From: Maribacter aquivivus
GTDB taxonomy: Bacteria; Bacteroidota; Bacteroidia; Flavobacteriales; Flavobacteriaceae
DNA: 64,000 nucleotides
Reading direction: 5' to 3'
NCBI RefSeq assembly: GCF_900142175.1
Contig: NZ_FQZX01000001.1
Coordinates: 558,001 to 622,000, forward strand
Positions 1 through 64,000 of this stretch are shown in pieces. The position numbers were made by a program, and so were the translations under genes. Position 1 is the stretch's first letter; the number at the start of each line of letters is the position of its first letter. The notes beneath the pieces are model-generated. The model did not search any database. It saw only the letters and a program-made list of their open reading frames with translations, and was not told the DNA's origin.

Positions 1-504
1 AGCTATGTTACCATAACCAGGTGCTAATAAGTGAAAACTTTTTGCACCAGGTACTCCTAAATTATTAAAAGGACCTGTTGGATTGTTCAATGCAATATCA
101 GTTGTAACCGTTACATCTCCAATCAAATCTTCTAAAGATACTGGACCTGCACCACCAAAAACCAATCTAGGGCTTTGAATTCGAGTACCAGCAAGTGCCA
201 AACCACCAATGTTATCATTTGTTAATGGTTGAGCAAAACTACCACCACCAGCAAGACTGAATTTTTGAGAAAGTAAATTAGGAAGAGAAAGGTTCTGACT
301 TGCTTGAAACAAGGCACCATCTGTAAAACCTGCTGTTAATGAATTTCCTAAAGAAACATAATTAGAAAAATCTGCTGATCCCGCAGTTAAGGCAGGTAGC
401 TCTTCAGCCATTATTTCTGGCTCAAGGTCAACATCTTCAGGGTCATTACAAGCCGTAAAAGCCAATATACCTAAAGAAATGTATAAATATTTTAAGTTTT
501 TCAT
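1..504 (-). CDS. SGNH/GDSL-like hydrolase lipoprotein (partial, C-terminus off the left edge)
   Basis: The reading frame starts at the ATG complementary to 502-504 and stays open to the window edge, giving 168 residues. A short hydrophobic leader ends in an FTAC lipobox, so it should be an outer-membrane lipoprotein. About 35 residues further on comes SLGNSLTAG, which resembles block I of SGNH/GDSL esterases with Asn in place of the Asp next to the catalytic Ser. It starts 18 bases after the stop of the upstream TonB receptor and is surely co-transcribed with it. From this pairing I infer surface capture or hydrolysis of an ester-containing ligand passed to the receptor. The substrate is unknown and the remaining SGNH blocks lie outside the window. 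Confidence 0.75.
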   Translation of the reverse strand, partial: MKNLKYLYISLGILAFTACNDPEDVDLEPEIMAEELPALTAGSADFSNYVSLGNSLTAGFTDGALFQASQNLSLPNLLSQKFSLAGGGSFAQPLTNDNIGGLALAGTRIQSPRLVFGGAGPVSLEDLIGDVTVTTDIALNNPTGPFNNLGVPGAKSFHLLAPGYGNIA

Positions 505-522
505 TTCAACTTTTAATTTTAA

Positions 523-3306
523 TTAGTTGTTAATTGTCCAAGATAGGTAGTACATAGAACCAATATATCCAGTACCGAATGCTGTGAAGTATTCTTTATT
601 AGTAAGGTTCGTACCTCCTAATTTAAAAGTAGATTTAATACTTGGCACATCATAATTAATTTGCGCATCTACCACATGAAATTCCGGAACAACGCCATTA
701 CCAAAAGTAGCTTCCCAGAAATAATCATCACTAAATCTGTACGACACATTAAATCCGAAATTATCAAATAACTCTTTGTTTCCAAAAGATGCCTTGAACT
801 TGTGCTCTGGTGTGTTGAAATTCAACATTACATCTGGATTAGCCTCACGGTCAAAATCTAACTTAGTAAAGGTATAGCTACCACCTAAATCAAAGTTACC
901 AAGTACTTTCATATCCAAACCTAAAGATGCTCCGTATGAATTTACATTTGCATCTGTATTCGTGTAAGCACTGTATGCTTGAAAATCTCCATTTGCAATT
1001 GCCGCTACAGAAAGTGCACCATCACCTGCTTCACCATAAAATGGAGCAATTACCACCTCTTGAGAAATGAAATCTTCGTAACTGTTATAATAAGTACTAA
1101 AGTCTACAACCAGCTTATTAATCTTACCTCTGTACCCAATTTCAAAAGAGGTAACTTTTTCTGGCTTAATTAAATCTGGATTAGAAACTTCTAATACTGC
1201 AGGGTTTCCTGTTTCACCAAGGGCTGTTACCGAAGCTGCAGAATATGAATTAGTATATGCAGCACCACCAGTTTGTGTAATTTGTGATGGCTGACCCAAA
1301 AGTTGACCACTGGCACTTACAGCATAATCTCTTGTATATCTGTCCAAGTTACTCTCTGCAGAACCAACAAGTATTGCTCTACCGGCATTTAAGCCTATGA
1401 AAAGATCTTGAGTAGTAGGATTTCTAAAGCCTGTTTGCGCAGATGCTCTAATATTATGATTTCTGCTCAATGTATAACCTGCAGATAATCTTGGAGAATA
1501 AAAACCATCAAAAAGCTCTGATTTATCATATCTAACCGAACCTGTTAGTTTTAAACTCTTATCACCTTCAAAAGGAAGTGTTTTTTGAACCTGAGAATAT
1601 ATTCCAAATTCAGAATACCTAATTGGTCCGTCGAAATCTGTATAGATAGTTCCTGAAGAATTTAAGTCGTATTCTCTAAAAGAACCACCTAATTGAATTT
1701 CTGCCCAATCAATTAAATGACTAAAGTTATAATTAGCATCTGCATGGTAGTATTTTGATGCATCTTGAAATTTTGAACCTGTAGATAAATCTGGATCAGC
1801 AACACTTCTATTAAAAGCTGCTTCAAATTCAGGTGAACCTGGTAAATATCGTCCAGATTCTGCTTGAGCTCTAGCGGCAGCATGTGCCTGCTCATCTGTA
1901 GCTCCTCCTAAAGTAGCCTGCACATATGTACCTGTATACTCACCGAACCAAGTATTGTCATCTTTCCATGCTCTGTTAATATTGATACCCGTAAACACCA
2001 TATCGTAAGAGTCACCTGACTTATCGCCAACCATATAACCTCTTACAAAAAAGTTATCGTTTTTAATTTCAAGCTTATGTTGTTCTTGAAAGAAGCCCTT
2101 TATATTATATCTATTAGTACCTTGATAAATTGTGTTACCCGTACCCACTTTACCAACATAAGAAAGCTCTAAACTATTATCTTCAATAGGTCTATAGTAC
2201 AAACCCCAATCAGCTTTTATGCTTTCAGCATTATAATTTGTAAGATCACTTTCTCTATAACCAGTTCTACTTACTACTTCTGAAGGAACCAATGCATTTG
2301 CACCAGAAGGTAAAATACCCAGACCTTCTAAAGTAAGCGCTACTTCTTTTATGTTTGTAGAAACCTCATCTCCATAAATATTTACCCCGTCATAGTTCAA
2401 ATCAGCTCTAGTACCGCCTGGCGTAGTTTTATCATCTTGATTATTTGCAGCCCAATCAGTTCCTTTTAAATAACCGAAATTAACTTTCACAGCAAATTTA
2501 TCACTGAACTTATGTGCTGCTCTAATACCGAAATCAGTATAAGAGTTATCACCAGCCGCTTGCTGAGAAGTAATACCTTGTTTAATAGAAACACTGATAC
2601 CTTCATAATCGAACGGACTCTTACTACGCATGAACAAAATACCATTAAAGGCATTTGCACCATATAATGCAGAAGAAGCACCTGGCAATAATTCAACACT
2701 TAGTACATCTGTTTCAACCATACCTACCAAGTTACCAATAGGGAAGTTTAATGCTGGCGTAGAGTTATCCATACCATCTACAAGTTGCATAAAACGAGTA
2801 TTTGCAAAAGAAGCAAAACCTCTAGTGTTAACAGATTTAAAAGTTAAACTATTCGTGTTTACATCAACACCTTTTAAATTCTCTAGTCCACCATAGAAAT
2901 CGGCAGCCGTTGTGTTCTTTATTTCAGAAACACCTATTCTTTCTACCGTAACCGGCGATTCGAAAATACGTTCTGGTGTTCTAGATGCTGAAATAACAAC
3001 CTCGTCTAAAAAAGTTTGCGACTCGTTTAAAATAATCGTTATTGTTTGACTTGCACTAGAGATAGCTTCTGTAGTACTAGTATACCCAATACTTGACACC
3101 TCTATTTTAAAAGGTGGCACTTCGGATGTTGCTAAATTGAAATTACCATCAAAATCTGTTACAGTACCAATGGTTGTGCCAACAATAACAACATTGGCCC
3201 CAGGTATAGGCTCGTTGTTCTGGTCAACAACATTACCATTGATATTGGTTTGGGAATACCCAAAAGTACCAATAACCATCAATGCTAAAAGTAGTATTGT
3301 TCTCAT
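523..3306 (-). CDS. TonB-dependent receptor with N-terminal carboxypeptidase-regulatory-like domain
   Basis: This 927-residue outer-membrane active transporter has a signal peptide ending near GYSQ. A CarboxypepD_reg-like domain follows at about residues 22-100 (GNVVDQNNEPIPGANV). The plug starts near residue 105 (VVISASRTPERIFESPVTV) and contains a LPGASSALYGANAFNG motif; the rest is a 22-strand-type barrel ending in aromatic-rich strands. The final residues YYLSWTINN fit a barrel end. It lies upstream of and close to the SGNH-type lipoprotein, and no SusD-like partner is present, so a polysaccharide-utilisation role is not indicated. The cargo cannot be told from sequence. Confidence 0.92.
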   Translation of the reverse strand: MRTILLLALMVIGTFGYSQTNINGNVVDQNNEPIPGANVVIVGTTIGTVTDFDGNFNLATSEVPPFKIEVSSIGYTSTTEAISSASQTITIILNESQTFLDEVVISASRTPERIFESPVTVERIGVSEIKNTTAADFYGGLENLKGVDVNTNSLTFKSVNTRGFASFANTRFMQLVDGMDNSTPALNFPIGNLVGMVETDVLSVELLPGASSALYGANAFNGILFMRSKSPFDYEGISVSIKQGITSQQAAGDNSYTDFGIRAAHKFSDKFAVKVNFGYLKGTDWAANNQDDKTTPGGTRADLNYDGVNIYGDEVSTNIKEVALTLEGLGILPSGANALVPSEVVSRTGYRESDLTNYNAESIKADWGLYYRPIEDNSLELSYVGKVGTGNTIYQGTNRYNIKGFFQEQHKLEIKNDNFFVRGYMVGDKSGDSYDMVFTGININRAWKDDNTWFGEYTGTYVQATLGGATDEQAHAAARAQAESGRYLPGSPEFEAAFNRSVADPDLSTGSKFQDASKYYHADANYNFSHLIDWAEIQLGGSFREYDLNSSGTIYTDFDGPIRYSEFGIYSQVQKTLPFEGDKSLKLTGSVRYDKSELFDGFYSPRLSAGYTLSRNHNIRASAQTGFRNPTTQDLFIGLNAGRAILVGSAESNLDRYTRDYAVSASGQLLGQPSQITQTGGAAYTNSYSAASVTALGETGNPAVLEVSNPDLIKPEKVTSFEIGYRGKINKLVVDFSTYYNSYEDFISQEVVIAPFYGEAGDGALSVAAIANGDFQAYSAYTNTDANVNSYGASLGLDMKVLGNFDLGGSYTFTKLDFDREANPDVMLNFNTPEHKFKASFGNKELFDNFGFNVSYRFSDDYFWEATFGNGVVPEFHVVDAQINYDVPSIKSTFKLGGTNLTNKEYFTAFGTGYIGSMYYLSWTINN

Positions 3307-3382
3307 TCTTAATTAAAGTTTAAAATTAGTTGAGGGTTAAGATACAGATTATTTTAAACGAACTATAAGAATTTGAAAAAAA

Positions 3383-3396
3383 TTATGCGTGCATAG
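3383..3396. promoter_or_regulatory. Near-palindrome TTATGCGTGCATAG upstream of the TonB receptor
   Basis: The 14-base element lies about 80 bases upstream of the receptor start. It matches the perfect palindrome found at 62110-62123 (TTATGCATGCATAA) at 12 of 14 positions. It could be an operator for a dimeric regulator, or chance in AT-rich DNA. The rest of the 266-base gap between this receptor and glmS holds only the glmS terminator and AT-rich sequence. Confidence 0.25.
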
Positions 3397-3520
3397 TAAA
3401 ATTCTCGTAACCAAATATGCTTAATTTTAAGAAATACGCAATTAACTTAACTATAACAATCCTTAGAAATTCTCTCCAAAATTGATTTATCTACATAAAA
3501 AAGAAGCACATACAAATAAA

Positions 3521-3550
3521 AAAGGGACGTGAAATAAATCACGTCCCTTT
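3521..3550 (-). terminator. Rho-independent terminator of glmS
   Basis: A 12-bp perfect stem (AAAGGGACGTGA paired with its complement) encloses a 6-base loop. Read on the minus strand it is followed by a run of T. It lies 22 bases after the glmS stop codon. Confidence 0.85.
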
Positions 3551-3572
3551 ATAATCTTCTAAAATTTAAATT

Positions 3573-5417
3573 TTATTCTACCGTAACCGATTTAGCAAGG
3601 TTTCTTGGTTGATCTACATTACAATTTCTCATTACTGCAATATGATAAGAAAGTAATTGCAATGGAATTGTAGTTAACAACGGCGTTAAGCTTTCTAAAG
3701 TTTCAGGCACCTCAATTACATGATCTGCCAAATCTCTAACTTGCTCATCACCTTCAGTAACGATTGCAATAATCTTACCTTTTCTAGATTTAATTTCTTG
3801 AATATTGCTTACTACCTTTTCGTAATGCCCCTTTTTAGTTGCAATTACAAAAACAGGCATATGCTCATCGATTAATGCTATAGGACCGTGCTTCATTTCT
3901 GCAGCAGGATAACCCTCTGCATGAATGTAACTAATCTCTTTCAACTTTAGAGCACCTTCTAATGCTACCGGAAAATTATAACCCCTACCTAAATAGAGAC
4001 AGTTAGTTGAATCTTTATAAACATCAGCAATTATTTCAATCAATGTATTCGATTCTAATGCCTTTTCAACTTTACTCGGAATTGTTTCTAATTCAGTTAA
4101 ATATTCATGATACCTAGACTCAGAAAAAACACCTTTCGCCTTAGCCAATTTTAATGCCATTAGCGTTAAAACGGTAATTTGAGTAGTAAATGCTTTTGTA
4201 GATGCAACACCAATTTCTGGTCCAGCATGTGTATACGCCCCGGCATCTGATTCTCTTGCAATAGAAGAGCCTACTACATTACACACCCCAAAAACGAAAG
4301 CACCCTTTTCTTTAGCTAACTTAATAGCTGCCAAAGTATCTGCTGTTTCACCAGATTGTGATATAGCAATTAAAACATCTTTATCTGTTATAACAGGGTT
4401 TCTATATCTAAATTCTGATGCATATTCTACCTCTACAGGAATTCTTGCCAAATCTTCAAATATATACTCAGCAACTAAACCTGCATGCCATGAAGTACCA
4501 CATGCTACTATAATAATTCTATTAGCGTTTAAGAATTTTTCCATGTTAAGGTCAATTCCCGCCATTCTGATTATACCTTGATCAGCCAACAAACGACCTC
4601 TATACGTATCTTTTATAGCTCTTGGTTGCTCATATATCTCTTTCAACATAAAGTGATCATAACCACCTTTTTCAATCTCCTCAAGATTCATCTGAAGCTC
4701 CAAAATTCTTGGATAAGCAACTGAATCATCTTTAATTTTTCTAAGCTTAATTTCTTTTCCTAATCGAATAATCGCCATCTCCTCATCTTCAAGATAAACA
4801 GCATTATTAGTAAACTCGATAAAAGGAGATGCATCTGAAGCGATGAAAAATTCCCCTTCACCAATTCCAATAGCTAAAGGACTACCTAATTTAGCAACTA
4901 CAATTTCATCTGGTTTTTTCTTATCAAAAACTGCAATAGCATAAGCACCTACTACTTGATTAAGTGCAATCTGCACAGCCTTACCTAATTTAACATCTTC
5001 AGTCTTTTGAACTTCTTCTATTAAATTAATTAAAACTTCTGTATCTGTGTCAGAGTGAAATATATAACCACGCTTAGTCAACTCTTGTTTTATCGCCTCA
5101 TAGTTTTCAATAATACCATTGTGAATTATTACTAACTCACCTGAATTAGAATAATGAGGATGCGAATTAACATCATTTGGAACACCATGGGTTGCCCAAC
5201 GGGTATGACCTATACCAATAGTACCCTTTTGAGAAATCTCTTTAGCTTTATTTTTTAAATCTTCAACCTTACCTTTTGTTTTGGCTAGATTGATCTGGTT
5301 ACCATCAAACAATGCAATACCCGCACTATCATAACCACGATATTCTAATCTTTGAAGTCCTTTTATAACTATAGGAAAAGCTTCCCTATACCCTATATAT
5401 CCAACAATTCCACACAT
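3573..5417 (-). CDS. glmS: Glutamine--fructose-6-phosphate aminotransferase (isomerizing)
   Basis: GlmS converts fructose-6-phosphate and glutamine to glucosamine-6-phosphate, the first step to UDP-GlcNAc for peptidoglycan and outer-membrane glycolipid. The 614-residue length fits the family. Cys2 of MCGIVGYIG is the N-terminal nucleophile of the class II glutaminase domain (about 1-220). Two SIS sugar-isomerase domains follow, with ACGTSWHAG near residue 305 and SQSGETADT near 352. The C-terminus DQPRNLAKSVTVE is the conserved tail. No glmS ribozyme is visible upstream. It ends in its own terminator and starts 156 bases after the DUF4270 gene ends, so it may have its own promoter. Confidence 0.98.
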   Translation of the reverse strand: MCGIVGYIGYREAFPIVIKGLQRLEYRGYDSAGIALFDGNQINLAKTKGKVEDLKNKAKEISQKGTIGIGHTRWATHGVPNDVNSHPHYSNSGELVIIHNGIIENYEAIKQELTKRGYIFHSDTDTEVLINLIEEVQKTEDVKLGKAVQIALNQVVGAYAIAVFDKKKPDEIVVAKLGSPLAIGIGEGEFFIASDASPFIEFTNNAVYLEDEEMAIIRLGKEIKLRKIKDDSVAYPRILELQMNLEEIEKGGYDHFMLKEIYEQPRAIKDTYRGRLLADQGIIRMAGIDLNMEKFLNANRIIIVACGTSWHAGLVAEYIFEDLARIPVEVEYASEFRYRNPVITDKDVLIAISQSGETADTLAAIKLAKEKGAFVFGVCNVVGSSIARESDAGAYTHAGPEIGVASTKAFTTQITVLTLMALKLAKAKGVFSESRYHEYLTELETIPSKVEKALESNTLIEIIADVYKDSTNCLYLGRGYNFPVALEGALKLKEISYIHAEGYPAAEMKHGPIALIDEHMPVFVIATKKGHYEKVVSNIQEIKSRKGKIIAIVTEGDEQVRDLADHVIEVPETLESLTPLLTTIPLQLLSYHIAVMRNCNVDQPRNLAKSVTVE

Positions 5418-5573
5418 AATACCTACAATTTGAAAATTTTATCCAATATTTATTCGAACATTAGATATACGACCTAGCCTAATATTTAGACCATTTAGAT
5501 TATACAACGTCAATTATTCGGAAGTGGTATATAAACTTCCAACAAAATTGGAACACTATACTAAAAGTATTTT

Positions 5574-7493
<1,920 letters not shown>

Positions 7494-7495
7494 GA

Positions 7496-8305
7496 TTATT
7501 TTAAAACTTCGGTGTTATAAAAATTAGCATAAGCCTCTTCAAATTCTTGAACAGGAACATATGGCAACACTGGTTTTTCTTGGTTGGATATATGGTTTTC
7601 TAATTCTTCTGGAATATCTTCCGAAGCTAAAATAACTGCATCAGAATAATCAACAGCTACTTTTAACAAATTATTATAAGTAGGATCACTTAAAGATGCA
7701 ATCGCTTCTTCTGGAATACCATCAAAAGCAATTCTTTTTACCATATCCTTATCTAAAGAGCCTTCAAAAGTTTTACCGTAAACAGACAATACTATTTTAC
7801 TATCTGCAAAAAGTGGCTCATCAGCGTAGTATTTCTTAAGATATAATGGCAATAAACTCGCCATCCACCCATGAACATGAATGATGTCTGGTGACCAATT
7901 TAATTTTTTAACCGTTTCCATAACTCCTTTTGCAAAGAAAATTGCACGTTGGTCGTTATCTGGAAAAAGGTTTCCTTCCTTATCTGTAAATGTAGCTTTA
8001 CGCTTAAAGTACTCTTCGTTATCGATGAAGTAAACTTGAATTCTCTCTTTAGGTATAGATGCAACCTTAATAATCAATGGCATATCCATATCATTGATGA
8101 CCAAGTTCATACCTGATAATCTAATTACTTCGTGTAATTGATGCCTTCTTTCGTTAATGTTCCCGTATCTAGGCATGAAAATCCTGATCTGACCACCATT
8201 GCTGTTGACCATTCTAGGTGTTTCATAAGACATTAGGGAAACTTCGTTTTCGGGTAAGTAAGGAACTAATTCAGAAGATACAAATAATATCTTTTTACCA
8301 TTCAT
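7496..8305 (-). CDS. Stand-alone glycogen/starch-synthase N-terminal domain protein (GT5-like)
   Basis: At 269 residues it covers only the N-terminal Rossmann half of a GT5 glycogen synthase (full enzymes are about 470-500). ILFVSSELVPYLP matches the GT5 start, and DIIHVHGWMASLLPLYLK matches the DVVHxHDWxxxL block. The ADP-glucose-binding K-x-G-G-L motif expected after the start is absent (PENEVSLMS instead). The second Rossmann domain with its donor site is missing, and the stop lies cleanly before the DUF4270 gene with no continuing homology. It may therefore be regulatory or non-catalytic. It is divergent from panC and leads the DUF4270 unit. Confidence 0.8.
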   Translation of the reverse strand: MNGKKILFVSSELVPYLPENEVSLMSYETPRMVNSNGGQIRIFMPRYGNINERRHQLHEVIRLSGMNLVINDMDMPLIIKVASIPKERIQVYFIDNEEYFKRKATFTDKEGNLFPDNDQRAIFFAKGVMETVKKLNWSPDIIHVHGWMASLLPLYLKKYYADEPLFADSKIVLSVYGKTFEGSLDKDMVKRIAFDGIPEEAIASLSDPTYNNLLKVAVDYSDAVILASEDIPEELENHISNQEKPVLPYVPVQEFEEAYANFYNTEVLK

Positions 8306-8380
8306 AGAGGTTATATTTTATTTTTCACTGAAACGCAACTGCAAAATTACAAAAAATATAGAGATTAGCAGTAATTATAG

Positions 8381-8388
8381 TAAGTTTG
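8381..8388 (+). promoter_or_regulatory. Possible -7 element (TAAGTTTG) for the panC operon
   Basis: The octamer matches the Bacteroidota -7 consensus TAnnTTTG exactly. I see no TTTG at the -33 spacing. Initiation about 7 bases downstream would give a near-leaderless transcript for the ATG at 8396, or a 13-base leader for the preferred ATG at 8408. Confidence 0.35.
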
Positions 8389-8407
8389 CTCGCTAATGAA
8401 CCTTTCA

Positions 8408-9253
8408 ATGCCGGTAATACAGACCAAAACCAAGCTAACAGAAGAACTAAATAAATTAGGCAACAATCAAGACTTAGGTCTTGTACCCACTATGGGCGCG
8501 CTACATAAGGGGCATGCTTCGCTCATACAAAAAGCGGTTGAAGAAAATAAGAATGTCGTTGTAAGTATTTTTGTCAACCCTACTCAATTTAATAATAAAG
8601 AAGATTTAGACAAATACCCAAAAACTTTAGTATCTGATGTTCAATTAATTTCAGCTATTTCAGATGATATTATTGTTTTTGCGCCAGATGTAGCCGAAAT
8701 ATACCCAGACACTATTATTCCAAAAATCTATGATTTTGAAGGACTTGACAAAGTCATGGAAGGCGAATTTAGAGATGACCATTTTAATGGTGTCGGCACA
8801 ATAGTAGAAGAGCTTCTTAAAACTGTGAAACCTACAAGAGCTTATTTTGGAGAGAAAGATTTTCAACAATTACGTATCATTCAAAAACTTACCGAAATAC
8901 AACATATACCTGTCGAGATAATTGGTTGTGAGATTGTTAGGGAAGACCATGGCTTGGCAATGAGCTCAAGAAACGAAAGGTTAAGCGAAAAAATACGACT
9001 TAAAGCTGCATTTATATATGATACATTAAAAACTGCCAAAATAAAATTTGGCATGGAAAATGCACTAAACGTAAAAGATTGGGTAATTAATGAGTTTGAA
9101 AAAACTGACGAATTTCAGTTAGAATATTTTGATATTACAGATATTGAAACATTAACCCCAATTCAAAATAAAATAAATAATATAAAATACAGGGCGTTTA
9201 TTGCCGTTTACGTTGAAGACGTAAGACTCATAGATAATATCGCCTTAAACTAG
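8408..9253 (+). CDS. panC: Pantoate--beta-alanine ligase
   Basis: PanC joins pantoate to beta-alanine with ATP to make pantothenate for coenzyme A. Visible motifs are the HIGH-like VPTMGALHKGH, SIFVNPTQF, GEKDFQQL and MSSRNERL. The start at 8408 (MPVIQTK) is preferred because its distance to VPTMG fits the E. coli protein; an in-frame ATG at 8396 would add four residues. It leads an operon with panD, 8 bases downstream, so both final inputs to pantothenate are made together. It is divergent from the GT5-like gene. No panB is in the window. Confidence 0.97.
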   Translation: MPVIQTKTKLTEELNKLGNNQDLGLVPTMGALHKGHASLIQKAVEENKNVVVSIFVNPTQFNNKEDLDKYPKTLVSDVQLISAISDDIIVFAPDVAEIYPDTIIPKIYDFEGLDKVMEGEFRDDHFNGVGTIVEELLKTVKPTRAYFGEKDFQQLRIIQKLTEIQHIPVEIIGCEIVREDHGLAMSSRNERLSEKIRLKAAFIYDTLKTAKIKFGMENALNVKDWVINEFEKTDEFQLEYFDITDIETLTPIQNKINNIKYRAFIAVYVEDVRLIDNIALN

Positions 9254-9261
9254 TATAAGTT

Positions 9262-9612
9262 ATGCAAATAGAAGTAGTTAAATCAAAAATACATCGAGTA
9301 AAAGTTACTGGTGCCGACCTCAATTATGTAGGTAGTATTACTATTGATGAAGATTTAATGGATGCCGCAAATTTTATTCGTGGCGAAAAAGTTCAGATTG
9401 TCAATAATAACAATGGCGAAAGATTAGAAACCTACATTATCCCTGGTCCAAGAAAAAGTGGAGAAATCACTCTAAATGGAGCCGCAGCAAGAAAAGTATC
9501 TGTAGGTGATATTTTAATTTTAATTTCTTATACTTGGATGGATATTGAAGATGCAAAAAAATTCAACCCTTCTTTAGTTTTCCCTAACGAAGCAAATAAT
9601 CTTTTAACCTAA
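9262..9612 (+). CDS. panD: Aspartate 1-decarboxylase proenzyme
   Basis: PanD decarboxylates aspartate to beta-alanine, the substrate of the PanC enzyme encoded just upstream. At 116 residues it has the usual size. The self-cleavage site is visible as NYVGSITID near residue 25: cleavage between Gly and Ser produces the pyruvoyl cofactor. [12 protein letters not shown] near residue 72 is the conserved C-terminal block. It is a pyruvoyl enzyme of the bacterial type, not the PLP-dependent type. Confidence 0.97.
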
Positions 9613-9615
9613 AAG

Positions 9616-10581
9616 TTGACGAATACCCTAAAAAAAAATCTTAAGACCATACTCCCAATTGCATTGGGAGTTTTTTTAGTTTGGTACTCTTACAATTCAA
9701 CAACGCCAGAAAATAGAAAAGAAATCATCTTTTACATAAAAGAAGCGAATCCGCTTTATGTATTTCTTTCTGTTTTATTAGGCATACTAGGGCATATTTC
9801 TAGAGCGGTTCGCTGGAATTATCTTTTAGAACCATTAGGATATAAGCCTAAACTCATAAATAACATCTTAATTATTTTAACTTCTTATTTTGCCAATTTA
9901 GGTATTCCCAGAACTGGCGAGATATTACGGGCTACAGCACTTACAACATACGAAAACGTTCCTTTTGAAAAAGGATTTGGCACTATTGTAACAGAAAGGG
10001 TAATAGACGTAATTATGTTACTTTTAATAGTAGCAGTGGCATTTTTGCTACAGACCGATGTTATTATGGGTATTCTTCAAGAACGTGGCTTTAATGCAAC
10101 CGGACTCATACTTCTCGCATTAGCTGGCATAGCTCTATTCTTTGTCTTTATTTTTATAATTAAAAAGTCTAAAAATGCATTTGCCAAAAAAATTAAAACA
10201 TTTGTAAAAGGACTTCTTGACGGAGTGTTCAGTATTTTTAAAATGAAAAATAAATGGCTATTTATTTTTCATACTTTTTTCATTTGGGGATGTTATATAG
10301 GCATGCTTTGGATTATAAAATTTACCGTCCCAGAAACTATTTCACTTACACTCAGCCAACTCTTGGTCGCCTTTGTGGCTGGGGCTTTTGCCATGGCAAC
10401 AACCAATGGCGGTATAGGTCTTTACCCCATTGCAGTAAGCAGTGCATTAGCTATCTTTGGCATAAGCGCAGTGTCTGGTGATGCGTTTGGGTGGATTATA
10501 TGGATAGCACAGACTCTTATGATAGTTGTTTTTGGTGCAATATCTTTTCTTTTATTACCGTTATTGAACAGTAGTAAATAG
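9616..10581 (+). CDS. Lysylphosphatidylglycerol-synthase-TM-like (UPF0104) integral membrane protein
   Basis: The 321-residue protein has about seven to eight predicted membrane segments. Family-typical stretches are HISRAVRWNYLLEPLGY, LGIPRTGEILRATAL and TTNGGIGLYPIA. The family is the flippase half of MprF and related AglD-like proteins; here no cytosolic aminoacyl-transferase domain is attached, so a lipid or polyprenyl-glycan transport role is a guess. Translation appears to begin at a TTG three bases after the panD stop, suggesting translational coupling. No ATG lies near enough upstream in this frame. Confidence 0.85.
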   Translation: MTNTLKKNLKTILPIALGVFLVWYSYNSTTPENRKEIIFYIKEANPLYVFLSVLLGILGHISRAVRWNYLLEPLGYKPKLINNILIILTSYFANLGIPRTGEILRATALTTYENVPFEKGFGTIVTERVIDVIMLLLIVAVAFLLQTDVIMGILQERGFNATGLILLALAGIALFFVFIFIIKKSKNAFAKKIKTFVKGLLDGVFSIFKMKNKWLFIFHTFFIWGCYIGMLWIIKFTVPETISLTLSQLLVAFVAGAFAMATTNGGIGLYPIAVSSALAIFGISAVSGDAFGWIIWIAQTLMIVVFGAISFLLLPLLNSSK

Positions 10582-10608
10582 TATACTTTCAACTAATAAT
10601 TACCTTTT

Positions 10609-11751
10609 ATGCGTTATGTAGCTTTAATATTCGCACTTTTATTTGGGATAACCTCCTATGCTCAAGTGACACAAGAAATCTTCGAATCTTTTAAACTTCA
10701 GGAACGAAGAGATGTTCATTACTATTTTCCTGAGAATATGGATGAAACCAAAAAGTACCCTCTTATCATTGTACTTGATGGCGAATATCTATTTGAACAG
10801 GTAGTGGCCAACTCTAAATTTTATAGTCGTTTTCACGGTATGCCCCAGAGTATTGTTGTGGGTATAAACCAAAGCGAAAATGATTTAAGGTATGAAGATT
10901 GTGCCTTTGACCCAGATAGCGGCTTGCCTTCTGAGAAAGGAAAAAGTTTCTATGAATTTATAGGAATGGAACTAATACCTTATCTAGATCTTAATTATAG
11001 TACAGCGCCTTTTAAAATGATTGTAGGTTATGACATTACAGCTAACTTCATGAACTACTGGTTATTTAAAGACAATTCTATTTTTGATGGTTATGTAAGT
11101 ATTTCACCAACTCTTGCTCCAGAAATGGAAAGTAGAGTACCTATGAGATTAGGTATTATTGAAGACCAAATATTCTACCAGCTAATTGTTGAAGGAGAAG
11201 CTAGTAATGACAAGCAACGAATTTTAGCAATGGATAAAGACTTGAAATCCATAGACAAAGAGTCTTTGCACTATTTCTTTGATGAATATACAAATGCAGA
11301 TCATATTTCTGTTGCCACCTACGGTATCGGTAAAGCTTTTGATAATATCTTCGGAATGTTTAAACCTATAAGTCCGAAAGAATACAAAACTCAAATTCTT
11401 ACAAGCGAAGAGCCAGTTTACGATTATTTAGAAAACAAATACCAAGGTATTGTTGATATGTTCGGTTTTAGTAAGCCTGTTGAACTAAATGATATTATGG
11501 CAATATATGCAGCATCCCGTAAAAAGGAAGATTTTGAGTCGCTTAAACCTTTATCTGACCTTTGTAAGAAAGAGTACCCAGAAACAATGTTAGGTTTTTA
11601 TTTTGAAGCTGAGTACTACGAGCAACTTGGTGAGCCTAAAAAAGCACTAAGAACATTTGAAAAATCTTTTCAAATGGAAGAAATAGATTTTTTAACTAAA
11701 GAAATGGCCCTTGAAAAAATGGATGCACTAAAAGCCGATTTCGGTTTTTAA
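10609..11751 (+). CDS. Secreted alpha/beta-hydrolase (esterase-D/IroE-like) with Asp at the nucleophile position
   Basis: The 380-residue protein has a signal peptide ending at TSYAQ. Residues 35-260 follow the putative-esterase fold: YPLIIVLDGEYLF, then the nucleophile elbow, then DHISV carrying the expected catalytic His232. At the elbow, where GHSxGG is normal, it reads GYDITA: the Ser is replaced by Asp142 (codon GAC at 11032-11034). Either activity is lost or Asp is the nucleophile, as in dehalogenase-type alpha/beta hydrolases. Residues 300-380 are helical and TPR-like. It follows the UPF0104 gene by 27 bases, probably in the pan operon. Confidence 0.75.
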   Translation: MRYVALIFALLFGITSYAQVTQEIFESFKLQERRDVHYYFPENMDETKKYPLIIVLDGEYLFEQVVANSKFYSRFHGMPQSIVVGINQSENDLRYEDCAFDPDSGLPSEKGKSFYEFIGMELIPYLDLNYSTAPFKMIVGYDITANFMNYWLFKDNSIFDGYVSISPTLAPEMESRVPMRLGIIEDQIFYQLIVEGEASNDKQRILAMDKDLKSIDKESLHYFFDEYTNADHISVATYGIGKAFDNIFGMFKPISPKEYKTQILTSEEPVYDYLENKYQGIVDMFGFSKPVELNDIMAIYAASRKKEDFESLKPLSDLCKKEYPETMLGFYFEAEYYEQLGEPKKALRTFEKSFQMEEIDFLTKEMALEKMDALKADFGF

Positions 11752-11799
11752 AGAATATTAATAAACGGCTAGTCCCAAATTAGCCCAACCTACTTAATT

Positions 11800-11970
11800 A
11801 TGATTAAAATTGACGCAATGTACTTCGTGTTTTCCGGAGTGCTCTTTACTTATTTTGGCTTAAAAGGAGAGTTCGTTTTAGCCTATAACGGTATTGCCCT
11901 ATTTATGGCCTGGGCATCATTTTTTCTCGCCTTCAGTGCTTTTAAAAAAGAACGGTCAGGTGAAAATTAG
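11800..11970 (+). CDS. Small two-helix membrane protein (56 residues), unknown function
   Basis: An ATG at 11800 opens a 56-codon frame ending in TAG at 11968-11970. The product has two hydrophobic stretches (MYFVFSGVLFTYFGL and IALFMAWASFFLAF) separated by a short polar turn, and a charged KKERSGEN tail, as expected for a small inner-membrane hairpin. It fills most of the gap between the esterase-like gene and radA, which supports it being real. I recognise no family. Confidence 0.6.
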   Translation: MIKIDAMYFVFSGVLFTYFGLKGEFVLAYNGIALFMAWASFFLAFSAFKKERSGEN

Positions 11971-12043
11971 CCTATAATATCATTCTAAAATATAATCGTT
12001 TCAAACTTCTTGCTACCTTTAGCTTTTTCAATAAAAGCTAAAG

Positions 12044-13405
12044 ATGGCCAAAACTAAAACTGCATTTTTTTGTCAAAATTGTGGTACCCAATATGCTAAA
12101 TGGGTAGGGCAATGCTCTGCATGTAAACAATGGAACACCGTTGTTGAAGAAGTGGTACAAAAAGAAGAGAAGGCTAGTTGGAAAACTCCCTCCCAAACAT
12201 CTAAAAGAGTCTCTAAACCTCTTTTGGTTAATGAAATTAGTATTGAAAAAGAAGTGCGCCTAAATACTTTTGACCTTGAATTCAATAGAGTTCTTGGTGG
12301 TGGTTTAGTACCTGGTGCATTAGTACTTCTTGGCGGTGAGCCTGGTGTCGGAAAAAGCACCTTACTTCTTCAAATAGCGTTGAAATTACCTTATAAAACG
12401 CTATATGTTTCTGGTGAAGAAAGCCAAAAACAGATTAAAATGCGTGCCGACAGAATTCACCCAAACAGCCAAACTTGTTTTATTCTAACAGAAACGAAAA
12501 CTCAAAATATCTTTAAACAAATTGAAGCTACTCAACCTGATATTGTCGTTATCGATTCTATACAAACACTTCATTCTGACTACATAGAATCTGCCGCAGG
12601 TAGTATTTCGCAAATACGAGAATGTACTGCAGAGCTTATAAAATTTGCTAAAGAAACTAATACGCCTGTTATACTTATTGGGCACATTACCAAAGATGGT
12701 TCTATTGCCGGTCCTAAAATCCTAGAACATATGGTAGATACCGTTCTACAATTTGAGGGCGACCGTAATTATGTATACCGTATTCTTAGATCGCTAAAAA
12801 ATAGATTTGGATCAACCGCAGAATTGGGTATTTATGAAATGCAAGGCAGCGGATTACGTGAAGTCAACAACCCATCTGAAGTATTGATTTCTAAAAATGA
12901 TGATGGATTAAGTGGTACAGCAATCGCCTCGACCGTAGAAGGCATGCGACCTTTACTTATAGAAATTCAAGCACTTGTGAGTACTGCTGTTTATGGAACA
13001 CCGCAGCGCTCAACAACTGGCTATAATGCCAAAAGATTAAATATGCTATTGGCCGTCTTAGAAAAACGTGCCGGTTTTAAACTAGGCGCAAAAGACGTTT
13101 TCTTAAACATAACTGGTGGTATTTCAGTAGATGACCCCGCAATTGATTTAGCTGTTGTTGCCGCAATTCTATCTAGCAATGAAGATATACCTATTGACAA
13201 GGGTATCTGTTTTGCAGCAGAAGTAGGTTTAGCTGGCGAAATTAGACCGGTACAACGGGTAGAACAACGTATTCTTGAAGCTGAAAAATTAGGTTACAAC
13301 ACCATAATCATTTCAAAAAGCAATAAAATAAGCCTTAAATCGACCAAAATTAAAATCCTAATGGCTTCTAAAATTGAAGAAATTGCCGGTAATTTATTCA
13401 GTTAG
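12044..13405 (+). CDS. radA: DNA repair protein RadA
   Basis: RadA is a RecA/DnaB-like ATPase that drives branch migration in homologous recombination. The 453-residue protein shows the N-terminal C4 zinc finger (Cys10, 13, 24, 27), Walker A GEPGVGKST at 98-106, Walker B VVIDSIQT, the RadA-specific KNRFG motif near residue 252, and a C-terminal Lon-protease-like domain (GGISVDDPAIDLAVVAA). A near-consensus -7 element TACCTTTA lies at 12014-12021. Its TAG stop overlaps the stop of a small ORF on the other strand. Confidence 0.98.
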   Translation: MAKTKTAFFCQNCGTQYAKWVGQCSACKQWNTVVEEVVQKEEKASWKTPSQTSKRVSKPLLVNEISIEKEVRLNTFDLEFNRVLGGGLVPGALVLLGGEPGVGKSTLLLQIALKLPYKTLYVSGEESQKQIKMRADRIHPNSQTCFILTETKTQNIFKQIEATQPDIVVIDSIQTLHSDYIESAAGSISQIRECTAELIKFAKETNTPVILIGHITKDGSIAGPKILEHMVDTVLQFEGDRNYVYRILRSLKNRFGSTAELGIYEMQGSGLREVNNPSEVLISKNDDGLSGTAIASTVEGMRPLLIEIQALVSTAVYGTPQRSTTGYNAKRLNMLLAVLEKRAGFKLGAKDVFLNITGGISVDDPAIDLAVVAAILSSNEDIPIDKGICFAAEVGLAGEIRPVQRVEQRILEAEKLGYNTIIISKSNKISLKSTKIKILMASKIEEIAGNLFS

Positions 13406-13509
13406 CGTTTGTCTCTCATTATTCTAGCCAAAACCATAATTACTATTATCACTACTAGAATAAGGACTATTTGCCCGAATCCGACTTTTAATAAAATAAG
13501 GCTTTCCAT
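13402..13509 (-). CDS. Possible 35-residue single-helix membrane protein
   Basis: The ATG complementary to 13507-13509 lies one base beyond the aldo/keto reductase stop. The peptide MESLILLKVGFGQ continues into a very hydrophobic VLILVVIIVIMVLA helix and a basic RIMRDKR end. A hydrophobic helix followed by basic residues recalls TatA-like or other single-pass small proteins, but it is too short to assign. It fills exactly the gap between two genes and its stop nests with that of radA. It could also be a chance frame. Confidence 0.4.
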   Translation of the reverse strand: MESLILLKVGFGQIVLILVVIIVIMVLARIMRDKR

Positions 13510-13510
13510 A

Positions 13511-14551
13511 TTATGGTGCTGGATTTGGTATTGAGTTGTGAATGGCTTCAATTTTTTCAATAATATCATCAGATAAATCAACATCTATACTGCCAATATT
13601 TTCTTCTAATTGCCTAATACTAGTAGCACCAATAATTGTACTAGTTACAAAAGGTCTTGTATTTACAAATGCCAGTGCCATTTGTGCTAACGTTAGACCA
13701 TTGGCTTGTGCCAAATCATAATATCTTTTCGTCGCCTCAACAGCTGTATCGCCAATATATCTATTATACTGGGGAAACAAACTTAAACGAGAGCCTTCTG
13801 GCATACGATCACCTAAATACTTACCACTTAATGCACCAAATCCCATCGGAGAATATGCCAATAGTCCTACTTGCTCTCTCATAGCTATTTCTGCCATACC
13901 CACTTCAAACAGTCTATTTAATAAACTATATGGATTCTGAACCGTAATTGTTCTTGGCAGCGTTCCATGAACTTTACTTTCCTCTAAAAAACGCATGGTA
14001 CCCCAAGGTGTTTCATTAGAAATACCCACATGTTTAATTTTACCTTCGCGTATTAAATCGCGCATGGTTTCCAAAATCTGATGAATATTATCTTCCCAGT
14101 GGTCTGCTATATCATGTTTGTAGCCTCTTTGACCAAAATAATTAGTGCTTCTGTCTGGCCAATGCAATTGATATAAATCGATATAATCTGTTTGCAAACG
14201 CTGCAAACTTCCTTCTACAGCATCAATAATAGACTCTCTAGTAAACCCCGTAGTTCGAATAAACTTCGTCATATCGGCTTTTCCTGCAATTTTAGAAGCT
14301 AAAACGATATCTTCTCTATTACCGTTTTTCTTAAACCAATTGCCTATGACTTTCTCGGTAGCAGCGTATCTATCTTTATGTGCAGGAACAGGATACAACT
14401 CAGCAGTATCTAAAAAATTAACGCCTTTATCTATGGCGAAATTAATTTGCTCATGACCTTCTTCTTCGGTATTTTGATTACCCCAGGTCATAGTACCCAA
14501 ACATATTTTACTTACTTCAATATCTGTATGCGGTAAATTGGTATAGATCAT
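13511..14551 (-). CDS. Aldo/keto reductase (Tas-like)
   Basis: The 346-residue protein is an NADPH-dependent carbonyl reductase of the aldo/keto reductase family. The catalytic tetrad is visible: Asp and Tyr in DTAELYP, Lys in ASKIAGK, His in LYQLHWPDR. The extended length and the ETMRDLIREGKIKHVGISNE segment resemble E. coli Tas. The C-terminal cofactor loop appears as TSTIIGATSIRQLEENI. The physiological substrate cannot be predicted. A TAATTTTG promoter-like element precedes it. Confidence 0.93.
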   Translation of the reverse strand: MIYTNLPHTDIEVSKICLGTMTWGNQNTEEEGHEQINFAIDKGVNFLDTAELYPVPAHKDRYAATEKVIGNWFKKNGNREDIVLASKIAGKADMTKFIRTTGFTRESIIDAVEGSLQRLQTDYIDLYQLHWPDRSTNYFGQRGYKHDIADHWEDNIHQILETMRDLIREGKIKHVGISNETPWGTMRFLEESKVHGTLPRTITVQNPYSLLNRLFEVGMAEIAMREQVGLLAYSPMGFGALSGKYLGDRMPEGSRLSLFPQYNRYIGDTAVEATKRYYDLAQANGLTLAQMALAFVNTRPFVTSTIIGATSIRQLEENIGSIDVDLSDDIIEKIEAIHNSIPNPAP

Positions 14552-14579
14552 TCAATTTAAAATTTGTAATCTTTAAATG

Positions 14580-14587
14580 CAAAATTA
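14580..14587 (-). promoter_or_regulatory. Possible -7 element (TAATTTTG) for the aldo/keto reductase
   Basis: Read on the minus strand it matches TAnnTTTG exactly and would place the transcript start about 20 bases before the ATG at 14551. No convincing -33 element is visible. Confidence 0.3.
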
Positions 14588-14620
14588 CTAAATATATTAA
14601 GGGTACTTGTATCCATTTCG

Positions 14621-15385
14621 TTAACTCTCTACCTCTATCAAAATAGGACAATGATCACTGTGCTTCGCCCCTGATAAAATTACGGACCTAGACAATCTAT
14701 CTTTCAGCGTAGAAGCCACCATTGCATAATCTAAACGCCAACCCTTATTGTTATTTCTAGCATTAGCCCTATAACTCCACCAGGTATAATTATCTGGTTC
14801 AGAATTAAATTCCCTAAAACTATCTATGAATCCGCTTTTCATGAACTCTCCTATCCATTCCCTTTCCACCGGTAAAAAACCGGATACGTTTTTTAATCCT
14901 ACAGGATTATGAATATCTATTGCTTCATGACAAATATTATAATCTCCAAGTACTATCAAATTCGGATTCGTCTTTTTAAGGGTATCGGTATACTCTTGAA
15001 AATCTGCCATATAAGTAAGCTTAAAATCTAAACGCTCCATATTTGAACCCGAAGGCAAATACATACTCATGATAGAAATATCACCAAAATCGGCACGAAT
15101 ATTTCTCCCTTCAAAATCCATATAATCAATACCAGTACCAAACACGACGGTATCTGGCTTAGTCTTAGAGAGTATAGCAACACCGCTATAGCCCTTTTTT
15201 TGAGCACTATACCAATAATTGTATTTATAACCCGCCTCTTCAAACAATGAAAGATCTAGCTGATCCTCGTTAGCCTTAATTTCTTGAAGACAAACTACAT
15301 CTGGCGATACGGTACCTAACCATTCTAAAAAACCCTTTCTTAACGCTGCCCTAATTCCATTTACATTATAAGATATGATCTTCAT
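14621..15385 (-). CDS. xth: Exodeoxyribonuclease III (AP endonuclease)
   Basis: This 254-residue base-excision-repair enzyme cuts DNA at abasic sites and removes 3' blocks. Exo III motifs are complete: SYNVNGIRAA at the start, CLQEIKA with the metal-binding Glu, SMYLPSGS, LGDYNICH with the catalytic Asp/Asn pair, RLDYAM, and SDHCPI with the catalytic Asp-His. Because it is cytosolic (no signal peptide), it is distinct from the secreted family member at 31826-32866. It lies in tandem with the aldo/keto reductase but 69 bases apart. Confidence 0.96.
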   Translation of the reverse strand: MKIISYNVNGIRAALRKGFLEWLGTVSPDVVCLQEIKANEDQLDLSLFEEAGYKYNYWYSAQKKGYSGVAILSKTKPDTVVFGTGIDYMDFEGRNIRADFGDISIMSMYLPSGSNMERLDFKLTYMADFQEYTDTLKKTNPNLIVLGDYNICHEAIDIHNPVGLKNVSGFLPVEREWIGEFMKSGFIDSFREFNSEPDNYTWWSYRANARNNNKGWRLDYAMVASTLKDRLSRSVILSGAKHSDHCPILIEVES

Positions 15386-15499
15386 CTATATTCATTTTGC
15401 CTTAAAAATAAAAAAGAGTTGAAGATTAAAGGTGCATACTTTCCATTAAAATCCTAATTTCACATCTTTTAAAAACATTTGCATTTTAAAACGCATCTT

Positions 15500-16021
15500 A
15501 TGAACAAGATAATTTTTTCTATTGCTGTATTATTTATATCAGCTTCTTCTTTTGCACAAGCTTACCATGACAACGAAAACAGTCATGAAGTAAAGTTGAA
15601 TATTGGTCAATTTTTAGTGACTACCACTATTGAATTCGGTTATGAGTATTATATCAACGAAGACACTAGTATTGGAGGCACCCTTTATTTTGACGGAAAA
15701 TCTACAGATTATAACGGTAATTTTGGAATAGGCCCCAACTTGAGAGCTTATTTTGGTTACGGACCTAAAAGCGGTCTATTTGCCGAGGTATTCGGACTTT
15801 ATTATACGGGTGATGATGATGAAGACACCGAAAATCTAGGTGGCAGAAATTACGATTACTCAACCGTAGCACTTGGTCTTGGTGGCGGGTATAAATGGGC
15901 TACAAGAAGTCAAAAATTTACCATAGAACTTAATGGTGGTCTAGGCAGAAATATTAATCCAGAAGATTTTCAAAATGATTTCATGTTCAAAGCCGGTTTA
16001 TCTTTAGGTTACCGCTTTTAA
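15500..16021 (+). CDS. Outer-membrane beta-barrel protein, OmpW/OMP_b-brl-like
   Basis: The 173-residue protein begins MNKIIFSIAVLF with a signal peptide cleaved after SSFAQ. It then shows alternating beta-strand pattern, glycine-rich turns (SIGGTLYFDG, GLGGGYKWA) and a terminal aromatic residue (SLGYRF), all typical of small outer-membrane barrels. I prefer the ATG at 15500 over the TTG at 15479 because it gives a clean signal peptide. It precedes a TonB receptor by 27 bases, so the two are likely co-transcribed. Its ligand is unknown. Confidence 0.8.
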   Translation: MNKIIFSIAVLFISASSFAQAYHDNENSHEVKLNIGQFLVTTTIEFGYEYYINEDTSIGGTLYFDGKSTDYNGNFGIGPNLRAYFGYGPKSGLFAEVFGLYYTGDDDEDTENLGGRNYDYSTVALGLGGGYKWATRSQKFTIELNGGLGRNINPEDFQNDFMFKAGLSLGYRF

Positions 16022-16048
16022 TAGGTATTTTTGGGGTTTTACCCTCCT

Positions 16049-18136
16049 ATGAAAAGAATATTTTCCGTATTAGCTATTATCTCAATCTCTTCAAGTCTAT
16101 TTGCACAAAGTACTGTCGAAAAAGATAGTATTACCAAATTAAACGAGGTTATTGTTATAGATACACTAACTGCTAAAAATGCTATTGGCATTATTCCTTC
16201 ACAAACCATTGGCGCTACCACGTTTGCAAATTACAGCCCGGTAGATTTCATTAGCTCCATCAATCAAGTTTCTGGGCTTTATGCACTATCTGGCGCTTTA
16301 AACACCAACAGAATAACTATTAGAGGGGTTGGTTCAAGAACATTATACGGCACAGACAAATTAAGGCTGTACTATAATAATATTCCAATTACCAACGGAA
16401 CAGGCTCTTCAACTATTGAAGCTTTTGACTTAGAAAACTTAACTTCTATTGAAATCATTAAAGGACCAAAAGGAACAGGATTTGGCACCAATTTAGGCGG
16501 AGCAATTATCTTGAACACCAAACAACTTAGCGACCAACCTACTAAATTCACCAATAATACTACTATTGGTTCTTACGGATTATTTAAAAACAGTTTAGGA
16601 TTTACACATTCACAAAAGGATTTTTATATGACCTTTCAATATGGTCATATGGAGATTGATGGATACCGCGAAAACAACAGATTTGAACGTGACGGATTTC
16701 TTTTAAACACCATTTTCAAACTTTCAGAAAAAAGTGAAGTCGGACTTCTGGTAAATCACATTGATTACTCTGCTCAAATAGCTAGCTCAATAAGCCAAGA
16801 AGATTTTGATGAAAACCCTACACAAGCTGCCTTTACGTGGAGGTCAGCTAAAGGATACGAAGACAACAACTATAGTCTTATTGGTCTTTCTCACACGTAC
16901 TACGCAAATTCAAAATTAAAAAACACTACTAGTTTATTTTATACTTATTTAGATCATTATGAACCTGCACCATTTAATATTTTAGATGAATACACTAATG
17001 GTTATGGCTTAAGAACATTGTTCTCTGGTACTTTAAATATTTCTGAAAATGCACTGTTATATACTTTTGGAGGGGAACTTTATAAAGATGAATATACTTG
17101 GGGAACTTTTGAAAACCTTTATCAAGATAATGACGGCAATGGAAGCCTTGAAGGAGACAGGTTATCTAAAAACAAAGAATTCCGAAGTCAAATTAATGGT
17201 TTTGCTACAGCATCGTATTCATTTACGAATAAGTTGACCGCACAATTAGGATTAAACATTAACAAAACTCAATATGATTTTAGAGATCTCTTCAACACTG
17301 GCGAAACAAGCACAAGTGCCTATAGAGATTTTAAAACCTTATTCTTACCTAGTTTAGATGTAAACTACGCTATTTCACCTACCAATCAACTTTATGCTAA
17401 TGTTAGCCGCGGATTTTCAAACCCTGGATTAGAAGAAACACTAACGCCAGACGGAATCATAAATCCTGATATTGTTCAAGAAACGGGTACGAACTACGAG
17501 ATTGGTATTGAACACAAAAGTAAAGACGAAAGACTACAACTAGATGTTGCTTTTTACTTAATGCCCATAAAAAATTTACTAGTAGCTAAACGTGTTGGAG
17601 ATAACCAGTATATTGGGCGTAATGCAGGTAAAACAAAACATCAAGGCATTGATTTAGACTGGCAGTATCGCATCAACTTAACGAATAAAATAACGATATC
17701 GCCATTTATAAGCTACACCTACAGTAATCATAAATTTATTGATTTCATAGACGAGGAAGCTAATGAAGATTATTCTGAAAATGCATTAACAGGTGTACCT
17801 AAAAACAAAATAAACTCTGGCATACAAACTAATTTTGGAAATGGATTGTTTGCAAATATCACCCATCAATTTATAGATGAAATTCCGCTAACAGATGCGA
17901 ATTCACTTTATAGTAACTCCTTCAATTTACTAAATATTAAAGTGGGCTACAAAAATCAAATTACAGAAAAATTACGGGTAGGTCTCGATTTTGGAATTAA
18001 TAACCTGACCAATACTAAGTACGCACAGTCGGTTTTAATTAACGCTACCGGATTTGGAGGAAATGCCCCAAGGTATTTCTACCCTGGGAACACTATTAAT
18101 TATTATGGCGGTGTAAAATTGAATTACACCCTTTAA
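16049..18136 (+). CDS. TonB-dependent receptor, FecA/siderophore-type
   Basis: Starting at the ATG at 16049 gives 695 residues with a signal ending SSLFAQ. Unlike the other receptors here it lacks a carboxypeptidase-like domain: the plug begins almost at once (NEVIVIDTL; RITIRGVGSRTLYG; IEIIKGPKGTGFGTNLGGAI). Plug and barrel features (SRGFSNPGLEETL, GTNYEIGIEHKS) are like iron-complex receptors. It is probably an iron or siderophore transporter, but no Fur box or biosynthetic gene is visible. It follows the small barrel gene and ends one base from the convergent glycyl-tRNA synthetase. Confidence 0.9.
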   Translation: MKRIFSVLAIISISSSLFAQSTVEKDSITKLNEVIVIDTLTAKNAIGIIPSQTIGATTFANYSPVDFISSINQVSGLYALSGALNTNRITIRGVGSRTLYGTDKLRLYYNNIPITNGTGSSTIEAFDLENLTSIEIIKGPKGTGFGTNLGGAIILNTKQLSDQPTKFTNNTTIGSYGLFKNSLGFTHSQKDFYMTFQYGHMEIDGYRENNRFERDGFLLNTIFKLSEKSEVGLLVNHIDYSAQIASSISQEDFDENPTQAAFTWRSAKGYEDNNYSLIGLSHTYYANSKLKNTTSLFYTYLDHYEPAPFNILDEYTNGYGLRTLFSGTLNISENALLYTFGGELYKDEYTWGTFENLYQDNDGNGSLEGDRLSKNKEFRSQINGFATASYSFTNKLTAQLGLNINKTQYDFRDLFNTGETSTSAYRDFKTLFLPSLDVNYAISPTNQLYANVSRGFSNPGLEETLTPDGIINPDIVQETGTNYEIGIEHKSKDERLQLDVAFYLMPIKNLLVAKRVGDNQYIGRNAGKTKHQGIDLDWQYRINLTNKITISPFISYTYSNHKFIDFIDEEANEDYSENALTGVPKNKINSGIQTNFGNGLFANITHQFIDEIPLTDANSLYSNSFNLLNIKVGYKNQITEKLRVGLDFGINNLTNTKYAQSVLINATGFGGNAPRYFYPGNTINYYGGVKLNYTL

Positions 18137-18137
18137 C

Positions 18138-19682
18138 CTATTCCATTTTCTTCAACCAAGTCTTCATATCGACTGCATCATGTATGATACCGTTCAATGC
18201 CGATATAGCAACACGCTCTTGTTCCATAGAATCTCTATGTCTAATGGTAACCGTTTGGTCTTCTAAAGATTGATGATCAACAGTAATACAGAAAGGAGTA
18301 CCATTGGCATCTTGTCTTCTGTAACGTCTACCTACAGCATCTTTTTCATCATAAACGACATTAAAATCCCATTTAAGGTCATCTATAATTTGGTGTGCTA
18401 TTTCTGGCAAGCCATCCTTTTTAAGTAAAGGCAAAATAGCCGCTTTTACCGGTGCTAAAACAGCTGGTAACTTAAGTACTGTTCTAGTAGTATTGTTCTC
18501 CAATTCTTCCTCTTTAAGTGAGTTAGAGAATACTGCCAAGAACATTCTATCTAAACCAATAGAAGTTTCTAGTACATAAGGAACATAGTTTTTGTTTACC
18601 TCATGATCAAAATATTGTAATTTCTTACCAGAGAATTTCTCGTGACTGCTTAAATCAAAATCGGTACGAGAATGTATCCCTTCTAATTCTTTGAAGCCAA
18701 ATGGGAAACGAAATTCTATATCTGATGCTGCATCTGCGTAGTGTGCTAATTTCTCATGATCGTGAAAACGATAGTTTTCTTGACCTAAACCAAGAGACAA
18801 ATGCCACTTCATTCTTTTTTCTTTCCAAACCTCATACCATTCTTTCTGTGTACCTGGTTGAATAAAGAATTGCATTTCCATTTGTTCAAACTCGCGCATT
18901 CTAAAAATGAACTGTCTAGCAACAATTTCATTTCTAAAAGCCTTACCGGTCTGTGCTATACCGAAAGGAAGCTTCATACGACCAGATTTCTGAACATTTA
19001 AGAAGTTTACAAAAATGCCCTGGGCAGTTTCTGGTCTAAGAAATAGATCCATTGCAGTTTCTGCATTGGCACCTAACTTTGTACCGAACATTAGATTAAA
19101 CTGCTTTACCTCTGTCCAGTTTTTAGAACCTGACATAGGGCAAGCGATATCTAATTCTTCAATTAAAGCTTTTACATCGGCTAAATCTTCATTCTGCAAA
19201 GATTTACCTAACCTGCTTAAAATAGTTTTTCCTTGTTCTTGATAATCAACTACACGCTGATTTGTTTGCAAAAACTGTTCTTTATCAAAAGCTTCGCCGA
19301 AACGCTTAGCAGCCTTATTGACCTCTTTTTCAATTTTAGCATCAATTTTAGCGACATAATCCTCCACTAAAACATCTGCTCTATATCTTTTTTTAGAATC
19401 TTTATTATCTATTAATGGATCATTGAAGGCATCTATATGCCCAGAAGCCTTCCACGTTAGTGGATGCATAAAAATTGCAGCATCTAACCCAACGATATTA
19501 TCATTAAGCTGAACCATGGCCTTCCACCAATAGTCGCGTATATTCTTTTTAAGTTCCACACCATTTTGACCGTAATCATAAATAGCACTTAAACCATCAT
19601 AAATTTCACTAGATTGGAATACATATCCGTATTCCTTTGCGTGAGAAATTACACGCTTAAAATCATCTTCTTGCTTTGCCAT
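18138..19682 (-). CDS. glyQS: Glycyl-tRNA synthetase (alpha2, eukaryote/archaeal-like type)
   Basis: This class II synthetase charges tRNA-Gly. The single-chain type (514 residues) differs from the alpha2beta2 GlyQ/GlyS form. Motif 2 is visible in AFRNEIVARQFIFRMREFEQMEMQFF and motif 3 in ETSIGLDRMFLAV; the C-terminal anticodon-binding domain holds DEKDAVGRRYRRQDANGTPFC. The start MAKQEDDF at 19682 is chosen over an upstream TTG at 19700. It lies 37 bases downstream of the coiled-coil gene on the same strand. Confidence 0.97.
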   Translation of the reverse strand: MAKQEDDFKRVISHAKEYGYVFQSSEIYDGLSAIYDYGQNGVELKKNIRDYWWKAMVQLNDNIVGLDAAIFMHPLTWKASGHIDAFNDPLIDNKDSKKRYRADVLVEDYVAKIDAKIEKEVNKAAKRFGEAFDKEQFLQTNQRVVDYQEQGKTILSRLGKSLQNEDLADVKALIEELDIACPMSGSKNWTEVKQFNLMFGTKLGANAETAMDLFLRPETAQGIFVNFLNVQKSGRMKLPFGIAQTGKAFRNEIVARQFIFRMREFEQMEMQFFIQPGTQKEWYEVWKEKRMKWHLSLGLGQENYRFHDHEKLAHYADAASDIEFRFPFGFKELEGIHSRTDFDLSSHEKFSGKKLQYFDHEVNKNYVPYVLETSIGLDRMFLAVFSNSLKEEELENNTTRTVLKLPAVLAPVKAAILPLLKKDGLPEIAHQIIDDLKWDFNVVYDEKDAVGRRYRRQDANGTPFCITVDHQSLEDQTVTIRHRDSMEQERVAISALNGIIHDAVDMKTWLKKME

Positions 19683-19719
19683 GTGGCAAAAATAGAACAA
19701 TAGCCCAAAAAAAAAATAA

Positions 19720-20619
19720 TTATTTCAATTCAAATTCAGAAGAAGTAATTAAACGTTCGTCTTCAAACACATTTAATGTGTAATTACCTTCCATCAAAGA
19801 ACCTTCTGGAATGGTAATCGATTCGCATAAAAACTGGTCTAAACCTGTAAAAACAAATTCGACTCTTTTGCTATAAACATTTCCATTTACGGTAATGGTA
19901 TTGGCATTATCTTCAACAATTTGTTTGTTGGGATCTAAAAACTGTAGATAAATTACTTTCTCGCTATCAGCTTCACTCTCATCTGCCAAAACTGTTACAC
20001 AACCTCTTAATTTTTCAATTATAGATGCTTTATTGGTTTTGGTTGGTTTTGTACCACGAATTAATCTAAAACCGCTTCCTTCAGAATTAGCCATTTTCAA
20101 ATAGCTCTTCGTCTTTAATTTCTGATTAAGTTCTAGTATTTTTCTTCTTTGTAAAGCCTCAGCTTCAGCCAAAGAATTACTATTTGCCCTTAGATTTTCA
20201 ATTTGCTTACGAGACTCGTCATACTTATCGGTAAGTAACATATTGTTATAACGTAAGAAGTTATTCTTTAAAAGTAAACTATCGTTCTTAGATTCTAACC
20301 TGCGTAATTCCGTTTTAAATTCTCTTAACTTTTGAACCGTAAAATTTAATCGACCAACAGAATCTAAAAGTTCTTGTACCTTATACCTAGAATCTTTTAA
20401 TTCTATTTCGTTCATTTCACTTTTTGCAGATAAGCGAGCTACATCTGCTTTCATAAGAGTAAGGTCTTTTACAAGAATCTCTTTCTCTTGTTCTAAAAAG
20501 TCTATTTGATCGTTTGATTGGGCATAACTGTAGTAGAACGCAATTAATAGTGCTAAAAGAACTGCAACAAATGCTGCTAGTATTATTTTATAATTGAATT
20601 TATTATCTTGACTGTCCAT
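19720..20619 (-). CDS. Membrane-anchored coiled-coil protein, unknown function
   Basis: The 299-residue protein has a short cytosolic N-terminus, one membrane helix at about residues 9-29 (IILAAFVAVLLALLIAF), and a long heptad-rich coiled coil at about 32-165. A beta-rich C-terminal domain follows (about 195-299). Such proteins are sometimes labelled as chromosome-partitioning in flavobacterial annotations, but I see no ATPase motif to support that. It precedes glycyl-tRNA synthetase and is divergent from comF. Confidence 0.75.
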   Translation of the reverse strand: MDSQDNKFNYKIILAAFVAVLLALLIAFYYSYAQSNDQIDFLEQEKEILVKDLTLMKADVARLSAKSEMNEIELKDSRYKVQELLDSVGRLNFTVQKLREFKTELRRLESKNDSLLLKNNFLRYNNMLLTDKYDESRKQIENLRANSNSLAEAEALQRRKILELNQKLKTKSYLKMANSEGSGFRLIRGTKPTKTNKASIIEKLRGCVTVLADESEADSEKVIYLQFLDPNKQIVEDNANTITVNGNVYSKRVEFVFTGLDQFLCESITIPEGSLMEGNYTLNVFEDERLITSSEFELK

Positions 20620-20659
20620 TTAAAAAGCGGGCTGTAGGTTGTTTAATCTGTAAAATTTG

Positions 20660-21361
20660 ATGAAAAACATAATTTCAAATATACTAAAGGATGTCACGAA
20701 CATACTGTTACCCATATCATGTTTTGGATGTAATGCACGATTATATAGAGGAGAAGCTCTTCTCTGTACATCTTGCCGACATCAATTACCACTTACCGAG
20801 TACACCTTTAACGATGAAAATGCAGTTGACCGTATTTTTTATGGTCGAATTAACATAAAAAAAGCAAATTCATTCTTATTCTTTACCGAAATTGGAATAG
20901 TAAAAAACCTCATTCACTTTTTAAAATATAAAAACCAAGAAGGCATAGGTATATTTTTAGGCGATTGGCACGGTCAAATTTTGAAGCAACAAGGTCATTT
21001 GCCAAAGATTGACTTTGTAATTCCCGTTCCCTTACACAGAAAAAAACTAAAAAAGAGGGGTTATAACCAAGTGGCACTTTTTGCGAAACAAATTGCACTT
21101 CATATCAATGCAAACTATACAGATGATATTTTGGTAAAAACTGCCAATACTAAAACACAAACCAAGAAAAATAGACTAAACAGATGGTATGACAACCGAT
21201 CGTTATACGAAATCAAAAATGGAGAAAAATTAATAAACAAAACCATATTGTTGGTTGACGATGTTATTACTACCGGTGCTACTATGGAAATTTGCGCTAA
21301 CACCTTCAAAGATATTGAAGGTGTTGAAATTTACATATCAAGTATGGCAGTTGTTCCCTAG
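20660..21361 (+). CDS. comF: ComF family phosphoribosyltransferase-like protein
   Basis: ComF proteins take part in uptake of transforming DNA in competent bacteria and carry a phosphoribosyltransferase fold. The 233-residue protein shows an N-terminal zinc-binding pattern (CFGC, then CTSC), a PVPLHRKKLKKRGYNQ block, and the PRPP-binding loop LLVDDVITTGATM near residue 197. The ATG at 20660 is preferred over TTG at 20657. No other competence genes are next to it; nucleotide salvage is an alternative role. Confidence 0.92.
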   Translation: MKNIISNILKDVTNILLPISCFGCNARLYRGEALLCTSCRHQLPLTEYTFNDENAVDRIFYGRINIKKANSFLFFTEIGIVKNLIHFLKYKNQEGIGIFLGDWHGQILKQQGHLPKIDFVIPVPLHRKKLKKRGYNQVALFAKQIALHINANYTDDILVKTANTKTQTKKNRLNRWYDNRSLYEIKNGEKLINKTILLVDDVITTGATMEICANTFKDIEGVEIYISSMAVVP

Positions 21362-21412
21362 AATTAGATTTCTATAAAATATGTTGTTTCTTTGCGGTCG
21401 ATAATTACACTA

Positions 21413-23029
21413 ATGAGCAGAAAAATTTTAGGTTTTATATTTGTTTTTATCATCGTAATGATGTCATACCAATGTGCTCAAAGAGGCACACCAACCGGTG
21501 GACCAAAAGATATAACACCACCAGAATTAACAAGGGCAGAGCCACCAAATTTAACAACTAACTTTACGGGGCAAAAAATTAGATTATATTTTGATGAATT
21601 AGTAAAGCTAAAAGACATTCAAAAGCAACTTATAATTTCTCCCCCTTTAAAAAATGCCCCAGTACTTTCACCTATTGGTAATGCCAATAAATACGTAGAA
21701 ATTACTATTAAAGATACTCTTGAACCTAATACAACTTATACTTTTAATTTTGGTCAAGGTATTGTCGACAACAACGAAGAAAACCCAAAATCTTTTTTTA
21801 CCTATGTTTTCTCTACTGGCGATTATATTGATTCATTAGAATTAACAGGCGTAGTTAAAGATGCGTTCAATAAAAAAGCCGATGATTTTGTTAGCGTAAT
21901 GCTTTATAAAATTGATACTAGTTATACAGACTCTACCGTTTACAAGAGACCACCAAACTATATTACAAATACGCTAGACAGCGCAGTTATATTTAAACTT
22001 AATAATTTAAAAGAAGGCAAATATGCCTTGTTTGGTATTAAAGATGCCACAGGCAATAATTTATTTGATCAAAAAACCGATAAAATAGGTTTTGTACGTG
22101 ATACTATAAACTTACCTACAGATTCTATTTATTTACTGAATCTATTTAAAGAAATACCCGATTATAGTATAGCCGTACCTAGTATGGAAGCTAGCAATAG
22201 AATTAGCTTTGGCTATTATGGAGATGGAACCAACATATCAATTGAAACCATTACCGAAATACCAGATACCGTTAGAACGAAGATTAGTAAAGAAAGGGAA
22301 AAAGACACATTGAATTTCTGGTTTACACCTTATGAAATGGACTCTCTCCTTTTCGTAATTACAAATGAATCTTTAAAAGTAAAAGACACGTTTAAAGTCA
22401 AAAACAGAAAAGTTGAGTTTGACTCCTTAAAGATTTCGATGAGTCAAAATGGAAATATTGAAATGGATAATCCTATAAATCTCTTAAGCAATACACCATT
22501 AGTTAGTTTCGATAGCACCAAGATTAAATTGATGGATAAAGATTCTGTTGAAATTGCTTATAAATTAAAGCTCGATACCCTAGAAAATTTATTGAACTTC
22601 AATTTTAAGATTGATCCTGACCAAAGCTATAGAATGGAACTTATACCTGGCGCGGTAACAGACTTTTTTCAAACATCTAATGATTCGGTCGCTTATTCTT
22701 TTCGAACAAAGAGCATTGCAGATTATGGCAATTTAACTTTAAATCTAAATGGCGGTTCAATCGTTTACCCAATAATTGTTCAGCTTACCAACGAAAAAGG
22801 AGACTTACAACGAGAAATTTATGCTACTGAGCCACAGGCATATGTCTTTGATAATTTAAATCCTGGTAAATACCAAGCTAGAGTCATATTTGACATGAAC
22901 GGTAATGGAAAATGGGATACAGGTAGTTTCTTAGAACATAGACAACCTGAAAAAATTAGTTACTACCCTACGTTAATAGAATTACGTGCTAATTGGGAAA
23001 AAATAGAGACGTTTAATTTGATAGATTAA
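21413..23029 (+). CDS. Ig-like-domain lipoprotein (Big_5-type N-terminus)
   Basis: From the ATG at 21413 the protein has 538 residues and a lipobox-like signal ending SYQC. Right after the Cys comes AQRGTPTGGPKDITPPEL and then an Ig-like fold (GQKIRLYFDELVKL, LEPNTTYTFNFGQGIVDNNE), the signature of a widespread Bacteroidota lipoprotein family with an N-terminal bacterial Ig-like domain. Later segments are beta-rich repeats and a carboxypeptidase-regulatory-like end (LNPGKYQARVIFDMNGNGKWD). Its role is unknown. It overlaps the convergent amidase gene by 17 bases. Confidence 0.82.
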   Translation: MSRKILGFIFVFIIVMMSYQCAQRGTPTGGPKDITPPELTRAEPPNLTTNFTGQKIRLYFDELVKLKDIQKQLIISPPLKNAPVLSPIGNANKYVEITIKDTLEPNTTYTFNFGQGIVDNNEENPKSFFTYVFSTGDYIDSLELTGVVKDAFNKKADDFVSVMLYKIDTSYTDSTVYKRPPNYITNTLDSAVIFKLNNLKEGKYALFGIKDATGNNLFDQKTDKIGFVRDTINLPTDSIYLLNLFKEIPDYSIAVPSMEASNRISFGYYGDGTNISIETITEIPDTVRTKISKEREKDTLNFWFTPYEMDSLLFVITNESLKVKDTFKVKNRKVEFDSLKISMSQNGNIEMDNPINLLSNTPLVSFDSTKIKLMDKDSVEIAYKLKLDTLENLLNFNFKIDPDQSYRMELIPGAVTDFFQTSNDSVAYSFRTKSIADYGNLTLNLNGGSIVYPIIVQLTNEKGDLQREIYATEPQAYVFDNLNPGKYQARVIFDMNGNGKWDTGSFLEHRQPEKISYYPTLIELRANWEKIETFNLID

Positions 23030-23801
23030 AATCATCGCGATCATTTAAAAAACGAAGCTTATTTCGCACTAAATCGATTTCATCTTTTACTAATTCAACA
23101 ATAATCATTTCCTCTTTCTCAGAAAGTGCAATTAATTCTCCAAGTGGGTCATATATGCTAGAATGCCCTGGGTACTGATGCCCTACCTTGTCTTCGCCTA
23201 CACGATTTACCCCAACACAATAAACCATATTCTCTATAGCTCTTGCCTTCAATAGCGCATCCCACGCATTAATTCTTGGTGTAGGCCAATTTGCAGCATA
23301 CAATAAAACATCAAAATTTTCTGTATTTCTGCTCCATACCGGAAAACGAAGATCATAACATACTAAAGGGCAGATAGCAAAACCTTTATAATCTATTATT
23401 AGTCTTTCTGTACCTGCTGTATATTTTTCATGCTCACCAGCTAATGTAAATGTATGTCGCTTATCATACTTTTTATATTTGCCATTTGGCCTTACAAAGA
23501 AGAGTCTATTGTAGTAATTGTCATTATCATGAAATACCACACTACCAACAACGGCGCTATTTTTATTGGCAGCTATTTTTTTCATCCACTCTAGGGTTGT
23601 CAAACCTTCTTTTTTTTCAATATTATCAGGTGACATTGTAAAGCCTGTAGTAAACATTTCTGGCAAAACTATTAAATCAACAAGTTCATTAATTTGATCG
23701 ATTTTGGCGCCGAACATTTCTCTATTGGCATGAGGATCCTCCCAATGTAAAGTAGATTGTATTAGGGCTATTTTTAAACGACCGTTTTGCTTTTCTTTCA
23801 T
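23013..23801 (-). CDS. Carbon-nitrogen hydrolase, omega-amidase (YafV/Nit2-like)
   Basis: Omega-amidase hydrolyses alpha-ketoglutaramate or ketosuccinamate as part of glutamine transamination and metabolite repair. The 262-residue protein has the nitrilase triad: Glu in LPEMFTTGF, Lys in KYDKRHTF and Cys in CPLVCYDLRFPVWSRN. The last stretch, with WP following (AANWPTPRINAWDALLKARAIEN), fits the Nit2/YafV branch. I chose the ATG at 23801; the TTG at 23822 would overlap the ankyrin gene. It follows that gene by 4 bases and is likely co-transcribed. Confidence 0.92.
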   Translation of the reverse strand: MKEKQNGRLKIALIQSTLHWEDPHANREMFGAKIDQINELVDLIVLPEMFTTGFTMSPDNIEKKEGLTTLEWMKKIAANKNSAVVGSVVFHDNDNYYNRLFFVRPNGKYKKYDKRHTFTLAGEHEKYTAGTERLIIDYKGFAICPLVCYDLRFPVWSRNTENFDVLLYAANWPTPRINAWDALLKARAIENMVYCVGVNRVGEDKVGHQYPGHSSIYDPLGELIALSEKEEMIIVELVKDEIDLVRNKLRFLNDRDDFNLSN

Positions 23802-23805
23802 TCTA

Positions 23806-24270
23806 TTACTCCAACAAATCAATAAATGCGCTTAAACCCTGGGTTTTAGCATGATCTAAGGCACTGTTACCCCTATTGTCTTTAATTGTTTTATCTGCAC
23901 CATTCGCAATTAGTAATTTTGCGATTTCTAAGCGATTAAATTGTGCAGCATAAATTAGGCAAGTTGCACCCATAGCATTACGCTCATTAAGTTGCGCCTT
24001 CTTATCTATCAATAATTTTGCAAGGTCAGCAAAGCCTTTGAAGCAAACACCCATTAAAGCTGTATTACCAGATGCATCTACAGCATCAATTTTTGCCCCT
24101 TTATCCAATAGTAGCGTTGCAATTTCCATTTCGTCATAATATGTAGCTAAAATTAAAGGTGTTGAACCTCTAACATCTTTACTATTGACGAGAACAGGAT
24201 TCTTCTCTAACATTGCCTTAACCTCATTAAAACTACCCTCTCTTATCTCTTTAAAAAAAACCTCGTTCAT
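23806..24270 (-). CDS. Ankyrin-repeat protein
   Basis: From the ATG complementary to 24268-24270 it encodes 154 residues made almost wholly of ankyrin repeats (GSTPLILATYYDEMEIATLLLD, GNTALMGVCFKGFADLAKLLID, GATCLIYAAQFNRLEIAKLLI, and a last partial GNSALDHAKTQG). No signal peptide is visible, so it should be a cytosolic protein-interaction module. Its partner is unknown. It leads a two-gene unit with the omega-amidase. Confidence 0.9.
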   Translation of the reverse strand: MNEVFFKEIREGSFNEVKAMLEKNPVLVNSKDVRGSTPLILATYYDEMEIATLLLDKGAKIDAVDASGNTALMGVCFKGFADLAKLLIDKKAQLNERNAMGATCLIYAAQFNRLEIAKLLIANGADKTIKDNRGNSALDHAKTQGLSAFIDLLE

Positions 24271-24353
24271 AAATGTGTGTAATAAATTATTCTCATTCAA
24301 GACAATACGTAAGTAATTATTTACAGACGTATTTTCTTACTATTCCATAATTT

Positions 24354-24384
24354 TTTCCTACCTTAAAGATAATATGTACCTTTA
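24354..24384 (+). promoter_or_regulatory. Possible promoter of the histidine kinase operon
   Basis: TTTC, 19 bases, then TACCTTTA resembles the Bacteroidota pattern TTTG-N19-TAnnTTTG with one mismatch in each box. Initiation near 24391 would give a leader of about 13 bases before the TTG start at 24404, which supports that start. Confidence 0.35.
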
Positions 24385-24403
24385 AATTAAAATTCTAGAA
24401 CTT

Positions 24404-26599
24404 TTGAAAACATTAGCCGTTGACTTTCTTTTAAAAGAGTCCCCCAATGCAATTGCTATCGTGGATACTAAGTTAAACTTTATTAGTTACTCTAACCAGT
24501 GGCAGGAAAAATTTAGTTTAGATAAAACCGATATCATCAACAAAAATTTATTTGATAGTATAATTGAAACCCCTAGCCTTTTTAAAATTGCAGTAAATGA
24601 AGGGGTAAAAGGAAAAGAGCATATAAATCTTGGACAAAAATTCACCTTACCAGATGGCAAGCTACAATGGCTAAAATGGAAAATTATACCTTCTACTATT
24701 CAGGAACATGGTTTTGACGGAGCCATTATTTTTTTAGATGATATTACTGCCGTACAGAAAGAATTAGAGCTATTACATAAAGCTGAAGAAGTTGCCAGAA
24801 TAGGCTGCTGGGAACTTGATTTAATTAGCAACACTGTTAACTGGACAAAAACAACAAAAGACATTCACGAAGTAGAGGCTGATTTTATCCCCAGCTTAGA
24901 AGAAGGTATAAATTTTTATAAGGAAGGTGTTTACAGAGACAAAATCTCTTACCTAGTTAGTAACGCAATTGCAGAAGGAAAACCTTTTGACACAGAACTA
25001 ATTATTGTCACTGCCAAAAAAAATGAAGTTTGGGTTCGCGCTAAAGGTGAAGTTGAAAAATTAAACGGCAAAGCAGTTAGACTTGTTGGAACATTTCAAG
25101 ATATTGATCAGAAAAAGAAAATTGAATTAGCTCATGAAGAAATCTCAGAAAGACTAAAAATTACGACCCAAACTGCACAAATTGGAACATGGCATTATGA
25201 TCTCGTTGAAAACGAGTTAGAATGGGATAATGAAATGTACCGAATTTTTGATATTGACAAAAATCAATTTTCTAAAGCTCTTGAAGCATGGTCATCTACC
25301 ATAGATCCAAACGATAAGGAAAGAATACTAGCCGCTACCAATGACGCTATAAAGGGTTTGAAAGATTTTGACGAAGAATATAGAATAAAACTTCAAAATG
25401 GATCTACTAGATATATTAAAGGTATTTCGAAAACTATTAAAGATATAAATGGGCAATCCATTAAAATGACAGGTGCCAATTGGGATATTACAGAACTTCG
25501 TAGCACCGAAATACAATTAGCCAAAAACACTAAGTTATTTGCTAAAACTTTTGAACACTCTTCTATTGGCATGGCACTTGTAAGCCCTGAACTTAAATGG
25601 CTAAAAGTAAATAAAAGCTTATCTAAAAGCTTAGGGTATTCAGAAGAAGAATTACTAAAAATGAAAACTACAGATATTACTTATACAGATGATTTAAGTA
25701 GTAGTGAAGTTTTTAAATCTAAAGTATTCGGTGAAAATAATAAGAATTTAAAATTGCAAAAAAGATACTTTCATAAAGATGGAAATGTAGTACACGCTGT
25801 TATTGGGGTTACACCTGTAAGAGATTTAAATGAGAAACCAAGTCATGCCATTGTTCAATTTTTGGATATCACCAATAGTATTAAATCACAGAATAAATTA
25901 GAAGCATTGGTAGAGGTTACAAAGAGCCAAAATGAGAGCCTTACTAATTTCGCACATATTGTCTCTCACAATCTAAGGTCGCATTCTACTAACATGACAA
26001 TGCTGACTAAATTTTTAAATGAAGAGAAAGATGAAGATGAACGTCTAAATTTAAATAGAATGATTACGAGTGCTACTGAAAGTTTATCTGAAACTATTGA
26101 TCATTTAAATGATGTAGTTTTAGTAAAAACAGGAGCTCTAGAAAAATTACAGAGCATTAGCATACTTAATACTATTAACCAAATAACAAAAAGTATAAAT
26201 GGTTTACTAGAAGATCAAAGAGCAACTATAAAAATAGATGTATCAAAGTCTCATTTTGTAAATGCCGTTCCTGCTTATTTGGAAAGTATTTTTCTTAACA
26301 TTCTTACAAATGCTTTAAAATATAGGTCATCTGAACGAACTCCTATTATTGAAATAAAATCTAAAGTAAAGGGTGATTTTATCCAAATAACATTTAAAGA
26401 TAATGGTCAAGGTATTGACTTAGAAAAACACGGTGATAAAATATTTGGTATGTATAAAACATTTCATAACCATAAAGATGCAAAAGGTATAGGTCTTTTT
26501 ATTACAAAAAACCAAATTGAAGCAATGAGTGGTTCTATTTCTATAGAAAGTATTGTTGATAATGGTACCACTATATTTATAGAACTTAAACACAACTAA
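24404..26599 (+). CDS. Multi-PAS sensor histidine kinase
   Basis: The 731-residue protein has no membrane segment. Four PAS-like domains run from residue 1 to about 500, the later ones with PAC ends (LVGTFQDIDQKKK, MTGANWDITELRS, IVQFLDITNSIKS). A HisKA-type dimerisation region follows with the probable phospho-acceptor His522 in IVSHNLRSH. The HATPase domain has its N box (LNILTNALKYRS) and G boxes (DNGQGID, KGIGLFI). It starts at a TTG; no in-frame ATG is close. Two CheY-like regulators lie directly downstream, so they are the likely phosphate acceptors. The signal is cytosolic and unknown. Confidence 0.93.
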   Translation: MKTLAVDFLLKESPNAIAIVDTKLNFISYSNQWQEKFSLDKTDIINKNLFDSIIETPSLFKIAVNEGVKGKEHINLGQKFTLPDGKLQWLKWKIIPSTIQEHGFDGAIIFLDDITAVQKELELLHKAEEVARIGCWELDLISNTVNWTKTTKDIHEVEADFIPSLEEGINFYKEGVYRDKISYLVSNAIAEGKPFDTELIIVTAKKNEVWVRAKGEVEKLNGKAVRLVGTFQDIDQKKKIELAHEEISERLKITTQTAQIGTWHYDLVENELEWDNEMYRIFDIDKNQFSKALEAWSSTIDPNDKERILAATNDAIKGLKDFDEEYRIKLQNGSTRYIKGISKTIKDINGQSIKMTGANWDITELRSTEIQLAKNTKLFAKTFEHSSIGMALVSPELKWLKVNKSLSKSLGYSEEELLKMKTTDITYTDDLSSSEVFKSKVFGENNKNLKLQKRYFHKDGNVVHAVIGVTPVRDLNEKPSHAIVQFLDITNSIKSQNKLEALVEVTKSQNESLTNFAHIVSHNLRSHSTNMTMLTKFLNEEKDEDERLNLNRMITSATESLSETIDHLNDVVLVKTGALEKLQSISILNTINQITKSINGLLEDQRATIKIDVSKSHFVNAVPAYLESIFLNILTNALKYRSSERTPIIEIKSKVKGDFIQITFKDNGQGIDLEKHGDKIFGMYKTFHNHKDAKGIGLFITKNQIEAMSGSISIESIVDNGTTIFIELKHN

Positions 26600-26615
26600 C
26601 TAAAAAAAACTGAAT

Positions 26616-27023
26616 ATGAAAAAAGTTCAACTTTGCTGCATAATAGACGATGACCCTATATTCGTTTATGGTACAAAAAGAATTATTAAAGAAGTAGATT
26701 TTGCAGAATCTATTCTTGTCTACAATAATGGACAAGATGCACTTGACGGACTAACGAAAATATCCTTAGCTAAAGAACCATTGCCAGATGTAATATTTTT
26801 AGATTTGAATATGCCGATTTTAAACGGTTGGGAATTTTTAGATGAATTTAAAAACTGCCAAAGTGAAAGATCAAAATCTATAACAATCTATATCATTAGT
26901 TCATCTGTAGACCCTAGAGATTTAGAACGAGTTAAAGATTACGATCAAGTTGACAACTATATTTTAAAACCGATAACTCCTGATGATCTTGCGAAGATTC
27001 TAGGCGCTGTGGTGGAAGGATAA
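26616..27023 (+). CDS. Single-domain (CheY-like) response regulator 1
   Basis: At 135 residues it is a bare receiver domain without output domain. The acidic pocket is IIDDDP (Asp11-13), the phospho-acceptor is Asp63 in FLDLNMP, the switch Ser is in YIISSS, and the conserved Lys is in YILKPIT. It follows the histidine kinase by 16 bases, so they are one operon. It may act as a phosphorelay shuttle or a protein-binding switch. Confidence 0.93.
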   Translation: MKKVQLCCIIDDDPIFVYGTKRIIKEVDFAESILVYNNGQDALDGLTKISLAKEPLPDVIFLDLNMPILNGWEFLDEFKNCQSERSKSITIYIISSSVDPRDLERVKDYDQVDNYILKPITPDDLAKILGAVVEG

Positions 27024-27186
27024 TTTATAAAATTCTCTCAGTCTTAAGTCCATTGTTAATTGCAACGATTAGTGTGATTTTTTTTTCAAAAAAAGGTTAT
27101 CTTAATTACATAACTTAGCAAATGAATTTGATTACTCCATATAAAAATCTGAATCTGGGTAAGATTTACTATTGAATTATTTTAAA

Positions 27187-27594
27187 ATGAGCGTATTTAC
27201 AAGTTGTTGTATTATAGATGACGACGAATTTTTTTCTGTTAGCGGTAAGAGTATTTTAAAGCAGAATAACTTCAGTGATAATATTCTTTATTATTCTGGT
27301 GGTCAAGAAGCTCTTGATGGTTTAATTGGTTTATTGGTTGAAAATATAAAACTACCCGATGTCATCTTTTTAGACCTAAATATGCCAAATAGAGATGGGT
27401 GGTCATTTTTAGAAGAATTTGAAGCACTTCCAGAAGATAAAATAGGGCATATTAAAATTTATATTACCAGTTCTTTTATTAGCCCTAAATTCATGGAAAA
27501 GGCTAAAGACTACAAATTAGTTAAAGATTATATTGTTAAACCTTTAACCGAAAGTGCTGTTAAAAAAATAATTGATTCTAAAGAAATAGCGTAA
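27187..27594 (+). CDS. Single-domain (CheY-like) response regulator 2
   Basis: This 135-residue paralogue of the regulator just upstream shares IIDDDE, the phospho-acceptor Asp63 in FLDLNMP, and the Lys in YIVKPL. I chose the ATG at 27187; a TTG at 27172 would add five residues. A 160-base AT-rich gap without a clear terminator separates it from regulator 1, so it may have its own promoter. The two regulators probably arose by tandem duplication and may compete for the same kinase. Confidence 0.9.
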   Translation: MSVFTSCCIIDDDEFFSVSGKSILKQNNFSDNILYYSGGQEALDGLIGLLVENIKLPDVIFLDLNMPNRDGWSFLEEFEALPEDKIGHIKIYITSSFISPKFMEKAKDYKLVKDYIVKPLTESAVKKIIDSKEIA

Positions 27595-27596
27595 AA

Positions 27597-28961
27597 TTAT
27601 CTCACACCTGGGCTAAAATCTAAGGGAGCATTTTGAGGCTGATTTATTGTACCCTCATCGCCTGTATCATTGTAAATAGTCCATTCGCTCATGGTAAAAA
27701 CCGGATTTCCAGAAAATACACTTAATTTACGTAGAGCGGTACCATCTTCAAATTCGTGGTTAGTATTACTGCCATCTTCTCCAATAACACCAAAAACATC
27801 TATAATAGTATTAAAAGGGTCTACCAATACAATATTATCATCACCATTAGAATCTGCTGGGGAATTTGTGCTAACTGATATATCAGGCTCAAAACCATAC
27901 ACATTTTTAAACTCTTCTGCATTGGGCGAAATTACCAAGAGTCCATTTCCTTCAATTATATATTCAGATAAATCTATACTTGAACTAACTTCATTATTAT
28001 CATTTGTATAACGGTCCAACTTCCAGCCATTTAATGATAGGCTTTCTTCAGATGCATTATAAATTTCCACAAAACGAGCTCCTGCATTATTGTTTGGATC
28101 TGCAATCTCAGATATAAATATTGATGAAGATGTAAATTCATCTACCAAATCTTCACATCGTTCTTGGTTAAATGAAAGGTCATTAACATTTCTTATAATT
28201 AATTGATATTCATTATTATCCTTAGTTAATATTCCGGTAGCTGTTCCCATTTTATCTGGGAGTATTTCAGATTGAAAATCAGCATAACCACTGTTAACTA
28301 TTATTAATTCGTTATCACCACAATCAACTAGTGTTCTCAAAGTTTCTTCTTCTTTAATCGCAAACGTTTCCCCTAACTCTTCTTGCTTAATTTCTACATC
28401 AGTTACCGCAACCAATGTATTCAACATAGATTCATTTATTTCTAAAATAGCAACTGAAGTAGGCTCAATTCCCACATTCTCTTTACATGAGACCAATACA
28501 TGGTCGAAAACCACATTTTTAGGTAACCTACCTACGCTACGGTTACCAAAAGAAGTAAATACACCGCCAACTTTATAAACTCCTTTAGACTCGCCCAAAT
28601 ACAATCCTTTTAACTTTATAATGATTTGTTGGCCCACATTAAAGAACAAATGAGCATCCCTTAATTCTAATTCGATTTTCATTCCATCTAATGGATTACC
28701 TGGCTCGTCTTGAAAATATATTGTATTAAAAAAATTACCGTCCTTGTCCGAAGAAATCACATAACCACTAATAACCAAGTCTTCTTGAATCTGAATAGTC
28801 TCGCCATTATACATATTCTTTAATTCTGCTATACTAATTAATATAAATTCAGTATCAGAACATTGTATATCTGGCGCATCAAATTCCTTGTCTTTTACAC
28901 AAGAGGATAGTATAATCCCAATCAAAATTATTGAATAAAATATCTTATTTTTTATCTTCAT
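27597..28961 (-). CDS. DUF5689 / lamin-tail-domain lipoprotein
   Basis: The 454-residue protein has a lipoprotein signal ending ILSSC (Cys21). Residues about 35-265 match DUF5689, made of OB-fold-like beta segments (LVISGYVISSDKDGNFFNTIYFQDE, TATGILTKDNNEYQLIIRN). Residues about 273-440 form a lamin-tail domain (IFISEIADPNNNAGARFVEIYNAS, then LNGWKLDRYT). Both domains are often found with extracellular nucleases. It lies 15 bases downstream of a TonB receptor, with a secreted nuclease-family gene divergent beyond that. I infer a surface binding role for nucleic acid or its fragments. Confidence 0.85.
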   Translation of the reverse strand: MKIKNKIFYSIILIGIILSSCVKDKEFDAPDIQCSDTEFILISIAELKNMYNGETIQIQEDLVISGYVISSDKDGNFFNTIYFQDEPGNPLDGMKIELELRDAHLFFNVGQQIIIKLKGLYLGESKGVYKVGGVFTSFGNRSVGRLPKNVVFDHVLVSCKENVGIEPTSVAILEINESMLNTLVAVTDVEIKQEELGETFAIKEEETLRTLVDCGDNELIIVNSGYADFQSEILPDKMGTATGILTKDNNEYQLIIRNVNDLSFNQERCEDLVDEFTSSSIFISEIADPNNNAGARFVEIYNASEESLSLNGWKLDRYTNDNNEVSSSIDLSEYIIEGNGLLVISPNAEEFKNVYGFEPDISVSTNSPADSNGDDNIVLVDPFNTIIDVFGVIGEDGSNTNHEFEDGTALRKLSVFSGNPVFTMSEWTIYNDTGDEGTINQPQNAPLDFSPGVR

Positions 28962-28976
28962 TCTATTGTATCAGAT

Positions 28977-31718
28977 TTAAAAACTGAAAGCGAAATTTAA
29001 AAAATAGGTTCTACCGAAACCATACCAATACTTAGGCGCAAAAGACGGATTACCACTAAAATTATCTTGCTTTAGCTGACCATAATTACCATTTCTACTC
29101 TGCTCATAACCACCAGTTCTAAAAGTGGTGTCAAAAAGATTATTAACACTTGCAAAAACACTGATGTATTTACCTTTTTTAAGCCACGACTTACCGCCAA
29201 CCATATTCAATAAATAGAAATTATCTAATGGTTTCTGCTTTAGTAATTTTTGAACATTTTCATCTGTCGCATCAGGAAATCTTAACTGGGTTTCTGGGTC
29301 AATTAAAAAACTCTCAGTTCTCGTTATCGTAGAAATATTGGCATAGTTATTTGCGAGATAGTTTGCTGAAGCGCTTACCCACCAATATTTTGGATCTCTA
29401 TATTCTATACCTACCGCAATTGCTTTCTGCGGACCTTGCGCCAGCTTATAATCTTTAACTGCTGATTGCCCCAAAAATTTAGAACCAGATATATCAATTA
29501 AATCTTCGGTTGCACCTGCCGTATCAAAGTTAATTGTCACAAAAGGATTGCTTGCATATTCATGCTTTGCCACTGAGGCTACTAACGAAAGTTTTACAGC
29601 ACTAGATACTTGGTACTCTAAACCAAGTTCAACACCTAAATGTAATTTGTCTAAATCAGTGAGTACTTCTTGCACAAAATCTGAACCCACACCAGAATCA
29701 ACAAAAAAGAAATTTACATCTGTGGTATTTTGAAAACGGGTATAAAAACCTGTAAATCTACCCGTTAATTTTGGCATTCTAAGAAAGTAAGTAGCATCAA
29801 CACTGGTCATAGTTTCACTTTGCAAATTAGGAACTACCGTATTATTCTCCCTCGGGTTTATAAATACATTTTGTAACACCGGTGCTCTATTTATAATTGC
29901 GGTATTGACAGAAACCCAATGTCTACCTGTTATTGTGTAAGATGCGCCTGATTTTAATGACCAATTTGAAAATTTGACCTGTTCACTCTCCCCAAACGAA
30001 TTATCTATAAAACGTTCATTCTTAAACAAACCTTCTCTTTGATAATTAACTAAAGCATACTTACCGGCAACAAACGCCTTTACTTTATTATAATGCGCAT
30101 TTAACTGAGTATAGATATCGCTATTGTTTCCTTTTAAATTATAATTGTAATTAAAAACAGCACCATTACCTTTGTTTACTTCAGATGAAATATCATTTAA
30201 GGTTTCTGAAAACGTATCGATATCACGATGATACTCCGCCCCTAACAAATCATTTATTTGAGCGTAGTTTTTAGAATTTAGTTTCCTGTGGGATAGACCT
30301 AAATCGAGTTTCAAATGACTATCAATATTTATATTTGCAGTAGCCCTCGCAGTAATCTGATTATCTTTTGTGGTATCATCGTACAGCACATAAGCCGCTT
30401 CGCCAATTTGGTTTATACTGGTATTTGCTTTGTATATATTTTCCCAATCTAATTGAGGGTTTTCTACAAAGCCTTCTTCTGCTTGTATAGCACTTTCGAA
30501 GTTGGCCCCTATGGGGGAGTTCAAATAAAAACTAGGTAAATAACGGTAGTATGTAGGATCTGGATTTGGAGCATTATAATACCCTAAACGACTTCTCTTA
30601 TACACACCGGTTTGATAGCCCAAACCCGCATTTATTTGTAAACTTTTAGATTCATGATGATAGTTGATTAAGAACAATGGTTCGCGAATATGTCGCTCTC
30701 TAGAATTCCTTATTTTTCCGTTTTGTATTCCGGCATAAGGGTTATACCTATTTCCTTGTATTTCTTGCACCTCTTCTGTAATTGCAGAAGATCGCCCTCT
30801 TCTATTTGAGGCTACAATTGCTGTGGCAGATATTGTGTTTTTTTCATTTAAAAGATACTCCAATGATCCATAAACAGAATAAGAATCATACAACGTGCCA
30901 TCCATATACCCTTGTTTTGCCCAGCGTCTAGAAGCCGAAATAATATAGGCGAATTTCTCATTTTTAACTCCAGAATTATAGGTTGCCATCAGTCTGCCGC
31001 TATAGGTTCTGTTTGAGAGAGATGAAGATAGTCGAGTACCTGGTCTTAACCCAGATGGTCGTAAATCTATATTCGTATTTCCTAAAATTCCGCCAAATGT
31101 AAAATCTGACGCTTCTAAACCATTCGCATATTGTTGGTTTCTTATAACGTCATTTAATCCACCCCAGTTATTCCACTGTGGTCTGCCATCATACATTTTA
31201 TTCATTGGCAAGCCGTTTAGGTGTACTTCTCCATATTGAGAATCATATCCTCTTACCCTAAAAAATGCCTGACCAAAATCAAAAGCCGCCCTGTTTAGAA
31301 AAATATCTTTCGTTGATTGTAATAAAGCAAGAGCGTTAGAATTGATCTCATCATCTAATAACTCGTCATCGGTAATATTAATGAGGTTTATAGATTTTTC
31401 TACTGTCATATCTCTTTCCAAAAAAATTATGCCTAAATCAATATTATTGTCATCAAGAAATACAGGTATTCTTTTACTATCAAAATCGGGAGTAGAAATT
31501 TGAAGTATAAAGTCTCCTTTATTGGAAGTAATTAATTTAAATTCTCCTAATTCATTAGTAGTTATTGGTGTAAAATCTCCCTCTAAGACTACTTCTGCAT
31601 TGGCAATTACCTCACTTTTAACCCTTTCTTTTATTACCCCAGAAATTGTCGTTGCACTTTGAGCATGTAAGAAACATATTTTAACAAATAGTAATAAAAA
31701 CAGGGTATGCTTAATCAT
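28977..31718 (-). CDS. TonB-dependent receptor of the putative nucleic-acid scavenging locus
   Basis: This 913-residue transporter has a signal peptide ending FLHAQ, a CarboxypepD_reg-like domain at about 20-105, and an unusual plug: FFRVRGYDSQYGEVHLNGLP, then WNNWGGLNDVIRNQQYANGL. The barrel ends in FLNFAFSF with a terminal Phe. It is followed by the DUF5689/lamin-tail lipoprotein and is divergent from a secreted endonuclease/exonuclease/phosphatase enzyme. The trio suggests uptake of products released from extracellular nucleic acid or another phosphodiester; the cargo is inferred from context only. Confidence 0.9.
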   Translation of the reverse strand: MIKHTLFLLLFVKICFLHAQSATTISGVIKERVKSEVIANAEVVLEGDFTPITTNELGEFKLITSNKGDFILQISTPDFDSKRIPVFLDDNNIDLGIIFLERDMTVEKSINLINITDDELLDDEINSNALALLQSTKDIFLNRAAFDFGQAFFRVRGYDSQYGEVHLNGLPMNKMYDGRPQWNNWGGLNDVIRNQQYANGLEASDFTFGGILGNTNIDLRPSGLRPGTRLSSSLSNRTYSGRLMATYNSGVKNEKFAYIISASRRWAKQGYMDGTLYDSYSVYGSLEYLLNEKNTISATAIVASNRRGRSSAITEEVQEIQGNRYNPYAGIQNGKIRNSRERHIREPLFLINYHHESKSLQINAGLGYQTGVYKRSRLGYYNAPNPDPTYYRYLPSFYLNSPIGANFESAIQAEEGFVENPQLDWENIYKANTSINQIGEAAYVLYDDTTKDNQITARATANINIDSHLKLDLGLSHRKLNSKNYAQINDLLGAEYHRDIDTFSETLNDISSEVNKGNGAVFNYNYNLKGNNSDIYTQLNAHYNKVKAFVAGKYALVNYQREGLFKNERFIDNSFGESEQVKFSNWSLKSGASYTITGRHWVSVNTAIINRAPVLQNVFINPRENNTVVPNLQSETMTSVDATYFLRMPKLTGRFTGFYTRFQNTTDVNFFFVDSGVGSDFVQEVLTDLDKLHLGVELGLEYQVSSAVKLSLVASVAKHEYASNPFVTINFDTAGATEDLIDISGSKFLGQSAVKDYKLAQGPQKAIAVGIEYRDPKYWWVSASANYLANNYANISTITRTESFLIDPETQLRFPDATDENVQKLLKQKPLDNFYLLNMVGGKSWLKKGKYISVFASVNNLFDTTFRTGGYEQSRNGNYGQLKQDNFSGNPSFAPKYWYGFGRTYFLNFAFSF

Positions 31719-31748
31719 TCTATATCTTAAGACCTTACTAATGAGCTA

Positions 31749-31776
31749 TTAAGATACTATTTAAGAAATAATTAAC
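31749..31776. promoter_or_regulatory. Three TTAA-core repeats at 11-12-nt spacing between divergent genes
   Basis: TTAAG at 31749, TTAAG at 31761 and TTAAC at 31772 lie in the 107-base divergent promoter region of the TonB receptor and the secreted nuclease. An 11-nt period of TTAAC-like half-sites is typical of PhoB/PhoP-family (PHO-box) operators in several phyla. The DNA is AT-rich, so chance is possible. Confidence 0.3.
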
Positions 31777-31825
31777 GTGAAATTTCCGTATACTCGCTTA
31801 TAATTAAGACAAAATACCCTCAATA

Positions 31826-32866
31826 ATGAGATTACTACTTCTTATCTGCTTCTTTTCCCCACTACTCACATGTGCCCAAAAATCTGATACTTACCAAATT
31901 AGAACCGTTGCTTTCTATAATCTAGAGAATGTATTTGATACTAAAAATGATACTTTAATTTTTGATGATGATAGAACCCCAGAAGGAAAAGACAAGTGGA
32001 CAGAAGAACGTTATCTGAACAAAATAGAAAATATGTCGAAGGTAATTTCTGAAATTGGCTCTACCTATAATAAAACGGCACCAGATATTGTAGGGGTTTG
32101 TGAAGTAGAAAACCTAGGTGTACTTGAAGATTTGGTACATCATAAGAATTTGGCAAAATTTAATTACGGTATTGTTCATTTCGAATCTCCTGATGAACGT
32201 GGTATAGACGTCGCACTTCTATATAAAAAAAGTGCCTTCGTACCTGTTAATTTCAATAGCCATAGATTACTATTGTTTAACCTTGAAGGAAAACGAGATT
32301 ACACCAGAGATCAACTTATTGTAGAAGGATTGTTAGATAATGAAAAGGTTTACTTCATCGTAAACCATTGGCCTTCTAGAAGTGGTGGCGAAGCAAGAAG
32401 TAGACCTTTTAGATTAGAAGCTGCCAAGTTGAATAAGCGCATTATAGATTCCGTTCAAAGACAAAACATCAATGCCAAAATTATAAGCATGGGAGATTTT
32501 AACGATGATCCTATAGACCCGAGTTTTAAAAAAATATTACAGGTTAAAAAAAATTCTAAGAATCTAGATTCCTTAAGCCTTTACGGACCTATGGAAAAAC
32601 TATATAAAAAAGGAAGAGGCTCTTTAGCCTATCGCGATAAGTGGAATTTGTTTGATCAATTATATATGACATCTTCGCTAATAGACAACAAGAGAGAAGG
32701 TTATAGTTATTGGAAAGTAGGCATATTTACCCCTGAATACTTAATGGATCCCAAAGGAAAATATAAAGGTTACCCGTTACGGACTTATGCAGGCGGAAGT
32801 TATATTGGTGGCTATAGCGATCATTTTCCTGTATATCTGCACCTGATTAAAAAAGTTAATCCATAA
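31826..32866 (+). CDS. Secreted endonuclease/exonuclease/phosphatase-family enzyme
   Basis: The 346-residue protein has a signal peptide with TCAQ at its end, so it acts outside the cytoplasm. EEP-fold motifs are complete: FYNLENVFD, VGVCEVENLGVLEDL with the metal-binding Glu, DVALLYKK, VNHWPSRSGG, MGDFNDDP with the Asp/Asn pair, and SDHFPVYL with the catalytic Asp-His. It is a Mg-dependent phosphodiesterase or nuclease. It is divergent from the TonB receptor and DUF5689/LTD lipoprotein, and the shared promoter suggests joint control. A strong hairpin terminator follows. Confidence 0.92.
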   Translation: MRLLLLICFFSPLLTCAQKSDTYQIRTVAFYNLENVFDTKNDTLIFDDDRTPEGKDKWTEERYLNKIENMSKVISEIGSTYNKTAPDIVGVCEVENLGVLEDLVHHKNLAKFNYGIVHFESPDERGIDVALLYKKSAFVPVNFNSHRLLLFNLEGKRDYTRDQLIVEGLLDNEKVYFIVNHWPSRSGGEARSRPFRLEAAKLNKRIIDSVQRQNINAKIISMGDFNDDPIDPSFKKILQVKKNSKNLDSLSLYGPMEKLYKKGRGSLAYRDKWNLFDQLYMTSSLIDNKREGYSYWKVGIFTPEYLMDPKGKYKGYPLRTYAGGSYIGGYSDHFPVYLHLIKKVNP

Positions 32867-32868
32867 AA

Positions 32869-32900
32869 AAAGAACCTAATAATATTGTATTAGGTTCTTT
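32869..32900. terminator. Bidirectional terminator between the nuclease and the cytochrome-like gene
   Basis: A 12-bp perfect stem (AAAGAACCTAAT and its complement at 32889-32900) with an 8-base loop lies 3 bases after the nuclease stop. A-rich and T-rich flanks allow it to act on both strands, and the gene on the other strand ends 25 bases away. Confidence 0.8.
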
Positions 32901-32924
32901 ATCATCTTTTTAAATACTCTAATC

Positions 32925-33365
32925 TTAGTTAAACCATTGTCCCCAAGGAATTCTACTTAGAATAAGAAGTAAGCCTATTGAATAGAAAATAGCAATACTT
33001 TTAAATTTTTTAGCTCCGTCAACAAATTTCTTATGTCTTGACCAACCAATGGTTATTGATGCAATTGCCAATATATTAATGAAAGGATGCTCAACTGCCA
33101 ATAAACGAGCCGTAGAAGTTAAACCACCCATGCCAAACTCTTGTATTGCGCTTAAGCCACTTGGAGAAACAAAATATAATATTAGCCCTACCAATAATTG
33201 AATATGGCATAAAATAAGTGCAAATAGGCTTAATCTAAGATCTTTACCCATATTAAAAATTCGTTTACCTAAAAGACCTGAAATAGCATTAATAACTGCT
33301 AAAATCAATACAGCCAATGCTATATAAGCCAAGTATGAATGTAGCATGTGAATAGTTTCGTACAT
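32925..33365 (-). CDS. Four-helix inner-membrane protein, cytochrome-b-like
   Basis: The 146-residue protein has four hydrophobic helices (about 10-30, 45-68, 90-108, 122-140). Histidines near the membrane faces (IHMLHSYLAY, ILCHIQLLVG, VEHPFINI, RHKKF) are placed as possible haem ligands, and the family is often labelled cytochrome b in Flavobacteriaceae. I cannot confirm haem binding. It is monocistronic, between two terminators. Confidence 0.7.
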   Translation of the reverse strand: MYETIHMLHSYLAYIALAVLILAVINAISGLLGKRIFNMGKDLRLSLFALILCHIQLLVGLILYFVSPSGLSAIQEFGMGGLTSTARLLAVEHPFINILAIASITIGWSRHKKFVDGAKKFKSIAIFYSIGLLLILSRIPWGQWFN

Positions 33366-33410
33366 AGTTCTAATTTTAAGTTTTAAATGTAATGAATTTT
33401 GAGCATAAAA

Positions 33411-33436
33411 AAACCCTGACTTTACAGTCAGGGTTT
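33411..33436 (-). terminator. Terminator of the TonB receptor at 33459-36161
   Basis: An 11-bp perfect stem (AAACCCTGACT with its complement) and a 4-base loop are followed on the minus strand by a T-run. It begins 22 bases after the receptor stop. Confidence 0.85.
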
Positions 33437-33458
33437 AATATTTATAGTAATTGAATTA

Positions 33459-36161
33459 TTAGAAACTGTAACGAGCGCTTACGTTAAAAGTTCTTCCAAA
33501 TCCAAAGAATACTTTATTATCAGTAGAAATTCCTTCATAAGTAGCTCCATTACCTTCTGCAAACGTGTTTGTTAAAGATTCAGCAATATACTCTGTATCA
33601 AAAAGATTGTTAACGTTAGCTGCAATACTTAGTTTGTTGCTTCCTCCAAAACCAAAAGTGTAATAAGCACCTAAGTCAAAAAGAGTATAACTTGGCAAAC
33701 GTAGTGAACCTTGGTTATCAGCAGAATCAAAATCTTCAGCATTTAAGAATGCATATAATCTTGACGCATTGTAAAGATTTGCACTAATTTTAAGATCTTC
33801 TATTGGTCTAATGATCATTTCTAAGTTAGTTGTGAACTGAGCAGCATCTCCAACTTTAACACCATCTAAGAATAAAGTTACATCTGGATCAATAACATTT
33901 CTATCATCATCTAAAGCTTGACCGAATGCATTACCTGAATATTCCCAATCACCTAAAGAAAGCATTCCTCTAAACTGTACAACATCTGATGCACGGTAGT
34001 CAGCTTCTATCTCGATACCTTGGTGAATTTGTTCTACACCGTTAATGTTCGCGTTACCTTCATCTCCTGTAGGAGTTTCAACACCAATGCTAACGAATCT
34101 ATCTTTCCAAGTAGTTCTGTATATATTAACTTTAGCTCTGAAATCACCAAGATTAAGACCGTAACCCATTTCTAAACCAAGTACTTTCTCGTTGGTCAAA
34201 TCTGGATTTAATTCATTTTGAAAGTTGATATAAACTGCATCAAACTGAGGTTGTTTTGAATAATAACCAGCATTAAAGAATACGTTATTAGCTTCATTCA
34301 AGTTAAAGTTAGCACCACCTTTAATGTTTCCACCTAAGATGTTCTCCCAATCTGTTTCTTGTAAAGGATCAGAATCTAAATAGTTAAAATAATCAATTCT
34401 CTTAAATCCTTGATTAGAAATACCACCCTGAAGAAAACCAGATACTATACCATCAGTATATTCTACCTGACCAAAAGCACCTGTCCATCTTACTAGACCA
34501 TCGTTGTAATAATCAATTTTTTCTTCATCATCAATGCTCTTAAATACATTAACAATTGATGAAAAATCTGAATCTACAGCACCATCTTGACGAACAATAT
34601 GGTTTGGATTGTTGATATTATCATCATCAAAATAACCATCTGCTCCTAAAAGATTATCTAATCTTCTGTAGTGTATACCTTTATAACTTCTTAAATCCAC
34701 TCCAACATCATAATTCCACTTTTCATTGATTTGAGTATTCAAGTTAGCGATAACACCAAACCAGTTGTGTGAGTTGATAGAAGCTCTTCTAGCTAAACCA
34801 TCACCAAAACTTGTTGTAATATATTCACCATCACCATTTGCAGATAATTGGTAATCGTTACCATCGTAAAAAGTAACCGCCTCACCACCGTTAAAACGAG
34901 AAATTAAATCGTAATCAACCTGCCCTGTTTCAGGAATTCTATATCTACTAGAACTAGCAAAACCAAAGCTTGGTCCTGAACCAATATCACCAGTACCACC
35001 ACCACGACCAAAAGATGCGTAAGCAGAAGTTGATAATGTTGATTTTTCAGATGCTTTCCATTCCCAAGTTAAAGATGTAATAGGCTTATGATAAAAATTT
35101 CTTCTCCAACCAAATTCTTCACCGTTCAAAGTACCACCATTATAGTTATATTTTGCACCATACTCTAAGTGATCAGCTAAAGTTGCCACATTAAAGAAAC
35201 TTGATGTTCTTTGATTGTGAACCTGAGGAGCACCTGTTAATACAAACTGAAAATTATGCTTTTCATTAGGCTCGTAACCCAAACCAATAAAATAGTTGTA
35301 ACCTTCAAATTCCGTTCCTTGAATATAACCATCACCTGCTGTTCTACCTAATAAAATAGATGCAGCAAAACCTTTATCAGATTTTCCAGTATTGTATGCA
35401 ACAGTAGTTTTTAAGTAGCCATCATTACCACCACCTAAAGTTACTGTACCACCTTCTTCTTGTTCGGTAGACTTTGTAATAACATTAATAGTACCACCTA
35501 CAGATGATATAGCTAATTTAGAAGAACCTAAACCTCTTTGAACTTGCATAGCAGTAGTAACATCACCTAAACCAGCCCAGTTACTCCAATATACAGCTCC
35601 ATTTTCCATATCGTTAACTGGAATACCGTTAACCATTACAGCAGTGTTTCTAGAATCAAAACCTCTTACATTAACTCTACCGTCACCAAAACCACCACCC
35701 GTTTTGGTAGCATATATAGAAGGAGTAGATTTAAGTATCTCAGGTAATTCTTGAGAACCTAATTTTTCTTGTATCTCAGAAGCTTTAATAGTTGAAACAG
35801 CTACAGGAGTTTCTCTATCCTTTGCTATATCTAAAATTCCAGTTACAACAACACCTTCTAATTCTTCAGCATTAGGCTCCAAAACAATAGAACCAATATT
35901 TCCTGAAGCAGTAAAAGCAACTTGCTTTGAATTAAAACCGATGTAAGAAATTACTAAAGTTCCAGATGCAGAACTTGTGTTAATTGTAAAATTACCATCA
36001 AAATCAGTTGATGTTCCATTTGTTGTTCCTTTTACTATTACTGTAGCACCTGGCAACGGACTATTTGAGTCGCCATCTAATACAGTACCAGTAATTGGTC
36101 CTTGTGAAAAAGCAGTTACGGTCATTAAAAATGCCGCTAATGCAAAATACATTTTTTTCAT
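33459..36161 (-). CDS. Stand-alone TonB-dependent receptor with carboxypeptidase-regulatory-like domain
   Basis: This 900-residue transporter has a signal ending VTAFSQ, a CarboxypepD_reg-like domain at about 21-105 (GTVLDGDSNSPLPGATV), and a plug with VNVRGFDSRNTAVMVNGIPV and YWSNWAGLGDVTTAMQVQRG. The plug resembles that of the receptor at 28977-31718 (RGYDSQ.., WNNWGGLNDV), so the two are close relatives. It ends NVSARYSF. It has its own terminator and no SusD, lipoprotein or enzyme partner. A tandem AACGTTAA repeat lies upstream. Confidence 0.92.
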   Translation of the reverse strand: MKKMYFALAAFLMTVTAFSQGPITGTVLDGDSNSPLPGATVIVKGTTNGTSTDFDGNFTINTSSASGTLVISYIGFNSKQVAFTASGNIGSIVLEPNAEELEGVVVTGILDIAKDRETPVAVSTIKASEIQEKLGSQELPEILKSTPSIYATKTGGGFGDGRVNVRGFDSRNTAVMVNGIPVNDMENGAVYWSNWAGLGDVTTAMQVQRGLGSSKLAISSVGGTINVITKSTEQEEGGTVTLGGGNDGYLKTTVAYNTGKSDKGFAASILLGRTAGDGYIQGTEFEGYNYFIGLGYEPNEKHNFQFVLTGAPQVHNQRTSSFFNVATLADHLEYGAKYNYNGGTLNGEEFGWRRNFYHKPITSLTWEWKASEKSTLSTSAYASFGRGGGTGDIGSGPSFGFASSSRYRIPETGQVDYDLISRFNGGEAVTFYDGNDYQLSANGDGEYITTSFGDGLARRASINSHNWFGVIANLNTQINEKWNYDVGVDLRSYKGIHYRRLDNLLGADGYFDDDNINNPNHIVRQDGAVDSDFSSIVNVFKSIDDEEKIDYYNDGLVRWTGAFGQVEYTDGIVSGFLQGGISNQGFKRIDYFNYLDSDPLQETDWENILGGNIKGGANFNLNEANNVFFNAGYYSKQPQFDAVYINFQNELNPDLTNEKVLGLEMGYGLNLGDFRAKVNIYRTTWKDRFVSIGVETPTGDEGNANINGVEQIHQGIEIEADYRASDVVQFRGMLSLGDWEYSGNAFGQALDDDRNVIDPDVTLFLDGVKVGDAAQFTTNLEMIIRPIEDLKISANLYNASRLYAFLNAEDFDSADNQGSLRLPSYTLFDLGAYYTFGFGGSNKLSIAANVNNLFDTEYIAESLTNTFAEGNGATYEGISTDNKVFFGFGRTFNVSARYSF

Positions 36162-36222
36162 TTTCTTCGAGTATTTGTTAGTTTTTTAACTTGCTGCAAA
36201 AGTCAATTATTTTTAAACCTCC

Positions 36223-36241
36223 AACGTTAAGAGAACGTTAA
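36223..36241. promoter_or_regulatory. Tandem AACGTTAA repeat with 11-nt period upstream of the TonB receptor
   Basis: AACGTTAA occurs at 36223-36230 and again at 36234-36241, exactly one helical turn apart and about 65-80 bases before the receptor start. Read on the minus strand this is TTAACGTT twice. The layout (direct repeat, 11-nt step, TTAAC core) is that of an OmpR/PhoB-family operator. Confidence 0.45.
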
Positions 36242-36332
36242 ATCAGCAAGACAAAAATACCTAAAAACCAAACACAATTTATGTGAAAATGAAATAGTTA
36301 TCCATTTAATAGGAACTTTACAGTATTAAGAA

Positions 36333-37970
36333 TTATTTCTTAAAATATTGCAAAAGTCTCAATGTAGAACTGTCGTGATCAGAAATATCTGAATTGTTAA
36401 TATCATCTAGAATAGTACCAGCGAGCTGTTTTCCTAATTCTACACCCCATTGATCATAACTAAATATGTTCCAAATCACTCCTTGTACAAAAATCTTATG
36501 CTCATATAAAGCTATTAAAGAGCCTAAACTTTTTGGAGTCAGCTTATTCATTAAAATAGTATTAGTAGGTTTGTTACCCGCAAATACCTTGAACGAAGCT
36601 AGCTTATTAATTTCTGCTTCAGATAAATCTTTAGTCTTTAATTCTGCAACTACTTCTTCTTTAGTTTTACCATTCATTAAAGCCTCGGTCTGTGCGAAAT
36701 AATTTGCCATCAATTTATTATGATGGTCCTTATCGCCATGTAAAGAATGTTTGAAACCAATAAAGTCTGTTGGTATTAATTTAGTACCCTGGTGTATTAA
36801 CTGAAAAAAGGCATGCTGAGAATTTGTACCTGGTTCTCCCCAAATAATAGTTCCTGTTTCATAACCAACTTTATTACCAGCTCTATCTACACTTTTACCA
36901 TTACTTTCCATTATACCCTGCTGTAAGTAGGCTGAAAATCTACTTAAATATTGTGCATAAGGAATTATTGCCTCTGTCTCTGCACCATAAAAGTTATTAT
37001 ACCAAACACTTATTAGTGCCATAACAACCGGAATGTTCTCTGAGAATTCGGTTTCCTTAAAATGTACATCGGTTTCATTGGCACCTTGTAACATTGCATC
37101 AAAGTTATCATAACCAACCGCCAAGGCAATTGTTAATCCAACAGCACTCCACAAAGAGAATCTACCACCTACCCAGTCCCACATTGGGAATACATTAGCA
37201 GCGTCTATACCGAATTCAGCAATTTTTTCACTATTAGTTGATACCGCAGCAAAGTGCTTTGCAATATCTTCTTGCGTACCATGATTCAAAAACCACTTCT
37301 TAATAGTAGTAGCGTTACTTAATGTTTCTTGTGTTGTAAAAGTTTTAGAAACTACAACGAACAACGTTGTCTCAGGATCTAATGTTTTTAAGATTTCATG
37401 AACATGATCACCATCTACATTACTAACAAAATGTATAGACAATTGGTTCTTATAAAATTTCAACGCTTCAGTTACCATTGCAGGACCTAGATCTGAACCG
37501 CCAATACCTATATTTACTACATCGGTAAATGCCTTACCGGTATATCCTTTTAATTCGCCATTGATTACAGAGTTGGTAAATTCTTTAATATGCTCTTTTA
37601 CCTCATATATCTCTGGCATTACATTTTCACCATCAACCAAAACAACATCGTCCCTTTTAGCACGAAGTGCTGTATGCAAAACAGCTCTGCCTTCTGTTTC
37701 GTTGATTAGATCTCCACCAAAATAATCTTTTATAGCTCCTTTTAAATTTACCTCATCAGCCAATTTAAGCAACATCTGCATTGTCTCCTCTGATATTCTG
37801 TTTTTTGAATAATCAAAAAGGAAATCATTCCACTGTAATGTGAATTTTTCAGCTCTTTTTGCATCCGAAGAAAACAAACTTCTCAGATGCGTACCTTTAG
37901 TTTCTTCGTAATGAGCCGTTAATTTCTTCCAAATATCAGTTTGCTGTGGGTTTATTTTATTTAGTGCCAT
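36333..37970 (-). CDS. pgi: Glucose-6-phosphate isomerase
   Basis: Pgi interconverts glucose-6-phosphate and fructose-6-phosphate in glycolysis and gluconeogenesis. The 545-residue length fits the bacterial/eukaryotic classic family. Signatures are [23 protein letters not shown], the first PGI pattern [14 protein letters not shown], and the second pattern near the C-terminus (GVELGKQLA). The catalytic Glu is in WGEPGTN and the Lys in EHKIFVQG. Its first codons overlap the end of the M23 peptidase gene by 14 bases, so it is the last gene of a four-gene unit. Confidence 0.98.
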
Positions 37971-39252
37971 TTTCTTGATTAAGTGTTAGTAAATCCTCGT
38001 CTTCTTCTATTAAAACTTTAGGATAGATTATACAATCTAATTGTTCTTTATATGTTGCGATATACGCGAAGTATTCTTCTTTTAAGCTATCATGTAAAGG
38101 CTCTGCTTGCGGTAGTTCTTCTTGCAATGGATCCACTTGTTTACCATTTTTCCAAAAGCGATAGCACACATGTGGTCCACCTGTATTACCTGTCATACCA
38201 ATCCATCCAATTACATCTCCCTGACGCACAAACTCACCCTTCTTTACCTTTTGAGCTTTCATGTGTAGATACTGTGTTGAATACGTACCATTATGTCTGA
38301 TCTTAACATATTTACCATTACCGCCTCTTCTTGTAGACTCTACAACAGTACCATCTGCTGTAGCCATAATTGGTGTACCTATAGGCGCCGCATAATCTGT
38401 TCCTTTATGTGGTCGTAATTTATAACCGTAGTATTTTATTCTTCTTTTAAGATTGTACCTAGAAGATAATCTACCATACTCAACTGGCATTCTTAAAAAC
38501 GTTCTCCTTAGGTTATTTGCATTCTCATCAAAGTAATCAACCAAACTTCTTAGCGAATCATTTTCATAAGCGAAGGCATATATAGGTTTGCCATTATGCT
38601 CAAAATATGCTGCTTCAATAGGCTCTGCACCTGCATATACCGTATCATTTATAAATTTCTCATTGTAGATGATCTTAAACTTATCGTTCTTTTGTAATCT
38701 AGAGAAATCAATTGTCCATGCATACACATTAGCTAGGTTATGCGTAACGTTATAATCTACACCCTGTTCTAATATAGCTTCTGACAAACTAGATTCTATT
38801 ACTCCCGAAACTTCTCGCTGAACAAATTTAACCTTATTCTTATCCTTATATACATTAACACTATCGCGTAAATCTACAACGGTAAAGTTAATTGGATCGT
38901 TCTCATAAATAAATACCTGTGCTTGTGCTGTGGTATCTTTAGATTGCAAAATAGTGTATGGCTTACCTACACGAATTTTACGAACGTCAAAACTATCTTT
39001 AAAATTCTCTGAAATAGCCAGAACCTTTGGATAGTCTACTTTATTCTTCTGCATTAATTCACCAAAACTATCGCCATATTTAATAGTATCTAACTTAACA
39101 TTGAATTCGTCTAAATTAAAACCAAATCTCTCATTTACTTGTGGCACTTCAGCAACCTTAACATTTTGAGCTACGTCTTTCTTCTCATTATCGGCGTCTT
39201 TGCATGATGCAATTACTATTAATGCCAATAATACTCCCCAATACTTCTGCAT
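37957..39252 (-). CDS. M23 family metallopeptidase lipoprotein
   Basis: The 431-residue protein has a lipobox ending VIASC (Cys17) and a C-terminal LytM/M23 domain at about 285-385. Zinc-ligand motifs are complete: [15 protein letters not shown] (H-x3-D) and STQYLHMK. Such proteins cleave peptidoglycan cross-bridges, or act as activators when degenerate; the motifs here suggest an active enzyme. The long N-terminal part includes an OapA/LysM-like segment ([13 protein letters not shown]). It starts one base before the stop of the dioxygenase-like gene and overlaps pgi at its end. Confidence 0.93.
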
Positions 39253-40223
39253 TATTCTACTCTTGATTTATCTGGATTTAACATATGGTCTACCCACTGC
39301 TTACCCCAATTATTTAATTCTTGTTCAGTGTATAATTCTGGAAAAAAAACGATTTTCTGAAAACTAGGCGGCAAATATTCTTTCCAATTTGTACCTCCTG
39401 TAGCTTCTATGTCACCAGTCTCTTTTCTTAAATACCTATGAGCAGACCCCATGTGCATTAGTTGCCAATTAATGTTGGCGTTTACATCTAATGTTTTCAA
39501 AGAAGCTACCAAAGTTTTATCTTCTCTCTGCTCTTTGGGTAAACTTAGGTATTTATGATATATTGTTGCGTTCTCTACCTGTTTTGCTATTCTTATTAGC
39601 CTAGGCGTATAACGATACTCGAACTGTTTTAAGGTCAAGGTTTTTTCGCCTGTATCTTTATCTGTAGCACCTTTTTTCCAATAGATATGTTCGTATAATT
39701 CTTCTATAGTAGATTCTGAAGAAAATTGAGCTCTTTCCGAAACATGAACTAAATTCTCTAAAGGTGTAGCATATAGTTCAATCATTCTAAACTGAGCAGA
39801 CTGAAAACCACTTGCTGGCAGCAGTGCCATACGGTATTGCAAAAACTGCTCACGCTCCATACCCTTAATCATTACACTAAATGACGAAATAAGCACTTTG
39901 TAATAACTATTAACTCTTCTAACCTTTTCTATAAAAAAATCTAAGCTGTTACTTTTATCATCTACCAATTGTTTTTGCTCATGCAAAATCAATTTAAAAT
40001 AAAGCTCGGTAATTTGATGATACATGATGAAAATCTCTTCATCAGGAAAATGTGTTCTTGGAACCTGTAGACTTAATAAAGTATCTAGATGAATATAATC
40101 CCAATAGGTAAGATAACGTTGGTGCAATAACCCATCTAAATAAGAGCTTAGATCTTGCCCTGAATCTTTATATTTTTCTTCTAACTTAGAGATTTGGGAT
40201 TTAATCTTCTCTTTATCTTCCAT
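39252..40223 (-). CDS. Tryptophan 2,3-dioxygenase family haem protein
   Basis: Tryptophan 2,3-dioxygenase opens the indole ring to N-formylkynurenine. The 323-residue protein aligns by eye with TDO: TYWDYIHLDTLLSLQ, then EEIFIMYHQITELYFKLIL (distal active-site His), and a C-terminal MHMGSAHRYLRKETGDIEATGGTNW with the probable proximal haem His and the T-G-G substrate loop. No other kynurenine-pathway gene is in the operon, which otherwise concerns the envelope and sugar phosphate, so the true substrate is uncertain. It is 7 bases after the DUF3108 gene. Confidence 0.85.
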   Translation of the reverse strand: MEDKEKIKSQISKLEEKYKDSGQDLSSYLDGLLHQRYLTYWDYIHLDTLLSLQVPRTHFPDEEIFIMYHQITELYFKLILHEQKQLVDDKSNSLDFFIEKVRRVNSYYKVLISSFSVMIKGMEREQFLQYRMALLPASGFQSAQFRMIELYATPLENLVHVSERAQFSSESTIEELYEHIYWKKGATDKDTGEKTLTLKQFEYRYTPRLIRIAKQVENATIYHKYLSLPKEQREDKTLVASLKTLDVNANINWQLMHMGSAHRYLRKETGDIEATGGTNWKEYLPPSFQKIVFFPELYTEQELNNWGKQWVDHMLNPDKSRVE

Positions 40224-40230
40224 TTGGGGT

Positions 40231-41010
40231 CTAATCCATTATAATTTTAAACTGATGCTTAAGACCATTATAACCATCTATATCTGCTTTTATAGCACCC
40301 ACCGCTAAATCTGCTTTAATTCTTATAGGAATTCGATTGTCGTCATTCGACACCCATAATGATAAGCTTTCTTGCTCTTTAAATACACGCCCCGATTGTA
40401 CCAAGGGTCTAAACTTCAAGCATTCTACTTTACCATATTTTGTATTTACAACTTCAACACCTAAATATTTAAGTTTAAAGTCGAAAATACCGTCATCGTC
40501 ATAAAGCATTTTCAGGGTAATCGCTTTTCCTACTTCAAGGTCTTCCGTTTTATAGTTGTTCCTTAAAAAATAAAAAGCGGATATTAGATCCTGTATATTG
40601 TTCTCTAATGTAAAATTAAGCTTTTTCTTGTTTTTCTTATCATTAAGTTCTGCTTTAGATGTATTATGATCAAAGTTTATTTCTACATCTTTCTTATAAC
40701 CACCTTCATTAATTTTACGAACGAACCTATATGGTTTGCCATCTTGTTTATCAAAATAACTTTCATAGGTATCATCTACCTTAAAAAACCAACTAGCTAC
40801 ACCCGTTGTTTCGCCATGACCAACTACATGATAAACAGATTTATCATCTATAGTCGCAGAATTTACCTGCAGCGTCGCATAACTTGCGTTTAAAAAACCA
40901 TAATGCATTCTAAACTTCAACCACTCTCCTGTCTTAAAAGCCGACTGAGAACCTTGACCTTGGACACCAAAATATGTTAAGATAAGGGCGAATAAAAATA
41001 GTTTTTTCAT
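40231..41010 (-). CDS. DUF3108 family periplasmic protein
   Basis: The 259-residue protein has a signal peptide ending near YFGVQGQ and then a beta-rich body typical of DUF3108 (GEWLKFRMHYGFLNASYATLQV, YRFVRKINEGGYKKDVEINFD, LWVSNDDNRIPIRIKADLAVGAI). The family is thought to adopt a lipid-binding-like barrel; its role is unknown. It heads the unit with the dioxygenase-like, M23 and pgi genes. Confidence 0.85.
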   Translation of the reverse strand: MKKLFLFALILTYFGVQGQGSQSAFKTGEWLKFRMHYGFLNASYATLQVNSATIDDKSVYHVVGHGETTGVASWFFKVDDTYESYFDKQDGKPYRFVRKINEGGYKKDVEINFDHNTSKAELNDKKNKKKLNFTLENNIQDLISAFYFLRNNYKTEDLEVGKAITLKMLYDDDGIFDFKLKYLGVEVVNTKYGKVECLKFRPLVQSGRVFKEQESLSLWVSNDDNRIPIRIKADLAVGAIKADIDGYNGLKHQFKIIMD

Positions 41011-41107
41011 AGTCCGTATTTTAATGTAAAAATAGTCATAGATAACTCTCTATAACTTTCATTACAATATCTTAAACAAAATTTATTCCAAAGTATTGTT
41101 GTATAAA

Positions 41108-41135
41108 AAAAGCCCAGCTTAAAAACTGGGCTTTT
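41108..41135 (-). terminator. Hairpin terminator with strong T-run on the minus strand
   Basis: A 10-bp stem (AAAAGCCCAG with its complement at 41126-41135) and an 8-base loop are followed on the minus strand by seven T. It lies about 235 bases after the patatin gene, so it could terminate that mRNA or a separate small RNA from the gap. Confidence 0.8.
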
Positions 41136-41369
41136 CCTAAATAACCAACCAAACTTTAAATTATGAAAAACCACTACTTAAAGTTGTAAGGGAACCACCC
41201 CTTAGCTGATGTAAATTTAAGGCACATTATTCTACCCACAGTACGGTTTAACTTACTTTAATGATAACCTTAACAGTTATTCACACTTCTAATAGATATT
41301 TAGGAAACTATTAAGAAAAGGAAGATATATTAAACCCTTTTTCTAGCTGCAATTTTAAATTAAACAATA
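41136..41369. other. Gene-free stretch with a structured, coding-like element
   Basis: Bases 41141-41225 contain what looks like a 5' leader (AACCAACCAAACTTTAAATT) followed by an eight-codon frame MKNHYLKL at 41163-41189, then GGGAACCACCCC inside a short inverted repeat. On the other strand the same DNA leads directly into the terminator at 41108-41135, as a small RNA would. Three TTAA cores lie at 41248, 41258 and 41270. I recognise no Rfam family. The rest is AT-rich and featureless. Confidence 0.35.
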
Positions 41370-43661
41370 TTAAAACCAGTAGCCTACGCTTACAAAGAAT
41401 TGAGACTTATCTATTTCTGGTGTCCACGAATACATGAGGTTCACCGGACCCAAAAATGACTCCAGACCATACCCTATTCCATAACCCGAGTATGTTGGCG
41501 CCTTAAACCAATCTCCTGTTCTAAAAAGATCATCATCAACATTTGCGAAATTTGCCGTGAACAAAGCATGGTTCTTTTTGGCAAATTCATAATCTAACCT
41601 CGCATATGCTTTTACGAAACTGTTACCAGGCAGACTTATAAAATCATACCCAACAAATGGAACAAAATTATTTATAAAATCTGTTCCATAACCACCAAGA
41701 AGAAAATCAAAAGAAGTAACGTTAGAAGTTCCCAATTTAAAACCACCTTCTGTTTCTATATTTATAGACAGCCTATTCACCAAAGGCATTGCCATACCTA
41801 AACGAGCTTTAGATATAGAAAAATCTTTAAAATTATTATTAAAATCTGATGACAATACATAATAATGCATATCACCGTTAAAATATAAGCCTCTAGACGG
41901 AAAATATTTATCGTCGTACGTATCTAATTTCAATGACCCAAAGGCACTTATAAAGTTACTCCTCTCAAAATATGTTCTACCATTACTAGATGTAGTACCT
42001 GGCGTAGTAACATCGGGTGTATCACCAAATGTTCTTGTACTGTATTGTAAATGCTTAAACTCCGCACCAAGTGTAAACGCAAACTCTTCTTTAACTACGG
42101 TTTGTATATACAGCTGGTTTGTAAAGTCAGAAACATTTAAATTAATTCTATTAAGTGTAGTTCCTGCGCCTACTTCAAAATTATCCTCTATTAAATCAAA
42201 ATTAATTTCTTGCTCAAAATCATTGAATCTAGAATTAATTCCAAAACTCCAATAAGTACCTTTATCTATATAATATTCAAAGTTATATCTAATATTATCA
42301 CCTAAAATAAAATCAAAGGAAGCGACATCGTCTTTTGACAGTATTCTCTTTTTTGTAATATTAATAAGCGCCCCACTTTTATACAAATCATCAAAATGAG
42401 CCCCTAACCTCAAAAACGAGGTATTTCTAGTTTCATCTAACGGAAGAATTAAATCTTCACCACCATTTAAATTATCAAGCAATTTATACTTGATTGTTCT
42501 AAAGTTACCTGTTGCAGATAAATTACTCATACCTTGTTGCAACTTTTTAAAGTTAATAGGCTCGTCTAAATTAAACCGCAACTTACCCTTTACATAACCT
42601 CTAGTATGAACAGTATTACCATCAATCAACAACCTATTGATCGTTAGCTTTTCATCTGGCTCAATTACAGAAATTGAATTTTTACTTTTTTCAAAACCTG
42701 TCGCCAGCTCTCTTAGTTCGTCAATTTTTAAATTAGCCGCATCTTCACCCGTTTTTACAATTTCACCTAACCTATTAAAATCTATTACAGAGTACTCTTC
42801 TATATTCGGCTTTATATAAATATCTGTCTTTTTAGACTTGATCTTCATATCTGCAACTGTACGGTAATTATTTATTTGTAATAATATTTCAGTTGCCGAC
42901 AACAAGGCTTCCCTGTCAGATAAATCATGTTGAACATCTACGCCAATTATAATATCAGCGCCCATTGCCCTAACTTCATCTATAGGATAATTATTAACCA
43001 CACCACCATCTATCAACACTTTATCATTAATGATCGTAGGCTCAAAAAGAGATGGCAATGTTCCACTTGCCAAAATAGCTTCTGGTAAATATCCTGAGTT
43101 TAAAATTACCTGTTTACCTGTTTCAATATCGGTCGCTATACATACAAACGGAGTTGGCAACATATTAAAATCATCTATATCTTTTACATGATATAATAGC
43201 CTAACAAACTCATTATATATATTCTGCCCGCCCGAAAATGCCGGAGGCACGGTAACTTTGAAATTCTTGAAGGGCAGCGTCAATGAGTAACGTTCAGAAT
43301 CTTCCTTTTCATAAAAGGTTTTGGCACTTCTAGGAAGATTATCTTGAATTAACGAACCAATATTGGTTGTCTTAAAGATAGAATCTAATTCATTAGCAGT
43401 ATAGCCCGCTGCGTATAAAGCACCTACAATAGCACCCATACTAGAACCGCCTATATAATCAATTTCAACACCTGCTTCTTCTATAATTTTTAAAGCACCT
43501 ATATGCGCCATACCTTTTGCACCGCCGCCACTTAATACCAAACCAATTTTAGGCTTTTTCTTTTCCTCTTTATTTTGAGCAAACAAAGAGCCGACACTCA
43601 ATAAAAGCACCGACAACAGTATTGGTATTCTACCTAAATTATTCTTTACGAAAAGATTCAT
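41370..43661 (-). CDS. Patatin-like phospholipase fused to an outer-membrane beta-barrel
   Basis: The 763-residue protein has a signal peptide ending SLFAQ. The patatin domain (about 36-330) has its oxyanion loop GGGAKG (45-50), nucleophile Ser74 in GSSMG, and catalytic Asp218 in DGG. A POTRA-like segment follows (about 355-400, LTINRLLIDGNTVHTRGYV), then a BamA/TpsB-like 16-strand barrel to the end (SVGYWF). This is the type Vd (PlpD-like) layout, in which the barrel is thought to deliver or display the lipase. It overlaps uvrC by 23 bases. Confidence 0.93.
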   Translation of the reverse strand: MNLFVKNNLGRIPILLSVLLLSVGSLFAQNKEEKKKPKIGLVLSGGGAKGMAHIGALKIIEEAGVEIDYIGGSSMGAIVGALYAAGYTANELDSIFKTTNIGSLIQDNLPRSAKTFYEKEDSERYSLTLPFKNFKVTVPPAFSGGQNIYNEFVRLLYHVKDIDDFNMLPTPFVCIATDIETGKQVILNSGYLPEAILASGTLPSLFEPTIINDKVLIDGGVVNNYPIDEVRAMGADIIIGVDVQHDLSDREALLSATEILLQINNYRTVADMKIKSKKTDIYIKPNIEEYSVIDFNRLGEIVKTGEDAANLKIDELRELATGFEKSKNSISVIEPDEKLTINRLLIDGNTVHTRGYVKGKLRFNLDEPINFKKLQQGMSNLSATGNFRTIKYKLLDNLNGGEDLILPLDETRNTSFLRLGAHFDDLYKSGALINITKKRILSKDDVASFDFILGDNIRYNFEYYIDKGTYWSFGINSRFNDFEQEINFDLIEDNFEVGAGTTLNRINLNVSDFTNQLYIQTVVKEEFAFTLGAEFKHLQYSTRTFGDTPDVTTPGTTSSNGRTYFERSNFISAFGSLKLDTYDDKYFPSRGLYFNGDMHYYVLSSDFNNNFKDFSISKARLGMAMPLVNRLSINIETEGGFKLGTSNVTSFDFLLGGYGTDFINNFVPFVGYDFISLPGNSFVKAYARLDYEFAKKNHALFTANFANVDDDLFRTGDWFKAPTYSGYGIGYGLESFLGPVNLMYSWTPEIDKSQFFVSVGYWF

Positions 43662-45432
43662 ATATCTTTTTTGCTTTTGATGCCCCTACCTCTTCACTTA
43701 GACTTTCTATAGAAGCTTCTTTGATGCGTTTTACCGATTTGAATTTCTTCAACAATTGCTGTGCTGTCTTTTCACCGACACCATCTATACCTTCTAATTC
43801 AGAATTAATAGCTCCTTTACTTCTTTTATTTCTATGAAACGTTATCCCGAATCTGTGGGCTTCATTTCGTAAATATTGAATTATTTTAAGACTCTCAGAC
43901 TTCTTATCCAAATACAAAGGTATAGGGTCTTCTGGAAAGTAAATCTCCTCTAATCGTTTTGCAATACCAATAATAGCAATTTTACCACGCAACCCTAAAA
44001 GATCTAAACTTTTTAAAGCTGATGATAATTGACCCTTTCCACCATCAATAACAATTAACTGAGGCAATGGCTGCATTTCTTCTTGCAATCTTTTATACCT
44101 ACGGTACACCACTTCTTCCATAGATGCAAAATCATCAGGACCAGTTACTGTCTTTATGTTATAATGTCTGTACTCTTTTTTTGACGGCTTTCCATCTCTA
44201 AAAACAACACATGCCGCCACAGGGTTGCTACCTTGAATATTACTGTTATCAAAACACTCAATATGCCTAGGCTCTGCAGATAACCTTATATCTTTTTTCA
44301 TCTGCGCCATTATTCTATTAGTATGACGATCAGGATCAATTATTTTAATTTGGTTAAAACGTTCTTGCCTAAAGAATTTGGCATTACGTTCAGACAAATC
44401 TAGAATTCGCTTTTTATCTCCCAATTTCGGAACAGTTACTTTTAACCCTGGCGATACAGCTATATTAAAAGGTACGTAAAGTTCTTTTGAATCAGATTTA
44501 AATCGATCTCTAATTTCAACAATAGCCAATTCTAGCAAATCTTCATCTTTCTCTTCAAGTTTCTTCTTAATTTCCATAGTATGGGACCTTATTATTGACC
44601 CATGCGCCAACTGAAGAAAATTAACATACGCAAAAGCATTGTCTGATATTATACTGAATACATCTACATTACTGATCTTAGGGTTTACTATTGTCGTTTT
44701 AACCTGATAATTTTCTAAAACATCTATCTTATCTTTTATCTCTTGAGCTTCTTCAAACTTCATTTCTTCTGCCAGAGCTTTCATCTGGCTTTTAAAATAA
44801 GTGATCGATGATTTAAAATTTCCTTTTACAATTTCGCGTATATCATCTATTTGCCGATCATATTCTGTTATAGATTGATATCCTTCACACGGTCCTTTGC
44901 AATTGCCTAAATGATATTCTAAACACACCTTATATTTACCTGCATTAATTTTCTCGGCAGATAAATCATAATTGCATGTTCTTAATGGATACACACTTTT
45001 AATCAAATCTAAAAGCACACGCACTGTTTTCATACTAGTATACGGACCAAAATATTCAGAGCCATCTTTTATCACCCTTCTGGTCGGGAAAAATCTTGGA
45101 AATCGTTCATTTTTAAGACAAAGCCAAGGGTATGACTTATCATCCTTTAATAATACATTATACCTAGGTCTTAATTCTTTAATTAAATTATTTTCCAACA
45201 AAAGGGCATCTGACTCCGTTGGCACTACAATATGCTTAATAGACCGAATCTTTTTGACTAAAACACGAGTTTTACCATATTCATGATTCTTGTTGAAATA
45301 GGATGAAACTCGTTTCTTTAAATTCTTTGCCTTACCCACATATAATATACCGTCATTACTGTCGTAAAACTGATATACTCCCGGACCGGTAGGTAATGCA
45401 CTTAGCTGTATGTTTATGGGAATTTCTGTCAT
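43639..45432 (-). CDS. uvrC: Excinuclease ABC subunit C
   Basis: UvrC makes both incisions in nucleotide excision repair. The 597-residue protein has the N-terminal GIY-YIG nuclease (GVYQFYDSNDGILYVGKAKNLKKR), a Cys-rich region (CLEYHLGNCKGPCEGY), a UVR UvrB-binding motif (about 205-240), the RNase-H-like endonuclease half (HIECFDNSNIQGSNPVAACVVF, IVIDGGKGQL) and C-terminal helix-hairpin-helices (LEGIDGVGEKTAQQLLKKF). It shares an operon with the patatin gene through a 23-base overlap. Confidence 0.98.
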   Translation of the reverse strand: MTEIPINIQLSALPTGPGVYQFYDSNDGILYVGKAKNLKKRVSSYFNKNHEYGKTRVLVKKIRSIKHIVVPTESDALLLENNLIKELRPRYNVLLKDDKSYPWLCLKNERFPRFFPTRRVIKDGSEYFGPYTSMKTVRVLLDLIKSVYPLRTCNYDLSAEKINAGKYKVCLEYHLGNCKGPCEGYQSITEYDRQIDDIREIVKGNFKSSITYFKSQMKALAEEMKFEEAQEIKDKIDVLENYQVKTTIVNPKISNVDVFSIISDNAFAYVNFLQLAHGSIIRSHTMEIKKKLEEKDEDLLELAIVEIRDRFKSDSKELYVPFNIAVSPGLKVTVPKLGDKKRILDLSERNAKFFRQERFNQIKIIDPDRHTNRIMAQMKKDIRLSAEPRHIECFDNSNIQGSNPVAACVVFRDGKPSKKEYRHYNIKTVTGPDDFASMEEVVYRRYKRLQEEMQPLPQLIVIDGGKGQLSSALKSLDLLGLRGKIAIIGIAKRLEEIYFPEDPIPLYLDKKSESLKIIQYLRNEAHRFGITFHRNKRSKGAINSELEGIDGVGEKTAQQLLKKFKSVKRIKEASIESLSEEVGASKAKKIYESFRKE

Positions 45433-45921
45433 AATTTGATACCACTAATTTAGTCTATAAAACTCATTTCGTATTACACCACATGAGTAAATTCTAATTA
45501 CAATTCTTTTTAAGTGATTATGAATATGATATTTAATGGACCTATATTTTTACATCTAAATAATATTACCTTATTCATATTATGGTATTAATAATTTGAA
45601 ATAATATACATATATTTAAATCTTTGATTTTCAAGCAATTAATTGTTTCTAAGTAACGTTATATGAATGAAACTGTTAATTTTTTTATAAAAAAGTGTAT
45701 TTCAACGATAAAAAAGTGCCGTTTAAAGAGCTTGTATTAATTATTTTACCTATTTTTAACACAACAACAACAATTATTGGTTCATTTACAATACAAATAT
45801 TATGGATAGTTATATCATCACTTTAGGAACTTACCTTATTTTAATGTTATTTTTTAAGGTATTTTTTGCTGTTGCAGGTAAAGAATAAATTGAAATATCA
45901 ATATGTTAAAATCACTTCACG
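45433..45921. other. 489-base AT-rich divergent intergenic region
   Basis: This region holds the promoters of uvrC (minus) and the folate cyclo-ligase (plus). It is very AT-rich and contains a possible 28-codon ORF at 45802-45888. I find no RNA gene, strong hairpin or repeat. The phrase AAAAAAGTG occurs twice (near 45690 and 45710) with about a 20-base spacing and may be a weak direct repeat. Confidence 0.4.
45802..45888 (+). CDS. Possible 28-residue hydrophobic peptide
   Basis: ATG at 45802 to TAA at 45886-45888 encodes a peptide beginning MDSYIITLGTYLI, followed by a hydrophobic LMLFFKVFFAVAG stretch and a charged KE end. It would span the membrane once. It lies 33 bases before the folate cyclo-ligase on the same strand. 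A chance frame in AT-rich DNA is as likely. Confidence 0.3.
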   Translation: MDSYIITLGTYLILMLFFKVFFAVAGKE

Positions 45922-46491
45922 ATGTTGAAGAAAGATTTACGCATAAAATATTTAAAATTACGTAGTTCCCTTACACCCTCTCAATTATCTTCTCAAAGTA
46001 TAGCAATTGCGAATTCAGTTTTGCAATTGCCAATATGGAGCAATTCATATTTTCATATTTTTTTACCGATAGAACAAAAAGCTGAGATAAATACAGAAGG
46101 TATTATCTCAATACTTCTTGGTTTAGATAAAAATGTCATTGTTCCGAAAATTAAATCTTCTACACAATTAGAACATTTTCTACTTACCGACAACACAAAA
46201 TTTACTACCAATAGCCTAAATATACCCGAACCCGTTGACGGCATTACTATTGAACCAAAAAAAATAGATGTTGTTTTTATTCCCCTTTTAGCTTTTGACA
46301 AGACAGGAAATAGAATAGGATATGGAAAAGGATATTATGATCGATTTCTCAGTGATTGTAAAGAGGATATCATAAAAATTGGACTATCTTTCTTTGAAGC
46401 AGAAGACTCAATAGATGATGTTGACGCTACAGATATACCTCTCGATTATTGCGTAACACCTAATAAAACCTATTCTTTTAAAACGCCTTAA
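45922..46491 (+). CDS. 5-formyltetrahydrofolate cyclo-ligase
   Basis: The enzyme uses ATP to convert 5-formyl-THF to 5,10-methenyl-THF, recycling a folate that inhibits one-carbon enzymes. The 189-residue protein has the N-terminal KKDLRIKYLKLRSSLT, a middle PKI block and the ATP-binding signature FDKTGNRIGYGKGYYDRFL. Its stop codon nests with that of lspA on the other strand (TTAA at 46488-46491). Confidence 0.95.
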   Translation: MLKKDLRIKYLKLRSSLTPSQLSSQSIAIANSVLQLPIWSNSYFHIFLPIEQKAEINTEGIISILLGLDKNVIVPKIKSSTQLEHFLLTDNTKFTTNSLNIPEPVDGITIEPKKIDVVFIPLLAFDKTGNRIGYGKGYYDRFLSDCKEDIIKIGLSFFEAEDSIDDVDATDIPLDYCVTPNKTYSFKTP

Positions 46492-47141
46492 TCTTGTAGG
46501 CTTTCTACTTCTTGTGCTGACGTCTCTTCTTCTTTGTTAAATGCTCTTTTATTAAAAACCAGTAATATGCCCACACCTGTACTAATTGCAGTATCGGCAA
46601 TATTAAAAACTGGCTCAAAGAATCTAAAATTCTGTCCGCCTACCATAGGCATCCACGTTGGCCAAGTAGAATCTACCATTGGAAAGTATAACATATCTAC
46701 CACCTTACCATAAAATAACTTACCATAAGGTTCATCAGAAAATAAGGTTGCTACTTCATTATAGCTTTCATTAAAAATAGCACCATAAAAAACGGAGTCC
46801 AAAATATTACCTAACGCCCCGGCAAAAATTAATGAAACCGCCCAAATTAAGGTATTCGAGGCTTTTTTCTTAATGACATCAAAAAGCCAATATCCTATAC
46901 CAAAAATGGCAAATAATCTAAATACCGTTAAAACTAATTTTCCGATATTATCCGAAATAGGTAATACATCACTTAATTTTGCACCCCAAGCAGCACCTTC
47001 ATTTTCAATAAAAAGTATTTTAAACCAGTTAAATACCTCAACAGACTCTCCCAAAACGAAATGGGTCTTTATATAAATCTTACTCCATTGATCAATAATT
47101 AATATCAATAGAATAAACAGTACAGATTTTTTAATGTTCAT
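46488..47141 (-). CDS. lspA: Lipoprotein signal peptidase
   Basis: LspA removes signal peptides of diacylglyceryl-modified prolipoproteins, of which this window encodes several. The 217-residue protein has four membrane helices. The two catalytic Asp are in GNILDS and FNIADTAIS. It is longer than E. coli LspA (164) through an extracytoplasmic insertion of about 45 residues between the catalytic blocks and a charged C-terminal tail, as in other Bacteroidota. It lies downstream of ileS and the DksA-like gene on the same strand, with one unknown gene and a terminator in between. Confidence 0.95.
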   Translation of the reverse strand: MNIKKSVLFILLILIIDQWSKIYIKTHFVLGESVEVFNWFKILFIENEGAAWGAKLSDVLPISDNIGKLVLTVFRLFAIFGIGYWLFDVIKKKASNTLIWAVSLIFAGALGNILDSVFYGAIFNESYNEVATLFSDEPYGKLFYGKVVDMLYFPMVDSTWPTWMPMVGGQNFRFFEPVFNIADTAISTGVGILLVFNKRAFNKEEETSAQEVESLQD

Positions 47142-47174
47142 GGGCTTTCATCAATGAGCGCAAAAATATAAATA

Positions 47175-47795
47175 TTATTCGGTTTTAATGAGATCTATAT
47201 TTCCTGTAACAGTTTCTAATGTAAAAGTAGAATTTCCTTTTGGTATGAGATTCGCAGAAACCTCACCGTACTTACTTGTAGCACTTATAGCAGCTGCTGC
47301 AGAATAAACCTTAATATTACCACTTTGAGATTTTATTTTAGCTTCTGCCTCTATATTATTTAATATGCATGTACCGTCTGATAATGATACATGCAGTTCA
47401 TTATACCCCCCATCTAAAACCACCCTAGTATTGGTACCATAGATTTCTAGATTTTTATAAGAAGGGATTCTTAGTTTCAATAAAATTGAAACTACTTTAT
47501 GAGCACTTAGTTTATCATTAGGATTTTCGAAATTTGGAGTAAAGCCTGTTTCAACAATAATCGTAGAACCATTAGTTGAAACCTCTAAATCTAAGTCTTG
47601 ACTATATTCACCCTCCATTTCTGCTATGATACTAATTTCATTACTCTTACTTGTTTGTACCTCAACAGCAAAACAGTTAGTAGCATCAACCTGTATTAAA
47701 CTAATATGTTCTGCTAAAATATTTTCATACATTTTCTTTTGAGCACTGAGCCCAATAGAAAATAAAATCACGAAATATAATAGGGAAACTTTCAA
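47175..47795 (-). CDS. Secreted beta-repeat protein, DUF4097-like
   Basis: The 206-residue protein has a signal peptide ending GLSAQ. The rest is regular beta structure with repeated short strands (EVQTSKSNEISIIAEMEG, NLEIYGTNTRVVLDGGYNELHVSLSDGTCILNNIEAEAKIKSQSGNIKVYS), like the right-handed beta-solenoid adhesin-head proteins of the DUF4097/DUF2807 type. It lies between the DksA terminator and lspA (33 bases upstream of lspA), so it is probably co-transcribed with lspA. Function unknown. Confidence 0.7.
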   Translation of the reverse strand: MKVSLLYFVILFSIGLSAQKKMYENILAEHISLIQVDATNCFAVEVQTSKSNEISIIAEMEGEYSQDLDLEVSTNGSTIIVETGFTPNFENPNDKLSAHKVVSILLKLRIPSYKNLEIYGTNTRVVLDGGYNELHVSLSDGTCILNNIEAEAKIKSQSGNIKVYSAAAAISATSKYGEVSANLIPKGNSTFTLETVTGNIDLIKTE

Positions 47796-47810
47796 AATAA
47801 AAGCTATTAA

Positions 47811-47832
47811 AAAACGCCCCTAAAGGCGTTTT
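47811..47832 (-). terminator. Terminator after the ileS-dksA-like unit
   Basis: An 8-bp stem (AAAACGCC with GGCGTTTT) and 6-base loop are followed by five T on the minus strand. It sits 2 bases after the DksA-like stop codon and separates that unit from the next genes. Confidence 0.75.
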
Positions 47833-47834
47833 AA

Positions 47835-48218
47835 TTATGACTGCATATTTTTAGCTTCAATACTTAATGTAGCATGTGGCACAAGTTTTAACCGCTCTTT
47901 ATTAATTAGTTTACCTGTTACACGACATATACCAAAGGTCTTATTTTCTATACGTAACATCGCATTCTTAAGGTCTCTAATAAACTTTTCTTGCCTAATA
48001 GCCAATTGCGTATTTGCCTCTTTACTCATAGTTTCTGACCCTTCTTCAAATGCTTTGAAGGTAGGCGACGTATCATCGGTACCATTATTACCATCGTTCA
48101 TATAAGCACTTTTCAAGAGCTCTAAATGGCTTTTTGCCTTTTCTATCTTCTCTTCAATCAATACTTTGAATTCTGCCAAATCTTTGTCAGAATACCTTAC
48201 TTTTAAATCTTCTGCCAT
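47835..48218 (-). CDS. TraR/DksA family protein with degenerate zinc finger
   Basis: DksA-like proteins bind the RNA polymerase secondary channel and modulate transcription, often with ppGpp. The 127-residue protein has the long helical hairpin (about 10-90) and the C-terminal FGICRVTGKLINKERLKLVP block. Of the four zinc Cys only Cys98 remains: the others are Thr101, Ser119 and Ala122, so it should not bind zinc. I recall the same substitutions in other Bacteroidota homologues (unchecked). It starts 3 bases after the ileS stop and is co-transcribed with it. Confidence 0.88.
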   Translation of the reverse strand: MAEDLKVRYSDKDLAEFKVLIEEKIEKAKSHLELLKSAYMNDGNNGTDDTSPTFKAFEEGSETMSKEANTQLAIRQEKFIRDLKNAMLRIENKTFGICRVTGKLINKERLKLVPHATLSIEAKNMQS

Positions 48219-48221
48219 CTT

Positions 48222-51200
48222 TTAATGTTTTTCAATAAACAATTTAGTGTTCACCTCGTCAAAAGCAATTTCTACACCTTTGTCCAATTTTTCTACAAAA
48301 TTTAACTCCGCCGTTAAAGTCTCTGTTTTAATATACTCTACATTATTTTTTACAGCAACTTCAACAAAACCGTCTTTTAATACTTCAATTGCAATTTTAT
48401 CTGTAACCTCAAAACCAGAATCTTTTCTAATATTCTGAATTCTGTTGACCAACTCTCTTGCAATTCCTTCATTTCTCAACTCTTCATTAATTGTTACATC
48501 TAAGGCAACAGTTAATTTACCAGAGGTCGCTACCATCCAACCTTCAATATCTTGAGAAGAGATTTCTACATCCTGTAACTGTAAAGTAATACTTTTATTT
48601 TCTAATTGGATTGTTAATTCGCCATCCTGCTCAATTTTTTGGATGTCATTCTGATCAAAACCATTGACAACTTGAGCAATTTGCTTCATTTCTTTACCGA
48701 ATTTTGGACCTAACGTCTTGAAATTAGGCTTAATACGTTTTACTAATATTCCTGATGCATCATCTAGCAGTTGAATTTCCTTAACGTTAACTTCAGATTT
48801 TATTAATTCTGACACTGCTTCAATTTCTTCCCTGTCTTTATTATCCAATACAGGAATCATTATTTTCTGCAACGGCTGACGCACTTTTATCTTTTCTTTC
48901 TGACGAATTGATAACACCAAAGAAGAAATAATTTGCGCTTTCTGCATTTTAACTTCTAAACTCTTATCAATAAGTGACTCATCTGCAACTGGAAAATCTG
49001 CCAAATGCACACTTTCAAAACCATCTTTTACGGTAGCTTTATTCAAATCTAAATACAATTGATCCATAAAAAATGGTGCAATTGGTGCTGATAATTTTGC
49101 AACAATATCTAAACATGTGTATAAAGTTTGGTATGCCGCAATTTTATCTTGAGCATATTCTCCTTTCCAGAAACGTCTTCTACACAAACGAACATACCAG
49201 TTACTTAGATTCTCTTGAACAAAATCTGATATAGCTCTTGCAGCACGTGTTGGTTCATACTCGTCATAAGCCGTGTCTACAGTTTTAATCAATGAATTTA
49301 ATTCTGATAAAATCCAACGGTCTATCTCTGTACGTTCAGTCATCGGTACATCTGCTTCGGCATAAGTAAACTTATCTAAATTAGCATACAAGCTAAAAAA
49401 GGAATAGGTATTATATAAGGTGCCAAAGAACTTACGCTTTACCTCAGCGATACCTTCAGTATCGAACTTCAGGTTATCCCAAGGGTTGGCATTACTAATC
49501 ATATACCACCTTGTAGCATCTGCACCATGCTCATTCATAGTTTCAAAAGGATCTACAGCATTACCTAATCGCTTAGACATTTTCTTACCTTCTTTATCAA
49601 GAACAAGTCCGTTAGAAACAACATTTTTATACGCAACTGAATCGAATACCATAGTTGCAATTGCATGCAAGGTATAGAACCAACCTCGTGTTTGATCAAC
49701 ACCTTCTGCTATAAAATCTGCAGGAAATGTCTTTCCTTCATCTATCAACTCTTTATTTTCAAATGGGTAATGCCACTGGGCGTAAGGCATAGAACCACTA
49801 TCAAACCAAACATCGATTAGATCACTTTCACGCTTCATTGGTTTGCCAGATGAAGACACTAATGCAATCTGATCAACAATATTCTTATGTAAATCTATTT
49901 TATCGTAGTTCGCATCAGACATATCATCAACTACAAAATCTGCATAGATATCTTTTTCTAATACCCCCGCTTCAACTGCTTTGGCCATTTCTGACTTTAG
50001 CTCTGCTACAGATCCTATTATTATTTCTTCCTTACCATCTTCTGTTCTCCAAATTGGTAATGGAATACCCCAATAACGTGATCTAGAAAGATTCCAGTCA
50101 TTTGCATTCGCCAACCAATTACCAAATCTACCTTCACCAGTTGCTTTTGGCTTCCAGTTAATAGTTTGGTTCAATTCAAACATTCTATCTTTTACATCGG
50201 TCACTTTAATGAACCAAGAATCTAATGGGTAATATAATATTGGTTTATCTGTACGCCAGCAGTTTGGGTAACTGTGCACATACTTTTCTACCTTAAAGGC
50301 TTTATTTTCTTCTTTCAGCTTAATGGCAATTTCAACATCTATAGAACGTTCTGGCGCTTCACCATCTTCATAATATTCGTTCTTAACATACTTACCACCC
50401 AATTCTTTTAACTCTGGCCTAAACCTACCTTGCAAGTCAACTAAAGGAACCAAGTTTGCATTTTCATCTAATACTAACATTGGTGGTATTTCTGGCACCG
50501 CCTGCTTTGCAACAAGGGCATCATCTGCACCAAAAGTAGGTGCGGTATGTACGATACCTGTACCATCTTCGGTAGTCACAAAATCACCTGCAATTATTCT
50601 GAAAGCATTTTCCGCATTTTCATAAGGAAGTACATAATCCATTAACTGCTCATAACGAACACCTAATAAATCTTTTCCCTTAAACTCTTTTACAACATAG
50701 AAAGGAATTTTTTTGTCACCAGACTTGTATTCTAATAACTCAGCCTTCTCTGATACTTCTTTGAACTTACCTGAGAATTGTTTGCCTACCAAATTCTTGG
50801 CAAGTACAACATTCATAGGCTCAAAAGTGTATTGATTGTAAGATTCAACTAATACATAATCAATTTTAGAACCTACAGTCAATGCTGTATTCGAAGGTAA
50901 TGTCCAAGGGGTAGTTGTCCAAGCTAAAAAGTAAACTGTGCCTTCGTTCTGTAAGAAATCTGGCAATGTTTCTTCTACAGCTTTAAACTGAGCTGTTACC
51001 GTAGTATCAGTCACATCCTGGTAGGTACCTGGCTGATTTAGCTCATGAGAGCTTAACCCAGTTCCTGCTTTTGGTGAATATGGCTGTATGGTATAACCCT
51101 TATATATTAAATCCTTTGAATATATCTGTTTTAACAACCACCAAACAGTTTCCATGTATTTGGACTTATAGGTAATGTACGGATCCTCCATATCTACCCA

Positions 51201-51620
51201 ATACCCAACTTGTTTGGTCATCGAATTCCAAACATCGGTATATCTCATTACCGCTTTTTTACAAGCAGCATTATATTCTTCTACAGAAATTTTAACTCCG
51301 ATATCCTCTTTCGTAATACCCAGTTCTTTCTCAACACCTAATTCAATAGGAAGACCATGAGTGTCCCATCCAGCCTTACGCTTTACTTGAAAACCTTTCA
51401 TGGTTTTATACCTTGGGAAGATATCTTTAATGGTTCTAGCCATTACATGATGAATACCCGGCATACCGTTTGCCGATGGCGGACCTTCATAGAATACATA
51501 ACTATCTTTACCCTCACGAGTAGATATACTTTTTTCAAAAATGGCATTCTTTGACCAGTAGTCAAGTATTTCTTCTGCGACCTTTGGTAAATTCAATCCT
51601 TGATATTCTGTGAACTTCAT
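48222..51620 (-). CDS. ileS: Isoleucyl-tRNA synthetase, type 2, with GIHH signature
   Basis: The 1132-residue length and sequence fit the eukaryote-like IleRS2 class. The start PPSANGMPGIHHVMARTIKD corresponds to PPxANG-xx-HxGH, but the class-I signature reads G55-I-H-H58 instead of HxGH. The second signature KMSKRLGN is intact, as are the editing-domain block GTGIVHTAPTFGADD and the tRNA-binding WYVRLCRRRFW region. In IleRS2 this GxHH swap is reported to go with hyper-resistance to mupirocin. It is the only ileS in the window. The DksA-like gene follows 3 bases downstream. Confidence 0.98.
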   Translation of the reverse strand: MKFTEYQGLNLPKVAEEILDYWSKNAIFEKSISTREGKDSYVFYEGPPSANGMPGIHHVMARTIKDIFPRYKTMKGFQVKRKAGWDTHGLPIELGVEKELGITKEDIGVKISVEEYNAACKKAVMRYTDVWNSMTKQVGYWVDMEDPYITYKSKYMETVWWLLKQIYSKDLIYKGYTIQPYSPKAGTGLSSHELNQPGTYQDVTDTTVTAQFKAVEETLPDFLQNEGTVYFLAWTTTPWTLPSNTALTVGSKIDYVLVESYNQYTFEPMNVVLAKNLVGKQFSGKFKEVSEKAELLEYKSGDKKIPFYVVKEFKGKDLLGVRYEQLMDYVLPYENAENAFRIIAGDFVTTEDGTGIVHTAPTFGADDALVAKQAVPEIPPMLVLDENANLVPLVDLQGRFRPELKELGGKYVKNEYYEDGEAPERSIDVEIAIKLKEENKAFKVEKYVHSYPNCWRTDKPILYYPLDSWFIKVTDVKDRMFELNQTINWKPKATGEGRFGNWLANANDWNLSRSRYWGIPLPIWRTEDGKEEIIIGSVAELKSEMAKAVEAGVLEKDIYADFVVDDMSDANYDKIDLHKNIVDQIALVSSSGKPMKRESDLIDVWFDSGSMPYAQWHYPFENKELIDEGKTFPADFIAEGVDQTRGWFYTLHAIATMVFDSVAYKNVVSNGLVLDKEGKKMSKRLGNAVDPFETMNEHGADATRWYMISNANPWDNLKFDTEGIAEVKRKFFGTLYNTYSFFSLYANLDKFTYAEADVPMTERTEIDRWILSELNSLIKTVDTAYDEYEPTRAARAISDFVQENLSNWYVRLCRRRFWKGEYAQDKIAAYQTLYTCLDIVAKLSAPIAPFFMDQLYLDLNKATVKDGFESVHLADFPVADESLIDKSLEVKMQKAQIISSLVLSIRQKEKIKVRQPLQKIMIPVLDNKDREEIEAVSELIKSEVNVKEIQLLDDASGILVKRIKPNFKTLGPKFGKEMKQIAQVVNGFDQNDIQKIEQDGELTIQLENKSITLQLQDVEISSQDIEGWMVATSGKLTVALDVTINEELRNEGIARELVNRIQNIRKDSGFEVTDKIAIEVLKDGFVEVAVKNNVEYIKTETLTAELNFVEKLDKGVEIAFDEVNTKLFIEKH

Positions 51621-51807
51621 ACAAAATGCTTATAGTACTGGGTTTAAAAGGCTGCAAAATTATAAAATTTTGATCAAAAAGGAGTGTATTGAGTGTACTG
51701 AAATACCTATAAACCATGTATTAATGTATTTATTTGGGTCTAAAACATCCAAAAGTTAAATTTCTACGTATATTACCACGAACAATTAACCATTTAAGTT
51801 TACACAA

Positions 51808-52257
51808 ATGAAAAAAGTAATTTTAGGATCATTAGCAATTTTAGCACTTAGTTTATCTGTTTCTTGTAGAGATGCAGCTGATAAAGCTAAAGCAGCAACA
51901 GATGAAGCAGGAGCTGCATTAGAAAATGCTGGTGACGATTTAAAAGAAGCTGGCGAAGGTGCAATCGACGCTGCCAAAGAAGCAGGACAAGAAGGTATGG
52001 ATGCTGCTAAAGAAGCTGGCGAAGGCGCAATGGATGCTGCTGGTGATGCTGCTGATTCAGTAAAAGAAGCTGGTCAAGAAGGTATTGATGCTGCTAAGAA
52101 AGCTGGTGAAGATACTATGGATGCCGCTAAAAAAGCAGGTCAAGATGGTGTTGATGCTGCAAAAGAAGCTGGTAATAACGTAAAAGATGCTGCTAATGAT
52201 GCAGCTGACAAAGCAGCTCAAAAAGCTGAAGATGTAAAAAATGCGGTTAAACACTAA
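51808..52257 (+). CDS. LEA-like hendecad-repeat lipoprotein
   Basis: The 149-residue protein has a lipoprotein signal ending SVSC (Cys20). The mature part is built of 11-residue units of the form AGQEGMDAAKE, five or more of them, with one 18-residue variant in the middle. It has no Trp, Tyr, Phe or Pro after the signal and would form a highly charged amphipathic helix. This is the pattern of group-3 late-embryogenesis-abundant and YtxH-like stress proteins. I infer a desiccation, salt or freezing role at the membrane. It is monocistronic and has a clear terminator. Confidence 0.85.
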   Translation: MKKVILGSLAILALSLSVSCRDAADKAKAATDEAGAALENAGDDLKEAGEGAIDAAKEAGQEGMDAAKEAGEGAMDAAGDAADSVKEAGQEGIDAAKKAGEDTMDAAKKAGQDGVDAAKEAGNNVKDAANDAADKAAQKAEDVKNAVKH

Positions 52258-52281
52258 CAATAACCATTTTTTTATAATTTT

Positions 52282-52308
52282 AAAAGACCCGTTAATACCG
52301 GGTCTTTT
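52282..52308 (+). terminator. Terminator of the LEA-like lipoprotein gene
   Basis: A 10-bp stem (AAAAGACCCG with CGGGTCTTTT) with a 7-base loop is followed by more T on the plus strand. It lies 24 bases after the stop. It may also serve the convergent TonB receptor, which ends at 52314. Confidence 0.88.
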
Positions 52309-52313
52309 TTCAT

Positions 52314-54725
52314 TTAAAAATGATACCCAACACCAAGAATAATATTTAACCCTGGCGCAACTATACCAGACGAATATGTTCTATACCGTTGATCAGTTAA
52401 ATTCTCTAAACTAGCGGTTACCTTAAACCTGTTGGTTACATCATATTGAGAACGAAAATTTAAAGTATACCAAGATGGTGCAAACGGATTTCCGTTTTCA
52501 TCTGTTGCATAAATATACTCTTTAGACTGTTCTGAAACTGCAAGATCATCATACGCTATTTCTCCATTATAATTCAAGAACAAATCTGTTCGTAGTCTTT
52601 GATTTTTCCATACAATGTGGAAATCCCCAAAAGTAGGTGCTGCATGACGTGCGGGAGTTTCAGAACCATCATCTTCCTCTTCCACACCTTCCGTAAACGT
52701 TATGTTAGAAGATAAAGACCATTGTTCTGTCAAATAGGCTTCCAATCCAAATTCAAAACCATACACATAAGCTTTAGCGGCATTTTGAATTGCCTGCACA
52801 TTACTTAACTCGCCACCATATTCAATTTCAGAAACTCCATTATAACTAAAATCTCTACGCACCAAAGCGTCTACTAAATACGTGTAATATGCAGCACCCT
52901 TCAATATGATCTTATCATTGATATTTCGCTGAATACCTATTTCGGCATTATACGCATACTCTGGCTCTAAATCAGGATTTGGCACGACCACCGACCCTGG
53001 TTCAGAATCAAAAATTTTACCGACATCATCTATATTTGGAGCTCTAAACCCTGTGGAACCATTTAAAGTAAGTTGAAGATTCGCTCTAGGGAACCAACTA
53101 AAACCTATACTTCCCGTTAATGCCCCTGTACTTAAATCTGCGGTTTCAAACGGAAATTCAAAAAAAGTATCATCAAATACAACATCTACCCATACATGGC
53201 TATATCGTAACCCGGACATAATCGTGAAATTTGGTTTGGCTTTATATTCGCCATTTACATACCCAGCTAAGCTTTGCCAAGTTGAACCATCTGGGTAGCG
53301 TGAGGCAGCATCGGTTTTTTCGTCAGTACTAATATTTAAATCAAAACCATTTGATCTTACTTTATTATATATATACTCGGTACCATAATACAGCCTAAAA
53401 TCTCCAATCTTTTTATTCTCAAGGTCAATATTAAAGTTTACTGCATCTACTTTTTCTTTGGTTGTGTTTCTTATCGCATCTTGAAAATCTCTATTAATTC
53501 TACTTTCTTCAAAATGCTGATATGCCAACCCTAGTTTTAAACCATCATATACTTTTCCGTTTCCTTTTTTCTGTACTTGCGCATTCCCCATAAACCACTT
53601 CTGTGGCCCGTAGTACCATTCTGCAGAACGCAAGCCTAAACCATCACTTGTAGGTCTAATTAAACGATCATATCTAGAATAATTAGATGTTTCGGTGTAA
53701 TAGGCTCCTAAATTCAAATCCCATTTTGCATTGGGTTTAAACAGAAATTTTTGCATGAAATTTATCTGATCATAACCTGTGGGAACTTGTTTCTTTGGAG
53801 AATCATTTTCTACCAACTCATCAATACCGTTTACTGTTTTTACGTATGTATTTCTTAAATATGAATCTGGTCCATGAGAACCCATTCTTAAATCTTGAAA
53901 ATTATTATACGACATACTGGTAAGTGAAGACCATGTTTTTTTACCTAGGTTAATATCTGCATGTACCGTATTCTCCATATTAGCAGATGCAAATCTATAA
54001 TTGGCATTACCGTGTACCAAAAGGCTATCATTCTGCGATAACATAGGTTTTTTAGTGTAAAAGTTCATAACACCACCTATTGCATCACTACCATATATAA
54101 CCGAACCCGGACCGAAAATAACCTCCGTATTCTTAATAGTGAAGGGATCAACAGATATCACATTTTGCACATTACCACCTCTAAATATGGCGTTGTTCAT
54201 TCTTACCCCATCAACAGATAGTAGCAATCTATTTGTTGCAAAACCACGGATCATAGGGCTACCACCACCCATTTGGCTTTTTTGCACGAATACTTTACCG
54301 CTATTTTGAAGTAAATCTGCAGCAGTTTGTGGTGCAGAAAAAGCAATCGACCTTGCATCTAAAGAAATTATTCTATTGGGTATGTCTCTTTTTTGCTGCT
54401 CCCATTTAGAAACGGACATAACCACTTCATCTAATTGCTGAGCCTTCATAATCAAATAAGCGCTATTACCTTGTCTTTGCAATTGCAGCTTAGTGGTTTT
54501 AAATTCTTGATAACCAATATGCTTTAGTGTGATGCGCTCTTTACTGGTAAATACAGAAGCATTAAACACCCCATCGAAGTTAGATAGCGCAATCTTCGAT
54601 TTATCTTTATTGTATACGGCCACATTGGAAATCTCTTCACCACTATCGGCATCTAGCACGATAATTTCTTGAGCATTACCAAAACAACAACATAAAAAAA
54701 GTGCTATAAATAGATATTTATACAT
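52314..54725 (-). CDS. TonB-dependent haem/haemoglobin-type receptor
   Basis: Starting at MYKYLFIAL (54725) the protein has 803 residues and a signal ending FGNAQ. A short CarboxypepD_reg-like domain (about 18-95) precedes the plug MIRGFATNRLLLSVDGVRMNN and VIFGPGSVIYGSDAIGGVM, which is typical of haem/haemoglobin receptors. The barrel carries FRAP (in GFRAPNIDD) and NPDL (in VPNPDLEPE), but no His between them. The start overlaps the recO stop by 8 bases. Iron or haem uptake is the likely role. Confidence 0.9.
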   Translation of the reverse strand: MYKYLFIALFLCCCFGNAQEIIVLDADSGEEISNVAVYNKDKSKIALSNFDGVFNASVFTSKERITLKHIGYQEFKTTKLQLQRQGNSAYLIMKAQQLDEVVMSVSKWEQQKRDIPNRIISLDARSIAFSAPQTAADLLQNSGKVFVQKSQMGGGSPMIRGFATNRLLLSVDGVRMNNAIFRGGNVQNVISVDPFTIKNTEVIFGPGSVIYGSDAIGGVMNFYTKKPMLSQNDSLLVHGNANYRFASANMENTVHADINLGKKTWSSLTSMSYNNFQDLRMGSHGPDSYLRNTYVKTVNGIDELVENDSPKKQVPTGYDQINFMQKFLFKPNAKWDLNLGAYYTETSNYSRYDRLIRPTSDGLGLRSAEWYYGPQKWFMGNAQVQKKGNGKVYDGLKLGLAYQHFEESRINRDFQDAIRNTTKEKVDAVNFNIDLENKKIGDFRLYYGTEYIYNKVRSNGFDLNISTDEKTDAASRYPDGSTWQSLAGYVNGEYKAKPNFTIMSGLRYSHVWVDVVFDDTFFEFPFETADLSTGALTGSIGFSWFPRANLQLTLNGSTGFRAPNIDDVGKIFDSEPGSVVVPNPDLEPEYAYNAEIGIQRNINDKIILKGAAYYTYLVDALVRRDFSYNGVSEIEYGGELSNVQAIQNAAKAYVYGFEFGLEAYLTEQWSLSSNITFTEGVEEEDDGSETPARHAAPTFGDFHIVWKNQRLRTDLFLNYNGEIAYDDLAVSEQSKEYIYATDENGNPFAPSWYTLNFRSQYDVTNRFKVTASLENLTDQRYRTYSSGIVAPGLNIILGVGYHF

Positions 54726-55446
54726 ATGTATTAAAAACATCATTTAAAACGGCAAGCGACTTTGGTTTTCTAAATCCTTGTAAATGCAATTCAAAATAAA
54801 GGATTAAAGACTTCAGTAATTCTTGGCGATTATTTTTTTTCATCTTCACGGTATGCATTGCATCAAAATTTGTGCCCAATAAGGTCTTGAAATAATAAAT
54901 ATTCTCTCCTCTTAACATTGGGTTCAACGATTCAACAGCAGCAAACTCCCCTTCTAACAAATCAAAATAGGGCTTATCTATCTGATATACATCTGGATAA
55001 AAACCTAAAAAGCGTGTCAATGACAACATAAAATAGAGATGAAAATTAGCCACATCTTTATGCATATCTAGCCATTGTAATGAAGCTTCTAGAAACTGGA
55101 ACAAATCTTCATTTCTCTCTTCTTCTCGTATGCTATTGCCCAACAACTCTGCTAAAAACAAGGTCATTGCATTTTTAGCCATGTCTGCATATAAAGTTTG
55201 ATAGTGATAAAAAACTTTTGCTTCTTTCAGTGTCTCTAATGTGCCTTTGTTCTTATGGTTTGCAACAATCTCTAATTGAGTTAAGGGCTGAAAATAAGCG
55301 GTTTTTAATTTACCTTTCTTTGAAGATAACACTCCTCTCAATAAATACGATTTAATTCCGTCTGATGCTGTAAAGGCTTTAACAATAAGACTTGTATCGC
55401 CATATTTAATTGCAGAAAATATTATAGCCTTTGTGGTTACCTGCAT
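54718..55446 (-). CDS. recO: DNA repair protein RecO
   Basis: RecO acts with RecR to load RecA on SSB-coated DNA in gap repair. The 242-residue protein has an N-terminal OB fold (TTKAIIFSAIKYGDTSLIVKAFT, SYLLRGVLSSKKGKLK) and an all-helical C-terminal part. No zinc-finger Cys set is visible, as in many RecO proteins. It is coupled to the TonB receptor by an 8-base overlap. Confidence 0.94.
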   Translation of the reverse strand: MQVTTKAIIFSAIKYGDTSLIVKAFTASDGIKSYLLRGVLSSKKGKLKTAYFQPLTQLEIVANHKNKGTLETLKEAKVFYHYQTLYADMAKNAMTLFLAELLGNSIREEERNEDLFQFLEASLQWLDMHKDVANFHLYFMLSLTRFLGFYPDVYQIDKPYFDLLEGEFAAVESLNPMLRGENIYYFKTLLGTNFDAMHTVKMKKNNRQELLKSLILYFELHLQGFRKPKSLAVLNDVFNTYV

Positions 55447-55508
55447 ATTAGAACATCTATTTCAACAAAGATAGTTGATTGAAGCTTGGTGACAACCTTG
55501 CATAAAAA

Positions 55509-55540
55509 AATGCGAGACCCTAAAAATAGCGTCTCGCATT
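55509..55540 (-). terminator. Terminator of gdhA
   Basis: A 10-bp stem (AATGCGAGAC with its complement at 55531-55540) and a 12-base loop are followed on the minus strand by a T-run. It begins 27 bases after the gdhA stop. Confidence 0.85.
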
Positions 55541-55567
55541 ATATGTTTATTATGGTAAACTTAAGTT

Positions 55568-56929
<1,362 letters not shown>

Positions 56930-57013
56930 TTAAATTATTGATTTCAAAGTATAACGTCAAAATTATGCTATTTGTGTAATTTGATAGCTTATTTTTTTAA
57001 AAATCGATAAAAA

Positions 57014-57031
57014 TTGTTGTTTTGACAACAA
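57014..57031. promoter_or_regulatory. Inverted repeat TTGTTG-N6-CAACAA upstream of gdhA
   Basis: Perfect 6-base arms flank a 6-base centre in the 160-base gap between gdhA and the cystathionine gene. The position, about 105-120 bases before the gdhA start, suits an upstream regulator site. It is too weak to be a terminator for the upstream gene. Confidence 0.3.
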
Positions 57032-57071
57032 ACTACCTATTCTTGCTACATTTAATTTAACATTTGGTCAA

Positions 57072-58226
57072 TTATTCTATCGCTTGTTCTAAATCTGCTA
57101 TTAAATCATCAACATCCTCTATACCAACACTTAATCTAATCAACGAATCAACCACTCCGCTTCTAAGTCGCTCTTCTTTCGGAATACTTGCATGTGTCAT
57201 ACTTGCAGGGTGACCGGCTAAACTTTCTACGCCTCCTAAAGACTCTGCCAATGTAAATACCCGTAGCTTTTCTACAATCTTTATGGCATCGTCATAACTA
57301 CCGCCTTTGGGTACAAATGAAATCATACCTCCAAAATCTTTCATCTGCTCTTTTGCGATATGATGATTAGGATGGTCTTTAAAACCTGGCCAGTAGACTT
57401 TTTCGATTTTAGGATTGCTTTTAAGGTATTCTGCAATCGCCCTACCATTTTCACAATGGCGTTGCATACGTACGTGCAGTGTTTTTATTCCTCTCAAGAC
57501 CAAAAAACTATCCATAGGTCCACAAACGGCACCACTGGCATTTTGTATAAAATAAAGTTTATCGGCTAATTCTTTGTCTTTCACTACTAACGCTCCTACA
57601 ACCGTATCGCTATGACCACCAAGATATTTGGTTGCTGAATGCATTACAATATCTGCCCCCAGTTCTAACGGTAATTGCAAATAAGGGGTAGCAAAAGTAT
57701 TATCTACTGCTAACATTATATCTGTACCTTTAGTTAAGGCAGCTACTGCTTTTATATCTATAATATTCATCATTGGGTTGGTAGGCGTTTCTACCCAAAT
57801 CAGCTTTGTTTTAGAATTGATTTTATCACGTACAGCATCAGCACCTTGCATACCTACAAAATGAAAAACGACACCAAACTTTTCAAATATCTTTTTGAAT
57901 ATTCTATAAGTCCCTCCATAAAGGTCATCTGTTGAAATTACTTCATCACCTGGAGCCAATAGTTTAATAACAGCATCAATAGCAGCAAGACCACTACCAA
58001 AGGCTAAACCAAATTCACCACCTTCTATGCTTGCCAATGAATTTTCTAAAGCTGTTCTTGTTGGGTTGGCACTTCTAGAATATTGATAACCTTTATGACC
58101 ACCAGGTGTAGTTTGGGCATACGTTGATGTTTGATATATAGGCGGCATAACAGCACCATACGCTTCATCTGGTTGTTGACCACCATGTATGGTTTTCGTA
58201 TTAAACTTTAGATTTTTAGAAGCCAT
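57072..58226 (-). CDS. Cystathionine gamma-synthase / gamma-lyase-type PLP enzyme
   Basis: The 384-residue protein belongs to the Cys/Met-metabolism PLP family. The PLP Lys is in MHSATKYLGGHSD; other blocks are YQYSRSANPTRTALE, GDEVISTDDLYGGTYR, WVETPTNPMM and SLGGVESLAGHPASMTH. The ESLGGVESL stretch fits either gamma-synthase (MetB) or gamma-lyase, so I give no symbol. I chose the ATG at 58226 (MASKNLKF) over a TTG at 58247. It is divergent from the DUF3298 lipoprotein. Confidence 0.95.
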   Translation of the reverse strand: MASKNLKFNTKTIHGGQQPDEAYGAVMPPIYQTSTYAQTTPGGHKGYQYSRSANPTRTALENSLASIEGGEFGLAFGSGLAAIDAVIKLLAPGDEVISTDDLYGGTYRIFKKIFEKFGVVFHFVGMQGADAVRDKINSKTKLIWVETPTNPMMNIIDIKAVAALTKGTDIMLAVDNTFATPYLQLPLELGADIVMHSATKYLGGHSDTVVGALVVKDKELADKLYFIQNASGAVCGPMDSFLVLRGIKTLHVRMQRHCENGRAIAEYLKSNPKIEKVYWPGFKDHPNHHIAKEQMKDFGGMISFVPKGGSYDDAIKIVEKLRVFTLAESLGGVESLAGHPASMTHASIPKEERLRSGVVDSLIRLSVGIEDVDDLIADLEQAIE

Positions 58227-58256
58227 ATTCAAGTATTTATAACACAAATGTATTGT

Positions 58257-58264
58257 TATCTTTC
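58257..58264 (+). promoter_or_regulatory. Possible -7 element (TATCTTTC) for the DUF3298 lipoprotein
   Basis: It matches TAnnTTTG at all but the last base and is followed by CGGGG. It would start a transcript near 58271, about 40 bases before the preferred ATG at 58311. No -33 box is seen. Confidence 0.25.
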
Positions 58265-58310
58265 GGGGAATACAATGAAGCTGTATTTTTACATTAAATC
58301 TAATCTCTCC

Positions 58311-59054
58311 ATGAAATCTAAGCTTACCTGCCTACTCATTTGCTTTTTATTTATTGCCTGTAATAATAAGGATACCCTTTCTTTTGAACCATTGACAATC
58401 GCTACTGATTCTTGTGAGAATTGCACCTCTGTTCGCATAGAAATACCTGAAGCAACCGGCAAAACAAAATTAAGTAAGACCATTAACGCTGCCTTAGAAG
58501 GTGAAATCATTGCTTTATTGAATTTTGATGAGGAGAGTAATGCACAAAACCTTGAAGAAGCCAAAGAAGCTTTTTTATATGATTATGAAGAACTCAACGG
58601 GAAATTCCCTGAAGAATCTATGCCTTGGGAAGCAACTATTGAAGGAAACATTGCTTTCGAAAACGAAAATATTATTACAATTAAATTAGAATCTTACATC
58701 TATACCGGTGGAGCACATGGTTATGGCACCAACCGGTTTTTAAATTTTGATAAAATTAGTGGCAAAGAGTTATATCAAGAAGATTTATTCAACAATTTAG
58801 ATGAATTTAAAACCTATGCCGAGACACTTTTTAGACAGCAAGAAAACATACCTGCAGAAGGCTCAATAAACAATACTGGTTTCATGTTCGAAACTGAGAA
58901 TTTCTATTTGCCTGACAATTTAGGATATACCGAAACCGGACTCCTACTTTTCTATGAACCCTATGAAATAGCATCTTTTGCAGATGGCCCAATTACGCTA
59001 ACCATACCTTACCTGGAAGCAAATAGTTTTTTAAAGTACCCGAAAAAACCTTAA
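58311..59054 (+). CDS. DUF3298/DUF4163 family lipoprotein
   Basis: From the ATG at 58311 the protein has 247 residues with a compact lipoprotein signal ending LFIAC. Upstream in-frame ATGs at 58248 and 58275 would spoil the signal. An N-terminal DUF4163-like half (IRIEIPEATGKTKLSKTINAAL) is followed by the DUF3298 core (YIYTGGAHGYGTNRFLNFD, SGKELYQEDLF, LLLFYEPYEIASFADGPITLTIPY). The family is related to the RsiV anti-sigma ectodomain that binds lysozyme, so a lysozyme-sensing or inhibiting role is possible. Its stop nests with that of the convergent DinB gene. Confidence 0.88.
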   Translation: MKSKLTCLLICFLFIACNNKDTLSFEPLTIATDSCENCTSVRIEIPEATGKTKLSKTINAALEGEIIALLNFDEESNAQNLEEAKEAFLYDYEELNGKFPEESMPWEATIEGNIAFENENIITIKLESYIYTGGAHGYGTNRFLNFDKISGKELYQEDLFNNLDEFKTYAETLFRQQENIPAEGSINNTGFMFETENFYLPDNLGYTETGLLLFYEPYEIASFADGPITLTIPYLEANSFLKYPKKP

Positions 59055-59515
59055 GCTAATTGCTTTAACAATAGCATAATTTGCCCAAGATGTAACCCTT
59101 CGTGTAACAAATTAAATACTATCGCATCATCAACATTCTTAAGTGTAACCCTTGCACTGGTTTTATACTCGTTGAATGATTGAAAAAGTGCAGTATCATA
59201 ATCTTCAATAAGCCATTCTGCCGTAGAAATTAAAAAATCTGCTACCATCATCATCTCTTCTTCTGTTGCTGTGCCATCTGGCACGGTACCTTTACTAAAT
59301 TTGGCAACCAAATCATTAGGTATACGCATTTGTAATCCGCTTAACTTGTAGATAAGAACTTGTTGTGTTGCTACCGTATGTGCTATATTCCAATACACAT
59401 TATTATTGAAACCTGCTGGTATTTCAAGAAGCTTTTCTTTAGGTGTCTTTGTTAATATCGCATGCAAATTTTTACGATTTTGCAACATAATCTCAAATAT
59501 ATTCTCAGTCATCAT
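59051..59515 (-). CDS. DinB family protein (four-helix metal-binding fold)
   Basis: The 154-residue protein fits the DinB/YfiT-like putative metalloenzyme superfamily: the metal-binding His triad appears in NIAHTVATQQ and in the C-terminal LHEGLHLGQIMLL. Known relatives act in thiol-dependent (bacillithiol or mycothiol) transfer or isomerisation, or are stress-induced with unknown activity. Adjacent ATGs at 59515 and 59512 are both possible starts. It is monocistronic. Confidence 0.88.
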   Translation of the reverse strand: MMTENIFEIMLQNRKNLHAILTKTPKEKLLEIPAGFNNNVYWNIAHTVATQQVLIYKLSGLQMRIPNDLVAKFSKGTVPDGTATEEEMMMVADFLISTAEWLIEDYDTALFQSFNEYKTSARVTLKNVDDAIVFNLLHEGLHLGQIMLLLKQLA

Positions 59516-59648
59516 TTTACATTTTATGCATTGTAAAAATAGCACAATTAATGATATTTAGGTTTCTTTGTATTTCTAATGCCAACATCGAATACTGGTG
59601 TTTTTTCTTTCGGAAGGATAAAAAGCATCATCCTCAGCACTCAAAATC

Positions 59649-60002
59649 ATGAAAAAAATATACCATTTAAGCACTTGTTCTACTTGCCAACGTATTATCA
59701 AAGAACTACAACCACTCACAGGTTTTGAACTACAAGACATTAAAACAACTCCTATAACCAACTCTCAACTAGAACAAATGCATAGTCTTTCTCATAGCTA
59801 TGAAGATTTGTTCAGTAAAAGAGCTGTTTTATACCGAGAGCGAAACCTTAAAGAGCAAAATCTTTCAGAAGAGAATTTTAAAGAGTTGATACTAGAACAA
59901 TACACCTTCTTAAAACGACCTGTAATTATTGTTGATGACCATATTTTTATAGGAAACAGCAAGAAAGTGGTAGAAGCCGCTAAAACGGCAATTCACTCGT
60001 GA
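59649..60002 (+). CDS. ArsC/Spx-family thioredoxin-fold protein
   Basis: The 117-residue protein has a CSTC motif at residues 10-13 in LSTCSTCQR, and a late KRPVIIVDD block with the conserved Arg-Pro, as in the ArsC/Spx/YffB family. Without ars genes nearby, arsenate reductase activity is unproven; a glutaredoxin-like or Spx-like role is equally possible. Its TGA stop overlaps the GTG start of the EamA gene (GTGA), so the two are translationally coupled. Confidence 0.9.
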   Translation: MKKIYHLSTCSTCQRIIKELQPLTGFELQDIKTTPITNSQLEQMHSLSHSYEDLFSKRAVLYRERNLKEQNLSEENFKELILEQYTFLKRPVIIVDDHIFIGNSKKVVEAAKTAIHS

Positions 60003-60901
60003 ACAAAAGACTTCTAGCCATACTCGCTGCTATTGGGGCAACTACCATTTATGGTGTCAACCATACTATTGCAAAAGGTATTATGCCACATTACGTACAA
60101 CCTTTTGGGTTTATTATTCTTAGAGTTCTAGGTGCTGCAATTCTGTTTTGGTTGATTTCACCTTTAGGACCAAAAGAACGTATTGACCGCAAAGATTATC
60201 TTCGTATGTTGGTTTGTGCCCTATTAGGTATGGCTTTAAACATGCTGGTGTTTTTCAAAGGTCTTTCACTCTCTACACCAATAAATAGTGCTGTTCTAAT
60301 TACCACCACACCCATTGTAGTATTAATTCTGTCAGCAGTAATTTTAAAAGAAAAAATATCAGGAAGAAAAATAATCGGAATCACTATCGGATTACTTGGT
60401 GCCCTAGGCTTAATCTTGTTCAGTACCGAAGTAAGACAAGATGCCCCAAATATTCCACTAGGTAATTTTTTAATTTTCTTGAACTCAATGTTCTATGGGT
60501 CTTATTTAGTTCTTGTGAAGGTGCTGATTAGTAAATATCATCCATTTACATTTATGAAATGGCTATTCTCTTTAGGTGTGCTTATATGCCTCCCTTTTGG
60601 ATATGAAGAATTTATGGAAATTTCATGGAACACTTTGCCATTTGAAGCTTATTTCGGTATTGGATTTGTAATTCTCGGAACCACATTCTGTACCTACCTA
60701 TTCAATATTTTTGCGCTGACACAACTTAAGGCCTCAACTCTAAGTGCCTTTGTATATGTACAACCATTAGTTGGTATTACTTATGCCGTATTTACAGGCC
60801 AAGACACTATTACTACAGTGAAAATTATTGCAGCTTGTTTTGTATTAGTCGGTGTATATCTTTCTAGCAAAAGACCTAAGAGACAACTGCAAGAGAATTA
60901 A
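59999..60901 (+). CDS. EamA family (DMT superfamily) transporter
   Basis: The 300-residue protein has about ten membrane helices in two EamA repeats (first about 5-140, second about 152-290). Typical features are AAIGATTIYGVNHTIAKG at the start, VVLILSAVILKEKISGRKIIGI at the end of repeat one, and SAFVYVQPLVGITYAVF in repeat two. These permeases export or import amino acids, nucleotide sugars or drugs; the cargo cannot be predicted. It begins at GTG within the ArsC-like stop and ends nested with the GntR gene. Confidence 0.93.
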   Translation: MNKRLLAILAAIGATTIYGVNHTIAKGIMPHYVQPFGFIILRVLGAAILFWLISPLGPKERIDRKDYLRMLVCALLGMALNMLVFFKGLSLSTPINSAVLITTTPIVVLILSAVILKEKISGRKIIGITIGLLGALGLILFSTEVRQDAPNIPLGNFLIFLNSMFYGSYLVLVKVLISKYHPFTFMKWLFSLGVLICLPFGYEEFMEISWNTLPFEAYFGIGFVILGTTFCTYLFNIFALTQLKASTLSAFVYVQPLVGITYAVFTGQDTITTVKIIAACFVLVGVYLSSKRPKRQLQEN

Positions 60902-61515
60902 ATATGTGATTGTTTTGCGTTTTCTAAATTCTTCGACAATACTTCAAAAGCCTTTATTTCATCGCGGTGATGCATAGCAGAAACTAAATCAAGATGTTCT
61001 TGCAATATTACATTCAAAGATCTGTTCAGCCCCACAAGATCCATAAAAGACAGTATTTTGGCTGACTTATACATTTCATATAATGTTCTATTACCACAAT
61101 TCTTTACGATATATTCGTGAAAATATCGATCTATTTTATAGAACACATATCCGTTTTTAGGTCCATTTTCAAATGGAACTAACAAATTTCTTAAATCGTC
61201 AATTTTAGATTGCGGCGCGTTGCGTGTAAATAATTTTACCGCCATAGTTTCTAAAGCTATTCTACAATCAAACATTTCAGCTATTTCTTGCTCACACAAT
61301 TCTCTAACAGAAAGACCATTATCTAAACTGCCTACTAGAAGACTCTCTTGTTTTAATTGTAACAACACCACTGGCACAGTATTGTCTTTAATACTTAAAG
61401 TGTGTGATAGCCTATGCTCAGTAATAAGTTGCCCCGGCACCAACTTTTTGGTAACAATCAACTTTTTTACTTTACCGTATGTATCTTGAAATATTTCTTC
61501 CGGTAGGCTAACCAT
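60898..61515 (-). CDS. GntR/FCD-like transcriptional regulator with divergent DNA-binding domain
   Basis: The 205-residue protein has the FadR-type layout: winged-helix part at about 1-75 and an all-helical effector domain at about 80-205. The start KLIVTKKLVPGQLITEHRLS keeps the family pattern, but the recognition-helix region (SHTLSIKDNTVPVVLLQLKQESLL) departs from the usual GVSRTPVREAL consensus. The FCD part shows EMFDCRIALETMAVKLF and later His residues (FHEYIVKNCGNRTLYEM) that often bind metal. It may control the convergent EamA unit, but this is only proximity. Confidence 0.8.
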   Translation of the reverse strand: MVSLPEEIFQDTYGKVKKLIVTKKLVPGQLITEHRLSHTLSIKDNTVPVVLLQLKQESLLVGSLDNGLSVRELCEQEIAEMFDCRIALETMAVKLFTRNAPQSKIDDLRNLLVPFENGPKNGYVFYKIDRYFHEYIVKNCGNRTLYEMYKSAKILSFMDLVGLNRSLNVILQEHLDLVSAMHHRDEIKAFEVLSKNLENAKQSHI

Positions 61516-61621
61516 TAAGTAAATATATTATTATCAGTTATTTATCACTCAACAGCCAAAGGGGGAGTACGACTGTAATTTATTGCATCTTTTAAAAATA
61601 AAGTTTTTAACACTACAATTC

Positions 61622-62095
61622 CTATAAATTTTTGGGAATTTTCAAAAACTCTCTCGTATGCTCTTTTGTCAGCACTCTAAAGCCTTCTCCTTTTTCTAAA
61701 TCACTGAATTTGCTCATCAATTCTTCTGCCAATCCTGTTAGCTTTCTTGACTCTAAACTTATCCATGATCCCATCATTTCACAACGAGCTATATTTTCTC
61801 CTTTGTGATTATAAAAATTATGGTGGAACTCAAAAAATTTACCATCTTCACTTAGTCCCATAATCTCTAAAGAAACTTTAACTTGATTACCGAGAAAAGC
61901 TTCTTTAAAGTAATACATATGCTCATAAAATGCTACAGGTCCTATTTTATAAATAACCATTGTCTTTTGATCAAAGCCTTGCTCCATTAAAAAAGCCATT
62001 CTAGTATGGCTCATAAGGTTCACATATGCCGAATTTGCTAAATGTCGATTTGCATCTATATCACTCCACCGTACTTCAAAATCCTTAGTATACAT
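61622..62095 (-). CDS. Acyl-CoA thioesterase, 4HBT/FadM-like hot-dog fold
   Basis: The 157-residue protein begins with the typical YTKDFEVRWSDIDANRHLANSAYVNLM block, where the Asp in DIDANRH is the 4HBT-type catalytic residue. It should hydrolyse acyl-CoA thioesters; chain length is unknown. A perfect 14-base palindrome lies 15 bases upstream, and the gene is divergent from the nitronate-monooxygenase-like gene. Confidence 0.92.
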   Translation of the reverse strand: MYTKDFEVRWSDIDANRHLANSAYVNLMSHTRMAFLMEQGFDQKTMVIYKIGPVAFYEHMYYFKEAFLGNQVKVSLEIMGLSEDGKFFEFHHNFYNHKGENIARCEMMGSWISLESRKLTGLAEELMSKFSDLEKGEGFRVLTKEHTREFLKIPKNL

Positions 62096-62109
62096 TTTAA
62101 TAATTTTTG

Positions 62110-62123
62110 TTATGCATGCATAA
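62110..62123. promoter_or_regulatory. Perfect palindrome TTATGCATGCATAA
   Basis: The 14-base sequence is identical to its reverse complement. It lies 15 bases before the thioesterase start and 94 bases before the flavin-oxidoreductase start, a position suited to an operator that overlaps the thioesterase promoter. A related sequence is at 3383-3396. Confidence 0.4.
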
Positions 62124-62217
62124 TACCTTATAAAAATAGCATAGTTTTGAAATGTAGGAACTAAAAAACATCGTTTTTTATAGTTATTTTTAAATCACGT
62201 TCAAAATTCACATTACT

Positions 62218-63192
62218 ATGTCAAATAAACCCGCTTTCATTAAAGAGTTATCATTGCCTGCAGTTGCAGCCCCAATGTTTTTAATTTCTGGACCACAATT
62301 GGTTATTGAATGTTGTAAAAATGGCATTGTTGGCACATTCCCTGCATTGAACCAACGCACCAGTGAAGGTTTTGAAGAATGGCTTATTGAAATAAAATCT
62401 GCCCTAAAGAACTTTGAAGAAGAGACAGGTAAAAAAGCTGCTCCGTTTGGCGTAAACTTAATTGTACACGCCACAAACCCAAGATTAGAAGCAGATGTAA
62501 AATTATGTGTGAAGCACAAAGTACCCTTGATCATCACTTCTTTAGGTGCCGTTTCTCAAGTGGTAGATGCTATACATAGTTATGGCGGACTGGTATTTCA
62601 CGATATTATAAAAAAACGGCATGCCGAAAAAGCCGCTGAAGCTGGTGTAGACGGGTTAATTCTCGTTGCTGCAGGTGCCGGTGGTCATGCAGGTACTATT
62701 AACCCAATGCCTTTAGTTGCTGAAATAAAGAAATTTTACCATAAAACTATTCTTCTCTCCGGATGCATAAGTACAGGTAGAGATATTGCATCTGCCCTTC
62801 AAATGGGTGCAGATTTAGCTTATATGGGCACAAGATTTATTAACACCAACGAAAGTAAAGCCACACCTGAATATCGACAAATGATTATTGATGCAGGTGC
62901 TAGTGATGTGGTATATACTGCTTCAATTTCTGGTGTACATGCCAACTTTCTAGGCGCTAGTCTAAAAGCTGCAGGTATTACAGAAGAAGACCTTAAAAAA
63001 GATGTAAAAATAGATTTTGGCAAAGAAATGAATACCGAGGCCAAAGCTTGGAAAACAATTTGGTCTGCGGGGCAAGGTTCTGCCCTTATTGATGATTCTA
63101 TTCCGGTTACTGAATTGGTATCACATTTAAAAACAGAATTTAAAGATGCTATAGAAGAACAAATGAAGGTTCTAGAAACATATCCGAAGTAA
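62218..63192 (+). CDS. Nitronate-monooxygenase-like FMN oxidoreductase
   Basis: The 324-residue protein is a TIM-barrel FMN enzyme of the 2-nitropropane dioxygenase / FabK-like family. Motifs are LPAVAAPMFLISGPQLVIECCKNG at the start, FGVNLIVH, the phosphate-binding AAGAGGHAGTINP, and SGCISTGRDIASALQMGADLAYMGTRF. It probably oxidises alkyl nitronates (such as propionate 3-nitronate) or acts on an enoyl thioester; the exact reaction is uncertain. It precedes the YheT-like gene by 24 bases and is divergent from the thioesterase. Confidence 0.93.
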   Translation: MSNKPAFIKELSLPAVAAPMFLISGPQLVIECCKNGIVGTFPALNQRTSEGFEEWLIEIKSALKNFEEETGKKAAPFGVNLIVHATNPRLEADVKLCVKHKVPLIITSLGAVSQVVDAIHSYGGLVFHDIIKKRHAEKAAEAGVDGLILVAAGAGGHAGTINPMPLVAEIKKFYHKTILLSGCISTGRDIASALQMGADLAYMGTRFINTNESKATPEYRQMIIDAGASDVVYTASISGVHANFLGASLKAAGITEEDLKKDVKIDFGKEMNTEAKAWKTIWSAGQGSALIDDSIPVTELVSHLKTEFKDAIEEQMKVLETYPK

Positions 63193-63216
63193 ATAAAAAC
63201 TTTAGCTTTCAAATAC

Positions 63217-64000
63217 ATGCCTTTACTTGACTCTACATATAATCCACCATTATTTTTTAAGAACGGGCATCTATCTACCATATATTCTGGGTTAGTTAGA
63301 AAAGTAGCAGATTTAAAGCAAATACGAATTCGTATAACATTACCTGATTCTGATTTTTTAGATACGGACTGGAGCTATGCATCATCTCCTACCAACAAAT
63401 TAGTTATTATAATTCATGGATTAGAAGGCAGTTCTAAGCGAGCTTATATGAAAGGCAGCGCAAAAAACTTGACTGAATCTGGATATGATATTTGCGCCAT
63501 AAACCTCAGAGGGTGTAGTGGTTCTGAAAACAAATTGTTTCGCTCTTACCACTCTGGAGCCACCGAAGATTTACATGCTGTTGTAGAACATGTTTTAGAA
63601 TTAGATAAATACCAAAATGTTTACTTACACGGCTTTAGCCTTGGCGGTAACCTTCTTCTAAAATACTTAGGCGAAAAACGTGAATTACCTACTGAAATTA
63701 AAGGTGCAGTTGCTATTTCCGTACCCTGTCAATTAGCAGATTCACTCCATCAATTATTACAGTTTAAGAACGCATTATATGCTAAAAGGTTTAAAGGGAA
63801 TCTTCTTTTAAAATTAAAACAGAAACAACAATCATTTCCTGACCTTATCTCAGATTCCGATATTGAAAACATTAAAACTCTTAAAGATTTTGATGATTTT
63901 TATACGAGTAAAGCTCATGGGTTTACAGACGCGATGGATTATTATGCCAAAAGTAGTAGTCTTCAATTTTTAGAAAATATTTCTGTTCCAACTTTAATTA
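63217..64000 (+). CDS. YheT-family alpha/beta hydrolase (partial, C-terminus off the right edge)
   Basis: An ATG at 63217 opens a frame that runs to the window edge (261 complete codons). YheT/AB-hydrolase-4 features are FFKNGHLSTIYSGLVRK at the start, the oxyanion motif IIHGLEGSSKRAYMKG, NLRGCSGSENKLFRSYHSG and the nucleophile elbow LHGFSLGGNLLLKYLG. The catalytic Asp and His should lie beyond the window. Substrate unknown; carboxylesterase activity is usual for the family. It is probably co-transcribed with the flavin oxidoreductase. Confidence 0.92.
   Translation, partial: MPLLDSTYNPPLFFKNGHLSTIYSGLVRKVADLKQIRIRITLPDSDFLDTDWSYASSPTNKLVIIIHGLEGSSKRAYMKGSAKNLTESGYDICAINLRGCSGSENKLFRSYHSGATEDLHAVVEHVLELDKYQNVYLHGFSLGGNLLLKYLGEKRELPTEIKGAVAISVPCQLADSLHQLLQFKNALYAKRFKGNLLLKLKQKQQSFPDLISDSDIENIKTLKDFDDFYTSKAHGFTDAMDYYAKSSSLQFLENISVPTLI

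Follow-up and report, generated by a model that had tools for sequence, protein, structure and literature searches.

A GIHH signature in the type 2 isoleucyl-tRNA synthetase of Maribacter aquivivus and its predicted resistance to mupirocin

Does the isoleucyl-tRNA synthetase (IleRS) of Maribacter aquivivus carry GIHH at the positions of the class I signature HXGH, and would such an exchange make the enzyme hyper-resistant to mupirocin? The question was raised by a preliminary description of the window, that is, the whole stretch of 64,000 nucleotides analysed here (contig NZ_FQZX01000001.1, positions 558,001 to 622,000). The features concerned are as follows, in window coordinates.

48222..51620, minus strand: ileS, encoding isoleucyl-tRNA synthetase type 2 (IleRS2), 1132 aa, from TIGR00392, Pfam and IleRS2 structures
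51465..51482, minus strand: PPSANG block, residues 47-52, which anchors the GIHH motif
51447..51458, minus strand: class I signature GIHH, residues 55-58, replacing HXGH, from the reading frame and alignments
49758..49772, minus strand: HYPFE, residues 617-621, a type 2 motif according to PMC4861432
49569..49583, minus strand: KMSKR, the second class I signature, residues 680-684, common but not universal in relatives

The ileS gene and the columns of the class I signature

The 1132-aa product passed the NCBIfam ileS equivalog model TIGR00392 with 993 bits (cut-off 621.4), and Pfam assigned to it the domains tRNA-synt_1, Anticodon_1 and DUF5915, together with an incomplete match to another class I domain, tRNA-synt_1g. 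Its identity to the IleRS of named Maribacter species was 94-96%, which supports assignment to this genus by homology. Downstream of ileS, ORFs are located at 47835..48218 and 46488..47141 with one more between them (span 46488-48218); judged by eye, we take the first to resemble a DksA/TraR-type protein and the second to resemble the signal peptidase LspA. An ORF of 149 aa upstream of ileS on the opposite strand (51808-52257) is repetitive, with a high content of Ala, Asp, Glu and Lys and a lipoprotein-like start.

The reverse complement of 51447-51458 reads GGT ATT CAT CAT, so that codons 55-58 of ileS encode Gly-Ile-His-His, and both the coordinates and the reading given in the preliminary description were exact. 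The motif is found in the context EGPPSANGMP-GIHH. HMMER (phmmer) aligned GIHH without gaps to HVGH of the wild-type P. megaterium IleRS2 chains 8c8u and 8c8v, and also to GVHH of the mutant chain 8c8w. In a MAFFT alignment of IleRS with seven relatives and with the genome's own ValRS, LeuRS and MetRS, GIHH was placed on the HxGH columns of the paralogues, which served as an internal control and read LHMGH (ValRS), LHVGH (LeuRS) and IHIGH (MetRS) at these columns. The proposal that the first His and the Gly of HxGH are exchanged was thus borne out by two alignment methods, and among the four class I enzymes compared the swap was present in IleRS only. GIHH, whose first residue is Gly and whose third and fourth are His, falls under the G/AXHH criterion (Gly or Ala first, His in the last two places). 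A misalignment, with the true HxGH at some other place and GIHH unrelated to the signature, was refuted by the gap-free match to HVGH and GVHH of solved chains and by the columns of the three paralogues; nothing was found in its favour, and its probability is negligible.

Enzyme type and copy number

The preliminary description had linked the swap to IleRS2 enzymes. The top solved relatives of IleRS in the phmmer search were the four chains of P. megaterium IleRS2 (787-799 bits), followed by 1ile (714 bits), which we take to be the Thermus enzyme, and then by chains named cytoplasmic IleRS (608-649 bits). P. megaterium IleRS1 scored 305.3 bits (8c9f, GMHH mutant) and 297.2 bits (8c9e, wild type), and 1ffy, presumably S. 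aureus IleRS1, scored 300.8 bits. The best match was the GVHH mutant 8c8w with 798.9 bits, just 5 bits over the wild type. According to the data availability statement of PMC10485003, 8c8u and 8c8v are wild-type HVGH chains, 8c8w is the GVHH mutant and 8c9d is a W130Q mutant. HYPFE, which sets apart eukaryotic and eukaryote-like (type 2) IleRSs (PMC4861432), is present in IleRS and was exact in 159 of the 173 relatives read; it is used as supporting evidence only, because it is not strict. Judged from the bit scores (787-799 for IleRS2 versus 297-305 for IleRS1) together with HYPFE, the enzyme is of type 2.

Resistance of the organism had been predicted provided that this is the only ileS in the genome, and the genome search supported the proviso. 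The genome comprises 4.58 Mb in 11 contigs and is rated 100% complete and 0.19% contaminated. The ileS profile gave nine matches, of which one was above the cut-off, and the other eight were located in three frames of 897, 1016 and 695 aa. By length and motif context, these frames are ValRS, LeuRS and MetRS, all with canonical HxGH. No second ileS over the IleRS cut-off was found in this genome.

Distribution and origin of the swap

The motif was surveyed in two sets of relatives, which may overlap in species. The first consisted of 80 named genomes, namely the top ones among at least 592 confirmed matches, and included Maribacter, Muricauda, Tenacibaculum and Flavobacterium; all 80 loci carried GXHH (60 GIHH and 20 GVHH). 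The second was a draw of 296 genomes, including the genome under study, from the phylum, judged from the named relatives to be Bacteroidota; 96 of the others were examined and 199 were left unread. GXHH was detected in all of the 30 best-scoring loci, in all 27 readable loci among 30 with weak scores, chosen by eye (two or more with slightly lower scores were not included), and in all of 36 picked by hand from the matches listed, which favour high scores. The draw thus gave GXHH in 93/93 readable loci of 96 examined, and the two sets together gave GXHH in 173/173 readable loci of 176 (146 GIHH, 25 GVHH and 2 GLHH). A reversion to HXGH was found in none of the 173 readable ileS genes, including the 27 readable weak-scoring loci in which it was specifically sought. 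Since the same swap is present in every readable relative, GIHH is not a pattern produced by chance or by sequencing error, and its presence throughout is consistent with a motif that an essential enzyme can accommodate.

The PPxANG pattern left 27 loci unmatched, namely ileS of 23 relatives, the ValRS, LeuRS and MetRS of the own genome, and one spare locus (L167). In some relatives, PPxANG of ileS is replaced by PPxVNG. Rereading of the 23 relatives' loci assigned GXHH to 20, and the remaining three (L142, L148 and L149), which are the three unreadable loci of the survey, were without the start of ileS. At another locus (L143, genome G272), ileS is broken up into matches that overlap but lie in different frames, and the downstream piece has a TAA within its open frame; the split may be due to a frameshift or an assembly error.

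The second class I signature of IleRS, KMSKR, differs from KMSKS in its fifth residue. KMSKR was present in 79 of the 80 named loci, and in wider relatives the R was also replaced by S, T, K, N or H, in each case with GXHH. The idea that KMSKR goes together with GXHH was abandoned, as GXHH occurs in all readable relatives whatever residue stands fifth in the second motif.

It is most likely, judging from these comparisons, that GIHH is a trait long established in the lineage, in an enzyme class that is already known. Since GXHH occurs in every readable relative, the swap is not distinctive of the own genome, and zero reversions in 173 readable genes point to ancient fixation rather than to drug adaptation of this organism. 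The breadth of GXHH likewise suggests deep inheritance over a response of the organism itself to the drug. Alternatively, the swap could be a recent adaptation of the strain or genus to a producer of mupirocin-type compounds, of which the marine thiomarinol makers are an example. This would suit the habitat of the named relatives, which are largely marine genera, but it is at odds with the presence of GXHH in 80/80 named relatives and 93/93 readable genomes of the phylum draw (96 examined) with no HXGH, and we consider it very improbable. We rather favour the broader reading that GXHH is fixed throughout the Bacteroidota and that hyper-resistance to mupirocin at the target level would be ancestral, predating and independent of the exposure of any living strain.

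A different view of the origin is that the swap is mainly neutral, a tolerated variant of type 2 enzymes, of which resistance would be a seldom-selected by-product. This view, which is compatible with the explanation preferred here, accommodates GXHH in all readable relatives as well, and PMC10485003 describes activity as mildly affected by the motif and reports natural reversion in Deinococcus-Thermus. The same paper, however, ties the motif causally to large increases in the mupirocin Ki and makes the case that natural mupirocin has selected for it. Neutrality is accordingly a substantial possibility, but one against which we lean slightly.

Predicted resistance and comparison with known enzymes

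The report to which the preliminary description referred, of some IleRS2 enzymes that carry the swap and are hyper-resistant to mupirocin, exists (PMC10485003), and its content is as described there. The G/AXHH signature was found there in 86/379 IleRSs, all of type 2, and was gained at least twice. Type 2 IleRSs are 10^3- to 10^5-fold less sensitive to mupirocin than type 1. With HVGH in place of its natural ALHH, D. radiodurans IleRS2 had a mupirocin Ki of 8.1 instead of 6600 uM, and the swap to GVHH raised the Ki from 0.20 to 35 uM in T. thermophilus IleRS2 and from 1.08 to 460 uM in P. megaterium IleRS2. The effect of motif exchange varies by enzyme from 175- to 823-fold. The engineered swaps decreased kcat from 27.9 to 7.0 per second in T. 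thermophilus (~4-fold) and, in P. megaterium, from 66 per second to 6.2 (~11-fold), and two type 1 enzymes lost activity when swapped. The authors explain that in type 2 the helix tip with the motif is shifted, which allows the third His to stand in for the first, and that mupirocin would be hindered sterically by this third His; the clash comes from a model rather than a solved complex. The enzymes tested came from Deinococcus, Thermus, Priestia and (cited there) Streptomyces, which are outside the present lineage, and words starting with 'bacteroid' or 'flavobacter' do not occur in the main text of PMC10485003 (figures and source data excluded).

By homology with these enzymes, catalysis of the Maribacter IleRS would proceed via His57 in GIHH, and mupirocin would be sterically excluded by the swapped motif, as in the clash modelled in PMC10485003. 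As a result, the mupirocin Ki would be far over that of canonical type 2 enzymes with activity retained, which would confer resistance. We consider it very probable that this is the sole housekeeping IleRS of a Maribacter-like flavobacterium, of type 2 and with a natural GIHH swap, and that its mupirocin Ki greatly exceeds that of canonical type 2 enzymes while activity is kept. Hyper-resistance at the target level is thereby a fair prediction, well backed by homology, although neither Ki nor kcat is closely predictable, because the published effects vary by enzyme and engineered swaps cost activity.

The organism as a whole is likely to be resistant. The outer membrane of Gram-negative envelopes and efflux also limit mupirocin. 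For this reason, and because type 2 IleRSs are already less sensitive, resistance of whole cells would be weak evidence for the swap. A literature search by titles and abstract openings, in which subscription journals are thinly covered, yielded no mupirocin MIC for a flavobacterium among the papers listed. One Flavobacteriaceae draft genome has IleRS tabled via PATRIC as a resistance gene under mupirocin (PMC10835994), and in PMC13085705 mupirocin was merely predicted to increase the diversity of Bacteroidaceae isolates. Labels of 'mupirocin resistance' on ileS in genomes of this kind, such as that of PMC10835994, denote a housekeeping gene and no acquired determinant. The swap and its mechanism have already been published (PMC10485003), and the present analysis adds breadth, namely the swap in every readable relative sampled.

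Among known systems, Priestia megaterium IleRS2 is the highest-scoring solved relative and was matched across residues 16-1116 of IleRS. Unlike the present enzyme, it naturally has the canonical signature, HVGH, and it comes from an organism that possesses an IleRS1 besides, whereas the own genome has one ileS. MupA and MupB, for which NCBIfam has models of mupirocin-resistant IleRS, belong to the same enzyme family and gave 732.5 and 768.9 bits, but these scores are far under the model cut-offs (1900 bits). MupA and MupB are acquired extra copies, whereas the Maribacter gene is the sole ileS. The natural G/AXHH IleRS2 enzymes of Streptomyces griseus and Deinococcus radiodurans (PMC10485003) are, like the present one, of type 2 with positions 1 and 3 of HXGH exchanged. 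Both come from other organisms; the D. radiodurans enzyme has Ala at position 1 (ALHH) in place of the Gly found here, and the high Ki of the Maribacter IleRS is a prediction.
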